Of a DNA stretch of 64,000 nt, positions 1 through 64,000 are shown in pieces (the stretch's first letter is position 1; every line of letters begins with the position of its first letter). The notes beneath the pieces were generated by a model. That model worked only from the letters and a program-made list of their open reading frames with translations. It was not told where the DNA came from and made no database searches. The position numbers and the translations under genes were made by a program. The DNA comes from Luteitalea pratensis (GTDB taxonomy: Bacteria; Acidobacteriota; Vicinamibacteria; Vicinamibacterales; Vicinamibacteraceae), in assembly GCF_001618865.1 (NCBI RefSeq), contig NZ_CP015136.1, forward strand, positions 2,515,001 through 2,579,000. Direction: 5' to 3'.

Positions 1-905
1 AGCCCGCTCTTCGGGAATTCGGCCTTGCCGCTGACTTCGACCGGCCCCGTGAACTCCGTGCCCATGCCCCAGTGCGCCGTGTCGATGTGGTGCGCGCCCC
101 AGCCGGTGATCATGCCGGCGCCGAACTGTTCACAGCGCAGCCATCCTGGCCGGTCGTAACCGACCTGCGGGTGGACGCGCTTCTCGGTGTAGTACACGCG
201 TGGCGTCGAGCCGAGCCACATGTCGTAGTTGAAATGCGGCGGCACCGGCATCTCGGGCTCGTCCTGACCGGCGGGATCCCCGGGCAAGCCGACCTGGACG
301 GTCTTCAACTGGCCGACGCGCCCGTTGCGGACGAGTTCACAGGCGCGAAGGAACTGCGGCTGCGAACGCTGCTGGCTGCCGATCTGGAAGATGACGCCAG
401 TGCGATGCACGGCATCACTGAGGGCACGGCCCTCGGCGATTGTCAGCGAGGCTGGCTTCTGCAGGTAGATGTCCTTGCCGGCACGCGCCGCGGCCATCGC
501 GATCGCCGCATGCCAGTGGTCGGGGGTGCTGATGACGACGGCGTCGATGTCGCGATTGGCGAGCAGTTCGCGGTAGTCGGCGTAGCCGGTTACGCCGTCG
601 TACGGCTTGCCGCTGCTCTTCGCGTACTGGCCGTTGATCAGGGTCTTCGCATCGTCGACGCGCCGGGCGTCGAGGTCGCAGACGGCCATGATCCGGGCCT
701 GCGAGAACTTCCAGAGCCCGGGCATGTCGTGGCCGCGAGAGATGCGGCCGACGCCGATCGCGCCGATGGTGATCTGGTTGCTCGGCGCCTGCGCACCCAG
801 GACCGTGGCAGGCACGATGCTGGGGAAGCCGGTGACCGCGGTCGAAACCACCGCCGCGGTTTTCAGGAACTGGCGCCTGGAGCTTGCACGTTGTGTGTTG
901 GTCAT
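1..905 (-). CDS. Gfo/Idh/MocA family oxidoreductase, Tat-exported (C-terminus outside window)
   Basis: The reading frame runs open from an ATG at 903-905 to the window edge, so only the first ~301 residues are visible. The N-terminus carries a twin-arginine signal (SRRQFLKTAAVV) and then a Rossmann NAD(P)-binding start (ITIGAIGVGRISRGHD). Further on are the family's STPDHWHA stretch and the QKPASL motif, corresponding to the EKP motif, and then the substrate domain. Members oxidise or rearrange sugars and cyclitols, and in Acidobacteriota exported copies are common. It lies 127 bp downstream of a second Gfo/Idh/MocA gene and a DUF1080 gene on the same strand, so a sugar-modifying operon is likely. 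Substrate unknown. No strong Shine-Dalgarno was seen. Confidence 0.88.
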   Translation of the reverse strand, partial: MTNTQRASSRRQFLKTAAVVSTAVTGFPSIVPATVLGAQAPSNQITIGAIGVGRISRGHDMPGLWKFSQARIMAVCDLDARRVDDAKTLINGQYAKSSGKPYDGVTGYADYRELLANRDIDAVVISTPDHWHAAIAMAAARAGKDIYLQKPASLTIAEGRALSDAVHRTGVIFQIGSQQRSQPQFLRACELVRNGRVGQLKTVQVGLPGDPAGQDEPEMPVPPHFNYDMWLGSTPRVYYTEKRVHPQVGYDRPGWLRCEQFGAGMITGWGAHHIDTAHWGMGTEFTGPVEVSGKAEFPKSG

Positions 906-1032
906 CGGTGTGAGTTGTGCGATGTCGCCGGACAGTGGCAAGCGTTCTCGACATTTCCGCATTGCCGCATTCCAGCATTGCCGCCCACGGGCGCCCGGCG
1001 GGCGTCCCGTGAGGTTCGTTGGGCTCTGGCGG

Positions 1033-2265
1033 CTAGGTCTTCATGACCGGCGGCTGCGCCTTGTGCTGCGCCTCGAGCACGAGTTGCATGGCGAGGAAAC
1101 AGTGTGCCTGCGTCATCGCCGTCGCGGTGCGATCGAGGATGTCGCTGACCACCTGCCGCCCATACGTCAGCTCCACCTTGCTGGTGTCGACGTACTTGGT
1201 TTCCTTCTGATCCGACAGGAACAGGTGACTGCCGCCGGGACGTCCGACGATGTCGACGTTCTTGCGGATCTCGATGAACCCGTCGGTGCCGAGAATCGTG
1301 AGGCGGCCGTCGCCCCAGGTCGGCAGGCCGTCTGGCGTGAACCAGTCCACGCGGACGTAGCCGGTGCCACCGTCGCCCCGCAGCATCATGTCGCCGAAGT
1401 CCTGGAACTTCGGGTACTGCGGCGTGTGGACGTTGCCGGCCTGCGAAGCGACGACCTCCGCCTTCGTGGAGCCGGTGAAGAACAGGAACTGGTCGGCCTG
1501 GTGGGAGGCGATGTCGGTCAGGATGCCGCCATAGGTGGCGACATCGAAGAACCACTCGGGCCGTGCCTTGTAGCCGGCGCGATGCGGGCCGAGGCCGATC
1601 GTCTGCAACACCTTGCCGATGGCCCCGGCCTTCACGAGTTCCCCCGCCTTGACCGTGGCGCGATTCTCGAACCGCTCGCTGTAGACGATCGAGTAGATGC
1701 GCTTCGTCTCGGCCTGCACCTTGCGGACCTCGGCCAACTGCGCGAGCGAAGTGATACCGGGTTTGTCGGCGATGAAGTCCTTGCCGGCCCGCATCACGCG
1801 GATGCCGAGCGGCGCCCGCTCCGCCGGAATGGCGGCACTCAACACCACCTTGACCGCGGCGTCGTCGAGGACCTCGGCTTCGGAGCGGGCGACCTTCACG
1901 GTCGGATACTTCTCCTGGAACTGCTTCAGGAGTGCGGGTTCCTTGGCGTAGACCCAGGCGAGTTCGCCGCCGCCACGCATGATGGCGTCGGTCATGCCGG
2001 TGATGTGCCCGTGGTTGAGGCCGATCACGCCGAACTTGAGACGCGGCGGCCCCTCCCACTTCGGCTGCGTGACCTGTGCCTCGACCGTCGCCGCGCCGGA
2101 CATCTGTTGTGCGCCTGCGTGGAGCGGTGCCAGCGACATCGCCGCCACCGAACCGGACACACCCCTGACGAAGGCACGGCGATCAACAGATCCGGCCGCG
2201 CCGCGCGGAGTGGCTTCACCGTCATGACTCTCGAGCACGACTCTCTCCCTGGATGCCTTGCGCAT
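1033..2265 (-). CDS. Gfo/Idh/MocA family oxidoreductase, Tat-exported
   Basis: This is a 410-residue protein with a Tat-like leader (VDRRAFVRGVSGSVAAMS), a Rossmann nucleotide-binding start (LKFGVIGLNHGHI), a DKPG motif replacing the usual EKP, and a C-terminal Gfo/Idh/MocA alpha/beta domain. The ATG at 2265 lies 8 bp after the stop of the DUF1080 gene, which suggests translational coupling. An in-frame GTG at 2238 is preceded by AGGGAGA at good spacing and may be the true start, which would give 401 residues. A dehydrogenase acting on a glycoside or its keto-derivative fits the DUF1080 neighbour, but the substrate is not predictable from sequence. Confidence 0.88.
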   Translation of the reverse strand: MRKASRERVVLESHDGEATPRGAAGSVDRRAFVRGVSGSVAAMSLAPLHAGAQQMSGAATVEAQVTQPKWEGPPRLKFGVIGLNHGHITGMTDAIMRGGGELAWVYAKEPALLKQFQEKYPTVKVARSEAEVLDDAAVKVVLSAAIPAERAPLGIRVMRAGKDFIADKPGITSLAQLAEVRKVQAETKRIYSIVYSERFENRATVKAGELVKAGAIGKVLQTIGLGPHRAGYKARPEWFFDVATYGGILTDIASHQADQFLFFTGSTKAEVVASQAGNVHTPQYPKFQDFGDMMLRGDGGTGYVRVDWFTPDGLPTWGDGRLTILGTDGFIEIRKNVDIVGRPGGSHLFLSDQKETKYVDTSKVELTYGRQVVSDILDRTATAMTQAHCFLAMQLVLEAQHKAQPPVMKT

Positions 2266-2273
2266 GCCGCTCG

Positions 2274-2984
2274 CTACTTCTTGATACCGAAACCGGTGAC
2301 CAGGGCGTCCGAGTTGTGGCTCACGCGGATGCCGACGATGCCGTCGGTGGAGGCGAGCTTGCCGGCCCCGGTGACGTCAGCCTTGGTGCCGGTCCAGACG
2401 GCCGTGCCGTTGATGACGCACGAGACCGCGTCGCCCTTGACCGTCCAGCCCACTTCCTGGACCACGGGCGATTTGGGGGTCTCGGCCTTCTTCACCGCCT
2501 CGTGGGCCAGCGGACGGCCGACGACGTCGACGCGCTTGCCGCCGCTGAACATCCGGATGATGTAGTTGCCGTTGCGATAGGCGGCGCAGTACATGGCGTT
2601 TGGCGCGGTTTCGAGATCGGAGCCGCCGATGAACACGCCGAACGGGTGCGGATGGTTGTAGGTCTGTTCGGCTTCGCTGAAGGTAGCACTCACCGCGAAG
2701 TCGCCCTTGGCGACATTGGCCGGGTTCCAATAGAGAGCGGCCGGGCCGGTGGCGAGGCGCAAGCCCTTGCCCTCTTCGGCGAGCTTCGAGTCCTTGACCG
2801 TCAGGCCCTGCTTGTTGCCGGCGTCTTCCTTGCCGGTCCAGCCCTTGGCGGTCACGCCGCCCGTGACCTTGCGGTCGACGTCCGCTTGCGGCGGCGCTGC
2901 TGCCGGTGGTTGCTGCGCCGCTGCCGGCACCGCCGCGAGCAGTACCACACTGAGGCCGACCATGATGACTCTGGCGTTTCGCAC
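2274..2984 (-). CDS. DUF1080 (3-keto-disaccharide hydrolase-like) secreted protein
   Basis: This is a 236-residue protein starting at GTG 2984, chosen because AGGAGCAGGAC lies just upstream; an inner ATG at 2963 is possible. It has a signal peptide (MVGLSVVLLAAVPAAAQ) and then a concanavalin-like jelly-roll characteristic of DUF1080 (blocks FAVSATFSEAEQ, PFGVFIGGSDLE and AVSCVINGTAVW). Some DUF1080 proteins hydrolyse 3-keto-glycosides, working with Gfo/Idh/MocA oxidoreductases that make the keto sugar, and two such genes follow on the same strand. It is probably the first gene of that operon. Function is assigned by family and context. Confidence 0.85.
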   Translation of the reverse strand: MRNARVIMVGLSVVLLAAVPAAAQQPPAAAPPQADVDRKVTGGVTAKGWTGKEDAGNKQGLTVKDSKLAEEGKGLRLATGPAALYWNPANVAKGDFAVSATFSEAEQTYNHPHPFGVFIGGSDLETAPNAMYCAAYRNGNYIIRMFSGGKRVDVVGRPLAHEAVKKAETPKSPVVQEVGWTVKGDAVSCVINGTAVWTGTKADVTGAGKLASTDGIVGIRVSHNSDALVTGFGIKK

Positions 2985-3178
2985 GTCCTGCTCCTGTCCT
3001 GGGCCGCCGAGGGGCGGCGCATATGGTTGTGGGCCGATGGTACGTCTGGGCGCGCCCCGGCCGCAATGCTGACGGGGCGCTGTCAAAGGTAAAAAGGGCG
3101 AAGTCCTTTCTCCTTCGATCTCTTCTCAGCCGTTGGCCTTCGATTCTGTCTTTTTGCCCTTTTCGCCCTTCTTCCTTT

Positions 3179-4006
3179 TTATCTTTCCGTGTCCCACTCG
3201 AGACCTGGACACGGAAACGTCGTGCCGGCGGGGAAGGTCAGGCCGAACTCGGACTCGAGGACCTCGAGGAGCTGCCCTGGCGTGTCGATGCTCGTGACGT
3301 CGGCGCCGCCATCGGGTTGCCGCCTCGTCAGTTCACGGTTGAGCAGCGTCAGGCGGTGACCGCCTGGCCGCGCCCGCGCGGCAACGAGCCGCTGCCGGAA
3401 GGACGAGGTCGGGTACGTGCTCGTGTACCAGTTGGATACCACCCGATCGATCAGCGGCATTTCCTCACGCGCGAATTCGTGCAGGTCTTGCCAGGCCTCG
3501 CCGAGGCGGATCTGATGGAACCAGCGCCCGTCCTCCGCGACGATGCGGCGCTGGTCGTGGGGCGTTTGCTGTGCGGTGTTCGCGACGAGGCGGATCGGGG
3601 TGGCCAGCGAGAACCCGCCGAAGCCGACGTCGGCCATCCATGGCTCGCCGTCGAGATCGACCTGGAGGAACAGGTGCGTGCGCGCCGGCGTGAAGTCGCG
3701 TGGCTGCTGGTAGCGCACCCGCGCGGAGAGGGGGCGCACGCTGAAGCCGATGGCCTGGAGCACGTCGAGCAGCAGTCCGTTCTGCTCGAAGCAGTAGCCG
3801 CCGCGGTGACCGCGCACCAGTTTGTCGACGAGCGCGTCATGCGTCAGTTCGATGGGCCGGCCGAGCAGGACGTCGAGATTCTCGAACGGGATTGCGTCGA
3901 CGTGACCAGCCGAGATGGCCTGCAAGACCCCCAGCGTCGGCGCGGCGGGACCGCCGTAGCCGATGCGGGCAAAGTACAGGTCGAGCCATTCGGTCTGCGT
4001 CGTCAT
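3179..4006 (-). CDS. arylamine N-acetyltransferase
   Basis: This is a 275-residue cytosolic enzyme of the NAT family, which moves an acetyl group from acetyl-CoA to arylamines or hydrazines through a Cys thioester. The Cys-His-Asp triad is visible: Cys72 in RGGYCFEQNG, His111 in THLFLQVDL and Asp126 in MADVGFGG. The length is normal for bacterial NATs (about 270-280). The start at 4006 follows GCAGGAG very closely. It is transcribed divergently from the HAD phosphatase gene, with about 150 bp between them. Some family members act on other substrates (for example in ansamycin closure), but no biosynthetic cluster is nearby. Confidence 0.93.
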   Translation of the reverse strand: MTTQTEWLDLYFARIGYGGPAAPTLGVLQAISAGHVDAIPFENLDVLLGRPIELTHDALVDKLVRGHRGGYCFEQNGLLLDVLQAIGFSVRPLSARVRYQQPRDFTPARTHLFLQVDLDGEPWMADVGFGGFSLATPIRLVANTAQQTPHDQRRIVAEDGRWFHQIRLGEAWQDLHEFAREEMPLIDRVVSNWYTSTYPTSSFRQRLVAARARPGGHRLTLLNRELTRRQPDGGADVTSIDTPGQLLEVLESEFGLTFPAGTTFPCPGLEWDTER

Positions 4007-4157
4007 CTCCTGCACGTACGTACCGCGGGCGACTCGGTTCGAAGCAGGTTGCAACACGTCGTCGCGGCGTTCCGCCTTCGCCAAGGCACGGCGGACAAGT
4101 CGACGTTCGTTGCAGGCTGCCAAGGCGCTCGACGAGTCAGTCCTCGATAATGAGGAT

Positions 4158-4763
4158 ATGACGCCGCGTCCCTCCGTGCTCCTGTTCGACCTCGGCGGCG
4201 TGCTCGTCGACTTCTCCGGTGTCGAGGACCTGCGTCCGCTGCTCCCCGAGGTCCTCGACGACGAGGCGCTGCTGGCGCGGTGGGCGGCTTGCCCACATTC
4301 GCTGGCGTATGGCGCCGGCCAGCTCACCACTGACGAATTCGTGCCGTTGTTCCTGCGCGACTGGCGGATTGCCCTCGAGCCGGCGGTGTTCCGGACGGCG
4401 TGGCAGGGCTGGGTGCGTGGCTGGCTGCCCGGCGCCGCGGCCCTGATCCAGGAACTCCGACCGCAGTATCGGCTGGCGGCGCTCAGCAACTCGAACGCCG
4501 CGCATTGGGAGCAACTGGCCCGACTCGGCATGCTCGACGCCTTCGACCTCGCGCTCGGCTCGCACGAACTCGGCGTGAGAAAGCCGGACCCGGACATCTA
4601 TCGCCAGGCCCTGCGTCGCCTCGCCGTCCCGGCGGCCGAGGTGTCGTTCTTCGACGACAGCGCCGCCAACGTCGACGCGGCCCGTGGCTTGGGCCTGCAG
4701 GCCGTGCAGGTGGATGGCCCAGACGCCGTGCGCCGCCATCTCGAAGCGGCCACGTTGATCTGA
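4158..4763 (+). CDS. HAD-superfamily hydrolase (HAD-IA, YihX-like)
   Basis: This is a 201-residue haloacid dehalogenase-like phosphatase. Motif I is LFDLGGVLVDF with the nucleophile Asp11, motif II is LSNSN, motif III is in RKPDPDIYRQAL, and motif IV is FFDDSAANVDAA. The DLGGV form of motif I is typical of the YihX/epoxide-hydrolase-N-like subgroup, many of which dephosphorylate sugar phosphates. Longer readings upstream lack family similarity, so the ATG at 4158 (GAGGAT upstream) is preferred. It is a single gene divergent from the NAT gene. Confidence 0.9.
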   Translation: MTPRPSVLLFDLGGVLVDFSGVEDLRPLLPEVLDDEALLARWAACPHSLAYGAGQLTTDEFVPLFLRDWRIALEPAVFRTAWQGWVRGWLPGAAALIQELRPQYRLAALSNSNAAHWEQLARLGMLDAFDLALGSHELGVRKPDPDIYRQALRRLAVPAAEVSFFDDSAANVDAARGLGLQAVQVDGPDAVRRHLEAATLI

Positions 4764-4786
4764 GGCGGCCTGTCGTCTGCCCTTGG

Positions 4787-4826
4787 CAGCCTGCGGCCTG
4801 CAGCCTGCGGCCTGCAGCCTGCGGCC
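4787..4826. repeat. heptamer tandem array (cagcctg/cggcctg)
   Basis: Alternating 7-bp units cagcctg and cggcctg are repeated about three times just after the HAD stop codon. It is the first of many 7-bp arrays in this window. Confidence 0.85.
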
Positions 4827-4907
4827 GACGGCTTACCGGAAACGCTGAACGCCGCCACGCCAAACGTCGAGGCGCAGGGCCGCGAGCCGACTCCCGACTC
4901 CCGAGCC

Positions 4908-5414
4908 TCAGGCGAACGTCCCTTCCTTGGGCCCTCGCGCCAGCTTCTCGATTTGCCTGATGGCGCCGAGGTGGTAGGCCAGGTGGGCGATGCTCCCGAC
5001 CATGCCCGCAAGCTCCAGGTCGGTCACGTCACGTGGTGAGCCCAGGGCCTGCAGCCAACGGTGCGCTTCTTCACGCAAGCCGCTTCGGATGTTGTCCCAC
5101 TCGGTCGGGCCGACGTCGGACGTCTTCCAGGCCTCGTCCCATGTCGCATCCGCGAAAGGATCGCCGCCTTCGTTCGCCCATCGATTCATCAGCGACAGCC
5201 CGTAGCGCACGTGTTGCGCATGCGCGGCAATCGTCGCACCGTCGTTGACCGACCGGGACGCGTCGTTGGCCGAGAGCTTCTGCAGCGATTCCAGCAGCCC
5301 CACGTCTCTGGAATTGAGGATGAAGGCACCGGTCGGATCGCTCGCGCCGTCGACGAGCTCGGAGAACAGGCGCGTGAGGACTGCACTCATGTCTGTGGTT
5401 CGCATGGGAGTCAT
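4908..5414 (-). CDS. DinB-like superfamily protein
   Basis: This is a 168-residue four-helix-bundle protein. Histidines spaced as in DinB/YfiT-type metal-binding proteins are seen at AAHAQHVRYG and IAHLAYHLGAIRQ. Members include thiol-dependent S-transferases and many uncharacterised proteins. There are three possible in-frame Met starts (5414, 5405, 5390), none with a good ribosome binding site. It is followed at 5.5 kb by an IS element. Enzymatic role unknown. Confidence 0.75.
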   Translation of the reverse strand: MTPMRTTDMSAVLTRLFSELVDGASDPTGAFILNSRDVGLLESLQKLSANDASRSVNDGATIAAHAQHVRYGLSLMNRWANEGGDPFADATWDEAWKTSDVGPTEWDNIRSGLREEAHRWLQALGSPRDVTDLELAGMVGSIAHLAYHLGAIRQIEKLARGPKEGTFA

Positions 5415-5516
5415 TCGGCGTGATGTGACGTGATCATATCCTCGCTGAATCGCCGAGCCTCAGCGGGACTTGTCGATCGAAGGCTGTCCTGAATTTCAAG
5501 TCCCGGGCGGCCGGAA

Positions 5517-6862
5517 ACATGGGTAACAGATTAGTCCGGGAACATGGGTAACAGTTGGTTGGGGCCTGTGAAGGCGGTGCCGACCGCGGTCTGTGCGGTC
5601 GGGACGGCCTTCACAGGCCGGCGCTCACGGATGCTGCGCGGGCGGCAGCGCCGTGATGGTGCGAGTGCGATCATGAACACGCCCCAGACTGACCGACGCA
5701 AAATGCAGCGTCCAGACCCCATCATCGACCGCTTCGAGGGCGACCGACTCGCCGTCGAGTACTTCGGTCAGAAACAGCGGCGCGCCGCCCCAGGCGATGC
5801 AGCCATTGCTGTCCACGCGGCGTACCTCCCAGTGGCCGGGATACACGAGGGCCGGGACTCGCGCCGGCAGCGCGCGCGGCGAGGGCTGATACACCGTCGC
5901 GGGCGGCTGATTGTCGAGCGCTTCATGGGGGCGGATGCCGTTGTACTCGCGGCAGAACGTTCGGAAGCGCTCCTGTTGCGCGCGCGCGGTCCGCGCGGGC
6001 GGCCGGGTCGTCTCGGCCTTGAGCACGCGGTGGAACTGTTCATGCGACCCATTCTGATCGGGGCGCCCAAGGCCGGTGCGCTCCGGGACAATCCCGAGCC
6101 GCATCCACCAGACATTCAGCCGCGAGAGGCGGCCCAGGCCCGGCCCGGCAAACGGGCTCCCATTGTCACTGCGGATCCGCTCGGGCAGCCCATAGGCCGC
6201 GAACGCGCGCGCGAAGCAACGGCGCGTCTCCGCGGTCGTGCGGCTGAGCAGGGCATCGCAGCGCAGCACATACCGACTGAAACCGTCGCGCAGCGTCAAC
6301 GGATAGCAATAGGCGCGGTCTCCCGTGCGGAATTCGCCCTTGAAGTCGGTCGTCCACGTGACGTTGGGCCCGGTGAGGGGCGCCAGCCTGTGGCTCCCGT
6401 GCGGCACCGGCCGCCGGCGCCGGCGCGGCACGATCAGCCCGTGGCGCTGCAGCAGATCACACACGGTCGATCGACTCGGCCACGCGGCGTCGGGCTGCTG
6501 CCGGCGCCCCAGCGCCAGCAGCTTCTTGGCCCCCCACTGCGGATGACGCCGCCGGACGCGCAACAGGGCCTCCACCAGCGCCGGGGCCGTCGCCGCCGGA
6601 TGCTGATGCGGCCGACGCGAGCGATCCCCCAACGCCGCGGGCCCCGCCGCGTCGTAGCGGGCGACCCATTTGTACGCCGTCTTGCGGCTGATGCCGTACT
6701 GGGCCGCGAGCGCCGTCATGGTGAACCGATCCGCCAGGTACTCACTGATGAACTGCACACGTAGATCCACAGGTGACTTCTCCCGCCACGGCATCGCGTT
6801 CCTCCTGCGACACCATGGCCGAACGTGTTACCCATGTCTCCAGACTGCTTTGTCACCCATGT
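5517..6862. mobile_element. IS481-type insertion sequence with doubled terminal motifs
   Basis: A single transposase gene is bracketed by inverted ends. Each end contains two copies of ACATGGGT(A/G)ACA set exactly 25 bp apart: left at 5517-5528 and 5542-5553; right, inverted, at 6826-6837 and 6851-6862. True ends may extend a few bases outside these motifs because similarity fades there. I could not identify a target duplication with confidence. Transposase and both ends are intact, so the element looks recent or active. Confidence 0.85.
5625..6794 (-). CDS. IS481-family transposase
   Basis: This is a 389-residue DDE transposase. The N-terminal helix-turn-helix (TMTALAAQYGISRKTAYKWVARY) is followed by an HTH_29/38-type linker and an rve integrase core. 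The catalytic acids are in TWTTDFKGEF (Asp), RSDNGSPFAG (Asp) and SHEQFHRVLKAE (Glu). A C-terminal beta-rich segment follows the core. The frame is intact. It occupies nearly the entire interval between the inverted ends. Transposition is inferred from the family. Confidence 0.93.
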   Translation of the reverse strand: MPWREKSPVDLRVQFISEYLADRFTMTALAAQYGISRKTAYKWVARYDAAGPAALGDRSRRPHQHPAATAPALVEALLRVRRRHPQWGAKKLLALGRRQQPDAAWPSRSTVCDLLQRHGLIVPRRRRRPVPHGSHRLAPLTGPNVTWTTDFKGEFRTGDRAYCYPLTLRDGFSRYVLRCDALLSRTTAETRRCFARAFAAYGLPERIRSDNGSPFAGPGLGRLSRLNVWWMRLGIVPERTGLGRPDQNGSHEQFHRVLKAETTRPPARTARAQQERFRTFCREYNGIRPHEALDNQPPATVYQPSPRALPARVPALVYPGHWEVRRVDSNGCIAWGGAPLFLTEVLDGESVALEAVDDGVWTLHFASVSLGRVHDRTRTITALPPAQHP

Positions 6863-7154
6863 CCTCGGACTGAGCCTCCCCGCGCCTCAGGTCTCAGGTC
6901 TCGAGTCTCACGCAATTGCCAAGGCAAATGGCCAAGGCCCCAGGGCCGACCGAGCCCCGAATCCAGAATCCCGAGCTCATCCCGCCCACGCAGCCAACCC
7001 GTTCATGATCGCGACGATGGCACGGTGTTAACATCCGCGCACACAACGACATGCGGTCGGAATGCGGCGATCGATCGGCCGCGCACGTGCGCGAGACGTG
7101 TGACCGGCCTACTCGAGAAGTAGTCCGGCGCTCGCTACGGCAAGGAGGTAGACG
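6863..7154. other. intergenic gap with short heptamer repeats
   Basis: This gap lies between the IS element and the acetamidase gene. It holds a short gtctcag-type heptamer array at 6884-6910 and tcccgag/gaatcc-type repeats near 6955-6980. A strong ribosome binding site (AAGGAGGT at 7142-7149) ends it. No gene was seen. Confidence 0.7.
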
Positions 7155-8213
7155 ATGACCAAATGGATCAATCGACCTTGGTTGGCCGCGATCCGCGGGT
7201 GCCTGGCCCTCTGCATCTGCTTCCTGTCCATCGAGACCCAGGCGTCACCTCAGGCAGCGGAACCGCAGGAAATCGTCGCCGCGACCTACTACAACACGTT
7301 CTCGCGTGCGCATCCGGTGTTGAAGCGAGTCCGTCCAGGCGACACCGTGCGAACCCGGACGCTTGATGCCAGTGGCCGGGACGAGAACGGTGTGCAGCGT
7401 GGGCAGCCCGGCAATCCGCTGACCGGGCCGTTCTACGTGGACGGGGCAGAGCCGGGCGATGCGCTCGTCGTGCGCTTCACGAGCGTGAGGATGAACCGCA
7501 ACTGGGGGTACACGGCATATCGGCTCGGCTTGTTTTCATTGACCCCCGAGTCGATCGAAGGTCTGTACCCTGGCCGCTACAAAGAGGGGCTCCTGATTCC
7601 TGGGCGCGCAAATCTTGTGCCCTGGGATATTGACCTGGAGCGCCAGATGGTCAGGCTCCGAGAGCCCGTGAGCGGAATCGTCACGTTGGAGTTTCCGGCC
7701 AAGCCCATGGTCGGATGTGTCGGTGTCGCGCCTGCGGGAGATTTTGCGCCGACCAGTGGGCCAGCCGGTTCCTATGGAGGAAATCTCGACTACAACGAGA
7801 TTGGAGAAGGCACTGTCGTCATGCTGCCCGTCTACCACCCCGGCGCGTTGCTGTTTGTTGGCGATGGCCATGCACTGCAGGGCGACGGTGAGCCGACTGG
7901 CACTGGCATCGAAACGTCCATGGCCCTCGAGTTCACGGTCGACGTTCGGAAGAAAGCCGGTTTGGCAGGCCCGCGCGCGGCAACAGGCGAGCACATCATC
8001 AGCATCGGCAGTCAGCCCGAGTTCGTCAGTGCCCTCAATCGAGCGCTGCAGATGGCCACCAGCGACATGGTCAACTGGCTGACGACCGAATACAAACTGG
8101 AACCGTGGGCAGCGCATCTGCTCATTGGCTATCAAGGCCGGTACGACGTCGTCACCGCTGCCGGATCGATGGCGCTGAAGATTCCGAAGAAATACCTCCC
8201 GCAACGACGCTGA
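7155..8213 (+). CDS. acetamidase/formamidase family protein, exported
   Basis: This is a 352-residue FmdA/AmdA-family amidohydrolase with a signal peptide (cleavage likely after SIETQA). Family features include the PGDTV stretch, the FYVDGAEPGDAL motif, the metal-site region VGDGHALQGDGE and a conserved GCVGVAP segment. Family members release ammonia from formamide or acetamide; exported versions of unknown substrate are common in Acidobacteriota. The start is fixed by a near-perfect AAGGAGGT 5 bp upstream of the ATG. The downstream locus on the same strand is degenerate. Confidence 0.9.
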   Translation: MTKWINRPWLAAIRGCLALCICFLSIETQASPQAAEPQEIVAATYYNTFSRAHPVLKRVRPGDTVRTRTLDASGRDENGVQRGQPGNPLTGPFYVDGAEPGDALVVRFTSVRMNRNWGYTAYRLGLFSLTPESIEGLYPGRYKEGLLIPGRANLVPWDIDLERQMVRLREPVSGIVTLEFPAKPMVGCVGVAPAGDFAPTSGPAGSYGGNLDYNEIGEGTVVMLPVYHPGALLFVGDGHALQGDGEPTGTGIETSMALEFTVDVRKKAGLAGPRAATGEHIISIGSQPEFVSALNRALQMATSDMVNWLTTEYKLEPWAAHLLIGYQGRYDVVTAAGSMALKIPKKYLPQRR

Positions 8214-8227
8214 CGCCCTGGCCCCCG

Positions 8228-8881
8228 ATGAACATCAATGGCGCCGACCTGAGGAGCCACGCGTGGTGGCGGACGTCCGCAGGACTGCTCCTGATCGCCG
8301 CCCTCCTTTCCAGCCTTGTCGCCTGGTGGCTGATCGCGCTGCCCGTCCTGTCACTCGCCAATGTGCCCAGACACGCGGGTCATTTTGGCCTGCTGTACTT
8401 CCACGCCGTCGGCGGAACCGTCATGCTGTTGCTGGGCGCGCTCAACCTTTGGGCAGTACACGCAAGCATTTAGGCACCACAAGATCGTGGGTCGCACATA
8501 TCGGCTGGGTGGCCTGTTGGGTGTCATGGCCGCGGTCCTGATCATGTTGGTGAAGCGCGCCCATAAGCCAGAGTCGGTCATTTTCACGAACAGCACAGTC
8601 TCCCTTCTGACTCTTTCGTTCGCATGCTTCGCCGCTGCACTGATGGCGTATCGCGCTGTCCGTAACAAGCGATATGACTCTCACATGCTGGTGTACCAGG
8701 TGCCGCTGGCGCGTTACTCGGACACCTATAACGGGCAACCATTGTGGTATGTCGCGCTGGCAAGGCATGCATCCACTTCAAGACGGCAGACGATCTGGCC
8801 CTCGACGTCGTCGCCCAGATCGTGGCCGCGGTCCCGCTGGACCGCTGGGTCAAGATTGCCCAGGACGCGCGTCGTCGTTAG
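8228..8881 (+). pseudogene. DUF2306-type membrane protein, frameshifted, running into a further broken fragment
   Basis: The first 81 residues (ATG 8228, stop at 8473) carry two hydrophobic segments and end in GALNLWAVH. The natural continuation (FRHHKIVGRTYRLGGLLGV, two more hydrophobic stretches) lies in another frame from about 8455. After RNKRYDSHM near 8690 similarity to DUF2306 stops. A last piece ending at TAG 8881 (FKTADDLALDVVAQIV) is back in the first frame and faintly resembles the C-terminus of DUF1801-like proteins. At least two frame changes are needed, so a functional product is unlikely unless these are sequencing errors. Confidence 0.65.
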
Positions 8882-9002
8882 AACGGAAGCGTCCGAACAG
8901 GCCACCGCAGTCGACCGCGGCGTCGAGTGCAGGCAATCCTGGTGGCTGCTCGCATCTCCTGACACGGGCTGGAGTATCGTTACCCTCGCGGGGCGGTGAC
9001 CA

Positions 9003-9818
9003 ATGGGCCATGAACTCGAACAGTACCGGCAAGTAGTCCGTGACGAATGGACCAGCGCTGACACTGTCGCCGCATGGGCGCGCTGGCATCCGAAGATCGC
9101 AGCGCAGCAGGTCAACATGCGCGAGGCGCTCATTCAGCATGCGCGTCTCGAGCCCGGCATGCGTGTGCTGGACCTGGCGTGTGGAACGGGCGACCCTGCT
9201 CTCGAGATTGCCCGCATGATCGGGCCCCACGGTCGCGTCACCGCCACGGATCTCAGCCCCCAGATGCTGGAGAATGCAGAAAGAACGCGTCTGCGGCGGG
9301 AATCGCCAACATGGACTTCGTCGCAGTGGATGCCGAGGATCTGCAGTTCGGTCGGGAGAGCTTTGATCGTGTGACCTCACGCCTTGGCGTGATGTACTTC
9401 GTCGATGTACAGCGCGCTTTAGCCGAGATCAAGCGCGTGCTCGTACCAGGAGGCATCGTCACATTACAGGTCTGGGGCCTGCCCGACGAGAGCCCGTACT
9501 TCATGCATGCCGTGGGTCCCTTTGCGCGTCGCCTCGTTCCGCCTCCACCGCCTGCCGACGCGCCGACACCCCTGCGATTCGCGCCTCCCGGGAAACTTGT
9601 CGATGCGCTCACCGCTGTCTGGCTTCCGCGACACACGCGAAGATCGCCGCAGCATGGTGCTGCCCTGGCCGGGCTCGCCGAGCGAACTCTGGCAGCACCT
9701 CTACGACATCGCCATTCCGCTCCGGCCGCTTTTCGACGGACTGTCCGGCGACGAGCGCGCGGCGGCGATCGGTGAGTCGATCGCGGGCTACGCCGAGTAC
9801 TATGAGGCGAGACCGTGA
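9003..9818 (+). pseudogene. class I SAM-dependent methyltransferase with two opposing frameshifts
   Basis: Motif I (VLDLACGTGDPALEIA) and post-I (TATDLSPQML) are in the starting frame, then the frame stops at 9374. Homology continues from NASAAGIANMDFV in a second frame. This is explained by loss of one A in the run near 9283. It returns to the first frame at GFRDTREDRRSMV, explained by one extra T near 9622, and ends at 9818. Joined, the product would be about 271 residues, a normal UbiE/COQ5-like length with motif LKEIKRVLVPGG-like present. It is either a young pseudogene or carries two base-calling errors. Confidence 0.75.
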
Positions 9819-9919
9819 ACGTGCCCGCATCGATTGTCACCGTGTCCGCGTGCACGTGACGGTCGTTGTCGTAGCCGTGGCCAGCTCGTGCCGCGGCGAG
9901 GTCGCCAGTTCCGAGTCCA

Positions 9920-9983
9920 GTCTCACGTCTCACGTCTCAAGTCTCAGGTCTCAGGTCTCAGGTCTCAGGTCTCAGGTCTCAGG
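9920..9983. repeat. heptamer tandem array (gtctcag)
   Basis: About nine copies of a 7-bp unit run in a row, first variants (gtctcac, gtctcaa) and then identical gtctcag copies. The array lies between the broken methyltransferase and the DUF6528-like gene, about 60 bp before the latter's start. Confidence 0.9.
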
Positions 9984-10041
9984 CAGTTTCCCCAGGGCCC
10001 ACGGCCTGTTGCGTTGTCTTCCTCGTTTCTCCTGCCTCGCC

Positions 10042-10917
10042 ATGCCCCGTCTTCAGTTGCTTCTCGTCGCGTCGTTGCTGCTTGCGGCTGTTTCGCCCGC
10101 GCCAGCCCAGTCGCTCCTGGTCTGCGGGTGGGACGAGGTGTTCGTGCTCGACGTGTCCGCGGCGCCGCGCAAGGTCTGGAGCTGGAAGGCGGTGGATCGG
10201 CCGGAGTTGCCGGAGCCCTACAAGACGAAGTTCCGCACCACCGACGAATGCAAGCCAGTGGCCGGCGATCGTGTGCTGATCACCGCTTCGAGTGATGGCG
10301 CGGCACTGGTCGAGCGATCGACCGGCCGGACGGTCTGGTGGGCGGAGTGCGGCAACACCCACTCGGCCGAGCTGCTCCCGGGCGACCGCATCGTCCTGGC
10401 CTGCAGCGTCCGTGAGGGCACCGGCAACCGGCTGTCGTTGTTCGATGCCCGGGAACCGGCCCGCGAGCTCTTTGCCACGGAACTCTTCTCCGGCCACGGC
10501 GTTGTATGGGACGCGTCGCGGTCGCTGCTGTGGGCCCTCGGGGAAAAGGAGTTGTTCGCGTACCGGCTGAAGGACTGGGACACACCGCGTCCCGGCCTCA
10601 GGGTCGACTCCCGTTACCCGCTCCCTGACGTCGGCGGACACGAGCTCGGTGCCGTCCCCGACTCCCCGCATCTGATCGTCAGCACCCACGCCGGCGTCTG
10701 GCGCTTCGACCGGGATGCGCACACGTTCACGCCCGACCCCGACCTCGGCAATGTGCACGACGTCAAGAGCGCCGTGATCGATCCCAAGACCGGTCGCCTC
10801 GCCTATACGCAGGCCGAGACGCCCGACTGGTGGACGAGCCACATCCGGTTCCGTCACCCGGCGGGCGATGTCCACCTTGCCGGCGAGCGGTTGTACAAGG
10901 TGAGGTGGATCCGGTAG
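10042..10917 (+). CDS. DUF6528-like secreted beta-propeller protein
   Basis: This is a 291-residue protein with a clear signal peptide (LLLVASLLLAAVSPAPAQ). The N-terminus (LLVCGWDEVFVLDV) and the PQQ-like repeats of the type GDRVLITASSDGAALVERSTG indicate a single-domain beta-propeller. I recognise the general DUF6528 pattern but know no biochemical role. The start at ATG 10042 is the one that places the signal peptide at the terminus. An array of 7-bp repeats flanks it on both sides. Confidence 0.8.
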   Translation: MPRLQLLLVASLLLAAVSPAPAQSLLVCGWDEVFVLDVSAAPRKVWSWKAVDRPELPEPYKTKFRTTDECKPVAGDRVLITASSDGAALVERSTGRTVWWAECGNTHSAELLPGDRIVLACSVREGTGNRLSLFDAREPARELFATELFSGHGVVWDASRSLLWALGEKELFAYRLKDWDTPRPGLRVDSRYPLPDVGGHELGAVPDSPHLIVSTHAGVWRFDRDAHTFTPDPDLGNVHDVKSAVIDPKTGRLAYTQAETPDWWTSHIRFRHPAGDVHLAGERLYKVRWIR

Positions 10918-10918
10918 G

Positions 10919-10958
10919 GCGAGGACGGAGGACGGAGGAAGGAGGACGGAGGACTCAG
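10919..10958. repeat. heptamer tandem array (ggaggac)
   Basis: Copies of ggaggac/ggaggaa follow immediately after the DUF6528-like stop codon. A looser set of tcccgag-type units follows at about 10,995-11,028. Confidence 0.8.
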
Positions 10959-11027
10959 GCTCAGAAGGCCGAAGCCGACGGTCCAAGGCCCACCGAATCC
11001 CGAATCACCGAGTCCCGAGTCCCGAGT

Positions 11028-11897
11028 TCAGACCGTCCGTCGCAGCGCGGCGAGGACGAGCTCTGGCAGCTCCTCGTGTGGCCAATGGCCAGCGTCACCG
11101 ATGCGGGTGACCCTGGCCTGGGGGAAGGCGTCGGTCCAGCGCTCGAGGATGGCAGGGCCGAAGGCGGTGTCGCGCATGCCCCAGATGATCGACAACGGCA
11201 GGCCCCGCAAGCGGTCCCGCTGCGCCCACAGGCCCGCGTAGAACGCGCTGGATCCGCGTAGCGCACGGGCGAGCGCGAACAGCACGCGTTCGCGGCTTTC
11301 GGGATCCGGGAACACCTCGAGGTACTGGCGGTGGATGGCGCGCGTGAGGCGGCGCCGGTCGCCGTACGCCGACGGCATGATGAGACGCTGCGAGGCATTG
11401 GCATACCGATACAGGAACCGTCCCACGGCGCCGTCCACCATCGCCGCTCGTCGCCGCATCACCGGATCGTCGGCGAAGGACCACATCCACGAGTTGATCA
11501 CCGTCAGCGTGCGCACGCGCTGCCGGTTGGCAAGTGCCCATGCGAGTGCGATCGGGCCGCCGAAGTCGTGCACGACCAGCGACACGGGCGCAGCGCCCGC
11601 GACGTGGTCCATGAACGTGGCAAACCGTGCGGCGTGACCCTCTGGCCGGTAGTCTGCGCTGGCGGGTCGCTCAGACAGGCCGAAGCCGAGATGATCGAGA
11701 GCGACGACGCGCCGCGTGTCGCGCAAGCCTGCGATGACGTGTCGCCACTCGAAGGCCCAGGTCGGCGTGCCATGCACGAGCACCACCGAGGGGCCCTCGC
11801 CCTCGTCGACGTAGTGGAGCATGCCGTCGGCCATCGGGCAACTGCGTGGAGGCCACGGCCACTGGCTGCGATCGAGCCACGACGCATCTCCGATCAT
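11028..11897 (-). CDS. alpha/beta hydrolase, haloalkane dehalogenase-like
   Basis: This is a 289-residue alpha/beta-hydrolase. The oxyanion motif HGTPTWAFEWR, the segment ALDHLGFGLSERP and the nucleophile elbow VVHDFGGP with Asp111 match haloalkane dehalogenases, whose nucleophile is Asp rather than Ser. The catalytic His is in GDAGHWPHEE (around residue 273). Dehalogenation of an alkyl halide is plausible, but the halide-stabilising residues cannot be verified here. It is divergent from a MarR-family gene with a perfect palindrome between them, so repression by that regulator is likely. Confidence 0.85.
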   Translation of the reverse strand: MIGDASWLDRSQWPWPPRSCPMADGMLHYVDEGEGPSVVLVHGTPTWAFEWRHVIAGLRDTRRVVALDHLGFGLSERPASADYRPEGHAARFATFMDHVAGAAPVSLVVHDFGGPIALAWALANRQRVRTLTVINSWMWSFADDPVMRRRAAMVDGAVGRFLYRYANASQRLIMPSAYGDRRRLTRAIHRQYLEVFPDPESRERVLFALARALRGSSAFYAGLWAQRDRLRGLPLSIIWGMRDTAFGPAILERWTDAFPQARVTRIGDAGHWPHEELPELVLAALRRTV

Positions 11898-11917
11898 GCC
11901 CCAGATGGTAAACGACC

Positions 11918-11933
11918 TTGTCTAGATAGACAA
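11918..11933. promoter_or_regulatory. putative MarR operator palindrome
   Basis: TTGTCTA-GA-TAGACAA is a perfect 16-bp inverted repeat centred between the divergent hydrolase and MarR genes, 20 bp from the hydrolase start. Its size and symmetry fit a MarR-family dimer site. It would overlap the longer MarR start (11933), which supports the start at 11975. Confidence 0.7.
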
Positions 11934-11974
11934 TGGCATTGACGAGATCGCCAATCGTGTTCGAGACTCGGGGC

Positions 11975-12508
11975 ATGCCGGCAGCGACGCGCACCCCTCT
12001 CGGCCCACTCCTCATCACCTGTGCGCGCCTACTCGACGAGGTCGCGCAGGCACAGGTCAACCGTGAGGCTGGCGATCGCATCGCCCGCCCGGCACTCATG
12101 CGGCTGGTGCCGTTCCTCGACCGGAACGGCATTCGGCCGAGCGAACTCGCACGCCGCGCCGATATCACCAAGCAGGCCGTCGGCCAGACCCTGAAGGCTT
12201 GCGAAGCGCTGGGGTTGGTCGAGTTTGCAGCTGACCCCGCGGATGGGCGCGCACAACTGGTCCGCCTGACGGCGGAGGGCGAGGCCGCGTTCCGATACGG
12301 CCGATCGGTGCTGGTTTACCTCGAAGGGCAGTTGGCCGGTGTCGTCGGGGCGGCGGCCGTGCACGACGTGGTCGCCGGCCTCGAAGCGATGTTGCCCGTA
12401 TTGCAGGCATGGACGGTTGCGCCTCCGTCGCGCCGGCCCGCGCCACCGGCTGCATTGAAGGCGCGCCGGCTCGCCGGTGTTGCCAAGGTCACCTCACCTC
12501 GACGTTGA
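11975..12508 (+). CDS. MarR-family transcriptional regulator
   Basis: This is a 177-residue winged-helix regulator. The recognition region reads IRPSELARRADITKQAVGQTLKACEALGLVEF and the wing DPADGRAQLVRLTAEG, as in MarR/SlyA proteins. ATG 11975 is preferred to ATG 11933 because the latter starts inside the operator palindrome. A basic, proline-rich tail (~30 residues) follows the dimerisation helices. It probably represses itself and the divergent dehalogenase-like hydrolase; the ligand is unknown. Confidence 0.87.
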   Translation: MPAATRTPLGPLLITCARLLDEVAQAQVNREAGDRIARPALMRLVPFLDRNGIRPSELARRADITKQAVGQTLKACEALGLVEFAADPADGRAQLVRLTAEGEAAFRYGRSVLVYLEGQLAGVVGAAAVHDVVAGLEAMLPVLQAWTVAPPSRRPAPPAALKARRLAGVAKVTSPRR

Positions 12509-12540
12509 GGGATTGGGGTCGGTCCTGGGCCTTCGAGGAT

Positions 12541-12612
12541 GGCCTGAGGCATGAGCCTGAGACCTGAGACCTGCGACCTGAGACGAACGCCGAATGCAGA
12601 ACGCCGAACGCT
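12541..12612. repeat. heptamer tandem repeats (ctgagac; gaacgcc)
   Basis: A block of ctgagac-type 7-bp units (the reverse complement of the gtctcag arrays) is followed by gaacgcc-type units. It lies in the 296-bp gap between the MarR and CBS genes. The rest of the gap shows gccgaaggcc-like repetition and no gene. Confidence 0.8.
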
Positions 12613-12804
12613 GACGGTCCAAGGCCGAAGGCCTGACGCCATAGGCCTGAAGGCCCTGAGCGCTGAGCAGATCGCCGCTTGACCGACGCTGCGGCGGGGC
12701 GTAGTGTGCGCGGAGCCACCGAGAAGGGGAATCCGACGGCCGGACGGCCGCGTCGTGCCATTTGCACGGCCCGCGTCGCCGTCGTCGCCGAGCCAGGAGC
12801 AGCC

Positions 12805-13239
12805 ATGACGACTCTCGTGCGGAACATGCTGACGGGGAAGACCGACGTGCACAGGGTGAGCCCGGACGACACCGTGCTCGATGCCCTGCGGGTGATGGCC
12901 ACCCACAACATCGGCGCCGTGCTGGTCACGAGCGGCGACGAGCTGATCGGCATCCTCTCCGAGCGCGATTACGCACGCAAGATGGTGCTGCAGGGCAAGG
13001 CCTCGCACGACACCGCCGTGCGCGAGGTGATGACGGCGACACTGGTCAGCGTGACGCCGAGATGGACCTGCGACGAGTGCATGGCGGTGATGACCGAACG
13101 ACACGTCCGCCACCTGCCGGTGCTCGACGAGGACCGCCTCGTGGGCGTGATCTCAATCGGCGACGTCGTGCGCGCGGTGGTCCAGGAACAACAATCCACG
13201 ATCAGCACGCTCGAGAGCTTCATCATGAGCGGCGGTTAG
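12805..13239 (+). CDS. CBS-domain pair protein
   Basis: This is a 144-residue protein made of two CBS motifs (about residues 8-65 and 75-135), with the typical GAVLVTSGDELIGILSERD and HLPVLDEDRLVGVISIGD cores. Stand-alone CBS pairs bind adenine nucleotides and act as energy or redox sensors on partner proteins. The start at ATG 12805 is supported by CCAGGAGC upstream. No partner gene is adjacent, so its target is unknown. Confidence 0.9.
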   Translation: MTTLVRNMLTGKTDVHRVSPDDTVLDALRVMATHNIGAVLVTSGDELIGILSERDYARKMVLQGKASHDTAVREVMTATLVSVTPRWTCDECMAVMTERHVRHLPVLDEDRLVGVISIGDVVRAVVQEQQSTISTLESFIMSGG

Positions 13240-13243
13240 TCAT

Positions 13244-13302
13244 GCCTGATGCCTGAGACCTGAGACCTGAGACTTGAGGCTTGAGGCTTGAGGCTTGAGA
13301 CC
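13244..13302. repeat. heptamer tandem array (ctgagac then ttgaggc)
   Basis: Three ctgagac units grade into several ttgaggc units, keeping a 7-bp period throughout. It lies between converging genes. Confidence 0.88.
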
Positions 13303-13309
13303 GGAGCCG

Positions 13310-14347
13310 TCAGCGAGGTGCGCCGAGCGGTACGAACGCCAAGGCGTTGTTGGCGTTCATCGGGATCACGAGCTGGTTGGCGCCCGGGTCGTAACACATC
13401 GACGCGGCGCTCGGGATGTTGGTGGCGATCAGTTCCGCGGCCTGGCCCGGGCGCAGTCTCGAGACGCCGCCCTGCAGGACGCTGCTCACGTACTTGGTGC
13501 CGTCGGCCATGATCACGACGCCGTCGTTGCCGGCCTGGGCCGCCTGCTCGGTCTTCAGCAACGCGCCGGCCGGCGAGTACGTCTGCACGTCCGGCGCCAG
13601 CATGTTCACCACGACCACGTTGCCCTGCGGGTCGATCGCGATGCCATTCGGCCGCCGCAGCGGCGCGCCCTGAATGAGCCGGGTCGCCACGCCGTCGCGG
13701 GTGATCTTCCACACCTGCCAGGTCGCCGCGTCAGCATCCGTCGTGCCCCCGGTCTGGGTCGCGTAGACCGTGCCGTCGCGGGCCACGGCGATGTCGTTGA
13801 ACCACTCGACGTCCGGTACGCGCGTTTCCCCGGCCGGCAGCCCCGTCGCCAGCGTGAAGCGCCGGATCACGGCCACGCCCTTGTCGTCTGGGCTGGTGCT
13901 GCCATCGCGATCGGCCAGGTAGAGGGTGCCGTCGACCACGTCGCTGCCGTACGGCTCGTTGAGCACGAGCGGTGGCGTCAGCGCGGCCCGGGGCGGACCG
14001 GGGTTCTGGACGCCGATCCAGCGCGCCGTGTGCACCGACCCGTCGTGGTTGAGCAGCGACACCCACGCGTTGTTGGTCTGCACGTTCTGAGGCACGCCGC
14101 GGTTGGGTACGACAATCAGGTTGCGCACCGGATCGTACGAACAGCTCTCGGCCGAGTAGATGGCGCCGAACACCTTGACGTTGGACGACGTCGCCGCGAA
14201 CGTGCCGGCGGTCATCGGCTCGACCGGCAGGCCGAGGGCGTTGCCCACGAAGTACGGCACCGACGGCGGGGCCTGCGCGAGCATGACCCCGGCGCCGACG
14301 CCCACTGCGAGCGCCGCGGCGCCCGTCATCACGTTCAGTCTCGTCAC
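13310..14347 (-). CDS. exported SMP-30/NHL-like beta-propeller protein
   Basis: This is a 345-residue protein with an N-terminal signal segment (AAALAVGVGAGVMLAQA). Repeated propeller blades of the type RRPNGIAIDPQGNVVVVN and VEWFNDIAVARDGTVYAT resemble the SMP-30/gluconolactonase/NHL group. Such proteins may be lactonases or simply ligand-binding propellers, and the metal-binding residues of true SMP-30 cannot be confirmed. The GTG start at 14347 follows GGAGGAAA, an excellent ribosome binding site. Confidence 0.78.
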   Translation of the reverse strand: MTRLNVMTGAAALAVGVGAGVMLAQAPPSVPYFVGNALGLPVEPMTAGTFAATSSNVKVFGAIYSAESCSYDPVRNLIVVPNRGVPQNVQTNNAWVSLLNHDGSVHTARWIGVQNPGPPRAALTPPLVLNEPYGSDVVDGTLYLADRDGSTSPDDKGVAVIRRFTLATGLPAGETRVPDVEWFNDIAVARDGTVYATQTGGTTDADAATWQVWKITRDGVATRLIQGAPLRRPNGIAIDPQGNVVVVNMLAPDVQTYSPAGALLKTEQAAQAGNDGVVIMADGTKYVSSVLQGGVSRLRPGQAAELIATNIPSAASMCYDPGANQLVIPMNANNALAFVPLGAPR

Positions 14348-14424
14348 GCGTTTCCTCCGGAGCGCGGATCATAACGCGAGACAATCCACGAGCCAGTCGG
14401 CGGGCAGGCCGGCAACAATCAGAA

Positions 14425-14504
14425 AGCCTCTACCCTCTAGCCTCTAGCCTCTAGCCTCTACCCTCTAGCCTCTACCCTCTAGCCTCTACCCTCTAGCCTG
14501 TAGC
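14425..14504. repeat. heptamer tandem array (cctctag/cctctac)
   Basis: About eleven 7-bp units alternate between cctctag and cctctac between two same-strand genes. It is one of the longest such arrays here. Confidence 0.9.
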
Positions 14505-14517
14505 AGCTGGCAGCCTC

Positions 14518-15831
14518 TTACGGCTGCTGCTCTCGGCCCGTTTCGAGGCGCGCCTCGAGGTCGCGGAGTTCGCTGCGCCGCGCCTGGTCGCCAGGAGCCA
14601 GCGACATGCTGCGCTGTGCGTGCGTGATCGCCTCGGCGACGCGACCCTGCCGCGCGAGCAGCCGGGAGAGGCGCCCGTGGTACGCGGGCTGCTGGTCGTC
14701 GAGATCGATGGCGCGACGCAGCAGGACCTCCGCCTGCGCCAGGTCTTCGGACTCGGCCAGCAACTGGCCATGGAAGGAGACGACGCTGGCGTTGCGCGGC
14801 GACAGGGTGAGGGCCCGTGCCGACGCGACAAGCGCCGCGTCGAGCCGCTGCAACCGTTGCAGCGCGACCGCCAGCGCATGATGGATGCGCGCGTCAGCCG
14901 GCAGATAGTTCGCCGCTTCCTCGAGGAGTGCGGCCCGTGCCGTTGGGTCGGGCGTCCGCGCGGCAGAGTCCAGCACGGCCTCGCCGATCTTCGACGTCGA
15001 TCCGGCCCGTGCCATCGCCGCCTGCCGTGCGGCCTCGGCGTTCATTGCCTCGAGCGTGCTCCGGAAGCGCGCGGCCCACCCGGTGCCCAGCGCCAGGTCG
15101 ACGCTGCGAGCCACGGCCGCGATCGCCTCGGCTGGCACCGGCGTCTCCCACGGTGTGTGCAGCGTGTCGAGCACGATCGTCAGCCATGCCGGATCGGGCG
15201 CCGGCGGCAGCTGGATGGCGCCGATCATCGGCGGACGCTGTGACGAGTGCACCTTCGGCCCCGGCCACGCCTCGAAGAGGTACTTCGGGCCGCGGTTGGT
15301 GTGCTTGTGCCGTTCGTACGTGCACAGGTGCAGGTCGTGCATGAGGACGTGCGACGAGGGCGCCAGCACCGGCAACAACGCCAGCAAATCGAGCAAGGCC
15401 CAGGGGTGGCGATGGTCACCGTCGATGAACGCGAGTTCCACCCCAGGGCCGACGACATCGACGGTATCGGCCGCCATCTGGCCGAGCAGCAAGCGTGTGG
15501 CCACGGGTGGGGTGGGGAAGAGCTCGCCGATCGCCGCGCCGGTAGGCCGCACGTGATCGAGGTAGTACGTCGGTGACGCATCGATCCCGATGTACTCGGC
15601 CGGCCGGCCGATGCGCGACAGGGCCTCGATGAACAGGCACCCGCTCCAGCCGCTCGCGACGCCGATTTCCACGACCTTCGACGGCGCGAGCAGGACGGTG
15701 AGCCCGGCCAGCAGCGGTTGGTCGTGCACCGAGATGTTGCCACCAACCCAGGCTGGCATCCGCGCCTGCATCGCCGCCGCGATGGCCGCGCCCTCGGTCT
15801 CGCATTGGGCGGTCGTGAACACCGGGCGCAT
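14518..15831 (-). CDS. class I SAM methyltransferase fused to TPR repeats
   Basis: This is a 437-residue protein. The N-terminal half is a Methyltransferase_24/CmcI-like domain: motif I is in VVEIGVASGWSGC, then EYIGIDASP, then ELAFIDGDHRHP and HVLMHDLHL. The C-terminal half (about 280-430) is built of alpha-helical TPR-like repeats (ALAVALQRLQRLDAALVASARAL and similar). Fusions of this type often modify sugars or peptides in secondary pathways, but no cluster is present. It is divergent from the amidohydrolase gene, 142 bp apart. Confidence 0.85.
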   Translation of the reverse strand: MRPVFTTAQCETEGAAIAAAMQARMPAWVGGNISVHDQPLLAGLTVLLAPSKVVEIGVASGWSGCLFIEALSRIGRPAEYIGIDASPTYYLDHVRPTGAAIGELFPTPPVATRLLLGQMAADTVDVVGPGVELAFIDGDHRHPWALLDLLALLPVLAPSSHVLMHDLHLCTYERHKHTNRGPKYLFEAWPGPKVHSSQRPPMIGAIQLPPAPDPAWLTIVLDTLHTPWETPVPAEAIAAVARSVDLALGTGWAARFRSTLEAMNAEAARQAAMARAGSTSKIGEAVLDSAARTPDPTARAALLEEAANYLPADARIHHALAVALQRLQRLDAALVASARALTLSPRNASVVSFHGQLLAESEDLAQAEVLLRRAIDLDDQQPAYHGRLSRLLARQGRVAEAITHAQRSMSLAPGDQARRSELRDLEARLETGREQQP

Positions 15832-15973
15832 TGTAGGCCCTTCGCGGCTCGTCCTCCGGCAGGCGGTTCACAGGTACCGGTGTGCGGCCTCCACCTCATC
15901 GCGACTCACCATCGCCGCGATCGTGCCTCCAGTCATGCCAGAATGCGCACGATTACCCCTCCCCGGAGCCCTG

Positions 15974-17308
15974 ATGCCACGTTGGTCCCTGCATCTCACG
16001 TCCCTGGTCGTCGTCGCCGCTGCAGCTGCGACCGCGGTCTCGTCCCTTCCCGGATCCCTCCTTGCGCAGGCGCCCGCCGCGCAAGGCCGCGCGAAGGCGG
16101 CGCCTGACGTGCCGATCGAGCCGAAGGCCCCGGCGTCGGTCAAGGAGGGGGCCACCTGGGTGCCGCCGCTGCCAGTGCTGGACCAAGTGGCGCCACCGCA
16201 GGGGTGGCAGCAGCCGGGCGAAGAGACCCCGGCGATGCCGCTCACGCTGTTGCGGCTACCGCGGACCAACATCTGGCGCGCGAAATTTCCGGCACTGGAC
16301 TTTCACGTCCATGCCCGGGGCTTGACGTCGAAGGCCGCCTACGACGAGCTCATAGCGCTCATGGACGACATCGGCATGGGCGCCATCGTCAACCTCAACG
16401 GCGGCACGGGAGCAGAACTCGACAAGGTGCTTGCCGAGGGCGTGCCCTACAAGGACCGTGTCGCCAACTTCATCACCTTCAGTGCCGACGGGATCAACGA
16501 ACCCGGGTGGTCGCAGAAATTCGCCGCGGAGATGGAGCGCGCGTTCAAGGCTGGCGCGCAGGGGATGAAGGTATCCAAGCAGCTCGGACTCGGCGCGAAG
16601 AACCCGGACGGCTCGTTCATCCAGGCCGATGACCCGCGTCTCGACCCGGTCTGGGACATGGCGGCCAGGTACGACAAGCCAGTGATGATCCACCTGAGCG
16701 ACTCGATCGGCCGCTTCTATCCCATCGGTCCGAAGAACGAGCGCTACGAAGCCGGGCTCTGGCACCAGAAGGGCGACGAGACCAACAACTACTTCAAGAG
16801 TGGGCCGTCCAACGACGTCATCGAGAAGGCGCGTCGCGAGATGCATCGCAAGCACCCGAAGACACGATTCGTGAACGCGCACCTGGCGATGCTGTACTAC
16901 GACCCGGAGAAGCTCGCGTCGTTCCTCGACACGTACCCGAATGCCGATGTCGAGATTTCGGCCACCGTTCAGGACCTCGGGCGCGCGCCGCGTTTCTGGC
17001 GCGAATTCCTGATCAAGTACCAGGACCGGGTGCTGTTCGGCACCGACGGCAGCCAGTCGCGGGGCGCGGACGAGTTCTGGCGTCCGCATTGGCGCGCGCT
17101 CGAAACCCTCGACGAGTACTTCCCACACCCGGCGCAGGTCCGGACGCCGCTCGGCTCGCCGGGGCACGGCCGCTGGCAGATCTCGGGACTCGGCCTGCCC
17201 GATGCGGTGCTGCGCAAGATCTATTACCAGAACGCGCTGCGGCACCTGCCGGCGATGCGGGCGTCGATCGAGAGACAGCTGGCCGCACGCGCGGAGGGGG
17301 CTCGATGA
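15974..17308 (+). CDS. exported amidohydrolase (amidohydrolase_2-like)
   Basis: This is a 444-residue protein starting at ATG 15974, which puts a signal peptide at the terminus (SLVVVAAAAATAVSS, then SLLAQA). The mature part is a TIM-barrel amidohydrolase-related protein: the metal-binding DFHVHARG is at the first strand, KPVMIHLSD comes later, RFVNAHLAML carries another His, and LFGTDGSQS carries the final Asp. An Ala/Pro-rich linker follows the leader. It probably hydrolyses or decarboxylates a small substrate in the periplasm; the substrate is unknown. It ends 290 bp before a degenerate PQQ dehydrogenase. Confidence 0.87.
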   Translation: MPRWSLHLTSLVVVAAAAATAVSSLPGSLLAQAPAAQGRAKAAPDVPIEPKAPASVKEGATWVPPLPVLDQVAPPQGWQQPGEETPAMPLTLLRLPRTNIWRAKFPALDFHVHARGLTSKAAYDELIALMDDIGMGAIVNLNGGTGAELDKVLAEGVPYKDRVANFITFSADGINEPGWSQKFAAEMERAFKAGAQGMKVSKQLGLGAKNPDGSFIQADDPRLDPVWDMAARYDKPVMIHLSDSIGRFYPIGPKNERYEAGLWHQKGDETNNYFKSGPSNDVIEKARREMHRKHPKTRFVNAHLAMLYYDPEKLASFLDTYPNADVEISATVQDLGRAPRFWREFLIKYQDRVLFGTDGSQSRGADEFWRPHWRALETLDEYFPHPAQVRTPLGSPGHGRWQISGLGLPDAVLRKIYYQNALRHLPAMRASIERQLAARAEGAR

Positions 17309-17484
17309 TCTGGTTGCCAACGGTAGGGCCCGCTCTCCGAGCGGGCCGTCTCCGCTCCACAGCTCATCGCCTGGGCCTGCTGACGCTGCTCGTTGTGCCG
17401 GTTGTGCCTCGACTGTCTGGGTGAGCGCGACGCTGACTGCCGGATAAAGTCCGGCGGCTACACCTCGGAACGCCGCCGACCGAC

Positions 17485-17597
17485 TTGTCCGCCGTAGCCT
17501 TGGCGCAGGCGGAACGCCGAACGCAGAACGCCGAACGCAGAGCGCCGCACGAGCGACCCAAGGCCGAAGGCCGAATGACGACTCGTCCGGCGCAGCT
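17485..17597. repeat. REP-like palindrome plus gaacgcc heptamers
   Basis: A dispersed imperfect hairpin (TTGTCCGCCGTAGC ... GGCGGA, 17485-17513) is followed by gaacgcc/gaacgca units to about 17548 and a degenerate second hairpin copy near 17582-17610. No gene was seen in the 17309-17597 gap. The second copy runs directly into the start of the PQQ reading frame. Confidence 0.75.
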
Positions 17598-19647
17598 TTG
17601 GCGAAGGCCGAAGGCCGCCGTGATGTTGACGCGCAATGGCCGATGTACGGGCTGGACGCCGCCGAGACCCACTACAGCCCGCTGACGCAGATCACCGACT
17701 CCAACGTGGCGCGTCTCGGCCTCGTCTGGGCCGCCGATCTCGATGCGTTTCCCGGCCAGATCCAGGGCACGCCCCTCGTCGCTCGACGGCATCATCTACT
17801 CGACCGGGCCGTGGAGTGTCGTGGTGGCGGTGGACGCACGCACCGGCAAGGTCAAGTGGCGCTGGGATCCGCAGATTCCGCATCCCACGTTCAAGACCGA
17901 CGCACGTGGGCTGCGCACGCGCCTCGGCCCGAGCCTCTGCTGCGGGCCCGTGAATCGCGGCGTGGCTTATCACGACGGCAAAGTGTTCGTGGGGACGCTC
18001 GACAGCCGCCTTGTCGCACTCGACGCGAAGAACGGTCGCACGATCTGGAGCGCGCAGGTCGCGAGCAAGGCCGACGACTACAGCATCACGAGCGCGCCGC
18101 GCGTCATCAAGGGGCGCGTCATCACCGGCAGCAGCGGCTCGGAATTCGGTGTCCGCGGCTTCGTGGCCGCCTACGACGCGCAGACCGGCAAGCAGGTGTG
18201 GCGCTTCTGGACGGTCCCCGGTGATCCGAGCCTCGGCTTCGAGAATGCCGCGATGGAGCGCGCCGCCAAGACGTGGAACGGCGCATGGTGGAAGTACGGC
18301 GGCGGCGGCACGCCCTGGGACGGCATGGCGTACGACGCCGAACTCGACCTGTTGTACATCGGCACGGGCAACGGTTCGCCTTGGTCGCGTGATCTCCGCA
18401 GCCCGGGCGGCGGCGACAACCTGTACCTCTGCTCGATCGTCGCCATCCGCCCGGATTCGGGCGAATACGTCTGGCACTACCAGACCACGCCGGCCGACAA
18501 CTGGGACTACGCGAGCACGCAGCCGATCGTCCTGGCCGACGTGAAGATGGATGGCCGGGTGCGCAAGGTGTTGATGCAGGCGCCCAAGAACGGCTTCTTC
18601 TACGTCATCGACCGTACCAACGGCGCGTTCATCTCGGCTCAGCCCTTCACGAAGGTCACCTGGGCCTCGGGTGTCGACCAGGTCACCGGACGTCCGATCG
18701 AGACCCCCGACGCCAACTACGGCACGACAGGCCAGCGATTGTCACCGGGCTCCGATGGCGCACATAGCTGGCATGCCATGGCGTGGCATCCGGGGGCGGG
18801 CCTTGCCTACATCCCCGGACAGGACACGACGGGCACGTATGCGTGGGATCCCGACTTCCAGCACCAGATGGGCCGCATGAACACGGGACGCCCGCGCAAT
18901 CGCCCCGCGCCAGTTGATGCCGCGACACATCCGGGCGGGACGCCGGCTCTCGCGCCTGCGCCAGCACCGGCCACGCCCGCGCCCCCCGTGCGTCGTCCGC
19001 CGCAGATCGTTGGCGCCGGCGGCGGCCAGCAGCAGGGCGCTTTCCTCGTCGCGTGGGATCCGATCGCGCAGAAGGAGAAATGGCGGCTGACCTTCGATCG
19101 CCCCGGCATCACCGGCGGCACGCTCGCGACCGCGGGCAACCTGCTGTTCCATGGATCGAACGACGGCAGTTTCACCGCCTACACGGCCGACACCGGCCGC
19201 AAGATGTGGTCGGTGATGCTTGCGCCCGGCTTCGCCAATCCGATCACCTACACGATCGACGGCGTGCAGTACGTCACCGTTGCCACGGGACGCAGCGGCA
19301 CGCAGGCGCCCGGACGGCTCTACACGTTCGCTGTCGATGGCAAGGGGCCCATGCCGTCGCTCGATCCCGTCGCCCCGCCAGAGGATCCGTCGGGCATCAA
19401 CACTGCAGAAGCCATTCGTGCGGAGTTCGACCGTGTCGGCCTGCCCGACGAGCCCGCCCGCGCGCTCGTGCAGCAACTGTGTGGCGGTTGTCACCAGCCG
19501 ACCGTCGTCACGCGCTTCCGTCAGCCCGAGGACGGATGGCGTGAAACCGTCGCGAACATGGTGGGGCGAGGAATGCCGGGCACGCCGGACCAGCGCGAGA
19601 CGATCATCAGGTATCTCTCGCGTCATCGCGGACCCGAAGCGCGGTGA
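17598..19647 (+). pseudogene. PQQ-dependent quinohemoprotein dehydrogenase, frameshifted and lacking its leader
   Basis: The frame beginning QWPMYGLDAAETHYSPLT (from ~17634) is the normal start of the mature family. It is broken near 17783, where one extra base (a C between GTCG and TCGAC) shifts GTPLV away from DGIIYSTGPWS. The remaining 634-codon frame (17743-19647) is long and intact: the adjacent-cysteine pair in SLCCGPVNRG, DNWDYASTQP, eight-bladed repeats and a C-terminal CGGCH haem-c motif at about 19486. No signal peptide exists; the codons upstream are repeat DNA. A periplasmic alcohol dehydrogenase that has decayed is the best reading. Confidence 0.8.
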
Positions 19648-19682
19648 GCGAGGCCCTGCAAGCACGCGGCATACTGCCACGC

Positions 19683-20411
19683 TCACGATGAGGAGCGCGA
19701 GGCAGAGGTGTGCGGCCAACCATCATGCCCCGTGTAGCGGAAGGCCGCCTCGAAGATCACCGGGACCCGCGCGGCGTGGATGGTGCCGGCGGCGGGGAGG
19801 TTGTGCTCGCTGAGCGGGATGGCTTCATCGAGGACGAACCCGACGTGCCCCAGTTCCTCCAGCAGTTGCTCCCTGGTGATGAAGCATTGAGGCTGGCCCG
19901 AGAACTGCGTGAAAACGAAGGTCTCGCCGGGCACTGGTGTGGCGGCAGGCGGCAGCGTCTGTCGCGAGAAGGTGAACACGAACAGCGCGGCGCCAGGCGC
20001 GGAGACACGCGCGGCCTCGGCGACGGCCGAACGAAACTCCGCGGTCGAACGGGCAAGGTTCCAGATGCCGTGTGCAACCAGGAGATCGAATGTGCCGTCG
20101 GGCGCAGGCAACGCCTGCATGGGCGCCAGGACGAACCGCATGCGATCGGCATGACGCTCGCCGTCGGCCCGAGCTCGGGCGGCGTCGAGCATCGGCTGTG
20201 ACAAGTCGGTACCGAGCACGCGCCAGCCCTGCCTGGCCAGGTGGACGGCGTTGCGCGCCGCCCCGCAGCCGATGTCGATGGCGCGGCCGGGCCGGCACCT
20301 GGCCAGTTCCGCGGCCGCAAACGACAGCAAGGTGTCGTTGGGAGGCGATTGACTGAACCCCTGCACCGTTGACGACGCACTCCAGGCAGAACCCGCCAGT
20401 GGATCGGACAT
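19683..20411 (-). CDS. class I SAM-dependent methyltransferase
   Basis: This is a 242-residue protein with motif I AIDIGCGAARNAVHLA, an acidic post-I residue in VLGTDLSQPML, motif II FDLLVAHGIWN and a C-terminal beta-hairpin. It resembles small-molecule methyltransferases of the UbiE/TehB type; the substrate is unknown. It converges with the PQQ dehydrogenase locus (36 bp between stops). Confidence 0.85.
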   Translation of the reverse strand: MSDPLAGSAWSASSTVQGFSQSPPNDTLLSFAAAELARCRPGRAIDIGCGAARNAVHLARQGWRVLGTDLSQPMLDAARARADGERHADRMRFVLAPMQALPAPDGTFDLLVAHGIWNLARSTAEFRSAVAEAARVSAPGAALFVFTFSRQTLPPAATPVPGETFVFTQFSGQPQCFITREQLLEELGHVGFVLDEAIPLSEHNLPAAGTIHAARVPVIFEAAFRYTGHDGWPHTSASRSSS

Positions 20412-20578
20412 GGGACCAATGGTGCCGGGAAGGAGTTGCCCAGACGTTGCGTCAGCGCAATGTCCGTGGCCCTTGGCATCGGCGGTGGCGCGGCCGCCCT
20501 TGTCCGGTGCCGCTCATTGCAGGCACGCAGGCGCCGACCTTCGGAATCTCGTCTACGCCCTGATGCCCCGGCCGCGTC

Positions 20579-21241
20579 TCAGGCAGTGTCTCGTGACGCG
20601 GCGTCGTCGCCCGTGGCCTGACGGTCCGGTGCGCGACTCGCCAGGTGTTCATCCATCACGGTCGTGTAGCAGCTCGGGCAGATGCCGTGACTGAACTGCG
20701 TCCCCGTCTGCGACGTGATGTAGCTCTCGACGTTCTGCCAGTAGTTCTCGTCGTTGCGAATCTTGCGACAGTACGAGCAGATGGGCAGGTAGTCCCGCAG
20801 CGTCCTGACCTCGGCGAGTGCGGCCTGCAGCTCGATCACGAGGCGCTCCCGCTCGGCTTCGGCGGCCTTGCGGGCCGTGACGTCACGCGCGACCGAATAG
20901 ATCACGCGGCGATCGAGATCGGGCGTGGCATTCCACAACAGCCAGCGCCACGAGCCGTCCTTGCACCGGTACCGGTTCTCGAACGAGCGCGCCTGACCAC
21001 CGGACTTGACCTCCCGGTTTTGTCGGATGGTCCGCTCGCGATCCTCCGGGTGGACGAACTCGATGGACGGGCGCGCCATCAGCTCGGCGCGGGTGAAGCC
21101 GAGGGTCGCCTCCCACGCGGGGTTGAGGCGACGGAAATAGCCCGAGAAGTCGGCGTAGCACAGGAGGTCGAGCGACAGCTCGAAGAACCGGTGCTCCATG
21201 TCGACCGGAGGAGTGAGGGCGGGTACGTCCAGAGGGGTCAT
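20579..21241 (-). CDS. PAS-domain protein with a C-terminal Cys-rich module
   Basis: This is a 220-residue protein from ATG 21241. A PAS fold (FFELSLDLLCYADFSGYFRRLN to RVIYSVARDVTARK, with the PAC motif) is followed by a coiled-coil linker (AEAERERLVIELQAALAEVRTL). A module with two Cys pairs, ICSYCRKIR and GICPSC, around ENYWQNVESYI completes it. That module is commonly found at the end of bacterial response regulators and PAS sensors and may bind a metal. No kinase, cyclase or output domain is present, so it may be an adaptor. Longer upstream starts give unrelated sequence. Confidence 0.85.
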   Translation of the reverse strand: MTPLDVPALTPPVDMEHRFFELSLDLLCYADFSGYFRRLNPAWEATLGFTRAELMARPSIEFVHPEDRERTIRQNREVKSGGQARSFENRYRCKDGSWRWLLWNATPDLDRRVIYSVARDVTARKAAEAERERLVIELQAALAEVRTLRDYLPICSYCRKIRNDENYWQNVESYITSQTGTQFSHGICPSCYTTVMDEHLASRAPDRQATGDDAASRDTA

Positions 21242-21466
21242 CGTCGAGTCGCTGCCGGTAAAGCCATGCGCACCGATTTTAACTCGGCCGCAGCGGGGCG
21301 GACTTGAGGGAGGGCCTTCCGCACACGACCACAAACAAGATGGGGCGCTAAGGCAATTGCGGAACAGGTCCTAGTCGGTTTGCGGGCTGCGCCAATGCTC
21401 GCCCGAGCGCCATGCTACGCGCTTCACGGTTGTGTGAGTGGCCAGGCGGCCGCCGAGGCGGAACGA

Positions 21467-24424
21467 ATGCGATATCTGTGTGTCCTGTCGATAGTGATGA
21501 TTGGCCTGCTGACGACGACGTCAGCGCATGGACAGGCGACGGCGACGTTGCGAGGCCGCGTCCGGGATGCGCAGGCGGCGCCGGTCGCTGCCGCGACCGT
21601 CACCGTGACGAGTGCGGACACCGGATTCACCCGCGCCGTGCCGACGTCGGGCGACGGCAGTTTCCTGCTGGCAAACCTGCCACCGGCGACGCTCGACCTC
21701 ACCATCGCGGCACAGGGCTTTGCCACCGCGACCCGCCGCGGGCTGTTGCTCGAAGTCGGGCAGACGCTGGTCGTGGACGTCGATCTGGCCGTGGCGGCCG
21801 TGCGTGAGACGCTCGTGGTCTCTGCGGCAACCGCCGCCGTGGATACCTCGCGTTCGGTGGTCGACGCCGTCATTCCCTCCACGGCCATCGAGGTCCTGCC
21901 GCTCAATGGCCGCAACTTCCTCGAACTGGCGCTCCTGGTCCCGGGCAATACGCCGGCACCCAACTTCGACCCCACCAAGTCGAACTCGGTCGTCATCTCC
22001 TCGGCAGGCCAGCTCGGTCGCGGCGGCAACATCACCATCGACGGCGCCGACAACAACGACGATGTCGTTGGTGGACCGCTGCAGAACGTCACCCAGGAGT
22101 CGGTGCAGGAGTTCCAGATCGCGACGCAGCGGTTCACGGCCGAATCGGGACGGTCGGCCTCGTCGGTCATCAACGTGGTGACCCGATCGGGCACCGACCA
22201 GCTGCGCGGGTCGTTCTCGTTCTTCGCGCGCGACAGCGCGTGGCAGGGGCTGCCGGCGACCTACGATCGATCGAGCGGCGACTCATTCCCCTTCGATCGC
22301 CAGCAACTGGCTGGCGCCGTCGGCGGCCCGCTGGTGTCAGGCAAGGCGTTCTGGTTCGCGGCCGCCGAGTACCGGAACCAGGACGGCGCCGTGCTGGTGG
22401 GCGAACGTGACGTGGCAGCCCGCGCCATCCGCAGGTCCTTTGCCGCCGCGCCGCTCGACGACACGCTTGGTTCGGGGCGCGTGGACTGGCGTCGCAACAG
22501 TGCCGACGCGCTGAGCTTGCGATACGCCGGCGAGAGGGCCGAGGACACGGGCGCCAGCAGTCTCGATCGCGCGATCGGGTCGGCGTCGTATCGCCAGCGC
22601 AGCCGCAACAGCTACCAGTCGGTGGTCGGTACATGGACGCGGGTGGTGAGCCCGACGCTCATCAACGCCGCCACGGCCTCGTTCAGCACGTTCGACAACG
22701 CCATCGTGCCGATCGCGCCGGGCCCGCAGCACACCTTCCCGAGCATGCTCGACGGGTCGTCCTTCCGCGTGCCGCAGGGCACTACGCAGAAGCGCTTCCA
22801 GCTGGCCGATACGCTCACACTGTCTCGCGGGGCTCACAGCCTGCGCCTCGGCGGTGAGTGGCAGCGCGTGAACGCCGCCTTCGACCTCGGCGTCTTCCAG
22901 GACGGCCGCCTCGAGTTCATCGAGGACTTCCCGAGCTACGACAGCAATGGTGATGGCCGCGTCGACGATGGCGACCTGCTGTTCGCGGTGACGCTCCGCA
23001 GTGGCAAGCCCGATCAGGCGCTGGTGATCCCGGACGCCGACAACGACTACGTCTCCTTCTTCGTACAGGACGACTGGCGCCTGCGGCCCGACCTGACGCT
23101 GAACGTGGGCCTGCGCTACGAGATGGACACCGACGTGAAGAACGTGAGTCGCGTCGACGAGATCAACCCGATCGTCCAGCCGTTCCTGCAGGGCACCCGC
23201 GGTCGCGACCTGGACAACTGGGGCCCGAGGATCGGCTTCAACTGGGCCCCCGGCGATGGCCGCACGAGCGTCCACGGCGGTTACGGCATCTACTATGACC
23301 GCATCACGCTGCAGATCCAGTCGCTCGAACGCGGCCTGGACGGCCGGGCCCTCCCGATCGAGGTGCGCGCCGGCAACGTGTTCTATCTCGACTCGATGAC
23401 TGGCCAGTTTCCGCCGTTCGCTCCGTCGACGGCCAACCCGTTCACCGGCTTCATCCTCCCGGGCGCTGGCGCCTCGGGCATCAACATCATTGACAACACG
23501 ATGCAGAACCCGAGCGTGCAGCAGTTCAACCTCGGGTTCCAGCGCGAGCTGCCGTGGAACACCGTGTTGCGCGTGGACGGGGTGCACGACCTCGGCACGC
23601 ATTTCATCATCGGCCGCCCGATCGGTGCGGTGTACAACCCCGTGGTCGGCGGCCCCGATCAGGTGGTCAACCTCGAGTCGAGCGTCAACACCCACTACGA
23701 CGCGTTGCTGGTCAGCGCGGAGCGGCGCAGCACCAGCTTCGGGTTCCGCGCGGCCTATACGTTCGCCAAGGCGTTCAACTACGCCAACGACGACCAGATT
23801 CCGTTCGGCAGCGGGCCCATCGATCCGGACAACCTGCGCCTCGAGTACGGGCCGACGCCCAACGACCAGCGGCATCGCTTCACGCTCGCGGCCTGGATGG
23901 ACGCCCCGGCCGGCCTGCGGGTGGCGCCGATCATGACCTTCGCGTCCGGCGTGCCGATGGACATCCTGATGCCCGACGGGCTGACCCGCGTGCCAGCGTT
24001 TCAGCGCAACGCCGGCGGCCGGATCTTCGAAACCGGCGCCGACCTGAATCGCGCGCTCGTCGATCTCAACGCCTCGGGCGGGATCAACGGGCAGCCACTG
24101 CCGTACGTCCGGGACGACGTCCGGTTCGGTGACGGCTTCTCGTCGTTCGACCTGCGCATCTCACGGCCGTTCACCTTCGCGGGGCACGTGCGCATCGAGC
24201 CGATCGTCGAGGTCTTCAATCTCTTCAACGTGACCAACATCCTCGGCGTGAGCGTGAAGAATTACTCCGGGTACGCCAACGTGCTCGTGCGTGACAGTGC
24301 CGACCCTGCCGATCCGGGGTTCATGCAATCGTCGAGCTTCGGCGAGGCAGTGAGCACTGCAGGCGGCGTGTTCGGTTCCGGAGGCCCGCGCGCGTTCCAG
24401 TTCGCCGTACGGGCCACGTTCTGA
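21467..24424 (+). CDS. TonB-dependent receptor with carboxypeptidase-regulatory-like domain
   Basis: This is a 985-residue outer-membrane protein. It has a signal peptide to about residue 24 (SAHGQA), a CarboxypepD_reg-like beta-sandwich (ATLRGRVRDAQAAPVAAATVTV to ~110), a plug with IEVLPLNGRNFLELALL and the GADNNDDVVGGPLQNVTQESVQEF block, and a long barrel ending in the terminal Phe of AVRATF. This Oar/Acidobacteriota type imports large ligands, often carbohydrate or peptide. The APC permease gene starts 1 bp after its stop, so they share a transcript. Confidence 0.92.
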   Translation: MRYLCVLSIVMIGLLTTTSAHGQATATLRGRVRDAQAAPVAAATVTVTSADTGFTRAVPTSGDGSFLLANLPPATLDLTIAAQGFATATRRGLLLEVGQTLVVDVDLAVAAVRETLVVSAATAAVDTSRSVVDAVIPSTAIEVLPLNGRNFLELALLVPGNTPAPNFDPTKSNSVVISSAGQLGRGGNITIDGADNNDDVVGGPLQNVTQESVQEFQIATQRFTAESGRSASSVINVVTRSGTDQLRGSFSFFARDSAWQGLPATYDRSSGDSFPFDRQQLAGAVGGPLVSGKAFWFAAAEYRNQDGAVLVGERDVAARAIRRSFAAAPLDDTLGSGRVDWRRNSADALSLRYAGERAEDTGASSLDRAIGSASYRQRSRNSYQSVVGTWTRVVSPTLINAATASFSTFDNAIVPIAPGPQHTFPSMLDGSSFRVPQGTTQKRFQLADTLTLSRGAHSLRLGGEWQRVNAAFDLGVFQDGRLEFIEDFPSYDSNGDGRVDDGDLLFAVTLRSGKPDQALVIPDADNDYVSFFVQDDWRLRPDLTLNVGLRYEMDTDVKNVSRVDEINPIVQPFLQGTRGRDLDNWGPRIGFNWAPGDGRTSVHGGYGIYYDRITLQIQSLERGLDGRALPIEVRAGNVFYLDSMTGQFPPFAPSTANPFTGFILPGAGASGINIIDNTMQNPSVQQFNLGFQRELPWNTVLRVDGVHDLGTHFIIGRPIGAVYNPVVGGPDQVVNLESSVNTHYDALLVSAERRSTSFGFRAAYTFAKAFNYANDDQIPFGSGPIDPDNLRLEYGPTPNDQRHRFTLAAWMDAPAGLRVAPIMTFASGVPMDILMPDGLTRVPAFQRNAGGRIFETGADLNRALVDLNASGGINGQPLPYVRDDVRFGDGFSSFDLRISRPFTFAGHVRIEPIVEVFNLFNVTNILGVSVKNYSGYANVLVRDSADPADPGFMQSSSFGEAVSTAGGVFGSGGPRAFQFAVRATF

Positions 24425-24425
24425 G

Positions 24426-25751
24426 ATGGCGACGGCACGGTCCTCGCGGCCGCTGCAGTTGCCTTCGGCGGTGGCGCTGGTCGTCGGGCAAGTGATAGCC
24501 GTCGGCATCTTCCTGACGCCCGGCACGATCATCCGGACGATTGCCTCTCCACTGGGAGTGCTGCTCGTCTGGGCGGTCATGGGGACGATGGCCATCTGCG
24601 GTGCGCTCTGCTACGGGGCGTTGGCGGCGCGCTTCCCGCACGCCGGCGGCGGCTACGTCTACCTGCGGGAAGCGTACGGGCCGCGCGTGGCCTTCCTCTA
24701 CGGCTGGAAGTGCCTGCTGGTGATGGACCCGGGAATCACGGCCGCCCTGGCGACCGGCTTCGCCAGTTACGCGACCTACATCGTCCCTCTCGGCAACGTG
24801 GCCATGCGGGCCGTGGCCATCGGCGCCATCGCCGCCTTCGCTGCCGTGCACATCGCGGGCGTCAGGGTCGGCGTGCGCCTGCTGACGACGATCGCCGTCC
24901 TCAAGATCGTGCTGGTCGTGATCCTGACCCTCGGGGCGATCGTGAGTCCGGCGGCGGCGTGGAGCCATTTCGTGCCCTTCGTGTCACGGCATCCGCATGC
25001 GCCGCCCCTGCTTGGTGCCGTGGCTGGTGCCTTCGTCGCCGCGTTCTTCTCGTTCGGCGGCTGGTGGGAGGTCACCAAGATCGCCGGCGAGGTTCGGGAC
25101 CCATCCCGGACGTTGCCGCGTGCGCTGTGGGCCGGACTGGCCATCGTGACGCTGGCCTATACGGCGGCGACGCTGTCGTTCATCGCGGTCGTCCCGATCG
25201 GGCAAGTCGCCGAGGGACAGGCCTTCATCGCCCAGGTAGGCGAGGCGATTGTCGGTCCCGGCGGCGGGACGGCCGTGGCGGCGATCGTGATCGTGTGCGT
25301 GCTCGGCAGCCTGGGCGCGATGCAGATGATCGCGCCGCGGTTGTACGTGGCCATGGCGCAGGATGGCGTCTTCCCGGCTGCGGCAGCCGCCCTGCATCCG
25401 CGTTTCGGCACGCCGGCCCGGGCCATCGCGACACAGGCGGTGCTGGCCTCGGTGCTCGTGGCGATCGGCACCTTCGACACGATCGTCGCCTTCTTCGTCT
25501 TCATCACCGTCGTGTTCATCGCCGCAACGGTGGCGTCCGTGCTCGTGCTGCGGCGTCGTGAGTCGGACTTCCAGGTGCCGATGCATCCCTGGTCCGCCGT
25601 GGTGTTCCTTGCGCTCGTCGTGGTGCTGCTGCTCCTGATCGGCGCGAGCAATCCGATGCAGGCGCTGCTCGGTGTCGTGGTCGTCGCCGCGGCTGTTCCT
25701 GTCTACCGTATGATTCACGCGCGGCGTCTCACACCGCTGCTGGAGAGCTGA
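24426..25751 (+). CDS. APC-superfamily amino acid permease
   Basis: This is a 441-residue inner-membrane protein with about twelve hydrophobic segments. The N-terminus has the APC signature VGQVIAVGIFLTPGTI, TM3 carries RFPHAGGGYVYLREAYGP, and there is FFSFGGWWEVTKIAGEVRDPSRTLPRA at TM6-loop. It is typical of cation-coupled amino acid transporters and exchangers (LAT-like). It is tightly packed between the TonB receptor and the AhpD-like selenoprotein gene (5-bp gap), implying one operon. Confidence 0.92.
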   Translation: MATARSSRPLQLPSAVALVVGQVIAVGIFLTPGTIIRTIASPLGVLLVWAVMGTMAICGALCYGALAARFPHAGGGYVYLREAYGPRVAFLYGWKCLLVMDPGITAALATGFASYATYIVPLGNVAMRAVAIGAIAAFAAVHIAGVRVGVRLLTTIAVLKIVLVVILTLGAIVSPAAAWSHFVPFVSRHPHAPPLLGAVAGAFVAAFFSFGGWWEVTKIAGEVRDPSRTLPRALWAGLAIVTLAYTAATLSFIAVVPIGQVAEGQAFIAQVGEAIVGPGGGTAVAAIVIVCVLGSLGAMQMIAPRLYVAMAQDGVFPAAAAALHPRFGTPARAIATQAVLASVLVAIGTFDTIVAFFVFITVVFIAATVASVLVLRRRESDFQVPMHPWSAVVFLALVVVLLLLIGASNPMQALLGVVVVAAAVPVYRMIHARRLTPLLES

Positions 25752-25756
25752 TCGCC

Positions 25757-26323
25757 ATGACCTGGATCAAAGTGATTCCCTTCGACGAGGACGAGAACCT
25801 GCAGCAGGCACGTGCGGCGCAGCAGAAGCTCTACCCGATCGAATACGCGCAGCCGACCCACCCGCACCATGCCCAGACCGAGGGCATCGTCGCGTCGCAC
25901 TCGCTGATTCCCGACGCGATGCTGCACTCGTTCGCGGCGTTCGGGGCCCTGATGTCGCCGGATCTGCCGCTGACCCGTCGCCAGCACGAGATGATCACGA
26001 CGGTCGTGTCGGCCACCAACCGGTGCCAGTATTGACTGGAGTCGCACGCAGAGTTTCTGCGTAGGGTCACGCTGGACGAGGACTTCGTCGACGCGCTGAA
26101 GGCCGACTTCCGGGCCGTCGCACTTCCGGAGCAGGATCGCGTGATGCTCGAGTACGTCGAGCAGATCACCAAGGACGCCACGCGCATCTCGCCGGCGTTT
26201 CACGAGCGACTGCGCGCCGTCGGCTTCGACGATCGCGGCATCCTGCAGATCACGTTGATCGCGTCATGGTTCAATTACATCAATCGCGTCGCCGACGCGC
26301 TCGGCGTGGGCCGCGACGCGTAA
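25757..26323 (+). CDS. AhpD-like peroxidase-related protein, probable selenoprotein (CxxU)
   Basis: Codons 1-92 end NRCQY, then TGA (26033-26035), then the same frame continues with [10 protein letters not shown] to TAA 26323, giving 188 residues if TGA is read. The AhpD/CMD peroxidase-related family has N-x-C-x-Y-C-x-x-x-H here; the TGA sits exactly at the second Cys. Both halves are family-like and neither is disturbed. A perfect 6-bp stem with a 5-nt loop starts 10 nt after the TGA. Sec at redox sites of AhpD-like proteins is known in some bacteria. The product would be a thiol/selenol peroxidase-type redox protein. The alternative is a nonsense-mutated pseudogene. Confidence 0.8.
26046..26062 (+). 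promoter_or_regulatory. putative bacterial SECIS hairpin
   Basis: ACGCAG (26046-26051) pairs perfectly with CTGCGT (26057-26062) around loop AGTTT. Sixteen nucleotides separate the TGA from the loop, the second loop base is G, and the stem is 6 bp. This fits the described bacterial SECIS rules (loop 16-37 nt from UGA, G in the first two loop positions). Confidence 0.7.
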
Positions 26324-26456
26324 CCGAACCGCCGCCCGTTTCGTCGAGCGTCACGCCGTACTGCCCAGTTCCATGGTAAGGTCGCCGCCGAAACGAGTTC
26401 GTCGCCGAGCCCGGGCATTGGGCCCCGGGCCGCTCGCGACGTGACGGTCCTGATCA

Positions 26457-27761
26457 GTGAGCGCGCGCGACATGGCCCGAGCCAACGTCCGAGGATTGCG
26501 GTGGTGGATGATCGGCCTGGTGATGCTGGGGGCCATCATCAACTACCTGACCCGCAGCACGCTCGCCGTCGCGGCCCCGACGCTGCTCGAGGACCTGCGG
26601 ATCTCCACCCGCGAGTACTCCTGGATCGTGGGCACCTTCCAGGTCGCCATCATGTTCCAGCCGGTCTGCGGCTACGTCCTGGACGTGCTCGGCCTCAAGC
26701 GCGGCCTGGCGATCTTCGCCACGGCGTGGTCGCTCATCAGCATGGCGCATGGTCTGGCGCACAACTGGCAGATGTTCGCCGTGCTGCGCGGCTTGCTGGG
26801 CTTTGCGGAAGGATCGGCGAACCCCGCCGGCATGAAGGCCACCGCGGAGTGGTTCCCGGCCAGGGAGCGCGGCCTCGCCGGCGGCGTCTACAACATCGGC
26901 GCCTCGGTCGGATCGATGCTCGCGCCGCCGCTGGTGGTGTGGGCGATCCTGACCTACAACTGGCAGACCGCGTTTGTCATCACCGGCGTGCTGGGCCTGA
27001 TCTGGGTCGTCCTCTGGGTGTGGCTGTACAAGGCGCCCGACACCCATCCGTCGCTGTCCGCCGAGGAGCGCGCCTACATCGCTGCGGGCCAGGAGGCGCA
27101 CCTGCGCGACGACGGCCGGCGTCCGTCAATCGCACACATCGCGCGCCAGCGCAATTTCTGGGGCATCGCCCTGCCGCGCTTCCTGGCGGACCCGACGTGG
27201 GGCACGCTGACGTTCTGGGTGCCGCTCTACCTGAGCACGGTGCGGCACTTCGACCTGAAGCAGATTGCGCTATTCGCGTGGATGCCGTTCCTGGCCGCGG
27301 ACCTGGGGTGTCTCTTCGGCGGCGTCCTCGTGATGTGGCTCCAGAAGCGCGGCATCACGCTCATCAACGCGCGCCGCTGGGCCTTCACCCTCGGCGCCTG
27401 CCTGATGATGGGCATGGGGTTTGTCGGCGTCGTCGCAAGCCCGTATACGGCCATCGCGCTGTTAAGCCTGGGCGGCTTCGCGCACCAGACGTTGTCGGTG
27501 ACGGTCATCACGATGTCGTCCGACCTGTTCAAGCGCAGCGAAGTCGCGACTGTCGCCGGCATGGCCGGGACGTTCGGCAACGCGGGACTATTGATCTTCT
27601 CGCTGCTCATCGGCGGCCTGGTCGCCACCGTCGGCTACACGCCATTCTTCATCGGCCTGGCCGTGCTCGATCTCGCCGGCGCCGCGCTGCTGTGGATCCT
27701 GGTGAAGGATCCCGCGGCGGCGGAACTTCAGTCCGGTCCTGCCGCCCTCGCACGGCCCTGA
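26457..27761 (+). CDS. MFS transporter, ExuT/hexuronate (ACS) type
   Basis: This is a 434-residue, 12-TM transporter. The start of TM1 (MLGAIINYLTRSTLAVAAP) is characteristic of the anion:cation symporter family, followed by GFAEGSANPAGMKATAEWFPARERG, a hallmark of hexuronate/glucarate carriers. The central loop is short. The start is GTG 26457 or ATG 26472; neither has a strong ribosome binding site. A GH43 gene begins 41 bp after its stop, which suggests uptake of uronic acids or related sugars released from hemicellulose. Confidence 0.88.
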   Translation: MSARDMARANVRGLRWWMIGLVMLGAIINYLTRSTLAVAAPTLLEDLRISTREYSWIVGTFQVAIMFQPVCGYVLDVLGLKRGLAIFATAWSLISMAHGLAHNWQMFAVLRGLLGFAEGSANPAGMKATAEWFPARERGLAGGVYNIGASVGSMLAPPLVVWAILTYNWQTAFVITGVLGLIWVVLWVWLYKAPDTHPSLSAEERAYIAAGQEAHLRDDGRRPSIAHIARQRNFWGIALPRFLADPTWGTLTFWVPLYLSTVRHFDLKQIALFAWMPFLAADLGCLFGGVLVMWLQKRGITLINARRWAFTLGACLMMGMGFVGVVASPYTAIALLSLGGFAHQTLSVTVITMSSDLFKRSEVATVAGMAGTFGNAGLLIFSLLIGGLVATVGYTPFFIGLAVLDLAGAALLWILVKDPAAAELQSGPAALARP

Positions 27762-27802
27762 AGGCCGTCACGCGCGAGGCTGACTCCCGCCCGCACAACC
27801 AT

Positions 27803-29446
27803 ATGGGACAGAACGACGCCATCATCCGCAACCCAATCCTGACGGGTTTCAACCCCGACCCGTCGATCGTGCGCGTCGGCGAGGATTACTACGTCGCGAC
27901 CTCCACGTTCGAGTGGTATCCCGGTGTGCAGATCCACCACTCGCGCGATCTGGTGCACTGGCGACTCCTGACGCGGCCGCTCGAGCGCGCGAGCCAGTTG
28001 AACATGCTCGGCGATCCGGACTCCTGCGGCGTCTGGGCGCCGTGCCTGACGCATGCCGACGGCCTGTTCCATCTCGTGTACACCGACGTCAAGCGCTACG
28101 GTCGCACGACGGTCGGCGGTGCGTCGGGCGCCTCGCTCCGCGACTTCCACAACTATCTGGTGACCAGCCCGCGGATCGACGGCGAGTGGAGCGATCCGGT
28201 GCATCTGAACAGCAGCGGCTTCGACCCGTCGCTGTTCCACAACGACGACGGGCGGAAGTACGTGGTCAACATGCTTTGGGATCACCGGCCCGGAAAGAAT
28301 CGGTTTGCCGGCATCGTCTCGCAGGAGTACTCACCCGCGGAGCGCCGTCTCCTGGGCGAGCGCCGCCTGATCTTCGAGGGGACGCCCATCGGGTTCACCG
28401 AGGCGCCACACCTCTACAAGCGAGACGGCTACTACTACCTGCTGACCGCCGAGGGCGGCACCGGCTGGGGGCACGCGGTGACCATGGCCCGGTCGCGCGC
28501 GCTGACGGGGCCGTACGAGCTGCACCCCGACACCTACATCCTGACCGCGCGTCACCGGCCAGACGCCGGGCTGCAGCGCGCTGGCCACGCCGACCTCGTG
28601 GAGACGCCAGACGGCCGGACCTTCATCGTGTACCTGTGCGGCCGGCCCATCCCGAACCGGGGCCGCTGCACGCTCGGCCGCGAGACCGCGATCCAGCCGA
28701 TGACGTGGGGCACCGACGGCTGGCTGCGCAGCGCGGACGGCGATGGGCTGCCGGCGCTGTCCGTAGCGGCGCCTGGTCTCCCCGCGCACCCGTTCCCCGC
28801 TGCGCCGGTGCGCGAGGACTTCGACGGCCCGGATCTGCCGATCGACTTCCAGTGGCTGCGCTCGCCGTGGCCCGAGGAACTGTTCAGCCTCACCGCGCGC
28901 CAGGGACACCTGCGGCTGTACGGCCGCGAAACGCCGGGCAGCCTGTTCCGGCAGGCGCTGGTCGCGCGGCGACAGCAGGCACACTGCTTCAGCGCGTCCA
29001 CGGTGATGGATTGCGAGCCGGCGCACTTCCAGCAGATGGCGGGCCTCATCTGCTACTACGGCGGCACGAAGTTCCACTACCTCTACGTGTCACACGACGA
29101 CGCGCTCGGTCGGTGCCTGCGCGTGATGTCCGCGCTGCCGGACTCGCCGGCCGCCGACGCGTTTACGGTCCCCATCGCGATTCCGCCCGGGCCGATCGAA
29201 CTGCGGGTGGAGGTGGATTTCGAGCGCCTCCACTTCGCGTATCGCGTGGCGGGCGTCGAGTGGACCTGGCTCCCGCAGATGTTCGACGCCAGCATCCTCT
29301 CCGACGAGGCGACCTCGCCGGGGTTGCCGAACTTCACCGGCGCGTTCGTCGGGATGGCGTGCCACGATATGGCGGGCACGGCGCTTCCGGCGGACTTCGA
29401 CTGGTTCGAGTACCGGGAGCGCCAGTACCGCACGGATCCCGCGTAA
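27803..29446 (+). CDS. glycoside hydrolase family 43 beta-xylosidase-like enzyme
   Basis: This is a 547-residue protein without a signal peptide, so cytoplasmic. The five-bladed propeller has catalytic candidates Asp in NPDPSIVRVG, Asp in SGFDPSLFHNDDG and Glu in FTEAPHLYKRDGYYYL. A C-terminal concanavalin-like domain (from ~residue 330, FDGPDLPIDFQWLRSP) is as in GH43 subfamily 11 beta-xylosidases. Length fits that subfamily. It probably releases xylose or arabinose from short oligosaccharides imported by the upstream MFS carrier. Confidence 0.92.
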   Translation: MGQNDAIIRNPILTGFNPDPSIVRVGEDYYVATSTFEWYPGVQIHHSRDLVHWRLLTRPLERASQLNMLGDPDSCGVWAPCLTHADGLFHLVYTDVKRYGRTTVGGASGASLRDFHNYLVTSPRIDGEWSDPVHLNSSGFDPSLFHNDDGRKYVVNMLWDHRPGKNRFAGIVSQEYSPAERRLLGERRLIFEGTPIGFTEAPHLYKRDGYYYLLTAEGGTGWGHAVTMARSRALTGPYELHPDTYILTARHRPDAGLQRAGHADLVETPDGRTFIVYLCGRPIPNRGRCTLGRETAIQPMTWGTDGWLRSADGDGLPALSVAAPGLPAHPFPAAPVREDFDGPDLPIDFQWLRSPWPEELFSLTARQGHLRLYGRETPGSLFRQALVARRQQAHCFSASTVMDCEPAHFQQMAGLICYYGGTKFHYLYVSHDDALGRCLRVMSALPDSPAADAFTVPIAIPPGPIELRVEVDFERLHFAYRVAGVEWTWLPQMFDASILSDEATSPGLPNFTGAFVGMACHDMAGTALPADFDWFEYRERQYRTDPA

Positions 29447-29507
29447 CACAGGGCGCCAGGCCGGCCCGGTTCGCCTGGCAGCCCTGCGCAGCCCGTAGTC
29501 GGGTAGG

Positions 29508-30557
29508 ATGGCGGCAATGCTGCCGACGTGGCTGCCCCTGCTCCTCGTTGTCGCCGCCTGGACGCAGCCACCCCCGTCCGACACGACGCTGCACCGAAGC
29601 GAGATCCGTGTCCGCGATCCGTTCGTGCTTGCCGATCCGGAGACGAAGACCTACTACCTCTACAGCTCGACGACGCATGGCATGGACGCCAGCGAGCCGC
29701 GAAAGTCCGTGGTCGTCTACAGGAGCGCCGATCTCGAGCGCTGGTCGGCGCCGGTCACCGTTGCCGAGTTCCCTCCCGGTCACTGGGGTCGCGAAACCGT
29801 GTGGGCGCCGGAGGTGCATCGCTACAAGGGCCGCTACTACCTTTTCGTGACGCTCACGTCGACCGAGACCCTGCCGACCCCGCCGGGACGTCCGCGGAAC
29901 CTGAAGCGGGGCACGGAGATCCTGGTGGCCGATCGGCCCGAGGGTCCATTTGTGCCGCTGGGGAAAGGCTCGCAGACGCCGCCCGACTGGATGGCGCTCG
30001 ACGGCACGCTCTGGGTGGAGGACGGCGTGCCGTACATGGTGTTCTGCCACGAGTGGATCCAGATCACCGACGGCAGCGTGGACCTGGTGCGGATGAACGA
30101 CGACCTGTCAGCGCCCGTCAGCAAGCCCGTGACGCTCTTTCACGCATCCGAAGCGGACTGGGTCCGCTGCCGCGCCGATCTCGGCGAGCTGTTCGAGGGG
30201 AAGCGGTACCACGCGTTCATCACCGACGGCCCGTGGCTGCACCGGACGAGAACCGGGAGGCTGTTCATGCTCTGGTCGAGCTATGGTCCGACGAAGTACG
30301 CAACCGGCGTCGCTGTCTCGACGAGCGGGAGGATCACGGGACCGTGGGTGCAGCAGCAGGCGCCGCTATGGCTGGACGACGGCGGGCACCCGATGCTGTT
30401 CACGGCGTTCGACGGCCGGCTGGTGATGACGATTCACCAGCCGAACCGCCTCGTGGAGCGGGCGCGGTTCTTCGAGGTCGAGGACACCGGCGAGACGATC
30501 CGGATCGTCGGGGAGGTCACGAACGCGCACGCACCCGCGACGCCGCTCCCACGGTGA
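29508..30557 (+). CDS. exported glycoside hydrolase family 43 protein
   Basis: This is a 349-residue protein with a signal peptide (LPLLLVVAAWTQ). Single-domain GH43 propeller: RDPFVLADPETKTYYLY, WAPEVHRYKGRYYLFVT (probable acid Glu) and ALDGTLWVEDGVPYMVF. It would act in the periplasm or outside on arabinan, xylan or galactan-like chains, upstream of the cytoplasmic GH43. The ATG at 29508 follows GTAGG; ATG 29517 is also possible. Confidence 0.9.
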   Translation: MAAMLPTWLPLLLVVAAWTQPPPSDTTLHRSEIRVRDPFVLADPETKTYYLYSSTTHGMDASEPRKSVVVYRSADLERWSAPVTVAEFPPGHWGRETVWAPEVHRYKGRYYLFVTLTSTETLPTPPGRPRNLKRGTEILVADRPEGPFVPLGKGSQTPPDWMALDGTLWVEDGVPYMVFCHEWIQITDGSVDLVRMNDDLSAPVSKPVTLFHASEADWVRCRADLGELFEGKRYHAFITDGPWLHRTRTGRLFMLWSSYGPTKYATGVAVSTSGRITGPWVQQQAPLWLDDGGHPMLFTAFDGRLVMTIHQPNRLVERARFFEVEDTGETIRIVGEVTNAHAPATPLPR

Positions 30558-30686
30558 CGCGCGTGCCGTGGCCGCAGCGAGGTGTCGTCCACACCACCCG
30601 GCTGCCGCACTACACCTTCAGACCCGTTTGCGCAGTAGCAAGCGGCGCGACACTGACGAGAGCAGCGTAATCTTTGCAACCACAGA

Positions 30687-31079
30687 GTGACTCAGTCCCG
30701 GCTGCGCAATCGGCGGCAGTCATGGCGGCCGAGATTCACTCTGATCATTCTGGCCGCTGCGGCAATCGGCTGTGTTCACCGAGCGCCGCTCGACCGCACC
30801 GCGTCTGGCCAGCGTCAAGGGACGCCATTAGCCGTCAGGCGTGCGAAAGTCGACGCGATCCTCCAAGAGCAGCGGCTGAGGCCACACATCCCCGGTCTCG
30901 CATTCGCCATCGTTAAGGACGACCAAAACATCTACTTGAAGGCCTTTGACGAACGCAATCTCGAGCGCCGTACCCCAGCGACACCGGACACGCTTTTTCC
31001 GATCGGCTCCTGTACGAAGGCGTTCACGTCGATGGCCGTAGCCGTAAGTCAGGACCGGGGACAGTTGTCGCTAGTGTAG
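30687..31079 (+). pseudogene. serine beta-lactamase/esterase (class C-like), truncated by an IS630 element
   Basis: The N-terminal 125 residues remain. There is a lipoprotein leader (TLIILAAAAIGC, lipobox Cys), the start of the beta-lactamase fold and the active-site SxxK motif in IGSCTKAFTS. Similarity ends at DRGQLSL, where the family normally continues into a DDPV-like stretch; the IS630 left end begins here. The YxN and HxG motifs are absent. No 3' half was found beyond the element, so sequence was deleted as well as interrupted. Confidence 0.85.
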
Positions 31080-32085
31080 TGCGGCCGAAGTGGTAACGAG
31101 TATACACTGCCCGTCGTAGTTCATCCTGATGGAACTGCGATGCGTGTAGCCCCGCCCATTGTGTTGAGCCCTAACGATCGCCGCGTGCTCGAAGCGCGTG
31201 TGCGGGCCCGACGAGCACCGGCGCGTAGTGTCGAACGTGCGCGCATTCTCCTGCTGGCCGCCGATGGCTGGCTGAATCAGGACATTGCCGCGCATCTGCA
31301 GATGACGCCGGAGCGGGTCGCGCGCTGGCGCGCCCGCTTCTTGGGCGAGGGGCTGTCGGCGCTCGATCAGGACGCGCCGCGCAGCGGTCGGCCGCGGACG
31401 ATCACCGCCGCGCAAGAGCGCGCGGTGGTGCGGAAGACGACCCAAGAGCCGCCGCCGCAGGCCACACACTGGAGTACCCGCACGATGGCGGCCGCCACGG
31501 GGCTCAGCGAACGCAGCATTCGCCGCATCTGGCACCGGCACGGCCTGAAGCCGCATCTTACGCGCACGTTCAAGATCAGTCGCGATCCGGCGTTTGCCGA
31601 GAAGGTCGAGGCGATCGTGGGGCTGTATCTCGATCCGCCCGAGCACGCGCTCGTCCTGTGCGTGGATGAGAAGAGTCAGATCCAGGCGCTCGATCGCACG
31701 CAGCCGGGGCTGCCGTTGAAGCGTGGGCGCTGTGGCACGATGACACACGACTACAAGCGGCACGGCACGGCCACGTTGTTCGCCGCGCTCAACACGCTCG
31801 ACGGTCGGTGATCAGCATGTGCGACGACCGACACCGGCACCAGGAGTGGTTGAAGTTCCTGCGCGTGATCGACCACGTCACTCCTCCCGACAAGGATCTG
31901 GACCTCATCGTCGATAACGCCTCGACGCACAAGCACGCCAAGGTCCGTCGCTGGCTCGCGCGGCATCCGCGCTTCCACGTGTACTTCACGCCGACCAGCA
32001 GCTCGTGGCTCAACATGGTCGAGCGCTTCTTCCGCGACCTCACCCAGCGACGTCTGCGGCGTGGCGTGTTTCGCGAAGATCGTCA
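31078..32085. mobile_element. decayed IS630-type element, right end missing
   Basis: The left boundary is set by the break in the beta-lactamase gene near a TA dinucleotide (31071-31080), the target IS630 elements prefer. The sequence after it (gtgtagtgcggccgaag) is the presumed terminal repeat, but no inverted copy was found on the right. The transposase loses similarity near 32,080, just before the DUF433 gene, so the right end was deleted. Confidence 0.7.
31140..32085 (+). pseudogene. IS630-family transposase, frameshifted and C-terminally truncated
   Basis: The first part (to TGA at 31809) has an HTH domain and the first catalytic Asp in LVLCVDEKSQIQALDRTQ. The second part reads on in the -1 frame from GTG 31808 with Asp in LDLIVDNASTHKH and Glu in SSWLNMVERFF. 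The junction LDGR|VISMC loses no residue, as if one G was lost from a GGG run. Programmed frameshifting is less likely because there is no slippery heptamer. The usual ~40 C-terminal residues are replaced by unrelated sequence. Confidence 0.85.
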
Positions 32086-32087
32086 CA

Positions 32088-32312
32088 TCACGCAGCGACG
32101 ATTGGGTGCGCCAGACGACGGCTCGCGAATCGGAGGCAGGCCGACACGTCCTCGACCTCCAGATCGGGAAGCTCCTCGACCACCGCCGCAGGCGTCAAGC
32201 CTGACGCCAGCAAGTCGAGCACGTCCGTGACGCGGCTGCGAAGTCCCCGCACGCAGGGACGCCCGCCGCACTGGGCGGGATCGACGGCGATGCGATCGGC
32301 AAGCGTGGTCAT
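32088..32312 (-). CDS. DUF433 antitoxin-like protein, orphaned
   Basis: This is a 74-residue protein with the DUF433 core (CGGRPCVRGLRSRVTDVLDLLASGLTPAAVVEELPDL), a small winged-HTH-like domain in VapB-type antitoxins. It normally precedes a PIN-like DUF5615 toxin gene; here the downstream DNA is the broken IS630 element, so the toxin appears lost. An intact short frame with no obvious ribosome binding site. Confidence 0.85.
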   Translation of the reverse strand: MTTLADRIAVDPAQCGGRPCVRGLRSRVTDVLDLLASGLTPAAVVEELPDLEVEDVSACLRFASRRLAHPIVAA

Positions 32313-32697
32313 GTTGGTTCCCTCAGGTTACCACCGGCGGGTGTGCCCCCCTCGACGCCCAATCCGATCCCTGAGTGTGATCAGAAGGTTCGGTGGACGG
32401 GTTTACTACCCGGCGCGTGAGGCCGCCTGACTCGAAGGCCGCCGGAGTGAACGGACCGATAGTCGGTGACGACGGTGTTCGAGCAGCCCGATTGTCACGT
32501 GACGCCCGACTCAGGTGCGAGTACCGCCGCATCCTCGCGGGGCTCTGGAGCCTAAGGGAGCCCCTGCATCGGAGAGTGGACAGATGTCGACACACGTGGT
32601 CTCGAATCGTCCCGGGTTCGTGGAGACGAACGTGACAGGACCGTTACTAGCTAGGGACGCTGACAGCGCTCGGGAGGCGGGTGCGGTCATGCATTGG
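32313..32697. other. intergenic region without recognisable gene
   Basis: I see no family-like reading frame, repeat array or RNA gene in this stretch between the DUF433 gene and the kinase terminus. Confidence 0.6.
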
Positions 32698-32745
32698 AGC
32701 GACCCGGCCAGCCTCCCGCACAGGAATGGGTCGCTTACGGGAGGC
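32698..32745. repeat. two interleaved 8-bp inverted repeats (pseudoknot-capable)
   Basis: AGCGACCC (32698-32705) matches GGGTCGCT (32728-32735), and GCCTCCCG (32711-32718) matches CGGGAGGC (32738-32745). The pairs are interleaved, so both can only form together as a pseudoknot. The block overlaps the kinase stop codon. A terminator role is possible but there is no T-run. Confidence 0.55.
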
Positions 32746-35700
32746 GTGCGTATTCCGCCCGTGCCGCCTTGGGAACCGGAATATCCGCGTCGGCGTTCTT
32801 CCAGAGCGTCAAGAGATCGCTGTAGACACCCTTCGCCTTCATCGTGTCGCCCGCGAGCGCGAGCGCTCGTGCCAGCTGCAGGCGCGCCATCGCGTCCACG
32901 GGATCGACGAGCACCATGCTGCGATGATCGAGAATCCGCTGAAACTCGGCGGCGGCTTCGGCGGGTTGACGTGCGGAGAGGTACGCCAGTCCGCGAACAT
33001 AGATGGGGTACAGGGCGCCGAAACGTCCGACGAAGCCGACACGCCCGAGCGCGAGATCGTAGCGCGAGGCGGTCTGCAGCGCGTGAATCGCCGCGGCCGC
33101 ATCAGGAGTGGGCGCGTTCAATGAGAACAGGGCCCGCAATGTCGGTAGATACATGAACTGCACCGACGTATCCTCTGGGAACTCGCGCGCGAGATCCTCG
33201 GCGAGGGCTCGCGATTGCGGCAGATCACCGGCGAGGGCGAGTGCGAACGCCGCGGCATAGTCCACTTCACGACCGCCCTGTCCGAGCTCGAGCGCCCTGG
33301 TGGCGCTCTGCCTCGCGGCCGCCGCATTCCCATGAAACGCTTCCCACACGGCGGTGGCCGCTTCGAACAGGCCGGCCCGTTCGCGTCGACCGGACTTCTG
33401 CGCGATCCGGACTGCGCCCGCGGCCATCCGTCTCGCGTCCTGCAACTGACCCGAGCGAGCCAGGGCGAGCGCCTCTATATTAGAGATGCTGTCTTCCGTG
33501 GCGGGACTCTTCCGGGCCGCTGTCGCCGTCCGTCTGAGTTCGTTCTCGTTACCCGTCAAGAAGGCAGCGAAATACTGGGTCTGCAGCAAACTGGCGGATT
33601 CCAGCTTGCGCACCGCCGCGAGTCGGACCGTGAGCAAGGAGTCATCAAGTCGATTCAGCAGGAGCTGATTGAATGCCCTGTTGCCATACGCCGGGTTCGA
33701 GTCGGGATCCAGGGCGATGGCCTTCTCGGTCTCGGCGATCGCCAACTCATGTTGGCCGGTGCTCATCAGGGCGAGACCCGCCATCAACGTGTGTGGCGAC
33801 GCATCGCGCGGGTAGCTCTCGGCCCACGTTTCCAACGTTCGTCGCTCCCGTTCCAGGTTCCCCGTGAAGTCGCGGTCGTACAGTGTTTCGATGAAGAAGC
33901 GCTCCGCGTCGCTGGCCCGATTGCGCAGCTGGTAGGCCTTGAGCAAGCTCTGTCGCCCGAGCGCCGATTCCCCCACATCGCTGTAGCGGTGCCCGACATT
34001 CGCATGCGCCAGCGCAAAGTCGGGGTCGATCGCGACCGCACGTTGAAAAAGCGGCAGAGCACGTGCCGACCCTGAAAAGACTGCTCTCATTCCGGCGCTG
34101 TAGGCCTGCAGCGCTTCGATCGACCCCGTCGTCCCTTCGAGCGGCGTCGAGTATTTCTCGACGCTGGCGAGCGATTCGCCAGCTTGCGTTCGGAACCGAG
34201 TCGCCATCTGGGTGAGCGCGCTCAGCACATCTTCTTTCCGCGACGCCTGCGTCTGCTCGTCGGCGAGGATGTCCCCGGTCGCGCAGTTGGTGGCGCGCAG
34301 CCCGAGGACGTACTGACTGCCAAGCGCCGCAATCGATCCCTGCAGAACCGCCGCACCGCCAGTCCGCACGCACACGACCCGCGCAACGTCGGGGGTCAGT
34401 CGTGCATCCGCCGGCTGGTTCATCAATGGCAGCGTTCTCCGGATGCGTTCGTCAGAGATGAGGCTCAGGAACGGCGACTGCTGAAGCTGCACCGCCAGTC
34501 CTTGTCGGAGCGTCTCGTCGAACATCGGGTCGCCCGTCCTATTGATAAAGTCCGCAAGGACAATCGTGTCCTTGTCCGTCAGCGTCGGGGGGCGTCGGCT
34601 GTGGATCGCACCCGCGACTGCCGCTGCAACGAGGACAGCGGCGCCGATCGACAACCACCGTACGCGATACCGCGCGAGCACAGGCCGCTCTTCCATCGTT
34701 CTGTCGGGCTCGAAGCGGGCCGATTGACGATCGCGCTGCAGGCGCTGGAGGTCCGCGCGGATCTCGCTGGCGTGCTGATAGCGAAGCTCCCGATCCTTTT
34801 CCAGGCATCTGCTGACGATGCGCTCCAATTCCCGCGGCAGCCCGGGATTCAGTCGTTCCACCGGCGCTGGCGCGCGATTCAGGATGCCGTCGAAGATCAG
34901 CCCGACGCTGTCGCCGTGAAACGGTGGCGCGCCAGAGGCCATTTCGTACAACACGATGCCGAACGAGAACAGGTCGGTGCGCGCGTCAAGGTCCTGCGCT
35001 CGCACTTGCTCGGGCGACATGTACGCGATCGTTCCAAGCGGGCTCCCCGGACTCGTCAGGCCGTCGCCCGCCGTCACGGTCGGCGGGGCGTCATCACCGC
35101 CGCCAGCTGCTCGGACCTTGGCCAGCCCGAAATCGAGAATCTTCGCGTGTCCGCGCGCGGTGACGAAGAGATTTGCCGGCTTGATGTCGCGGTGGACGAT
35201 GCCGGCCGTGTGCGCTGCTTCGAGCGCGTCGGCGATCTCGATCGCCAACGCCAGCAGGCGATCGATCTCGAACGGGCGCCCTCCGATCTGATGCTTCAGC
35301 GTCGTCCCGTCGAGAAACTCCATGACGAGAAACGCGCGGCCATCCTGCTCGCCGACATCGTAGACCGTGCAGATGTTGGCGTGGTTCAGCGCCGATGCCG
35401 CGCGCGCCTCGAGGCGGAATCGTGCCAGCGCGTCGGGATCCCCCGCCAGGTCTGGCGACAGGAACTTCAGCGCGACAAACCGATGCAGCCGCCCGTCCTC
35501 GGCTTTGTAGACGACGCCCATGCCGCCGCCACCCAGCTTCTCGACGATGCGGTAGTGGGAGAACGTCTGCCCGACGGGGCCGCCGTCGCTGGCCGCTAGT
35601 TGATCCGGCTGCTGGCGGGCTGCAGCCATGGCCGCGACGCCAATCGCCGGCCCCGACAGAAACCCGCCCGCCTCCCGCGCTGACCGCAGCAATGCGCGGA

Positions 35701-35824
35701 CGTCCTGCTCCAGGGCGATGTCGCCGGCGCAGCGCCGCTTCAAGAACGCGTCATGCTCGTCAGGCGGAAGATCCAGCGCCGATTGGAAGAGGCGCTCAAC
35801 GTCTTGCCAGCGTTCTACGTCCAT
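32735..35824 (-). CDS. membrane Ser/Thr protein kinase with TPR sensor region
   Basis: This is a 1029-residue protein from ATG 35824, 8 bp after the sigma-factor stop; an ATG at 35860 would overlap that gene. It starts with a helical region, then a PknB-type kinase at ~91-350: [12 protein letters not shown] loop, catalytic [21 protein letters not shown] single TM segment lies near 385-405 ([18 protein letters not shown]). The outside part has a TolB-like/DUF domain and many TPR repeats to the C-terminus. Such kinase-TPR proteins are abundant in Acidobacteriota and are often encoded next to an ECF sigma factor, as here, and may gate its activity. Confidence 0.9.
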
Positions 35825-35832
35825 GACGTCGG

Positions 35833-36423
35833 TCAGCGGGTCAGTTCCTGATACAGCCATGCTTTGGCGGCACGCCAATCGCGTTTGACCGTGCCCGGCG
35901 ACACCTTCAGCACCCCGCCGATTTCTTCCACGGTCAGCCCGCCAAAGAAGCGCATCTCGACGATTTGGGCCTTTCGCGGATCGATGCGCGTCAACTCGAT
36001 CAGCGCCTTGTCGAGTGCCACGAGATCCACTTCGACATCCTCGCCGGGGGCGACGACCGCCACGTCCTCGAGCGACACGTGCTGGACGCCGCGGCCGCGC
36101 TTGACGTTGTGACGCCGCGCGTGGTCGACGAGGATGCGACGCATCGCCTGCGCCGACACCGCAAAGAAGTGAGCCCGATCCTGCCACTGCATGCGCGTGT
36201 AGTCCGCCAGGCGCATATAGGCTTCGTTCACCAGGGCGGTGGCTTGCAGGCTGTGCCCTGAATGCTCGCGACGCATGTAGTCGCGGGCCAAGCGGTGCAG
36301 TTCCCCGTAGACGATGGGCGTGAGCGCCTGAAGCGCGTACTGATCACCGTCACTCCAGGCGCGGAGCAGTGCACTGACGTCGGTGTCCGGCGAAGACGCC
36401 TCGAGTCGTAACGGCTTTTCCAT
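35833..36423 (-). CDS. ECF-type sigma factor (Sig-70_X6-like)
   Basis: This is a 196-residue sigma factor. Region 2 has [29 protein letters not shown] and [22 protein letters not shown]; region 4 has [32 protein letters not shown]. This is the subgroup found in Planctomycetes and Acidobacteriota beside Ser/Thr kinases. It is transcribed with, and immediately before, the kinase-TPR gene and divergently from a small lipoprotein gene. No anti-sigma factor is adjacent; control by the kinase is inferred. Confidence 0.92.
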
Positions 36424-36595
36424 GCGCCCAAGCGCGGCTGATCAGCGGCTGATCCCTTCCGGGCGGATCTTACGCCTTTATGGAGCAGGAGAGCGAATTC
36501 CCCGCCACTCGCAGTGCCAGGGCTTCGGAGGAGGGTGCCATCCATGACATTCCCTGCCACGGCCCGCTTTCACGTCTACCGAAAAGGAGCTACCA

Positions 36596-37171
36596 ATGCG
36601 TGCCTCACTCACTGCTGTTGCCGTCGCCTTCGTCGCGCTGACCGTCGGCTGTAGTCAACCCGTCGCGCCAACCGGCCCGACGTCTCTCTCGCCCGCCAGC
36701 CCGTCCATCGCGTCGTCGGACGCGAACGCAACCGGCGCGGGTCTTCTCGCCGAGGGCCACGAAGTACCGTTCAAGGGGAGGTGGGAAGGAGCCGTGACGG
36801 CCAGGACGCCGCTTCCGCCGGGGTTTTTGTCTATCTCGTTCGAAGGCACGGGCAACGCTACGCACCTCGGGCGGTTCACGGTAGAAAACCGGATCGTCCT
36901 GAACACGACGGACAGGACCTTGACCGGGACCTACGAGTTCACCGCGGCCAACGGCGACACGCTCACCGCTACCGTTACTGGAAAGTCCCCCCTAACGCCC
37001 CCTGGCGTTCCGCAGACCGGTGTGGAGACGGCGACCATTACCGGGGGGACGGGGCGGTTCGCCAGCGCCAGTGGGAGCTTCACTACCGAGCGCGTGGTCG
37101 ACACTGCGACCTTCGTGGCCACCGGTTCCTTCGAGGGGACGATCTCCTCGCCCGGTGCCGGCAACCCTTGA
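36596..37171 (+). CDS. small secreted lipoprotein of unknown function
   Basis: This is a 191-residue protein with a lipoprotein signal (FVALTVGC, lipobox Cys19), a Ser/Pro-rich linker and then a beta-rich domain with the GTGRFASASGSFTTE motif seen in calycin-like/heat-shock-type extracytoplasmic proteins. An excellent AAAAGGAG ribosome binding site precedes the ATG. A partial paralogue follows. Function unknown. Confidence 0.75.
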   Translation: MRASLTAVAVAFVALTVGCSQPVAPTGPTSLSPASPSIASSDANATGAGLLAEGHEVPFKGRWEGAVTARTPLPPGFLSISFEGTGNATHLGRFTVENRIVLNTTDRTLTGTYEFTAANGDTLTATVTGKSPLTPPGVPQTGVETATITGGTGRFASASGSFTTERVVDTATFVATGSFEGTISSPGAGNP

Positions 37172-37227
37172 AGACTTGACCACGCCCGACCGCAACACGG
37201 AATGGGCCCACTGCCGGCTGGTGTGGT

Positions 37228-37698
37228 GTGCTCAATGGTGCGAGCACCGTGTTCATCACCAGCCCACCGCCCAACGTGACGTCATACGACGTCTTTCTGA
37301 CGACCGCGGGCGACGTGTTGATCGCCACGGGCGTTTCCGCCCCCCGCACGCCGGTGCCCGGCGAGCCGGGTGACTTCACTTCGCACATAGACCTGACAAT
37401 CGTCGGGGGGTTTGGCAAGTACGCCGAGGCGACCGGGACGATGACATTCGACGGAGTGTCCCACACTGGCACTGTCCCGCGGACCGCCGATATCATTTAC
37501 AAGGGGACCGTCTGCGGTCCGAATGTCGAAGGCGGTCCGAACTGGGCCTGCTGCTGCGGCACTCCATTCGCTGACCGTGGATGCACCCGGGTACGCGTAC
37601 CCGGGTGCTCCGTCAGGGCGTGCGGGATCGGTTGTACGGCCGACGAGATGAACGTCCCGCCGCTCGCGCATCAGCGTGAAACGCTGGTCCGCTCCTAA
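37228..37698 (+). pseudogene. partial tandem copy of the preceding lipoprotein
   Basis: The first ~95 residues align with the C-terminal half of the previous protein: a GD-L-AT stretch, a Pro-rich loop, TIVGGFGKYAEATGTMTFDG against TITGGTGRFASASGSFTTER, and a final YKGT. No signal peptide or N-terminal half exists, and the last ~50 residues read through a palindrome and are not family-like. A truncated duplicate is the best explanation. Confidence 0.55.
37583..37608. repeat. perfect 26-bp palindrome
   Basis: GCACCCGGGTAC followed by GC and its exact mirror forms a 26-bp perfect inverted repeat with no loop. No T-run follows, so it is not a classical terminator; a protein-binding site or hairpin at the end of the partial lipoprotein copy are both possible. 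Confidence 0.75.
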
Positions 37699-37816
37699 GA
37701 CTCCGAGCGAATCGGTCCGTCCGGCTCGTTGCGCCGACCGCCAGGTCGTGAGAACGGTGAGCGCGAGCACCGCGGCGGCCTGCGCAGCATGGGTGGCGAC
37801 ACACCCTTGTGCAAAC

Positions 37817-38170
37817 TCAGGCCTTCTTGCGAGCCGGGCTCGTGCCGACGACCTTCGGTGGCCGCCCGCCGAGACGGCCATTCGCTCGCGAGGCCCGCGC
37901 CTTCGCGGCCGTGCGTTTGGCACCGACCAGGGCGGCCACCCCGACGATCTCCACGCTTCCAGTGCCGGCGTCCGAGCAGCGAGCCACACGCACACGTGCC
38001 TCTGGCCTGCTGGACGGATGTTCCTGAAGGTACGCCTCGAGCAACCCACGAATGGCGCGCTCCGCTTTGGCATTCGTATCGGCTGCCGCATACACAGGCA
38101 GTCCCGGTACGTACGCGCTCACGGCGCCGTCGTCTTCAGTCTCGAGCACGATGGGATAGAGCATGGTCAT
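37817..38170 (-). CDS. hicB: HicB-family antitoxin
   Basis: This is a 117-residue protein with the HicB partial RNase H-like fold: MLYPIVLETEDDGAVSAYVPGLPV, then TNAKAERAIRGLLEAYL. A basic C-terminal tail (RASRANGRLGGRPPK) may be the DNA-binding part. Its ATG overlaps the HicA stop by 4 bp (ATGA), giving a coupled hicA-hicB pair with the toxin first. The antitoxin neutralises HicA and normally autorepresses the operon. Confidence 0.88.
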   Translation of the reverse strand: MTMLYPIVLETEDDGAVSAYVPGLPVYAAADTNAKAERAIRGLLEAYLQEHPSSRPEARVRVARCSDAGTGSVEIVGVAALVGAKRTAAKARASRANGRLGGRPPKVVGTSPARKKA

Positions 38171-38352
38171 TGAACACCTGCCTCGCGCAGGATGCGCGCG
38201 CCGAGTCGACCGGCGTCCTTCTTCGTGTGCACGGCCACCCACACCTCTTTGCCGGTGGCGGGGTGCTTCAGCAGCAGGTGGCTGCCTTTGCCGGACCGGA
38301 CCTGGACGAACCCGGCAGCCTTCAGCTTGCGGATCACCTCGGCCCACGTCAC
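38167..38352 (-). CDS. hicA: HicA-family mRNA interferase toxin
   Basis: This is a 61-residue dsRBD-like toxin. It has the family start (AEVIRKLKAAGFVQVRSGKGSH) and the catalytic His25 in GKGSHLLLKHP. The length is normal for HicA. HicA cleaves mRNA and tmRNA; the adjacent hicB supplies the antidote. The pair lies beside a tRNA 3' fragment, in a region that looks like an accessory insertion. Confidence 0.92.
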   Translation of the reverse strand: MTWAEVIRKLKAAGFVQVRSGKGSHLLLKHPATGKEVWVAVHTKKDAGRLGARILREAGVQ

Positions 38353-38844
38353 CCGGGCAGCTTAAACCTATCGGTGGGTTTCGTAAAGCGCCTCTTGAGC
38401 CCGGCTGGCGGGTGCGGCGCGCCCCTTCCCGGTCGTTCCGGTGGGTTGCGGGCCATAGAGCGAGGCTTTCGCGAGCCAAGACCGGCAAGGTAACGTTCCT
38501 TCCAGCCGCGCAGGCATGCCTGGAACGCGAGGCAAACCGTGCGTCTGCGGGCACACGCACCCGCTACGGGACGCTTACGCGTGGAGATATTGTGGAGACG
38601 ACGGCCTTCGAGCCAGTCGAGTTCGCGTCTAAGTTATTGAACAGAAAGGATTTGTGGTGGTGAGCCGGGAAGGAATCGAACCTTCAACCCGCGAGGCAGT
38701 TCCACTGCGCCTGCGCATTGCGACGGTTCCTCTGGAGCGGGGCTCGACATCAGGCCGCTCGGGCCATGCGCTGCCGCGCTTCAGGCGTCGACCGGGGGCC
38801 ACAGCGTCCCTTCGCAATCGTAGCGCCCGCAGGCGAGCGTGCGT
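38353..38844. other. intergenic region holding a tRNA fragment; otherwise no gene seen
   Basis: Apart from the tRNA-like fragment at 38655-38693, no reading frame here looks like a real protein. Frames across 38654-38944 are the kind of spurious product commonly read from the antisense of tRNA DNA. Confidence 0.6.
38655..38693 (-). other. 3' fragment of a tRNA gene (possible att-site scar)
   Basis: On the minus strand the sequence contains a perfect T-arm (GAAGG-TTCGATT-CCTTC), then the acceptor 3' strand CCGGCTC, a discriminator A and CCA CCA. The preceding CGCGGGTT matches the variable region of a tRNA-Lys-type gene, but the anticodon arm, D-arm and the matching GAGCCGG 5' strand are absent upstream. 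Only about 39 bp are tRNA-like. Integrases often target this part of a tRNA gene. Confidence 0.6.
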
Positions 38845-40248
38845 TCACCCGGGCCGGGGGGCGAAGTTTTCTTCGGGGCCAGTGTTGGCCTCGCCCGCGC
38901 CGCGGGGCACGAGCAGCACGGCCAGGAAGGCGAATGCCGTGTAGACGGCCATCAGCACGAACAACGGCCGGTACCCGCCGGCGAGGTCGAAGAGGCTGCC
39001 GTTCAGCGGATCGCCGATGGCCCCGCCGAGCGCCATGCACAGCAGGAACACGGCCGCGAGCATGCCACGGTGCTGGTGCGGGATGGGCTCCATGAACAGC
39101 GGGAAGGCATTGACGGTCGGCAAGGTCCAACTGGCCGACGCCAGCGCCAGCAGTGGCACGGCCTGAGCCAGCGTCGCGACGCGATCGAGCGCAAGCAGGC
39201 ACGCACACATCAGGCCGAACCCGAGCAGCATCGCCGTGCGCCGGCCGAAGCGGACCCCGAGCGCGCCGGCCGGGAGAGCGCCGATGACGCCGCCAATCGC
39301 CCAGGCGATGAAGCCGAGGGCGACGTCCTCCGGACGGACCGCGAACCGCTCGGTGGCGTGCAGCGCGAACCACGTCGAGAACGTCTGGAAAGTCAACTGC
39401 AGCAACAGCGTGGCGAAGAACACTGCGCGCAGGCCAGGCAGGGTCCCTCGGATGGCCGCGCCGAGCGTGGCGATGAGTGATTGCCATCCGGCCTCATCGG
39501 GCCGCGCCGCCGGCGAGGTCTCCTCACGCAGCACCCACGCAAACGTTGCCGCGATGACAAGGACCGTCCCCGCCGCGACGAGAAAGGCGATACGCATGCC
39601 GAGCGCGCGCCCGAGCATCAGGAACACGATGGCGCCGACGCACATCTGGAACGTCACCGACGCAGTCCCCAGCGAACGGTAGCGAGAGGGCAGGAGGTCG
39701 GCCACCAGGGCGTGCAGGGGCGATCGCTGCAGGTTGATGCCCGTGTAGAGCAGCACCATGGCCGCGATCAGTCCACCGATGCCGAGCGCCGCGGAGGCGG
39801 GGAACACCGCCATGCCGATGGCAGCCATCACGACCCCCGCCACCACAATCGGCACGCGCCGACCACCGCCCGCGCGGGCACGATCGGACAGGAGGCCGGC
39901 CAGCGGCACCAGCAGCAGGAGCAGCACGTTGTCGATGGCCATCACCGCTCCGATGAGGGAGCGCCTGTCGCCCAGGGCGTCCCGTACGAGAATCGGGACG
40001 AACGTGGAGAGCAGGGGACCGGTGACACCGGCAAAGAGGCCGCCGAGCCCGACGAGCAGGGCGGCGAGATACGGGGGGCGTGATGGGCGCAGCGAGGCCG
40101 ACTCCGGATTCTTCCGGGGTGGCCCCGGCAGCGGTACGTGTGTGGCGCGATGATGGCGGAGGAGCGGGCTGCGTTTCAATACCGGAAACGTATTACGCGT
40201 CTGCCCATTCGACACTTTGCTGACCGCCGCGGCCGTGCAATTGGTCAA
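38845..40248 (-). CDS. MFS transporter
   Basis: The frame of 467 codons has about 12 TM segments beginning at YLAALLVGLGGLFAGV (~residue 60). SDRARAGGGRRVP at the TM2-3 loop and MLLYTGINLQRSPLHALVADLLPSRYRSLG suggest a sugar (sucrose/maltose-like) carrier. The first ~55 codons do not look conserved and overlap the M16 fragment on the other strand; the real start may be an internal TTG (near 40175) or be lost. Substrate unknown. Confidence 0.8.
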   Translation of the reverse strand: MTNCTAAAVSKVSNGQTRNTFPVLKRSPLLRHHRATHVPLPGPPRKNPESASLRPSRPPYLAALLVGLGGLFAGVTGPLLSTFVPILVRDALGDRRSLIGAVMAIDNVLLLLLVPLAGLLSDRARAGGGRRVPIVVAGVVMAAIGMAVFPASAALGIGGLIAAMVLLYTGINLQRSPLHALVADLLPSRYRSLGTASVTFQMCVGAIVFLMLGRALGMRIAFLVAAGTVLVIAATFAWVLREETSPAARPDEAGWQSLIATLGAAIRGTLPGLRAVFFATLLLQLTFQTFSTWFALHATERFAVRPEDVALGFIAWAIGGVIGALPAGALGVRFGRRTAMLLGFGLMCACLLALDRVATLAQAVPLLALASASWTLPTVNAFPLFMEPIPHQHRGMLAAVFLLCMALGGAIGDPLNGSLFDLAGGYRPLFVLMAVYTAFAFLAVLLVPRGAGEANTGPEENFAPRPG

Positions 40249-40471
40249 TCTCGGTTACGCGGACGACTACTTTGCGCAGTACGCGACGCCTGTGCGGGCA
40301 CTCGACGAAGCGGCACTCGCTGCCGCATCGCGTCAGTACATCCGGCCCAACGAGATCATCCGGCTGGTCGTGGGCGATCTTGCCAGCGTCGAGGCCGGCA
40401 TTCGCGACCTGAAGTTCGGCGAGGTCATTCGTCTCGATGGCGACGGACGACCGTTGGCCGACAGCCGCTGA
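40187..40471 (+). pseudogene. M16 (insulinase-type) peptidase, C-terminal fragment
   Basis: About 95 residues match the very end of M16 proteases: QLVNLGYADDYFAQYATPVRAL, then ASRQYIRPNEIIRLVVGD and a terminal GEVIRLDGDGRPL. No start codon with leader, no HxxEH zinc motif. The fragment begins abruptly where the antisense MFS start lies, indicating a deletion or rearrangement joint near 40,190. Confidence 0.7.
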
Positions 40472-40484
40472 TTCGCGGGTGAGG

Positions 40485-42473
40485 TCACACGGGGCCGACC
40501 ACGCGACCACTCTGAATGTTGCGGATGGCGGCTCCCAACTGGTCGAGTTCCTCGCACGTGTTGTAGAAGGCCAGGGAGGGACGCACGGTCCTCTCGTGGC
40601 CGAAGCGCCGGAGGATGGGCTGCGCGCAATGATGTCCGGCCCGCACCGCAATGCCCTGGCGGGCGAGGCCGGCGCCCACGTCTTCGGTCTCATGGCCGTC
40701 GAGGACGAACGACAGCACGCTGGTCTTCTCCCTGGCCGTGCCCACGAGCGTGAGTCCGGGAATACGAGTGAGCACCTGGGTGCCATACACCAGGAGCTCA
40801 TGTTCCCGTCGTGCGATGTTGGCCATCCCGAGCCGAGTCACATAGTCGAGCGCGGCGCCGAGGCCGACGGCGTCGGCGATGTTGCCGGTGCCCGCCTCGA
40901 AGCGGAGCGGCGGCGCGTGGTAGATCGTCCGCTCGAACGTCACGTCCACGATCATGTTGCCCCCGCCCTGGTAGGGCGGCGACTGCTCGAGGAACGCGGA
41001 CTTGCCGTACACGACCCCGATCCCGGTCGGGCCGAAGATCTTGTGCCCGCTGAACACGAAGAAGTCACAGTCGATCGCCTGAACGTCGATCGGGATGTGC
41101 GACACCGACTGCGCGCCGTCCACGACGACCGCGGCCCCGTGCCGATGCGCGATGGCCGTCATCTCGTGAACGGGCGTGACGGTGCCCAGGGCGTTCGACA
41201 CGTGCGAGAACGCCGCCAGTCGGGTTCGCGGCGTGAACAGCTGCTCGTACTCGGCCAGGATGATCTGGCCCGTCTCGTCCACGGGGGCGACCTTCAGCGT
41301 GGCGCCCACCTCCGCACAGAGCATCTGCCACGGCACGATGTTGGCGTGGTGCTCGAGGTGGGTGAGGACAATCTCGTCGCCAGCATGGATGTGCTGTTTC
41401 CCCCAGCTGCGCGCGATGAGGTTGATGCCCTCGGTGGTGCCGCGTACGAAGACGATCTCCTTGGCCGATGACGCATTCAGGAACGCGCGAACCTTCTCGC
41501 GCGCGCCTTCGTACGCATCGGTCGCTCGTGCGGCCAGTGTGTGCGCGGCGCGGTGCACGTTCGAGTTCTCGTGTGCGTAGAAATGCGCCAGCCGATCGAT
41601 CACGGCCTGCGGCTTCTGTGTCGTTGCCGCGTTGTCGAGCCAGACGAGCGGGCGCCCGTTCACCAGTTCCTGGAGGATCGGGAAGTCACGGCGCACCGCC
41701 TGCACGTCCAGACCACTCGACGCCGTGCCTGCGCCGGGGATACTCGGCGTCGCGCGATCGAACTGCGAGCCGACCGGTGCGAGTGTCGGCGAGACGCCGG
41801 GGACAGCAAGGTGCCGCGGTGCCGTCGTCAAGATCTCCGACTGCGTCGGGCCAGTCGTCCGAGCTTGCGCCGGGACGCCTTGCAGTAGCGGTGCGCCGAT
41901 GTCGGTGCGGGAGATCCCGAACGGGAGCGTCGATGCCGACGCGTCGGGTGCGACGTGCGCCACCGGTGGAACCGCCACGCCGAAGGGGAGTGCGGGCGAC
42001 GCGGGCGACGCCGACGCCAGCGTTTCGATCGACCGGAGGTCCGCAAGGAAGCCAAGGCCCGACACCAACGGCGTCACGCTGACGATATCGCCGATGCCCG
42101 GCGCCGCTGGCGCAGCCGGTAGTCCCGCCAACGGTGGGTGTGCTGCCACAAGCGGTGCGGCGTGAATAGCCGGCGTCAGGTGAATGGCCTGGGCCGGCGC
42201 CTGATATGCGTCGAGGGCGACGGGCGCGACCGGCAGGGCGTGTCCCTCGTGAGGGGGCAACCCGGCTCCCGTGTCCGTCAGCGCGCCGCCACTCTGCCGA
42301 CCGAGTGTCCCGAAGAACTCGCCGGCGAGCCGTGCGAGCAGGGCAGGGTCGGGCACGCCAGCCGCCGCAGCCGCGGCTGCGCCCGCGTGATCGAGGACAC
42401 TGCGGGGGATGGCGCCTGCGTCGGCGCCTCGAACTGCTTCCGGGTGGATGGGAGTGCTCATGGCGCCACTCAC
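40485..42473 (-). CDS. family 2A encapsulin cargo: cysteine desulfurase with disordered targeting domain
   Basis: This is a 662-residue protein. Residues 1-~250 are Ala/Pro-rich and low in structure, with scattered conserved-looking blocks (LPFGVAVPP, STLPFGISRTDIGAPLLQ). From ~254 it is a SufS-type group II cysteine desulfurase: VWLDNAATTQKP, the PLP-lysine segment FSGHKIFGPTG and the catalytic Cys in RAGHHCAQP. It makes alanine and a persulfide from cysteine. The long N-terminal domain is the known route for loading into SrpI-like shells; the shell gene precedes it with a 4-bp GTGA overlap. The start is GTG 42473 or ATG 42461. Confidence 0.93.
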   Translation of the reverse strand: MSGAMSTPIHPEAVRGADAGAIPRSVLDHAGAAAAAAAGVPDPALLARLAGEFFGTLGRQSGGALTDTGAGLPPHEGHALPVAPVALDAYQAPAQAIHLTPAIHAAPLVAAHPPLAGLPAAPAAPGIGDIVSVTPLVSGLGFLADLRSIETLASASPASPALPFGVAVPPVAHVAPDASASTLPFGISRTDIGAPLLQGVPAQARTTGPTQSEILTTAPRHLAVPGVSPTLAPVGSQFDRATPSIPGAGTASSGLDVQAVRRDFPILQELVNGRPLVWLDNAATTQKPQAVIDRLAHFYAHENSNVHRAAHTLAARATDAYEGAREKVRAFLNASSAKEIVFVRGTTEGINLIARSWGKQHIHAGDEIVLTHLEHHANIVPWQMLCAEVGATLKVAPVDETGQIILAEYEQLFTPRTRLAAFSHVSNALGTVTPVHEMTAIAHRHGAAVVVDGAQSVSHIPIDVQAIDCDFFVFSGHKIFGPTGIGVVYGKSAFLEQSPPYQGGGNMIVDVTFERTIYHAPPLRFEAGTGNIADAVGLGAALDYVTRLGMANIARREHELLVYGTQVLTRIPGLTLVGTAREKTSVLSFVLDGHETEDVGAGLARQGIAVRAGHHCAQPILRRFGHERTVRPSLAFYNTCEELDQLGAAIRNIQSGRVVGPV

Positions 42474-43411
42474 TTGTAGTCGTGGTACGTGCCCACCTCG
42501 ACGCCCTCGAGCGCCGCGATCGCGTCATCCACCAACACGGCGGCCGAGCAGTACAACGCGACGAGGTATGACGCAATGGCGCGCTGATCGAGGCCCATGA
42601 AGCGCACCGAGAGTCCCGGCGTCTGCTCGCCAGGCAGCCCCGGCTGGTACAGGCCGATCACGCCCTGCTTCTTCTCACCGACGCGCAGCAGGAGGATGCT
42701 GGTCGAGCCCCCTGGCTCCGTGGGATTGCTCTGGCCATCCACCAGCAGCTTGTTGGTGGGGACCAGGGGCACGCCGCGCCACGTGAGCAGCGGGGTACCG
42801 AAGAGGGTGATGGTCGGCGGCGGGACACCGCGACGCGTGCACTCGCGGCCGAAGGCGGCGATGGCCCGGGGATGCGCGAGGAAGAACGAGGGTTCCTTCC
42901 AGACCTTGCTCAGGAGTTCGTCGAGGTCGTCGGGTGTGGGCGCGCCCTTGCGCGTCTTGATGCGCTGGGAGGCGGGGACGTTATGCAGCAGCCCGTAGCC
43001 GCTGTTGTTGATGAGTTCGCCCTCCTGACGCTCCTTGACCGTCTCGATTGTCAGCCTGAGCTGCTCGGCGACCTGATCGAAGGGGTTGCTGTACAGGTCA
43101 GACACCTTGGTCGCGACCTGCAGGACGCTCGAGATCGAATTGAGCGTGTACTCGCGAGGCTTCTCCTCGTAGTCCACGAAGGCCGCGGGAATGGAGGACT
43201 CCGGCTTCGGTTCACACACCACTTCGACGGACTTGTCGTCCACGACGCGGTTCAGCCTCAGCGTGCCCGCTTCCACGGGCTTCCAGTCGAGCAGCCGGAC
43301 GAGCCAGCGCGGCGTGATGGCACCGTACTGCGGCGCCGTTTTTGTGACGTTGGCCAGTTGGAACGCGGCGGCTTCGCCGAGCGTGTGCTGTGGACTGCCT
43401 TTTGCGGTCAC
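42470..43411 (-). CDS. family 2A encapsulin nanocompartment shell protein (SrpI-like)
   Basis: This is a 313-residue HK97-fold shell protein. It has the family start (KGSPQHTLGEAAAFQLANVTKT, ITPRWLVRLLDWKPVEAG), then the E-loop/P-domain region (PREYTLNSISSVLQVATKVSDL) and the C-terminal FMGLDQRAIASYLVALYCS. Shell monomers assemble into an icosahedral protein cage holding the cysteine desulfurase encoded next. The GTG start at 43411 has CAGGAGAAAG upstream. Known systems are induced by sulfur limitation; regulation here is not visible. Confidence 0.95.
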   Translation of the reverse strand: MTAKGSPQHTLGEAAAFQLANVTKTAPQYGAITPRWLVRLLDWKPVEAGTLRLNRVVDDKSVEVVCEPKPESSIPAAFVDYEEKPREYTLNSISSVLQVATKVSDLYSNPFDQVAEQLRLTIETVKERQEGELINNSGYGLLHNVPASQRIKTRKGAPTPDDLDELLSKVWKEPSFFLAHPRAIAAFGRECTRRGVPPPTITLFGTPLLTWRGVPLVPTNKLLVDGQSNPTEPGGSTSILLLRVGEKKQGVIGLYQPGLPGEQTPGLSVRFMGLDQRAIASYLVALYCSAAVLVDDAIAALEGVEVGTYHDYK

Positions 43412-43457
43412 GAGTCTTTCTCCTGTGCAGAGAGCAGAGGTGCGGGTGCCGGTCGCC

Positions 43458-43886
43458 TCAGTCGAGGGCGTCGACTACTTCGGCGTCGAAGCCGGACCGG
43501 TCGTCGCGGAGCTCCCACGAGAGCATCTGGCCGGCGCCTGCGGCCGTTGCCGTCACGATGATGTACGAATATGCGGGCCACGCGTGGTCGAGATCGAACT
43601 GCGATGGCACCGCCGGGCAGTCCGGGTGGGAGTGGTAGATGCCGACGACGTCGAGCCCGCGCGCCCGCGCCTCCCGTTCGCCGCGCAACATCTCCATGGG
43701 GCCGATCAGGAACCGGTTGTGCCGCGCCTCGCCCTCCCGTGCGTTCGAGATCGGGAGCACGTCGCGCACGACCTTCCGGCCCTCGTCACCGAAGGTCCCG
43801 AGCAGCAGGCCGCAGCATTCCTCGGGGTGGTCGGCCACGGCGTGCCGATTGATCGCGTCGCGGTGCGCGTCGGTCAGGGCAATCAC
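43458..43886 (-). CDS. JAMM/M67-family metallopeptidase (Mec+/CysO-cysteine peptidase-like)
   Basis: This is a 142-residue protein with the whole JAMM zinc site: Glu22/23 in HPEECCGLLLG, His85 and His87 in IYHSHPDCPAVPS, Ser95 and Asp98. Relatives such as Mycobacterium Mec cleave cysteine from the sulfur carrier CysO. Start ATG 43886 overlaps the cysteine synthase stop (ATGA). The gene sits between the broken cysteine synthase and the encapsulin shell, pointing to a cysteine/sulfur-trafficking operon. No CysO-like carrier gene was found in the window. Confidence 0.92.
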   Translation of the reverse strand: MIALTDAHRDAINRHAVADHPEECCGLLLGTFGDEGRKVVRDVLPISNAREGEARHNRFLIGPMEMLRGEREARARGLDVVGIYHSHPDCPAVPSQFDLDHAWPAYSYIIVTATAAGAGQMLSWELRDDRSGFDAEVVDALD

Positions 43887-44319
43887 TCCGGCTCTCCAGT
43901 CCAGAAATCGTCACTCAGATACCGGCTGCCGGCATCGCACAGGATCGTCACCACGATCGAGCCAGGGAGCAACGTCCGCGCCAACTGTACAGCGGCGACG
44001 ACGTTGGCTCCAGCACTCACCCCCACGAGGAGGCCTTCCTGGCGGGCCAGCTGGCGCGCCATGTCCTGCGCCTCCAGCGTGCCCACGACGACCTCCTCAT
44101 CGGCGACGGAGGGGGCGCGCCGATCATCGCGTCGGCAATCCCGGTGTTGCCGCTCGTGGCATCGAGAATCGTTCGGCCCGGAGCGAGCGCGCCCGATCGC
44201 AGACCCTTGACCACCATCGCGAGGGCAGCCCGATCCTTCACCGATCCGCTCGGATTGAGATGCTCGGCCTTCGCGTGCACCTCGACCCCTGCGGGAACGC
44301 CGGCGTGCACGCCCGCCAC
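43883..44319 (-). pseudogene. cysteine synthase (CysM-like), internally deleted
   Basis: The N-terminal part has GVEVHAKAEHLNPSGSVKDRAA with the PLP Lys and ILDATSGNTGIA. It jumps directly, with a frame change near 44,110, to the C-terminal part DEEVVVGTLEAQDMARQLARQEGLLVGVSAGAN and CDAGSRYLSD. About 150 central residues are missing and the first ~25 residues (normally containing GNTPLVRL) are absent. It cannot be functional. It marks that this operon once included O-acetylserine or O-phosphoserine sulfhydrylase. Confidence 0.88.
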
Positions 44320-44627
44320 ATAAGGCCACCATCCGGTCCGGATGATGGCCTCGTTGGTCGTGCCGTACCTACTGGCGCCAGCGTCTCATCCGCACACGAA
44401 GTCCTGCCTGCAACAGCAGGCGACGCAACGGCGCGGACAAGTGCAGGTGAGGATACGCATCGGCGGCTGGCGGTGACACACCGCCTTCATCGAGCGTGAG
44501 CCAGCGCCGGCGCCACCACAAGCGGCAGCTCTGTCATATCAGGTACGTCTCAGGTCTCAAGTCTCAAGTCTCAGGCCGACCGTAATCCGTAAGCGTTAGG
44601 CGTCAAGCGTTAAGCGTTAGTGATGCG
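44320..44627. other. gap with heptamer repeats and one short open stretch
   Basis: On the minus strand a ~50-codon open stretch ending at 44366 (…RWLTLDEGGVSPP…RMRRWRQ) may be the C-terminal end of a lost gene; I cannot assign it. Heptamer arrays gtctcag/gtctcaa and agcgtta occupy 44545-44620. Confidence 0.5.
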
Positions 44628-46343
44628 TCATTCGTTCAAGCTGAGCGCCACCGAGGGCTCGCCGGCGGCCGGCATCACGGGCTGGCCGTCCGTGCGGCGC
44701 CAGAGTCGAGCGACGCGGAATGTCGCAGCGAGGGTCAGCAGCACGCCGATCGTCGTCAGCGCACTCCAGCGTTCCGCGCTCGCGAGAATGGTCGATCCCA
44801 ACACCACCGCCGGTACCCCAAGCACGGGCAGGGCCCGCGCCGACTCGCTCGGGATCGCATCGTCGACGAGTGCCAATGTGCCGAGCGTGAGGACGATCAA
44901 CTCGGCGAGCCCAAGCGCAAGTGCGAGTCCGACGATGGCGTGTGTGACAGCGGCGTCGGCACCCAGGAGGCTCCACCAGAGTGGCGACATCAACAGGACC
45001 GGAAGGCCGACGATGAACCAGGTTGCGAGCGCCACGCCTGATTCATACGGTGCGCGGATGCCGTTCCAGGCGACGGCGAACAGCCAGGTTGCGTTGTTGT
45101 CGGCTTCGCGGCGCAACGCCGCTCGTCCGCCGGCCGCCACGCTGACAACGACGAGCGCCTGGATCGACAACACGACGAGGTTCGCATCAGCGAGGGAGGC
45201 ACCTCGCCGAGGTTCCTGGAGGAAGCCGACAGCTCCAGCGGCCAGGCCTCCTGCCAGGCCCACGGCAAGCAGGAGGCGATGCCGCTGGCTCCGCAGCAGC
45301 GTCCGCCACGCGAAAGTTGCGCCGGCACGAGTCTCCGGGCGCGGTGCCACGCTGCGCCACAGGTGCCATGCAAACGCCCGCGTGCCCCTGGTCCCGCGGG
45401 CTCCAAGGACCGGCGCCTCGAGGCGCCGCCGATTGTTCCAGAACAGCACCGACGCCAGGAAGAGACAGAGGCCGGGCACGGCAACCGCAGTGCGACGCGC
45501 TGATCCCTTCGCATGCCCCAGAGCCATCCGATACTGATCGAGTACTGTCGCCGCGCGCGCCCTGAGGCGTCTGGGCAGCGGTGCGGCAGGCAGGGCCGCG
45601 ACGCGATGTCCGCCCAGTTCCTCGAAGGTGCCCGCCAGGACGACAGCCGGCCACCACCGGGCCGACGGATGTCCATCGCGCAGGGCACGCAACGCAAAGG
45701 TGGGCTGCAGGAAGAACGCCAGCAGGCCAACGACGACGAACGAGGCTTGTGCGGCCGCCGAGATTCGCGCGAACGTCCTGGCGCCGAGCAGTGCAAGCAG
45801 GCCTTCACGCACGGTCAACACGACGAGGAAACCGAGGAGGCCCGAGAGCACGCCGATCGTCAACTGCAGCATCGTGAGCTGCAGGACGAGGAGCCAGTTG
45901 GCGTCGAGCCGGCCGACCGACACGATCGGGTAAATCAGGCTCGGGATGCCATTGAGCAGTAACGCGGCCGCGCCGGCAAACAGCGCCGTCGCCATCCACT
46001 TGGCCTGCACGATTTGGCCGTGCCGCAGCGGCAGGACGCCGAGGATGCTGGCATCGCGCGCGTCGACCGACAAGCGATCCCACTGGACGACCGCCACCAA
46101 CGCCATGATGACCATGGAACCGCCGAAGATCAGGAGCCGATCGGCGAATCCTGCCAGGGCACTGAGACCAGGCACGGGAAATGGCGTCATCACGTACTTG
46201 GATGCGAGTACGACGGTGATGAACAGTCCCGGTGAGAAGAGCAGCGCCGCCGACAGTGCCGCCTGGCGCTCGCCGCCGGCAAGGTCGGTGGATATGTAGC
46301 CGCGGACGAAGTGCCGGACCAGAAGCCGCGTCTGCGCCTGCAT
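44628..46343 (-). CDS. ABC transporter permease (multi-TM)
   Basis: This is a 571-residue hydrophobic protein with about 12-14 membrane segments and no recognisable soluble domain. ILGVLPLRHGQIVQAKWMATALF is the kind of loop found in ABC-2-type permeases. Its start lies 1 bp from the stop of the ATPase gene, so the two form a transporter. Substrate and direction unknown; export is more likely because there is no binding protein. Confidence 0.75.
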   Translation of the reverse strand: MQAQTRLLVRHFVRGYISTDLAGGERQAALSAALLFSPGLFITVVLASKYVMTPFPVPGLSALAGFADRLLIFGGSMVIMALVAVVQWDRLSVDARDASILGVLPLRHGQIVQAKWMATALFAGAAALLLNGIPSLIYPIVSVGRLDANWLLVLQLTMLQLTIGVLSGLLGFLVVLTVREGLLALLGARTFARISAAAQASFVVVGLLAFFLQPTFALRALRDGHPSARWWPAVVLAGTFEELGGHRVAALPAAPLPRRLRARAATVLDQYRMALGHAKGSARRTAVAVPGLCLFLASVLFWNNRRRLEAPVLGARGTRGTRAFAWHLWRSVAPRPETRAGATFAWRTLLRSQRHRLLLAVGLAGGLAAGAVGFLQEPRRGASLADANLVVLSIQALVVVSVAAGGRAALRREADNNATWLFAVAWNGIRAPYESGVALATWFIVGLPVLLMSPLWWSLLGADAAVTHAIVGLALALGLAELIVLTLGTLALVDDAIPSESARALPVLGVPAVVLGSTILASAERWSALTTIGVLLTLAATFRVARLWRRTDGQPVMPAAGEPSVALSLNE

Positions 46344-46344
46344 G

Positions 46345-47115
46345 TCAGGGATGCCTCGTCACGAGGTCGGCGATGTCGCGCGCGGTGCTCTCCGGATCCT
46401 GTCGCAGGACCAGCTGCGCGAACACGTCTTCCAGCGTTGGCTGTGACATCAGCGTGCGCAGTTCCTCCGAGGTGCCTGTCGCCACGCACGCCCCTTGCTG
46501 CAGGACGATGACGCGGGTGCAGAGCCGCTCCACGCTGTCGAGGACGTGCGAGCTGTAGAGAATGGCCTTGCCCTGGCGTGCCAGGGCGGTCACCAGGTGT
46601 CGCATGACCCGGGCCGCCGTCACGTCGAGACCCGATTCGGGCTCGTCGAGCACGAGGACGTCGGGATCGTGCAGCAGCGCGGCGATGAGCAGCACCTTCT
46701 GCTTCATGCCCTTGGAGTAGCCGCTGATGTCCAGTTCGGCCGCATCTGCAATGCCGAACAGGCGGAGCAGGGCGGGCACCTTTTCGGTGACGACCGAGTC
46801 AGGCAGGGCCCGCAACTGCGCCACGAACTCGAGATACTCGCGGCCAGACAAGTAGCCGTAGAGGGCCGGTTCCTCAGGTACGTAACCGAGTCGTTGCCGG
46901 TATGCGACGAGATCCTCGGCGATGTCACGACCCTTGAATGTGACCACCCCGCGCGACGGCGTGAGCAAGCCAGTGACCATGCGAGCCGTGGTGCTCTTAC
47001 CCGAGCCGTTTGCGCCGAGGTAGCCGACGATCTCGCCCGCGCCGACGACGAAACTGACATCGCGGACGGCAGCCGTCCCGCCGTAGAACTTCCACAAGTG
47101 CAGCGCCTCGAGCAT
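46345..47115 (-). CDS. ABC transporter ATP-binding protein
   Basis: This is a 256-residue ATPase of the ABC-2 type. Walker A GANGSGKSTT, Q-loop GYVPEEPALY, signature LDISGYSKGMKQK (divergent from LSGGQ), Walker B VLVLDEPESGLD and switch His in ILYSSH. ATG 47115 is fixed by GGAGG 5 bp upstream; longer upstream codons are repeat DNA. It energises the permease encoded immediately after it. Confidence 0.93.
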   Translation of the reverse strand: MLEALHLWKFYGGTAAVRDVSFVVGAGEIVGYLGANGSGKSTTARMVTGLLTPSRGVVTFKGRDIAEDLVAYRQRLGYVPEEPALYGYLSGREYLEFVAQLRALPDSVVTEKVPALLRLFGIADAAELDISGYSKGMKQKVLLIAALLHDPDVLVLDEPESGLDVTAARVMRHLVTALARQGKAILYSSHVLDSVERLCTRVIVLQQGACVATGTSEELRTLMSQPTLEDVFAQLVLRQDPESTARDIADLVTRHP

Positions 47116-47693
47116 CGCGCCTCCGTGAACGTGGTGACTGTCCTGTTCGACACCGGGAGCGGCGGGAAGTTCCCTTGAGGGGTTCTGACGAACGCCGAAC
47201 GCCGAACGTCGAACGCCGAACGCAGCCCGCGAACGCAGCGGCCCGCGCATCCCGAATCCCGAGTCCCGAATCCCGACTCCCGAATCCCGGCTCTCGATCC
47301 GCGATCCGCGATCCCCGGTCCGCGTCCTGTCGACCTTCGATCAAGGTCGACAGCTACACCACCGTTGGAGGCCGAACGCGGAACGACGACGGATCGGCCA
47401 TGCGTAGGCGTCGAGCTTGCTCGACGCATCCAGGCGATCGCGACGCATAGCTGCCCGCCGACCTGACTTGTCCGCCGTAGCCCTTGGCGAAGGCGGAAGG
47501 TCGACGGCTACGAGTGTGCGGAGGCCGACGGTTGTGCGCTGACGAACGCTGAACGCAGAACGCCGAACGCAGGATCAGCCATGGTACCCGTCGGCAAGGT
47601 CCCGATCCGCGATCCACGTCGTCGTCGACCGTCGACCAAGGTCGACGGCTACACAACGGTGTGGATGTAGGCGTCGAGCATTCTCGACGCGAA
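47116..47693. repeat. mosaic of REP-like palindromes and heptamer arrays
   Basis: No gene. It contains gaacgcc arrays (47189-47225, 47543-47571), tcccgaa/cgatccg repeats (47250-47312), a perfect 11-bp-arm hairpin (47327-47353), GCGTCGAGC palindromes (47408-47427, 47671-47690), a TTGTCCGCCGTAGC hairpin (47468-47497) and a CCGTCGACC palindrome (47629-47648). Confidence 0.85.
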
Positions 47694-50600
47694 TTACCGC
47701 GCGGCCGTGAACTCGTAGGTGCCCGAGGCCAGGGCGTAGACGGCATGTGCCGGTGTCGCGGTCCGAACCGTGACGCCTGTCGCGCCGGCAGCCGCCTTGC
47801 CGCCTTCGGTGACGCTGGCCGCGACCGAGGTCGGCAGGTACAGCGTGGCCGTCGTGTTGGCGGGGACGACGATGCGATAGGTCACCGTCGCGCCGTTGAC
47901 GCGCCATCCGCTCTCGATGCGTCCGTACATCGAGTCGTAGTGGCCTTCGGCCGACGTCACCGCGCCCGTCGGATCGGGTTCCGGCTTGAGGAGGAACGTC
48001 TTGAATCCTGGCGTCTCACGCTGGATGCCCAGCGAGTGCGCGATCATCCATTGGCCGACCGCACCAAACGAGTAGTGGTTGAACGAGTTCATGCTGTTGT
48101 TGCCGCCGAACCCGTTCTCCACGGTGTAACCGTTGAGCCGCTCCCAGATCGTCGTGGCGCCCTGGTCCACCGCGTAGAGCCATGACGGATACGACGCGTT
48201 GAGGAGCAACCCGTACGCCAGGTCACTGTGGCCGGCGTTGGAGAGGGCGGCGCTGATCCATGCGGTGCCGATGAAGCCGGTCATGAGCGCATGGGGTGGC
48301 CTGCGCTGCTTCTCGTCGTCCACATTCTCGCGCGTCACCGCCTCGGCAAGCCGACGCCGCAACACCGGCAACGCATCGTCGTCGAAGAGCCCCATGCCGA
48401 GACCGACCGCGTAGGACGTCTGCGTGTCGGCGAGGCGGAACTGCGGCGGACCGGCCGGCGCCGGCGCGCCGAAGCCGCCCCGGCCAGTCGCGAGCGTACG
48501 CCGCTCGGCATCCAGGAACGTCGCGTTGAAGAACGCGCGACGCTTCTCGTACAACTCCCGATATCGCTTCGCGTCGTCGGTCTTGTTGAGCAGGTCCGCG
48601 ACTTCCGCGACGATGCGGAGGTCGTAGGCGTGGTACGCCGTGGCGAGGAAGGGCGCGCCGAGGATGTTGTTCTGCGGCCCGAGCCAGTCCCCGAGGGCGG
48701 AGTCCGAGGACAACCCCGTCTCCGGATTGATGGTCGACTCGAGGTAGTCGGCGTACGCCTTCATCGCCGGGTAGTGCCGTTCGAGAAGCGTAGTGTCTCC
48801 GTATTGCTGGTACACCTCCCACGGCACGACGATGCCGGCGCTGCCCCAGAGGACACCGCCGAAGCCGCCGCCAATCGGCGCGATGTCGGTGAAACGTCCG
48901 TTCGGCGCCTGCACGTCGCGCATCGCGTGCATGTGGCGGGTCAGGAACTGGTCGGCGTTGGAGACGTACGTCGCGGTGCGGGAGAACACGTTGATGTCCC
49001 CCGACCAGCCCATGCGCTCGTTGCGTTGCGGGCAATCGGTCGGAATCGAGAGGAAGTTGTCGACGTTGGACCACACCAGGTTGGACCACAGTCGATTCAC
49101 CTTCGCACTGGACGTGCGGTAGTCGGCCGTCAGCGAGCGCACCGAACTGATGGCCACGCCCTCCACGGCGTCGAGCGGCAGGCCGCGATCGATGCCTGTG
49201 ATTTCGATGTACTGGAACCCGTGTGACGTGAACCGCGGCTGGATCACCTGCGCGCCAGCCCGGCTCGTATAGACGTCGGTGCTCATGGCGGCGCGGTAGT
49301 TCTCGGTCATGATCATGCCGACGTTGCCGCCCGACGCGGGCAGGTCTGGATACAGCATCTCGGCGTAGCGCAACGTGATCCGGCGCCCGGCCACGCCATG
49401 GGCCAGGCGGATGCGCGGCACGCCGACGATGTTCTGGCCGAGGTCATAGACGAAGACGCCGGGCCGCACTTCCTTCACGCTGCGGGCGGGGAGTGTCTGG
49501 TACACGCCGGCCGTGTCGCCAATCTGGCCGACGAGTGACAGCTTGTCGTAGCGAATCGGTGTGACCGGCCGGCCCCCGAAGCTCACGTCGTCGCCGACGA
49601 AGGCCGTGCCTTCCAGCGGAACGACCACGGCGCGTGTCCAGCGCCGATCGTCGTACGCCGCGGTGCTCCACCCTTCGACGAGTGGCTCCCGCGACGCGTC
49701 GTACACCTCGCCCATGTCGAGGCTGCCGTACCGGACCGGCCCGTCCCCGAAATACCGCCATTGGTCGTTGCTGACGATCGTCTCCGACGAACCGTCGGCA
49801 TACGTCACGTCGAGCTTCGCCAGCAGCGACTGGCGGTCGCCGAAGTGATTCCAGATCGTGCCGAAGCTGAGGAGCCCGCTCCACCAGCCCTCGGAGAGCA
49901 TCGCGCCAATCGCATTGCGGCCCTGGCGCACGAGGGGCGTGACGTCGTAGGTCTGGTACAGGTGGGTGACGTTGTATTGCGTCAACCCGGGATTGAAGTG
50001 GTCGTCGCCGACGCGCGTGCCGTTGACGAAGAGCTCGTAGATGCCCCGCGCCGTGACATGGAGGCGAGCCGCGGCCACCTGCTTGCCTGCCGTGAATGTC
50101 GTCCGCAGCATCGGCGCGGCGTTGCGGCTCGGGTCGCGCACGACGAACGTGCCCTTCGTGCCGCCGCTGACGACGAACTGGCCCGCGTCGATCTTGAATG
50201 TGCCGCCAGCCTTCGCGGCGCTGGAGTAGATGCCCGCGTACGGTGTGCGCGCGAGGTCCTCCTTGAAGAGGACGTTGCCAGGCGAGCGCATGTGGCGCAC
50301 CGTGACGTCACGAAATCGTGCCGTCTGCCCGGCGTCCATCGCAAAGCCGATGTCGCCGAGCAGGCCGAACGCGAGGTAGTCGCCGCCTTGGCCCACCGGG
50401 TTGACGTTGACGGCGTTGGCCGGCGCGCGTGGCCCGAAGCCTCCCGCCGCCGGTGGGGCCGTCGGGCGTGCGTTCGTGAGCGAGGCCTTGCCGTCCACGG
50501 TCACCGTGATCAGCCCGAACGCGCTGCGCAACGAAACGACGTGCTCGGCGTGCGCGTTGCCGGCGTTGATGACATCGGCGGGGATCACGAATGTGTGGAA

Positions 50601-51323
50601 GGGCGTGGACGCGGAGTCGTTGGGACTGTAGCCGGCGCGAACGACGTGCAGTTTCGCGGTCCCATCGGCGGCCGCGTCGATGGCGGCGACGTCGAGCACG
50701 AGACGGATGTAGCTGCCGTCTTTCGGGTTCGCGATGCGGTAGATGTTCTTGTTGGCGTCCATCAGCCGCGAGTCGTTGGCTCCGTACACGAAGCCTGCCC
50801 GGCTGCTTCCGACCGGGATCGTGACCGCGTAGGACAGTTCGAAGATGGCCAGGTACGGCGCGTACAGCACGAGGTCGGTGTCACCGCCGCCGATCCATTG
50901 GGCTCCGCCCCACGCGGGAGATGTGGGGGAGGGGTCCATCAGCCCGGTCTCGAACCATGACGTCGTCTGCAGGCTGCGGCCATCGCCGGTCCACGCGGTG
51001 GCGGTCCATGTGTATCGCGTCGACGCTCGCAGCGCTGCGCCTGCGTACGTGATGCCGAGTGAGCGAGCGTCCTGAACGCGTCCGCTGTCCCACGCCGTCG
51101 CGCCTGCGGGATCGCGGACTTCGAGACGATAGGCGACCTGCGATACCGCGCGTTCTCCCGCAGTCGCGGTCATCTGCCAGCTGAAGCGCGGCTGCGCGAC
51201 GTCGATGCCGAGTGGCGTCGGCCGGTATTCCACCTGCGGCGACTGCAGCGTGACCTCCGCGGCGACGCGAACCGCCGAGCCGAGCAGGATGGCGACGATC
51301 ATGACAGCGACCTTCGTAGGCAT
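47694..51323 (-). CDS. exported alpha-L-rhamnosidase, GH78
   Basis: This is a 1209-residue protein with a signal peptide (VAVMIVAILLGSAVRVAA). It has a fibronectin-like N-terminal domain (LGIDVAQPRFSWQM), jelly-roll domains, and an (alpha/alpha)6 barrel with the GH78 hallmark IPTDCPQRNERMGWSGDI. WGSAGIVVPWEVYQQYGD and ATTIWERLNGY (probable catalytic Glu) follow, then a C-terminal beta-sandwich. It releases L-rhamnose from plant glycosides or pectin. An insert near residues 150-350 (laminin-G/concanavalin-like) makes it longer than the usual 900-1000 residues. Flanked on both sides by REP-like palindromes. Confidence 0.93.
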   Translation of the reverse strand: MPTKVAVMIVAILLGSAVRVAAEVTLQSPQVEYRPTPLGIDVAQPRFSWQMTATAGERAVSQVAYRLEVRDPAGATAWDSGRVQDARSLGITYAGAALRASTRYTWTATAWTGDGRSLQTTSWFETGLMDPSPTSPAWGGAQWIGGGDTDLVLYAPYLAIFELSYAVTIPVGSSRAGFVYGANDSRLMDANKNIYRIANPKDGSYIRLVLDVAAIDAAADGTAKLHVVRAGYSPNDSASTPFHTFVIPADVINAGNAHAEHVVSLRSAFGLITVTVDGKASLTNARPTAPPAAGGFGPRAPANAVNVNPVGQGGDYLAFGLLGDIGFAMDAGQTARFRDVTVRHMRSPGNVLFKEDLARTPYAGIYSSAAKAGGTFKIDAGQFVVSGGTKGTFVVRDPSRNAAPMLRTTFTAGKQVAAARLHVTARGIYELFVNGTRVGDDHFNPGLTQYNVTHLYQTYDVTPLVRQGRNAIGAMLSEGWWSGLLSFGTIWNHFGDRQSLLAKLDVTYADGSSETIVSNDQWRYFGDGPVRYGSLDMGEVYDASREPLVEGWSTAAYDDRRWTRAVVVPLEGTAFVGDDVSFGGRPVTPIRYDKLSLVGQIGDTAGVYQTLPARSVKEVRPGVFVYDLGQNIVGVPRIRLAHGVAGRRITLRYAEMLYPDLPASGGNVGMIMTENYRAAMSTDVYTSRAGAQVIQPRFTSHGFQYIEITGIDRGLPLDAVEGVAISSVRSLTADYRTSSAKVNRLWSNLVWSNVDNFLSIPTDCPQRNERMGWSGDINVFSRTATYVSNADQFLTRHMHAMRDVQAPNGRFTDIAPIGGGFGGVLWGSAGIVVPWEVYQQYGDTTLLERHYPAMKAYADYLESTINPETGLSSDSALGDWLGPQNNILGAPFLATAYHAYDLRIVAEVADLLNKTDDAKRYRELYEKRRAFFNATFLDAERRTLATGRGGFGAPAPAGPPQFRLADTQTSYAVGLGMGLFDDDALPVLRRRLAEAVTRENVDDEKQRRPPHALMTGFIGTAWISAALSNAGHSDLAYGLLLNASYPSWLYAVDQGATTIWERLNGYTVENGFGGNNSMNSFNHYSFGAVGQWMIAHSLGIQRETPGFKTFLLKPEPDPTGAVTSAEGHYDSMYGRIESGWRVNGATVTYRIVVPANTTATLYLPTSVAASVTEGGKAAAGATGVTVRTATPAHAVYALASGTYEFTAAR

Positions 51324-51587
51324 CAGGGGCCACCCGTGTGTAGGCGTCGAGCGTGCTCGACGCTTTCGTTACGGAACGCCGCGCTGGGGACGGCGCGGCG
51401 CTACCTTGCGGCGCCCATCGTCAGCAGTAGGGCCGTCTCTCCGACTTGTCCCGCCGTAGCCTTGGCGAGGGCTGAGCCCGGCAGGTAATGAACGGCGACC
51501 AGTATCCGCCGACACGGCCGGCCAGCGGTTCGTCCCTCGTTCGTCCCACCCTTTTCACGATGTGCCAGTTGACGGCGGGGCGGTGCC
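51324..51587. repeat. REP-like palindromes upstream of the rhamnosidase
   Basis: A GCGTCGAGC-GT-GCTCGACGC palindrome (51344-51363) and a degenerate TTGTCCCGCCGTAGC hairpin (51446-51475) lie between the divergent rhamnosidase and BlaI genes. No gene was seen. Confidence 0.75.
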
Positions 51588-51620
51588 GCGAATATCTTCG
51601 CCATGCGCGAAAAAATTCGC
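51588..51620 (+). promoter_or_regulatory. twin BlaI-type operators
   Basis: Two dyads GCGAA-N4-TTCGC (51588-51601 and 51607-51620) are spaced 19 bp apart and end 25 bp before the BlaI-like start codon. Paired dyads upstream of blaI/mecI-type genes are the normal site of autorepression. Confidence 0.75.
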
Positions 51621-51645
51621 CCACGGCACGGAAGAGCCGCCCCGC

Positions 51646-52038
51646 ATGCCCAACGTCACGTCGATCGACCTGACCCGCCGCGAGAGCCAGATCATGGACA
51701 TCCTGTACCGCCGCCGCCGCGCGACGGTGGAGGAGGTCCGCGCCGACCTGCCCGACGCGCCCGGTCCATCCAGCGTCCGCAAGCTGCTCGAGATCATGAT
51801 CGAGCGCGGCCTGCTCGCCCGCGAGTACGACGGTCCGCGCTTCGTCTATTTCCCGGCAGTGCGGCAGGAGGACGCCAGCAAGTCCGCGCTGCGCCGCCTC
51901 GTGCGGACGTTCTTCGACGATTCGCCCGGCGCCGCCGCCGCGGCCCTCCTCGACATGACCAGGACACCGCTATCGGCCGACGAGTACCGCCGGCTGCGCA
52001 CGCTGCTCGACCGCGCCCGTTCCGAGGGAGAAGAGTGA
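51646..52038 (+). CDS. BlaI/MecI/CopY-family transcriptional repressor
   Basis: This is a 130-residue winged-helix repressor: LTRRESQIMDILYRRRRATVEEVRADLPDAPGPSSVRKLLEIMIERGLL is the DNA-binding domain, followed by the C-terminal dimerisation helices. The stop TGA overlaps the ATG of the M56 gene (TGATG), so they are translated together. Repression would be relieved by cleavage triggered by the M56 sensor. The start at 51646 is supported by GGAAGAG and by the operators just upstream. Confidence 0.92.
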   Translation: MPNVTSIDLTRRESQIMDILYRRRRATVEEVRADLPDAPGPSSVRKLLEIMIERGLLAREYDGPRFVYFPAVRQEDASKSALRRLVRTFFDDSPGAAAAALLDMTRTPLSADEYRRLRTLLDRARSEGEE

Positions 52039-54446
52039 TGACCGCCACGACTGCCGATCCGCTCGTCCTGGCCCTCGCCGGCCTGCTCGTGAAGGCCACG
52101 CTCGTCATCGGGTTGGCCGTGGCCGTCCGCCTTGCCACGGCACGCTGGCTGTCAGCGTCCGGACGTCACCTCGTCATGGCGCTCGCGGTGGTGATGTTGC
52201 TCGCGTTGCCGGTGCTGGCGCTGTTGCTGCCGGCGTGGGCACCACCGGCTCCGGCCGTGCCCTCGACCGCCACCGTCGCCACCACCGGCACTGAGCCGCT
52301 CGACGACTCGACACCGACGTCGTGGTCGGCCATGTCCGCCGGGACCGTGACGAAGGCGGACGTGGACCATGCCGCGGCGCGAGTGGAGGAGACCCCGCTC
52401 ACGCGTGTGCCGTGGGGCGTGGTGCTGCTGCTCGTGCAAGTGTCGGGCACCTTCCTGATGCTGGTGCACCTGGGCCTGCAGCGCTGGCGGGTTCACCAGC
52501 TCGGACGCGCGGCGACTGTCGTCACCGACCCGGCATGGCTCGCGTTGCTCGACGATGGCGCGAGGGCGATCGGCGTCCACCGCACGGTGCGCCTGCTGCG
52601 CAGCCGTCGCGGCACCATGCCGATGACGTTCGGCACCATGCGGCCCGCCATCCTGCTCCCGGCGACGGCCGACACATGGGACGACGAGAGACGCCGCGCC
52701 GTGCTGGTGCACGAACTGGCACACGTGGCGCGCCTCGACTGTCTCGCCCAGTGGGCGGCGTGCGCGATGAGGGCCGTCTACTGGATGCATCCGGCGGCCT
52801 GGTGGCTGGTGTCGCGCCTGCGCCTCGATCGCGAGTTCGCCTGTGACGACCTCGTACTTGCCGCGGGCGCGCCACCGGTCGAGTACGCACGGCACCTGCT
52901 CGACATCGCTTACACGTTCGGCGGTGGCCGTGCGCCGGCGCTGGCGGTCCGGATGGCTCGCCGTTCGCAGCTCGAAGGACGGCTCAGGGCGCTTCTCGAC
53001 GACACCCGTACGCGGCGCGAGCCGTCGCGGCCTGCGCGGGTGGCAACCACGATCGGGGCCTTCGCGGTACTGCTGCCGCTCGCGAGCGTCACAGCCCCTG
53101 TGCCGCGAACGATTGACGAGCGCACCGGCGATGAGATCGTGTCGAGCGACGTGTCCGGCGAGGCGTCACCTTCGCATGTGGTGACGGCCCAGGAGCGCGC
53201 CGTCCAGCGCACGTGGACGGCATCGTCGACGGCCACCGCGACCGTGACGCGTCAGCACGCGTCGCCCATCGCCATGGCGTCCGCGCAGGCGGCGGCGCCG
53301 GCCACAGCGGCGGCCCAGGCTGCCGGCACGAGCGAGACCGGGTGCACCTGGGAGGTGGGCCGCGGTACTGGCGACCTGATGCAACTGTCGATGCGCCATG
53401 GGCGGTCGCAGAACGGACGCAGCGTGCCGATCACGGCGCTCGAGGGGCTCACGTCCGCCCAGTTGGCCTCGGGCGGGCCGATCCGCTTCGTGTTGCGTCG
53501 CGACGCGGGCTCGTTTGGCTTCGAGGGGACGGCGCGTGACGGCGTCGCCGCCGGCGTGTGCAGCTTCACGCCGTCGCCGACGTTCGGGGCCGAGCTCGCG
53601 AAGCGTGGCATCAGCGGCCTGACGCCAGACGATCAGGTGCAGCTGGCGCGCCACGACATCGGCCTCGCGTTCGTCGACGAACTCCGCACCCAGAAGTACG
53701 CCACGCCCTCGGTTGCCGATCTCGTGAAGGCCGGTCAGCACGGCGTGCATGTCGAGTACCTGCGCGGCATGGGCGCGCTCGGGTATTCGACGGGGACGCT
53801 CGAGCCGCTGGTCAAGCTCCGCGACCACGGCGTCACGCCGGACTACGCCAAGGCCCTCGCCTGGTTCGGGTACAGTTCGTTGCCGATCGAGCAGCTGCAG
53901 CGTGCCCGCGATCACGGCGTCACGCCCGACTACCTGCAGGGCCTCCGCGACGGCGGCTTTGGCAGCTTGACGCTGGACCAGGCGATCAACGCGCGCGACC
54001 ATGGGATCACTCCGACCTACGTCAAGGAGATGAAGGCGCTCGGCATCAGCGGCTCCGTCGCCGATCTGGTCAATGCCCGCGATCATGGCATCACGCCCGA
54101 CTTCGTGCAGGGCATGCGCGACAGCGGCTTCAGCGGCTTGTCGCTCGAGGAGTTGATCAACACGCGCGATCACGGCGTCACGCCCGACTACGTCCGCAAG
54201 CTCGTCGACCTCGGGTACAAGAACCTGACCCTCGAGCAACTCCGTCGGCTCAAGGACCACGGCGTGTCGCCGGACTACGTGAGCCAGGTGCAGGCGGCCG
54301 GGTACAAGTCCCTGACGGTCGACGATCTCGTGACGCTGCGGGATCACGCAGTTACCGCCGAACGCATCCGCCAGGCCAACGCCCGCGCGGGCTCGCCGCT
54401 GACGGTGGCCCAGCTGCGCGACGCCGCGTCGAACGGCTGGCGCTGA
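52038..54446 (+). CDS. BlaR1-like M56 metallopeptidase with 29-residue C-terminal repeats
   Basis: This is an 802-residue membrane protein. Several TM segments occur in the first 350 residues and the zinc motif is at about residue 226 (LVHELAHVARLD), with DREFACDD further on. The region after the last TM (~370) is long. From about residue 540 there are eight complete 29-residue repeats (consensus HGVTPDYxxxLxxLGYxxLxLxxLxxARD) plus a partial one, in place of the penicillin-binding domain of BlaR1. The repeats are expected to be outside the cytoplasm and probably form a helical solenoid. Ligand unknown. Confidence 0.88.
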   Translation: MTATTADPLVLALAGLLVKATLVIGLAVAVRLATARWLSASGRHLVMALAVVMLLALPVLALLLPAWAPPAPAVPSTATVATTGTEPLDDSTPTSWSAMSAGTVTKADVDHAAARVEETPLTRVPWGVVLLLVQVSGTFLMLVHLGLQRWRVHQLGRAATVVTDPAWLALLDDGARAIGVHRTVRLLRSRRGTMPMTFGTMRPAILLPATADTWDDERRRAVLVHELAHVARLDCLAQWAACAMRAVYWMHPAAWWLVSRLRLDREFACDDLVLAAGAPPVEYARHLLDIAYTFGGGRAPALAVRMARRSQLEGRLRALLDDTRTRREPSRPARVATTIGAFAVLLPLASVTAPVPRTIDERTGDEIVSSDVSGEASPSHVVTAQERAVQRTWTASSTATATVTRQHASPIAMASAQAAAPATAAAQAAGTSETGCTWEVGRGTGDLMQLSMRHGRSQNGRSVPITALEGLTSAQLASGGPIRFVLRRDAGSFGFEGTARDGVAAGVCSFTPSPTFGAELAKRGISGLTPDDQVQLARHDIGLAFVDELRTQKYATPSVADLVKAGQHGVHVEYLRGMGALGYSTGTLEPLVKLRDHGVTPDYAKALAWFGYSSLPIEQLQRARDHGVTPDYLQGLRDGGFGSLTLDQAINARDHGITPTYVKEMKALGISGSVADLVNARDHGITPDFVQGMRDSGFSGLSLEELINTRDHGVTPDYVRKLVDLGYKNLTLEQLRRLKDHGVSPDYVSQVQAAGYKSLTVDDLVTLRDHAVTAERIRQANARAGSPLTVAQLRDAASNGWR

Positions 54447-54716
54447 GCCGACACACGGATCCTCGTCGGACGGGGCGCGAGCACGCATTGCGCCGCTTTC
54501 GACGAGGCGCTACGCGTCCGGACCCGTTCCCGACGTTCCACGTGCACCGCATTGCGGCTGACCCAGTCGAGGCCGGTGGCCGCGTTACGGGACGGCCGGG
54601 GTTGCTGCCGGGGCCGATCCGCATCAGAATGCGCCCATCGGTTCAAGGATGACCGCCCGATTGCCGTTTCCTCCGACGGAGCCTGCCCGGTCAGCCGATC
54701 GGTCAGGAGCTCACTC

Positions 54717-56198
54717 GTGAAGAAAACGACGATCTGGACTGGCGTGCGCCATGTCACGCGCCGGGAGTTTGTCGGCCGTGCCCTCGCCACCGGCGTGGCC
54801 TTGTCGCAAGCGCCCGCCTTCCTGCGGGGACAGAACCTCAACAGCAAGCTCAACATCGCGGTCATCGGCGCGGGGGGGCGCGGTCGCGCGAGCCTCAACG
54901 AGCTCACGCTCAACCCTGCGGAGCCACCAAAGCGGAGTGACGGCAGCGGGCCGCTCGACAAGCATCCCGACGAGAACATTGTCACGCTCTGCGACATCGA
55001 CCGGGAGTCACTGGATTCGGCGGGCGTCCGGTACCCGCAGGCGAAGAAGTTCAACGACCTGCGCAAGGTGTTCGACGATCCCAAGCCCTATGACGCCGTG
55101 GTGGTGGCGACCGCCGAGCACACGCACGTGTTCGCGACGTATCTCGCGCTGATTCACGGCAAGCACGTGTATTGCGAGAAGCCGCTCGCCTACAACATCT
55201 GGGAGACACGGCTCGTCCGCGAGACGTCACGCCGGTACCCGAAGCTCTCGACGCAGATGGGCAACCAGGGCCATGCCTCGCCGATGCGCCGGAAGATCAA
55301 GGAGATTCTCGATACGGGTGTCATCGGCAAGGTGAACGAGGTGCACGTGTGGGCCGACCGCGCCTGGGGCCTGCAGGACGCCGCGTCGGCCGAGAAGTTC
55401 GACAAGCCGCACGGCTTCTACAACGGCATCCAGATCGTCGATCGCTTCACCGAAGTGATGCCGACGCCCGCGCACATCGACTTCGACTTGTGGCTTGGGC
55501 CGGCCCCGGAGCGCCCCTTCCATGCCACGTATTTCCCCGGGCCGCGCTGGTACCGGTGGTGGGATTTCGGCAATGGCACGATGAGCGACCTCGGCAGCCA
55601 CGACAACGACGTGCCGTACACGGTGCTGGACCTGTGGCGCGAAGACCCGAAGGCCGGGCGGTACCTTGCACCGCTCACGGTGCAGGCCGAGTCGCCGAAC
55701 GTGCCGAAGCCGCACAAGGAACTCGCGCCGGCGACGCTGCAGGCAACCTACGAGTACGCCGCCGTCGGCAATCAGCCGGCACTGAAACTGGTGTGGCACC
55801 AGGGCGACAGCAGGCCGCCCGGGTGGACGGAGGCATGGGGCAAGCGGTCCTGCGTGTTCATGGGCGAGAAGGGCATGTTGCTGGGGAACGGCAAGCTGCT
55901 GCCAGAGGACCGGTTCGTCGACTTCAAGGAACCTGCCGAGAGCCTGCCGCGATCGCCGGGGCACTGGGTGGAGTGGGTCAACTACGCCAAGGGCAACGGG
56001 CCGGTGCCCGGCTCCAACTTCCAGTACGGCGCCTGGACGACCGAGGCCAACCACCTTGGCAACGTCGCCTATCGCACCGGCAAGAAGATCGAGTGGGACT
56101 GGCAGCAGATGCGGGCGAAGAACGCGCCCGAGGCGGCTCCGTACGTCAAGCGTCCGGTCTATCGCAAGGGCTGGGACGACATTCTGAAGACCACGTAG
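54717..56198 (+). CDS. Gfo/Idh/MocA family oxidoreductase, Tat-exported
   Basis: This is a 493-residue protein from GTG 54717, set by AGGAG 7 bp upstream. It has a Tat leader (VTRREFVGRALATGVALS), Rossmann start (LNIAVIGAGGRGRASL), ATAEHTHVF, the EKPLAYN motif, and the large substrate domain (GNQGHAS, DLWLGPAPERPF, YFPGPRWYRWWDFGNGTMSDLGSHDND) typical of exported family members in Acidobacteriota and Planctomycetes. It is transcribed alone. Substrate unknown, sugar likely. A hairpin terminator follows. Confidence 0.92.
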   Translation: MKKTTIWTGVRHVTRREFVGRALATGVALSQAPAFLRGQNLNSKLNIAVIGAGGRGRASLNELTLNPAEPPKRSDGSGPLDKHPDENIVTLCDIDRESLDSAGVRYPQAKKFNDLRKVFDDPKPYDAVVVATAEHTHVFATYLALIHGKHVYCEKPLAYNIWETRLVRETSRRYPKLSTQMGNQGHASPMRRKIKEILDTGVIGKVNEVHVWADRAWGLQDAASAEKFDKPHGFYNGIQIVDRFTEVMPTPAHIDFDLWLGPAPERPFHATYFPGPRWYRWWDFGNGTMSDLGSHDNDVPYTVLDLWREDPKAGRYLAPLTVQAESPNVPKPHKELAPATLQATYEYAAVGNQPALKLVWHQGDSRPPGWTEAWGKRSCVFMGEKGMLLGNGKLLPEDRFVDFKEPAESLPRSPGHWVEWVNYAKGNGPVPGSNFQYGAWTTEANHLGNVAYRTGKKIEWDWQQMRAKNAPEAAPYVKRPVYRKGWDDILKTT

Positions 56199-56202
56199 CC
56201 CT

Positions 56203-56230
56203 TTGACGCTTGACGCTTGACGCTTGACGC
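56203..56230. repeat. heptamer tandem array (gacgctt)
   Basis: Four 7-bp gacgctt units lie between the oxidoreductase stop and its terminator. Confidence 0.9.
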
Positions 56231-56232
56231 TG

Positions 56233-56265
56233 GGCGCCTCCCTCACGGGGGCGCCTCTTTTCTTT
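56233..56265 (+). terminator. rho-independent terminator
   Basis: GGCGCC plus CCC pairs with GGG plus GGCGCC around a TCAC loop (one bulged T), followed by TCTTTTCTTT. It is well placed after the Gfo/Idh/MocA gene. Confidence 0.8.
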
Positions 56266-56281
56266 GGCTTAGGATCGACCG

Positions 56282-56953
56282 GTGGCAGCAGAGACCGTGG
56301 TGTTCACCTCGCGGCGCGTGGCTCGCGCGCAGCGCGTCCAGGGAGCCCGGCACGTCCTCGTCGGGCTTCTGCTCGCATCGTCGGGATACGCCTCCATCAG
56401 TGAGGCGCACCACGCCTCCTGGCTCGACGTCGTCGCCATCGTCTCGGGCCTGTTGCTGCTGGTCGCCTTCGTGGTGGAGGTCCGGCGGGCCCGCGCGTCT
56501 GTTGTCCATCACCACGGTGCAGTGGGCTGGGTCGACATCTTCGCCGCGGCGGTGACGGGCGTCGAGGCAGGTCACCTGCAGCACAAGGGCAAGGTGGGGT
56601 TGCCCATCGCTTACGGATTGGTGGCGCTGCTGCTGCTCGCCGTGGGCCTGATGCACGGCCGCCTGCAGCGGTTGCGTCGACTTGTCGTCGACGAGCACGG
56701 TTTCGACGTCAGACTGTCACCATGGTCGCGGGTGCGGCTCCCGTGGTCCGAGGTCGCCGATCTGCACAGCGCGGGGCGCGTGGTGACCGTCACGACCAAA
56801 GCCGGCCGTGCACACCGTTTCAACCTGCTCGACGCCGGGCACGGGGACGCCGTGATCGAGGCCCTGGAGCGCCATGCCGCGACGGCGATCCAGCCGGCGA
56901 CTCCACCAGAGATCACGCCCGCCGCGGCTGCCCCTCCCGAAGCCACCGCCTGA
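56282..56953 (+). CDS. membrane protein with PH-like C-terminal region
   Basis: This is a 223-residue protein starting at GTG 56282 (AGGA upstream). Three hydrophobic segments lie in the first 125 residues; then a beta-rich segment (LVVDEHGFDVRLSPWSRVRLPWSEVADLHSAGRVVTVTTKAG) resembles bacterial PH domains. Ala/Pro-rich tail. Function unknown. Confidence 0.7.
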   Translation: MAAETVVFTSRRVARAQRVQGARHVLVGLLLASSGYASISEAHHASWLDVVAIVSGLLLLVAFVVEVRRARASVVHHHGAVGWVDIFAAAVTGVEAGHLQHKGKVGLPIAYGLVALLLLAVGLMHGRLQRLRRLVVDEHGFDVRLSPWSRVRLPWSEVADLHSAGRVVTVTTKAGRAHRFNLLDAGHGDAVIEALERHAATAIQPATPPEITPAAAAPPEATA

Positions 56954-57199
56954 CAACGGAAAGCAAGCCCGGCCCTGCTGCTTGCGCGATGCATCCGTTC
57001 GTGCTGCTCATGCGCCTGCAGGGAGGGCACGAGACTCATGAGGTGTGCGGCTGCTACCACGGCCCTTTGACTGGAGCGGTTTCGAACGTGCGAGTGGCCC
57101 GGACAAAAGGTAATTAGGTGACGACGGGTAGATCGCCGCAGCCTCCGTGCGCCTTGCCGCTCGTATCCAGTTCCGCCCGGAAGGTGAGATGCTCTACCC

Positions 57200-57664
57200 G
57201 TGAGCGACGCCACGGACCTCGCCTTGCTGCCCGCGTTGCGCAGGCTCCTGCTCGGACTGGTGGTGCTTGTGATGCTCGGGATGCTCATGGACCTGCTGCT
57301 GCTCGAGCACTACGAGGAAGTCTGGCAGTGGGTGCCACTGGGCCTGCTCACCGTGGCGCTCGGGGTGGCAGCGTGGACGGCGCGTGCCGGCAGCAGGCTG
57401 GCAGTCACGGCGTTCCGCATCACGATGCTGCTGGTCGTCTGCACGGGCCTGCTCGGCGTGGCCATGCACTACGACGGGAGTCGCGAGTTCCAGATGGAGA
57501 CCGATCCGGCGCTCACGGGCTGGGCACTCTTCATCAAGGTCATACGGGCGAAGGCGCCGCCGACGCTCGCACCGGCCGCCATGATCCAGGTCGGCCTGTT
57601 TGGCCTGCTGTACACCTGGCGCCATCCGGCGCTTGCCGCGCCTACCAAGGGAGTCCTGCGATGA
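57200..57664 (+). CDS. small integral membrane protein
   Basis: This is a 154-residue protein with about four TM segments (LLGLVVLVMLGMLMDLLLL, VPLGLLTVALGVAAW, ITMLLVVCTGLLGVAM and a C-terminal one). It overlaps the HHH protein start by 4 bp (ATGA), so it is coupled to it. The start is GTG 57200. No family recognised; similar pairs occur in other Acidobacteriota as far as I can recall. Confidence 0.7.
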   Translation: MSDATDLALLPALRRLLLGLVVLVMLGMLMDLLLLEHYEEVWQWVPLGLLTVALGVAAWTARAGSRLAVTAFRITMLLVVCTGLLGVAMHYDGSREFQMETDPALTGWALFIKVIRAKAPPTLAPAAMIQVGLFGLLYTWRHPALAAPTKGVLR

Positions 57665-58299
57665 GACTGCTGTCGATTGCTACCGCTGCCTTCTGCCTCG
57701 TTGTCACACTGGGCGGTCCGGTCAACGCCCAGGTCGGCAAGTCGATGGGGGTGATGGACGCCAACACGGCGCCCGAAAAGGAGCTGCTCACGATGCCGGG
57801 GATGACGCCGGCGATCGTCACGGGACTGATCGAGAAGCGCCCCTTTGCGAGTATCACCGACCTGCACGCGTTCCTCCTCGGCCAGAAGCTCACGCAGGCC
57901 CAGGCGATGGCCTTCTACGAGAAGGCGTTCGTCCACATCAACCTGAACACCGCGGCGCCCGAGGAGATCCTGCTGGTGCCGGGGGCCGGCAAGCGCATGG
58001 TGCACGAGTTCGACGAGTACCGACCGTGGAAGACCTATGCTCAGTTCTCGAAGGAAATCGGCAAGTACGTGGGGCAGGACGGCGCCGCCAAGCTCGCGCA
58101 GTACACGTTCATCCCGGTGCGCCTGAACACCGCCACCGACGAGGACATCCTGACCATCCCCAACGCGGGCCCGCGCATGGTCCGCGAATTCAAGGAATAC
58201 CGCCCCTGGAAGACGAAGGAGCAGTTCCTCAAGGAAATCGGCAAGTACGTCGGCCCGAAGGAGACCGAGCGCCTCTGGCGCTACGTCACGATCGACTGA
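57661..58299 (+). CDS. exported helix-hairpin-helix (ComEA-like) repeat protein
   Basis: This is a 212-residue protein with a signal peptide (LVVTLGGPVNAQ). Three HhH modules follow: MDANTAPEKELLTMPGMTPAI, HINLNTAAPEEILLVPGAGKR and RLNTATDEDILTIPNAGPRM. The repeated YRPWKT plus EIGKYVG linkers show internal duplication. ComEA-type HhH proteins bind DNA in the periplasm during uptake, but this protein lacks a membrane anchor beyond its leader. Co-transcribed with the small membrane protein before it. Confidence 0.8.
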   Translation: MRLLSIATAAFCLVVTLGGPVNAQVGKSMGVMDANTAPEKELLTMPGMTPAIVTGLIEKRPFASITDLHAFLLGQKLTQAQAMAFYEKAFVHINLNTAAPEEILLVPGAGKRMVHEFDEYRPWKTYAQFSKEIGKYVGQDGAAKLAQYTFIPVRLNTATDEDILTIPNAGPRMVREFKEYRPWKTKEQFLKEIGKYVGPKETERLWRYVTID

Positions 58300-58663
58300 C
58301 ACACCAGCATGAACGCCGAACGCCGAACGCCGAACGCCGAACGCCGAACGCGAACGCCGGGGTGCGGGAGCGGGGACGCCGCACATGGGTCACCAGGCCA
58401 TTCGAACGCCAGGCTGCGACAGCCGGCGCTGGCTTCGCGCACACTCCAACGCGTCGTCTTCCGTCGACCTGAAGGTCGACGGCTACGTCGGGGCGGTGCG
58501 TAGACGAACGCCGAACGCCGAACGCCGAACGCTGGACCACATCGTGGTTACTGGGTACCGTCGGTAGGGCCGGTACTCTGCCCGGTGCTCGGTGCTCGGT
58601 GCTCGGTGCCCGGAGCCCGGCACCCGGTGCCCGGAGCCCGGCACCCGGCACCCGGCACCCGGC
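58300..58663. repeat. intergenic repeat block
   Basis: gaacgcc heptamers (58313-58359 and 58506-58533), a perfect CCGTCGACCT-GA-AGGTCGACGG palindrome (58461-58482) and a long ggtgctc/cggcacc heptamer array (58582-58661). No gene was seen. Confidence 0.88.
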
Positions 58664-59695
58664 CTATGGCCTCCGAGCCGTCATGACACCGCGGTCGGCA
58701 ACGGTGTCCTGGTACCGGTAATCCACGAACCCCGTCGCGCGCAGCATCTCCTCGTACTCCGAAGTCGCGTAGCAGCGTCCCTGAGAGGCGTGCATCAGCA
58801 GGACCGAGTACTCGGCGACGGCGATCGGCCCGGTCTTGTCCGCGGTGATGAAGGCGTCGTGGATCAGGAGGAGCCCGCCCGGTGCAAGGCTCGCAAAAGA
58901 GGCCGACAGCAACCGGCCGACTTCTGGCGTGTCCCAGTCGTGCAGGACATTCGAGAACAGGTGCACGTCGTGGCCAGCCGGTAACGCCTCGCTGAAGAAG
59001 TCGGCTGCGACGACGTCGATCCGGTCGCCAAGCCCGCGGTCGGCGATGAGCGTGGTCGCAATCGGCGCAACCGGCGCCTGATCGAGCACCGTGCCTCGCA
59101 GGTGCGGATGGCGCGCGGCGAGCGCGCAGGCATAGATGCCCGACCCACCGCCGATGTCCAGCACATGGTGATGGTTCGACAGGTCGACCGCGCGGGCCAG
59201 CGCTTCGCCGAGGTAGAGGCCGCGGCAGTCCATGGCGGCCGTGAAGCGCCGTGCGAACGTCTCGTCCTGCATCGCGACGTGCCAGTCCTGGCCACTCCTG
59301 GCGCCGCCCCAGTTCGCCGGCTGACCGGTGCGGAGCACCCGCGCGAAGTCCTGCACGAACGGCCGTTCCTTCAGCGCGCCGAAGTAGGGCGCGAGGTACC
59401 AGGGTGATCCGGCCGTGAGGTGCTCGCGTCCGACCGCGGAGACGCGAAACACCTCGCCGTCACGCTCGACGTACCCACGCGCCACAAACAGCGTCAGCAT
59501 CACGTCGGCCGGACGCGCGTGGAAGCCGAACCTGGCGCACACGCCGGCCAGCGTTGATGGATGCGCATCGAGCCATGTGAAGAGATCGAACTCGACGAGC
59601 GCCGTCGTCAGCAGGTCCGCGGCATAGAGGCCGTCACGATAGCGATACAACGAAAGGGGTGATGTCGCCGGCGGCGCGAGCAGGTCAAGGGGCAT
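58664..59695 (-). CDS. O-methyltransferase (dimerisation plus SAM domain)
   Basis: This is a 343-residue protein from ATG 59695. The N-terminal winged-helix dimerisation region (ALVEFDLFTWLDAHPSTLAGVCARFGFHARPADVMLTLFVARGYVERDGE) precedes a class I SAM fold: HVLDIGGGSGIYACALA, GTVLDQAPVAP, FSNVLHDWDTPEVGRLL with the catalytic-His position, and PGGLLLIHDAF. It is the plant/polyketide O-methyltransferase type. The start overlaps the end of the upstream small gene by 11 bp. Confidence 0.88.
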   Translation of the reverse strand: MPLDLLAPPATSPLSLYRYRDGLYAADLLTTALVEFDLFTWLDAHPSTLAGVCARFGFHARPADVMLTLFVARGYVERDGEVFRVSAVGREHLTAGSPWYLAPYFGALKERPFVQDFARVLRTGQPANWGGARSGQDWHVAMQDETFARRFTAAMDCRGLYLGEALARAVDLSNHHHVLDIGGGSGIYACALAARHPHLRGTVLDQAPVAPIATTLIADRGLGDRIDVVAADFFSEALPAGHDVHLFSNVLHDWDTPEVGRLLSASFASLAPGGLLLIHDAFITADKTGPIAVAEYSVLLMHASQGRCYATSEYEEMLRATGFVDYRYQDTVADRGVMTARRP

Positions 59696-59933
59696 CGGTT
59701 GCGTGCCTTCCGTGCTGCCGCCGATCGACGTGATCCTGCTGCCAGCGCTGGACCTGCGCGTCGAGGTCCTCGATGGAGCGATAGCGATGCACGCCGGGCG
59801 GGAACCGGGGGCCTTGCAGGCGCAGCCCATTTGTCCACAGGGCCTCGATTACGCGACGCAACTCTGGCTGACCGGGCTCACGCCAGGTTGGTGCGCTCAT
59901 CGCCTCGACGGACCGGAACTTGCGGATGGGCAT
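59685..59933 (-). CDS. small conserved protein linked to the nucleotidyltransferase
   Basis: This is an 82-residue protein (MPIRKFRSVEAMSAPTW…, with RFPPGVHRYRSIEDLDAQ). I recognise this as a recurring short protein of unknown function encoded next to AbiEii-type nucleotidyltransferases. Its ATG overlaps the stop of the broken nucleotidyltransferase gene, so it was co-translated with it. It might be the partner of a toxin-antitoxin-like pair; no function is established from sequence. Confidence 0.7.
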   Translation of the reverse strand: MPIRKFRSVEAMSAPTWREPGQPELRRVIEALWTNGLRLQGPRFPPGVHRYRSIEDLDAQVQRWQQDHVDRRQHGRHATDAP

Positions 59934-60441
59934 CAGTCTTCCTCGTGCAGTCCGAACCGCTCGCGCAGGAGCGCGGCGTCGGCACGGTCCTTGAGTCTCA
60001 CGGTGTTGCGCTTCATTCGGTAGAGCGTACGCGCGCTGGCGACGGTTACGGTGAGCGCTTCGTCTACGTCCACACGCGTCTGCTCGAGGTCCTCGAACGC
60101 GAAGGCCTCGCCGAGTCGGGTGAGGATGTCGATGCGGAAGGTGCCCTCAGGTGGGACGTATTGCACTGCGGGATAGTCACCGAGCAGGTCCGTCGCAGTG
60201 ATCTCGTCGATGCTGGGTCATCGAAGACCTGATGCAGCGCTATCCGAAGGCGGGCCACGTTCTCTTCCGTCGGTGCGATGAAGATGTCCAGGCCTTCCGT
60301 GAAGCGCGCCAGCCCCAGCAGATTCATGGCGCCACCGCCGAACACCACGTAGCGGACCTGTTCGTACTCGAGCGCCTGCAGTACGGACCTGAACGCGGCG
60401 TAGTCCACTGGGGCGAGTATAGCGGCCTGCGATGCCGCCAT
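59933..60441 (-). pseudogene. AbiEii-like nucleotidyltransferase, frameshifted
   Basis: The first part (to about 60,206) has the nucleotidyltransferase core (VRYVVFGGGAMNLLGLARFTEGLDIFIAPTEENVARL), though the usual GxT-x-DxD reads EGLDIF. The second part, in another frame, contains YVPPEGTFRIDILTRLGEAFAFEDLE and TLYRMKRNTVRLKDRADAALL. A lost C in a CCC run (DDP|SIDEITATDLL) explains the shift. Joined length ~170 residues is normal. The start is ATG 60441 or GTG 60408. It is a pseudogene unless the indel is an error. Confidence 0.8.
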
Positions 60442-60532
60442 GGCGATGCGGCGACGTCTCGACGGCCGTGTCCCCCCAACGTCCACAGGGTGCCAGGCGT
60501 CGAAGGCGAAGGGTCGGCGGCTACCGGTTGGC

Positions 60533-61699
60533 TCACGCGTGAATCCCGCGCATGACCGCATGCAGCCGGGGCTTGGCCTCGATGCCGATGCCTGGCACGT
60601 CGGGCAGCGTGACGTACCCGTCCACGACCGGCGTGAGATCGGCAAACCCGCCGAACGGCTGGAAGACGTCGGGGTACGACTCGTTGCCCCCGAGTCCGAG
60701 GCCGGCCGCGATGTTCAGCGACATCTGGTGGCCGCCGTGCGGGATGCAGCGTCGCGCCGACCAGCCATGCTCCTTCAGCATCCGCAGGGTGCGCAGGTAC
60801 TCGACCAGGCCGTACGAGAGCGCGCAGTCGAACTGCAACCAGTCGCGATCGCTGCGCAGGCCGCCGTGGCGGATCAGGTTGCGCGCATCCTGCATCGAGA
60901 ACAGGTTCTCACCGGTCGCCATCGCAAGCTGGTAGTGCTGCGCCAACTCGGCCTGCAGTGCGTAGTCGAGTGGGTCACCGGCTTCCTCGTACCAGAAGAG
61001 ACCATACGGCTCGAGTGCCTTCGCGTATGCGATTGCCGTGTCGAGATCGAAGCGGCCGTTGGCGTCCACCGCGAGACGATCTCCGCGGCCCACCACCTGC
61101 AGCACGGCCTCGACACGCGCGCGATCCTCGTCGAGCGGCGCCCCGCCGATCTTCATCTTCACGACCGTGTACCCGAGGTCCAGGTACTTCCGCATCTCGT
61201 CCTGCAAGGCGGTGAGGTCCTTGCCAGGGTAGTAATAGCCGCCTGCCGCGTACACGAAGACCCTCTCGTCGACGTGGCCGTCGTTGTAGCGGTCCGCGAG
61301 CAGGCGGTACAGCGGCTTGCCCTCGATCTTGGCCACTGCATCCCACACGGCCATGTCCACGGTGCCGATCGCCACCGATCGCTCGCCGTGCCCGCCTGGC
61401 TTCTCGTTGGCGAACATCGTCGCCCAGATCCGGTGTGGGTCGAGGTTGTCGCCGGCGTCGTTCAGCAGCGACGCCGGATCGGCCTCGCGCAGGCGGGGCA
61501 GGAACCGTTCAGTGATCAGCCCCTGTTGCGCGTAGCGGCCGTTGGAGTTGAACCCGTAGCCGACGACCGGCGCCCCGTCGCGGATCACGTCGGTGACCAC
61601 GGCAACGACACTGACGTTCATCTTCGAGAAGTCGATGTACGCGTTGCGGATTGGTGAAGCGATGGGAACGGTCGCGGAATGGATGGCGGTGAGACGCAT
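60533..61699 (-). CDS. tarD: D(-)-tartrate dehydratase-like enolase-superfamily enzyme
   Basis: This is a 388-residue protein of the mandelate racemase/muconate lactonising group. Capping-domain segments SPIRNAYIDFSKM and GYGFNSNGRY, followed by NEKPGGHGERSVAIGTVDMAVWDAVAK, VVKMKIGG (catalytic Lys), VDANGRFDLD, EEAGDPLDY and CIPHGGHQMSLN, closely match what I know of Bradyrhizobium TarD, which dehydrates D-tartrate to oxaloacetate with Mg2+. The assignment rests on motif recall, not alignment. A single gene, divergent from the NHL protein gene. Confidence 0.85.
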   Translation of the reverse strand: MRLTAIHSATVPIASPIRNAYIDFSKMNVSVVAVVTDVIRDGAPVVGYGFNSNGRYAQQGLITERFLPRLREADPASLLNDAGDNLDPHRIWATMFANEKPGGHGERSVAIGTVDMAVWDAVAKIEGKPLYRLLADRYNDGHVDERVFVYAAGGYYYPGKDLTALQDEMRKYLDLGYTVVKMKIGGAPLDEDRARVEAVLQVVGRGDRLAVDANGRFDLDTAIAYAKALEPYGLFWYEEAGDPLDYALQAELAQHYQLAMATGENLFSMQDARNLIRHGGLRSDRDWLQFDCALSYGLVEYLRTLRMLKEHGWSARRCIPHGGHQMSLNIAAGLGLGGNESYPDVFQPFGGFADLTPVVDGYVTLPDVPGIGIEAKPRLHAVMRGIHA

Positions 61700-61833
61700 G
61701 GCTGTCTACGCGGAAACCGAAAGCGGCACCCGGCAACCGGGACCAGGGCTGAAGGACGCCGTCGGCGAGCGTACTGCAAACGCCGCCGCTCGGGGGCGCG
61801 TCGGTGCTCAGAACGCGTACCATTGGCCCGATC

Positions 61834-62898
61834 ATGCATCGACGCGAAGCCCTCGCGACCCTCCTCGCTACCTTCACGTCGTCTGCCGCGTTTGCGGCAC
61901 GACCGCAGGTGTCGACGCTGATCGGTACCGGCGTTCCTGGCTACTCCGATCGACAGGTCAACAACCCGTACGGATTGGTCATCGGCCCCGATCGGGCCCT
62001 CTTCTTCTGCGATCTCGACAACCAGCGGGTGCGGCGTCTCGATCTGCGAACGGGGACGACGTCCACAGTCGCGGGAAACGGGCAGAAGGCCTACGTGGGC
62101 GACGGCGGCAAGGCGACTGACGCGTCGCTGAGCATGCCGCACGAGATCCAGTTCGATGCCGCAGGTCACCTGTACATCGCCGAGCGCGACAGCCACGTCG
62201 TTCGCAGGGTCCACGGCGGCACTGGCGTGATCTCCACCCTGGCAGGTACGGGGACGGCCGGCTTCTCGGGTGACGGCGGCCCGGCCTCGCGGGCGCAACT
62301 GCGGCAACCGCACAGCATTGCGGTCGAACCGGGAGGGCGCCGCCTGCTGATTTGCGATGTCGGCAACCACCGCCTGCGGGCCGTCGATCTCGGGACTGGC
62401 AGCATCCAGACCGTCGGCGGGACCGGTGAACGCCTGCCGACACCGGACGGTGCCAGGCTCGAGGGCACGCCGCTGAACGGTCCGCGCACGATGGCCTTCG
62501 ATCGGTCCGGCACGCTCTACCTGGCTCTCCGGGAGGGCAATGCGATTCATCGCGTGGCCCCCGCGACGCGCACGATCCACCACGTTGCAGGAACAGGCGC
62601 GCAGGGCTATACGGGCGATGGCGGGCCCGCCCGCCTTGCGACGCTGGCCGGCCCGAAGGGCCTGGCCTGGGCTCGGGGCGCGCTCTACGTCGTCGACACC
62701 GAGAACCATGTCATCCGCCGCATCGATCTTCGCAGTGGCGTGATCACGACCGTGCTCGGCACCGGACAGAGAGGCGACGGCCCGGAACCCGAGCCGCTGA
62801 AGTGCGCCCTCTCGAGACCGCACGGTGTCCTCGTCGACTCTCGCGGCGTGATTTACGTGGGCGACAGCGAGGCACACCGCATCCGCATGCTCGCCTAG
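61834..62898 (+). CDS. exported NHL-repeat beta-propeller protein
   Basis: This is a 354-residue protein with an N-terminal Tat/Sec-like leader (MHRREALATLLATFTSSAAFA). Six NHL blades have the repeated STVAGNG/STLAGTG and GYxGDGGPAxxAxL signatures (VGDGGKATDASL, SGDGGPASRAQL, TGDGGPARLATL) and IRRIDLRSG turns. A binding or enzymatic scaffold, role unknown. Its stop codon overlaps the stop of the convergent amidohydrolase (62895-62898). Confidence 0.85.
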   Translation: MHRREALATLLATFTSSAAFAARPQVSTLIGTGVPGYSDRQVNNPYGLVIGPDRALFFCDLDNQRVRRLDLRTGTTSTVAGNGQKAYVGDGGKATDASLSMPHEIQFDAAGHLYIAERDSHVVRRVHGGTGVISTLAGTGTAGFSGDGGPASRAQLRQPHSIAVEPGGRRLLICDVGNHRLRAVDLGTGSIQTVGGTGERLPTPDGARLEGTPLNGPRTMAFDRSGTLYLALREGNAIHRVAPATRTIHHVAGTGAQGYTGDGGPARLATLAGPKGLAWARGALYVVDTENHVIRRIDLRSGVITTVLGTGQRGDGPEPEPLKCALSRPHGVLVDSRGVIYVGDSEAHRIRMLA

Positions 62899-64000
62899 TG
62901 CGGCGCGCGTACGCCGCGACCCGGCCTGGCGCTGGTCACCTGCCCGGCGTCCACCACCACCTGGCCGTTGACGATCACGAACGGAATGCCAGCCGAGGGA
63001 ATGCTGGCGTCCTCGTAGGTGGCACGGTCGAGGACCGTCGCCGGATCGAAGAGGGTGAGGTCGGCATCGGCGCCGACGTGCACGCGGCCCTTCTGCTTCA
63101 TCGCCGGGACCCGCGGCTCGAGACGCTTTGCGGGAGAAAGCGTCATGCGACGCAGGGCGTCCATCAGGGGCAGGGCCTTCTCCTCGCGAACGTATCGGCC
63201 GAGCACTTTCGCGTAAGTGCCGGACGTGCGCGGGTGGCCGCGGCCGTGCTCGATAAAGCCGTCACTCGCGATCATGGCCAACGGGTTGACGATGGCGGCA
63301 CGGGTCTGCGCTTCGGTACGGCTGTGGATGATGATCGTGCCGCCCGCCTTGCGTGCCTGCGCGAACGTGACACGCGTGAGCCGCTTGCCGGTGGATACGA
63401 GCTGGTGATGCCCGAACTTCTCGTCCGGCCATGACTCCCAGTCGTCGAACAACGCGGACGTGATCTCGGTCATGCCGGCGGCATACGGATAGGCTTCCGT
63501 GGTCACGTCCTGGCCGGCGGCACGCGCCGCCGTGATGGCCGCGAAGAAGCCGTCGATGGCGTCGCCTGCCACCGAGTTCACGTGCACGACGTGCAGCGGC
63601 ACCTTCGCAGCGTTCGCCGCGGCGATCGTCTCGTTGAGACCGGGCAGTCCGCCACGCAAGTGGATGTGGGCTGACGCGCCGCCCTCGGCGGCGACGCGGA
63701 ACATGCGCTCGATCTCGGACATCGGCGCACCGGGCGTGTACGCGCTGCCGAACCCGACGGCGACGGCGCCGTCCTTCAGGCCCTGGCGCAGCAGCGCTTC
63801 CATCTGCACCATCTGCGCTTCCGTCGCGGTGCCACTGCCGCCGATCCCTGCGGGAACCAGGCCCGTGCCCGGGTCGCCGAGCACCTTCATGCGCGCGGGG
63901 ATGTGACCGATCGACACGCCGTGGTTGACGATCTGCCCACGCTCGCGCGCGGCATACCAGGCCGCGACGTCGGCCGTGCCGACCTCGAGCTCGAACGCGG
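62895..64000 (-). CDS. D-aminoacylase-type amidohydrolase (N-terminus outside window)
   Basis: The frame is open to the window edge; 367 codons are visible. It has the N-acyl-D-amino-acid deacylase/dihydroorotase-like barrel: VAVGFGSAYTPGAP, ASAHIHLRGG (His metal ligand region), PLHVVHVNSVAGD, MIASDGFIEHGRGHPR (Asp ligand) and the C-terminal beta-sandwich VGADADLTLFDPATV. It probably removes an acyl group from D-amino acids or a related amide. Upstream residues GVSIGHIPARMKVLG continue directly into the edge. Confidence 0.88.
   Translation of the reverse strand, partial: AFELEVGTADVAAWYAARERGQIVNHGVSIGHIPARMKVLGDPGTGLVPAGIGGSGTATEAQMVQMEALLRQGLKDGAVAVGFGSAYTPGAPMSEIERMFRVAAEGGASAHIHLRGGLPGLNETIAAANAAKVPLHVVHVNSVAGDAIDGFFAAITAARAAGQDVTTEAYPYAAGMTEITSALFDDWESWPDEKFGHHQLVSTGKRLTRVTFAQARKAGGTIIIHSRTEAQTRAAIVNPLAMIASDGFIEHGRGHPRTSGTYAKVLGRYVREEKALPLMDALRRMTLSPAKRLEPRVPAMKQKGRVHVGADADLTLFDPATVLDRATYEDASIPSAGIPFVIVNGQVVVDAGQVTSARPGRGVRAPH

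Follow-up and report, generated by a model that had tools for sequence, protein, structure and literature searches.

The DNA analysed here is a 64-kb stretch of the Luteitalea pratensis genome (the window), and the question it raises is whether a TGA at 26033-26035, which lies within an open frame on the forward strand, ends a gene or is read as selenocysteine (Sec). A plain list of open reading frames ends the gene at this codon. When the TGA is instead translated as U, the frame runs from an ATG at 25757 through the TGA and a further 95 residues to a TAA at 26321-26323, giving a protein of 188 residues (25757-26323, forward strand) with Sec at residue 93. From the sequence, the Sec machinery of the genome and conservation among relatives, we infer that the gene very probably encodes a CxxU AhpD-like selenoprotein, with Sec inserted at codon 93 with the aid of SelB and a downstream hairpin.

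An AhpD-like gene with an in-frame TGA

The initial annotation had placed the TGA at the second Cys of an N-x-C-x-Y-C motif, with 95 codons to follow, and translation with the TGA as U bears this out. The residues around the codon read N-R-C-Q-Y-U-L-E-S-H, and the Sec occupies the second position of a CxxU motif (C90-Q-Y-U93). In a profile search the protein scores 106.5 bits against TIGR01926 (cut-off 81.8), which makes it a member of this AhpD/CMD family, and 37.4 bits against PF02627 (cut-off 23). It scores 57.6 bits against NF041238 (AhpD_rel_CFYUT; cut-off 175) and 23.5 bits against TIGR00777 (cut-off 191.95). NF041238 shares a related AhpD domain and is itself listed as a CxxU selenoprotein family (PMC13188914), of which the window protein is not a member. 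In the solved relatives 2oyo and 2pfx, a Cys stands at the position of U93.

We propose E78, C90, U93 and H97 as the catalytic set. As given in PMC3141380, the Glu, Cys, His or Tyr, Cys or Sec, and His residues of M. tuberculosis AhpD are spaced as they are in the window protein, and the proton-relay spacing of PA0269 equals that of E78, C90, Y92, U93 and H97. The M. tuberculosis enzyme differs from the window protein in having Cys where the latter has Sec, and its relay residue His132 corresponds to Tyr92 in the window protein and to Tyr50 in PA0269 (PMC3141380).

Selenoproteins of this kind are known in bacteria, as the initial annotation had stated and as the published COG2128/TIGR01926 family confirms. 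A 2026 review lists 'AhpD-like protein, TIGR01926, CxxU' among selenoprotein families (PMC13188914), and elsewhere the AhpD-like selenoprotein is listed under COG2128 (PMC9312934). Earlier counts include 27 Sargasso Sea sequences in 2005 (PMC1088965), two AhpD-like (COG2128) selenoproteins among the genomes surveyed in 2006 (PMC1794560) and 299 'AhpD-like 1' selenoproteins in the GOS survey of 2008 (PMC2398784). The 2006 count also gives four selenoproteins of three families for Acidobacteria (PMC1794560), so that, by this count, the use of Sec in the phylum is already in print. A literature search for papers joining acidobacteria, selenoprotein and alkylhydroperoxidase found none.

The Luteitalea gene is thus a well-supported further member of an already described AhpD-like selenoprotein family, and is not new in kind. 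Like the published COG2128/TIGR01926 CxxU family, its product passes the same NCBIfam cut-off and has Sec at the second CxxU position; a bSECIS-type hairpin likewise follows the TGA, the likeness, as far as the published descriptions go, being one of hairpin type. It differs from the published cases in coming from a single-contig genome with named relatives that are mostly titled Acidobacteria (among the best 80 of 236), and in lying behind genes for a permease and an outer-membrane protein.

A bSECIS-type hairpin and its conservation

The hairpin occupies 26046-26062 on the forward strand. The perfect 6-bp stem (ACGCAG/CTGCGT), the AGTTT loop, the 10-nt offset from the TGA, the 16 nt from TGA to loop and the G at loop position 2 were all found as first described. 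In the form given in PMC13188914, the bSECIS model calls for a loop of 3-9 nt, a stem of 4-16 bp, a spacing of 16-37 nt, a G in the first two loop positions and a minimum free energy of -7.5 kcal/mol or below. The 5-nt loop, 6-bp stem, loop G, 16-nt spacing (the shortest that the model allows) and folding energy of the 17-nt hairpin (-8.2 kcal/mol) all fall within these bounds.

Taken alone, the hairpin is not significant and counts as weak evidence, because a comparable one (at least 6 Watson-Crick pairs, a loop of 3-9 nt, a G in the first two loop positions and a spacing of 16-37 nt) follows 59 of the 1498 TGA triplets in the window, counted on both strands and in all frames. The stability of the 56-nt hairpin region is no better than that of shuffled sequences (z -0.07), and an Rfam scan of the window returned nothing at gathering scores. 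Across the 7.48-Mb genome, the hairpin pattern has one match without mismatch and one more with three mismatches; a reversed-pattern control also gives one match. It is the conservation of the TGA and the stem, and not the hairpin itself, that excludes chance.

To assess this conservation, we assembled 157 loci, the window's own included, from two collections in which some genomes are present twice. The first was drawn from 396 genomes of the phylum, 70 of which have a match to the AhpD-like protein at E 1e-20 or better, the limit of that search; the second comprises the best 80 of 236 related stretches. Cys forms that are more remote from the window protein fall outside a set bounded in this way. 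The search patterns for the second collection excluded the hairpin codons. Codon 93 was scored in 156 of the loci, because the remaining one (L175, genome G318) does not extend over that residue. Its match, in an open frame of 80 aa, is confined to residues 116-187; its genome has selA, and the copy is possibly truncated or decayed.

Codon 93 is TGA in 155 of the 156 loci, the window's own among them, and TGC in the remaining one (L043). The in-frame TGA falls at a position that is Cys in the solved homologues and is conserved in the orthologues. E78 and H97 are present in all 156 loci and C90 in 155. Record titles among the best 80 of 236 relatives are acidobacterial in 59 cases and gemmatimonad in 13; these are mostly metagenome bins, which may be mislabelled.

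Close relatives, defined by an identity of at least 55% to the window protein, number 108 TGA loci with 71 distinct 34-mers. All 71 retain the loop G and the five inner pairs of the stem, and 65 of them retain the full set of six. In the six codons of the hairpin, the most frequent (modal) codon has a share of 0.935-1.00, compared with a mean of 0.58 and a maximum of 0.90 at 86 other conserved columns (Mann-Whitney p 2e-5). Such frozen synonymous sites point to selection on the RNA beyond that on the protein. Close relatives therefore keep both the TGA and the hairpin, and the alignment does not have the pattern of a point nonsense mutation. The close subfamily is about 57-88% identical to the window protein, and its titles include Acidobacteria, Gemmatimonadetes, Latescibacterota, Zixiibacteriota, KSB1 and Planctomycetota.

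The distant relatives (30-43% identity) comprise 47 loci with 46 distinct 34-mers. All 47 have the TGA, and the inner five pairs occur in the same register in only 24 of the 46 distinct sequences. Pairing in this group (219) is above that in slid registers (at most 138) and no higher than in column shuffles (mean 218.5), and for this reason covariation is not claimed.

Selenocysteine machinery and the single TGC copy

The L. pratensis genome (7,480,314 bases in one contig) holds all four of selA, selB, selC and selD. The profile scores are 492.9 bits for selA (TIGR00474, cut-off 267.9), 346.3 bits for selB (TIGR00475, cut-off 242.25), which also has the SelB winged-helix domains, and 330.5 bits for selD (TIGR00476, cut-off 125); the tRNA-Sec (selC) has the anticodon tca. 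The selD gene (L020:1348-2472; genome C1 near 7469558-7470478) carries an in-frame TGA of its own at its CAGU motif, which makes SelD, too, a probable selenoprotein.

Across the phylum sample, selA is over the cut-off in 62 of the 68 genomes with a TGA-bearing locus, compared with 187 of the 328 others (Fisher p 1e-8). The six TGA genomes without a strong selA differ in completeness, which is 72-75% in three of them, 91% in two that are split into 650-750 contigs, and 97% in G333. selB is over the cut-off in four of the six, and a tRNA-Sec match of at least 69 bits is present in five. In the exception, G266, neither gene is convincing: a selB-like fragment scores 145.8 bits, and the best tRNA-Sec match 47.8 bits.

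L043, the sole Cys form found, comes from a genome that is 99% complete (G014). Its motif reads TxxC, the first Cys being lost as well, and its stem keeps three of the six pairs and has three broken. In G014, selA gave no match and selB none over the cut-off. The best tRNA-Sec match is 47.1 bits, just above the gathering score of 47; a tRNA-Ser of the window's genome scores 49.5 bits with the same model. In quick trees, L043 lies among the Sec rows on a long branch, which suggests a change from Sec to Cys, its exact place in the tree being unsure.

Together, the Sec machinery in the genome and the retention of TGA and hairpin in close relatives support the original proposal that the TGA is read as Sec. 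Two other readings of the codon were weighed and rejected on conservation and the Sec machinery. The TGA could be taken for a recent nonsense mutation, as a TGA within a coding frame appears to be, and the gene for a pseudogene, a reading that becomes extremely improbable once it is set against a codon kept in all loci but one, intact proposed catalytic residues, frozen hairpin codons and a genome equipped for Sec. That the TGA is instead decoded by another suppressor or under a reassigned code, which would equally suit a frame open on both sides, has next to no likelihood given its place at the Cys position of solved relatives, the TGC in the one Cys copy, the tRNA-Sec with anticodon tca and the conserved hairpin.

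Gene neighbourhood and putative role

With the TGA read as Sec, SelB would deliver Sec-tRNA(Sec) at codon 93 (UGA), the hairpin would help Sec insertion from its position 10 nt downstream, and the ribosome would continue to the stop at codon 189. The product is predicted to have the fold of an AhpD-type helical enzyme, in which Sec93 would replace the second catalytic Cys and act with Cys90, Glu78 and His97. By analogy with AhpD, a peroxide or other oxidised substrate would most likely be reduced via a selenenyl-sulfide intermediate, and this substrate might conceivably be linked to the amino-acid permease encoded upstream.

The permease, of the APC family (24426-25751, forward strand; PF13520, 160.2 bits), ends 5 nt before the AhpD-like gene. 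A further 1 nt separates it from a gene for an outer-membrane beta-barrel protein (21380-24424, forward strand), which scores 289.7 bits against PF25183 and 70.5 bits against CarboxypepD_reg. This protein is TonB-receptor-like and scores 24.3 bits against TonB_dep_Rec, below the cut-off of 27. The gaps of 1 and 5 nt suggest that the three genes form one operon; the permease and the selenoprotein gene are probably in the same one, and co-expression with both upstream genes is plausible from the gaps and from partly shared synteny. A literature search for papers linking an AhpD-like selenoprotein to an upstream permease found none.

Of the close loci, 98 extend at least 700 nt upstream, and 37 of these have a permease homologue directly upstream on the same strand; 61 extend at least 2100 nt, and 10 of these have an outer-membrane protein homologue further upstream. 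Both counts include the window's own locus and near-duplicate records; among the 47 distant loci, the neighbours of two were covered. No neighbour common to all loci was found, the upstream and downstream clusters being varied, and the permease link is thus frequent but not general. In one cluster of 15 relatives (L091, L110, L081, L078, L122, L075 and others), a long upstream protein replaces the permease. The longest of these proteins has several CxxCH motifs by eye and may be a multihaem cytochrome.

Downstream of the selenoprotein gene, the region 26457-30557 includes an MFS transporter (26457-27761) and a GH43 glycosidase (29508-30557). It looks like a sugar-use cluster that is apparently unrelated to the selenoprotein. 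Further on, an open reading frame at 31140-32230 with helix-turn-helix domains is overlapped by a second one in another frame, a pair that may be a transposase in two frames.

The neighbourhood may bear on what the enzyme does. A selenoprotein whose role is not peroxide reduction but the processing or detoxification of a thiol or amino-acid-like compound taken up through the permease would account for the recurrent permease and, in fewer loci, for the outer-membrane protein beyond it. We regard this role as unlikely, since 61 of the 98 close loci have no permease there by this search and other genes occupy its position. Somewhat more doubtful still is a fuller version, in which the close subfamily would be a distinct Sec-dependent branch with a SECIS-dictated peptide, HAEFLR, forming with the permease and the outer-membrane partner a module that takes up and reduces one particular compound, and not a general peroxidase.

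If the gene is read as proposed, a gene model ending at 26035 loses half of the active enzyme, and with TGA-bearing relatives in 68 of the 396 sampled genomes of the phylum, such genes may often be misannotated in the same way. The almost invariant SECIS would be convenient for testing how an RNA structure constrains the protein sequence that it overlaps, and the family offers a natural comparison between Sec forms with the hairpin and one Cys copy without the full stem.
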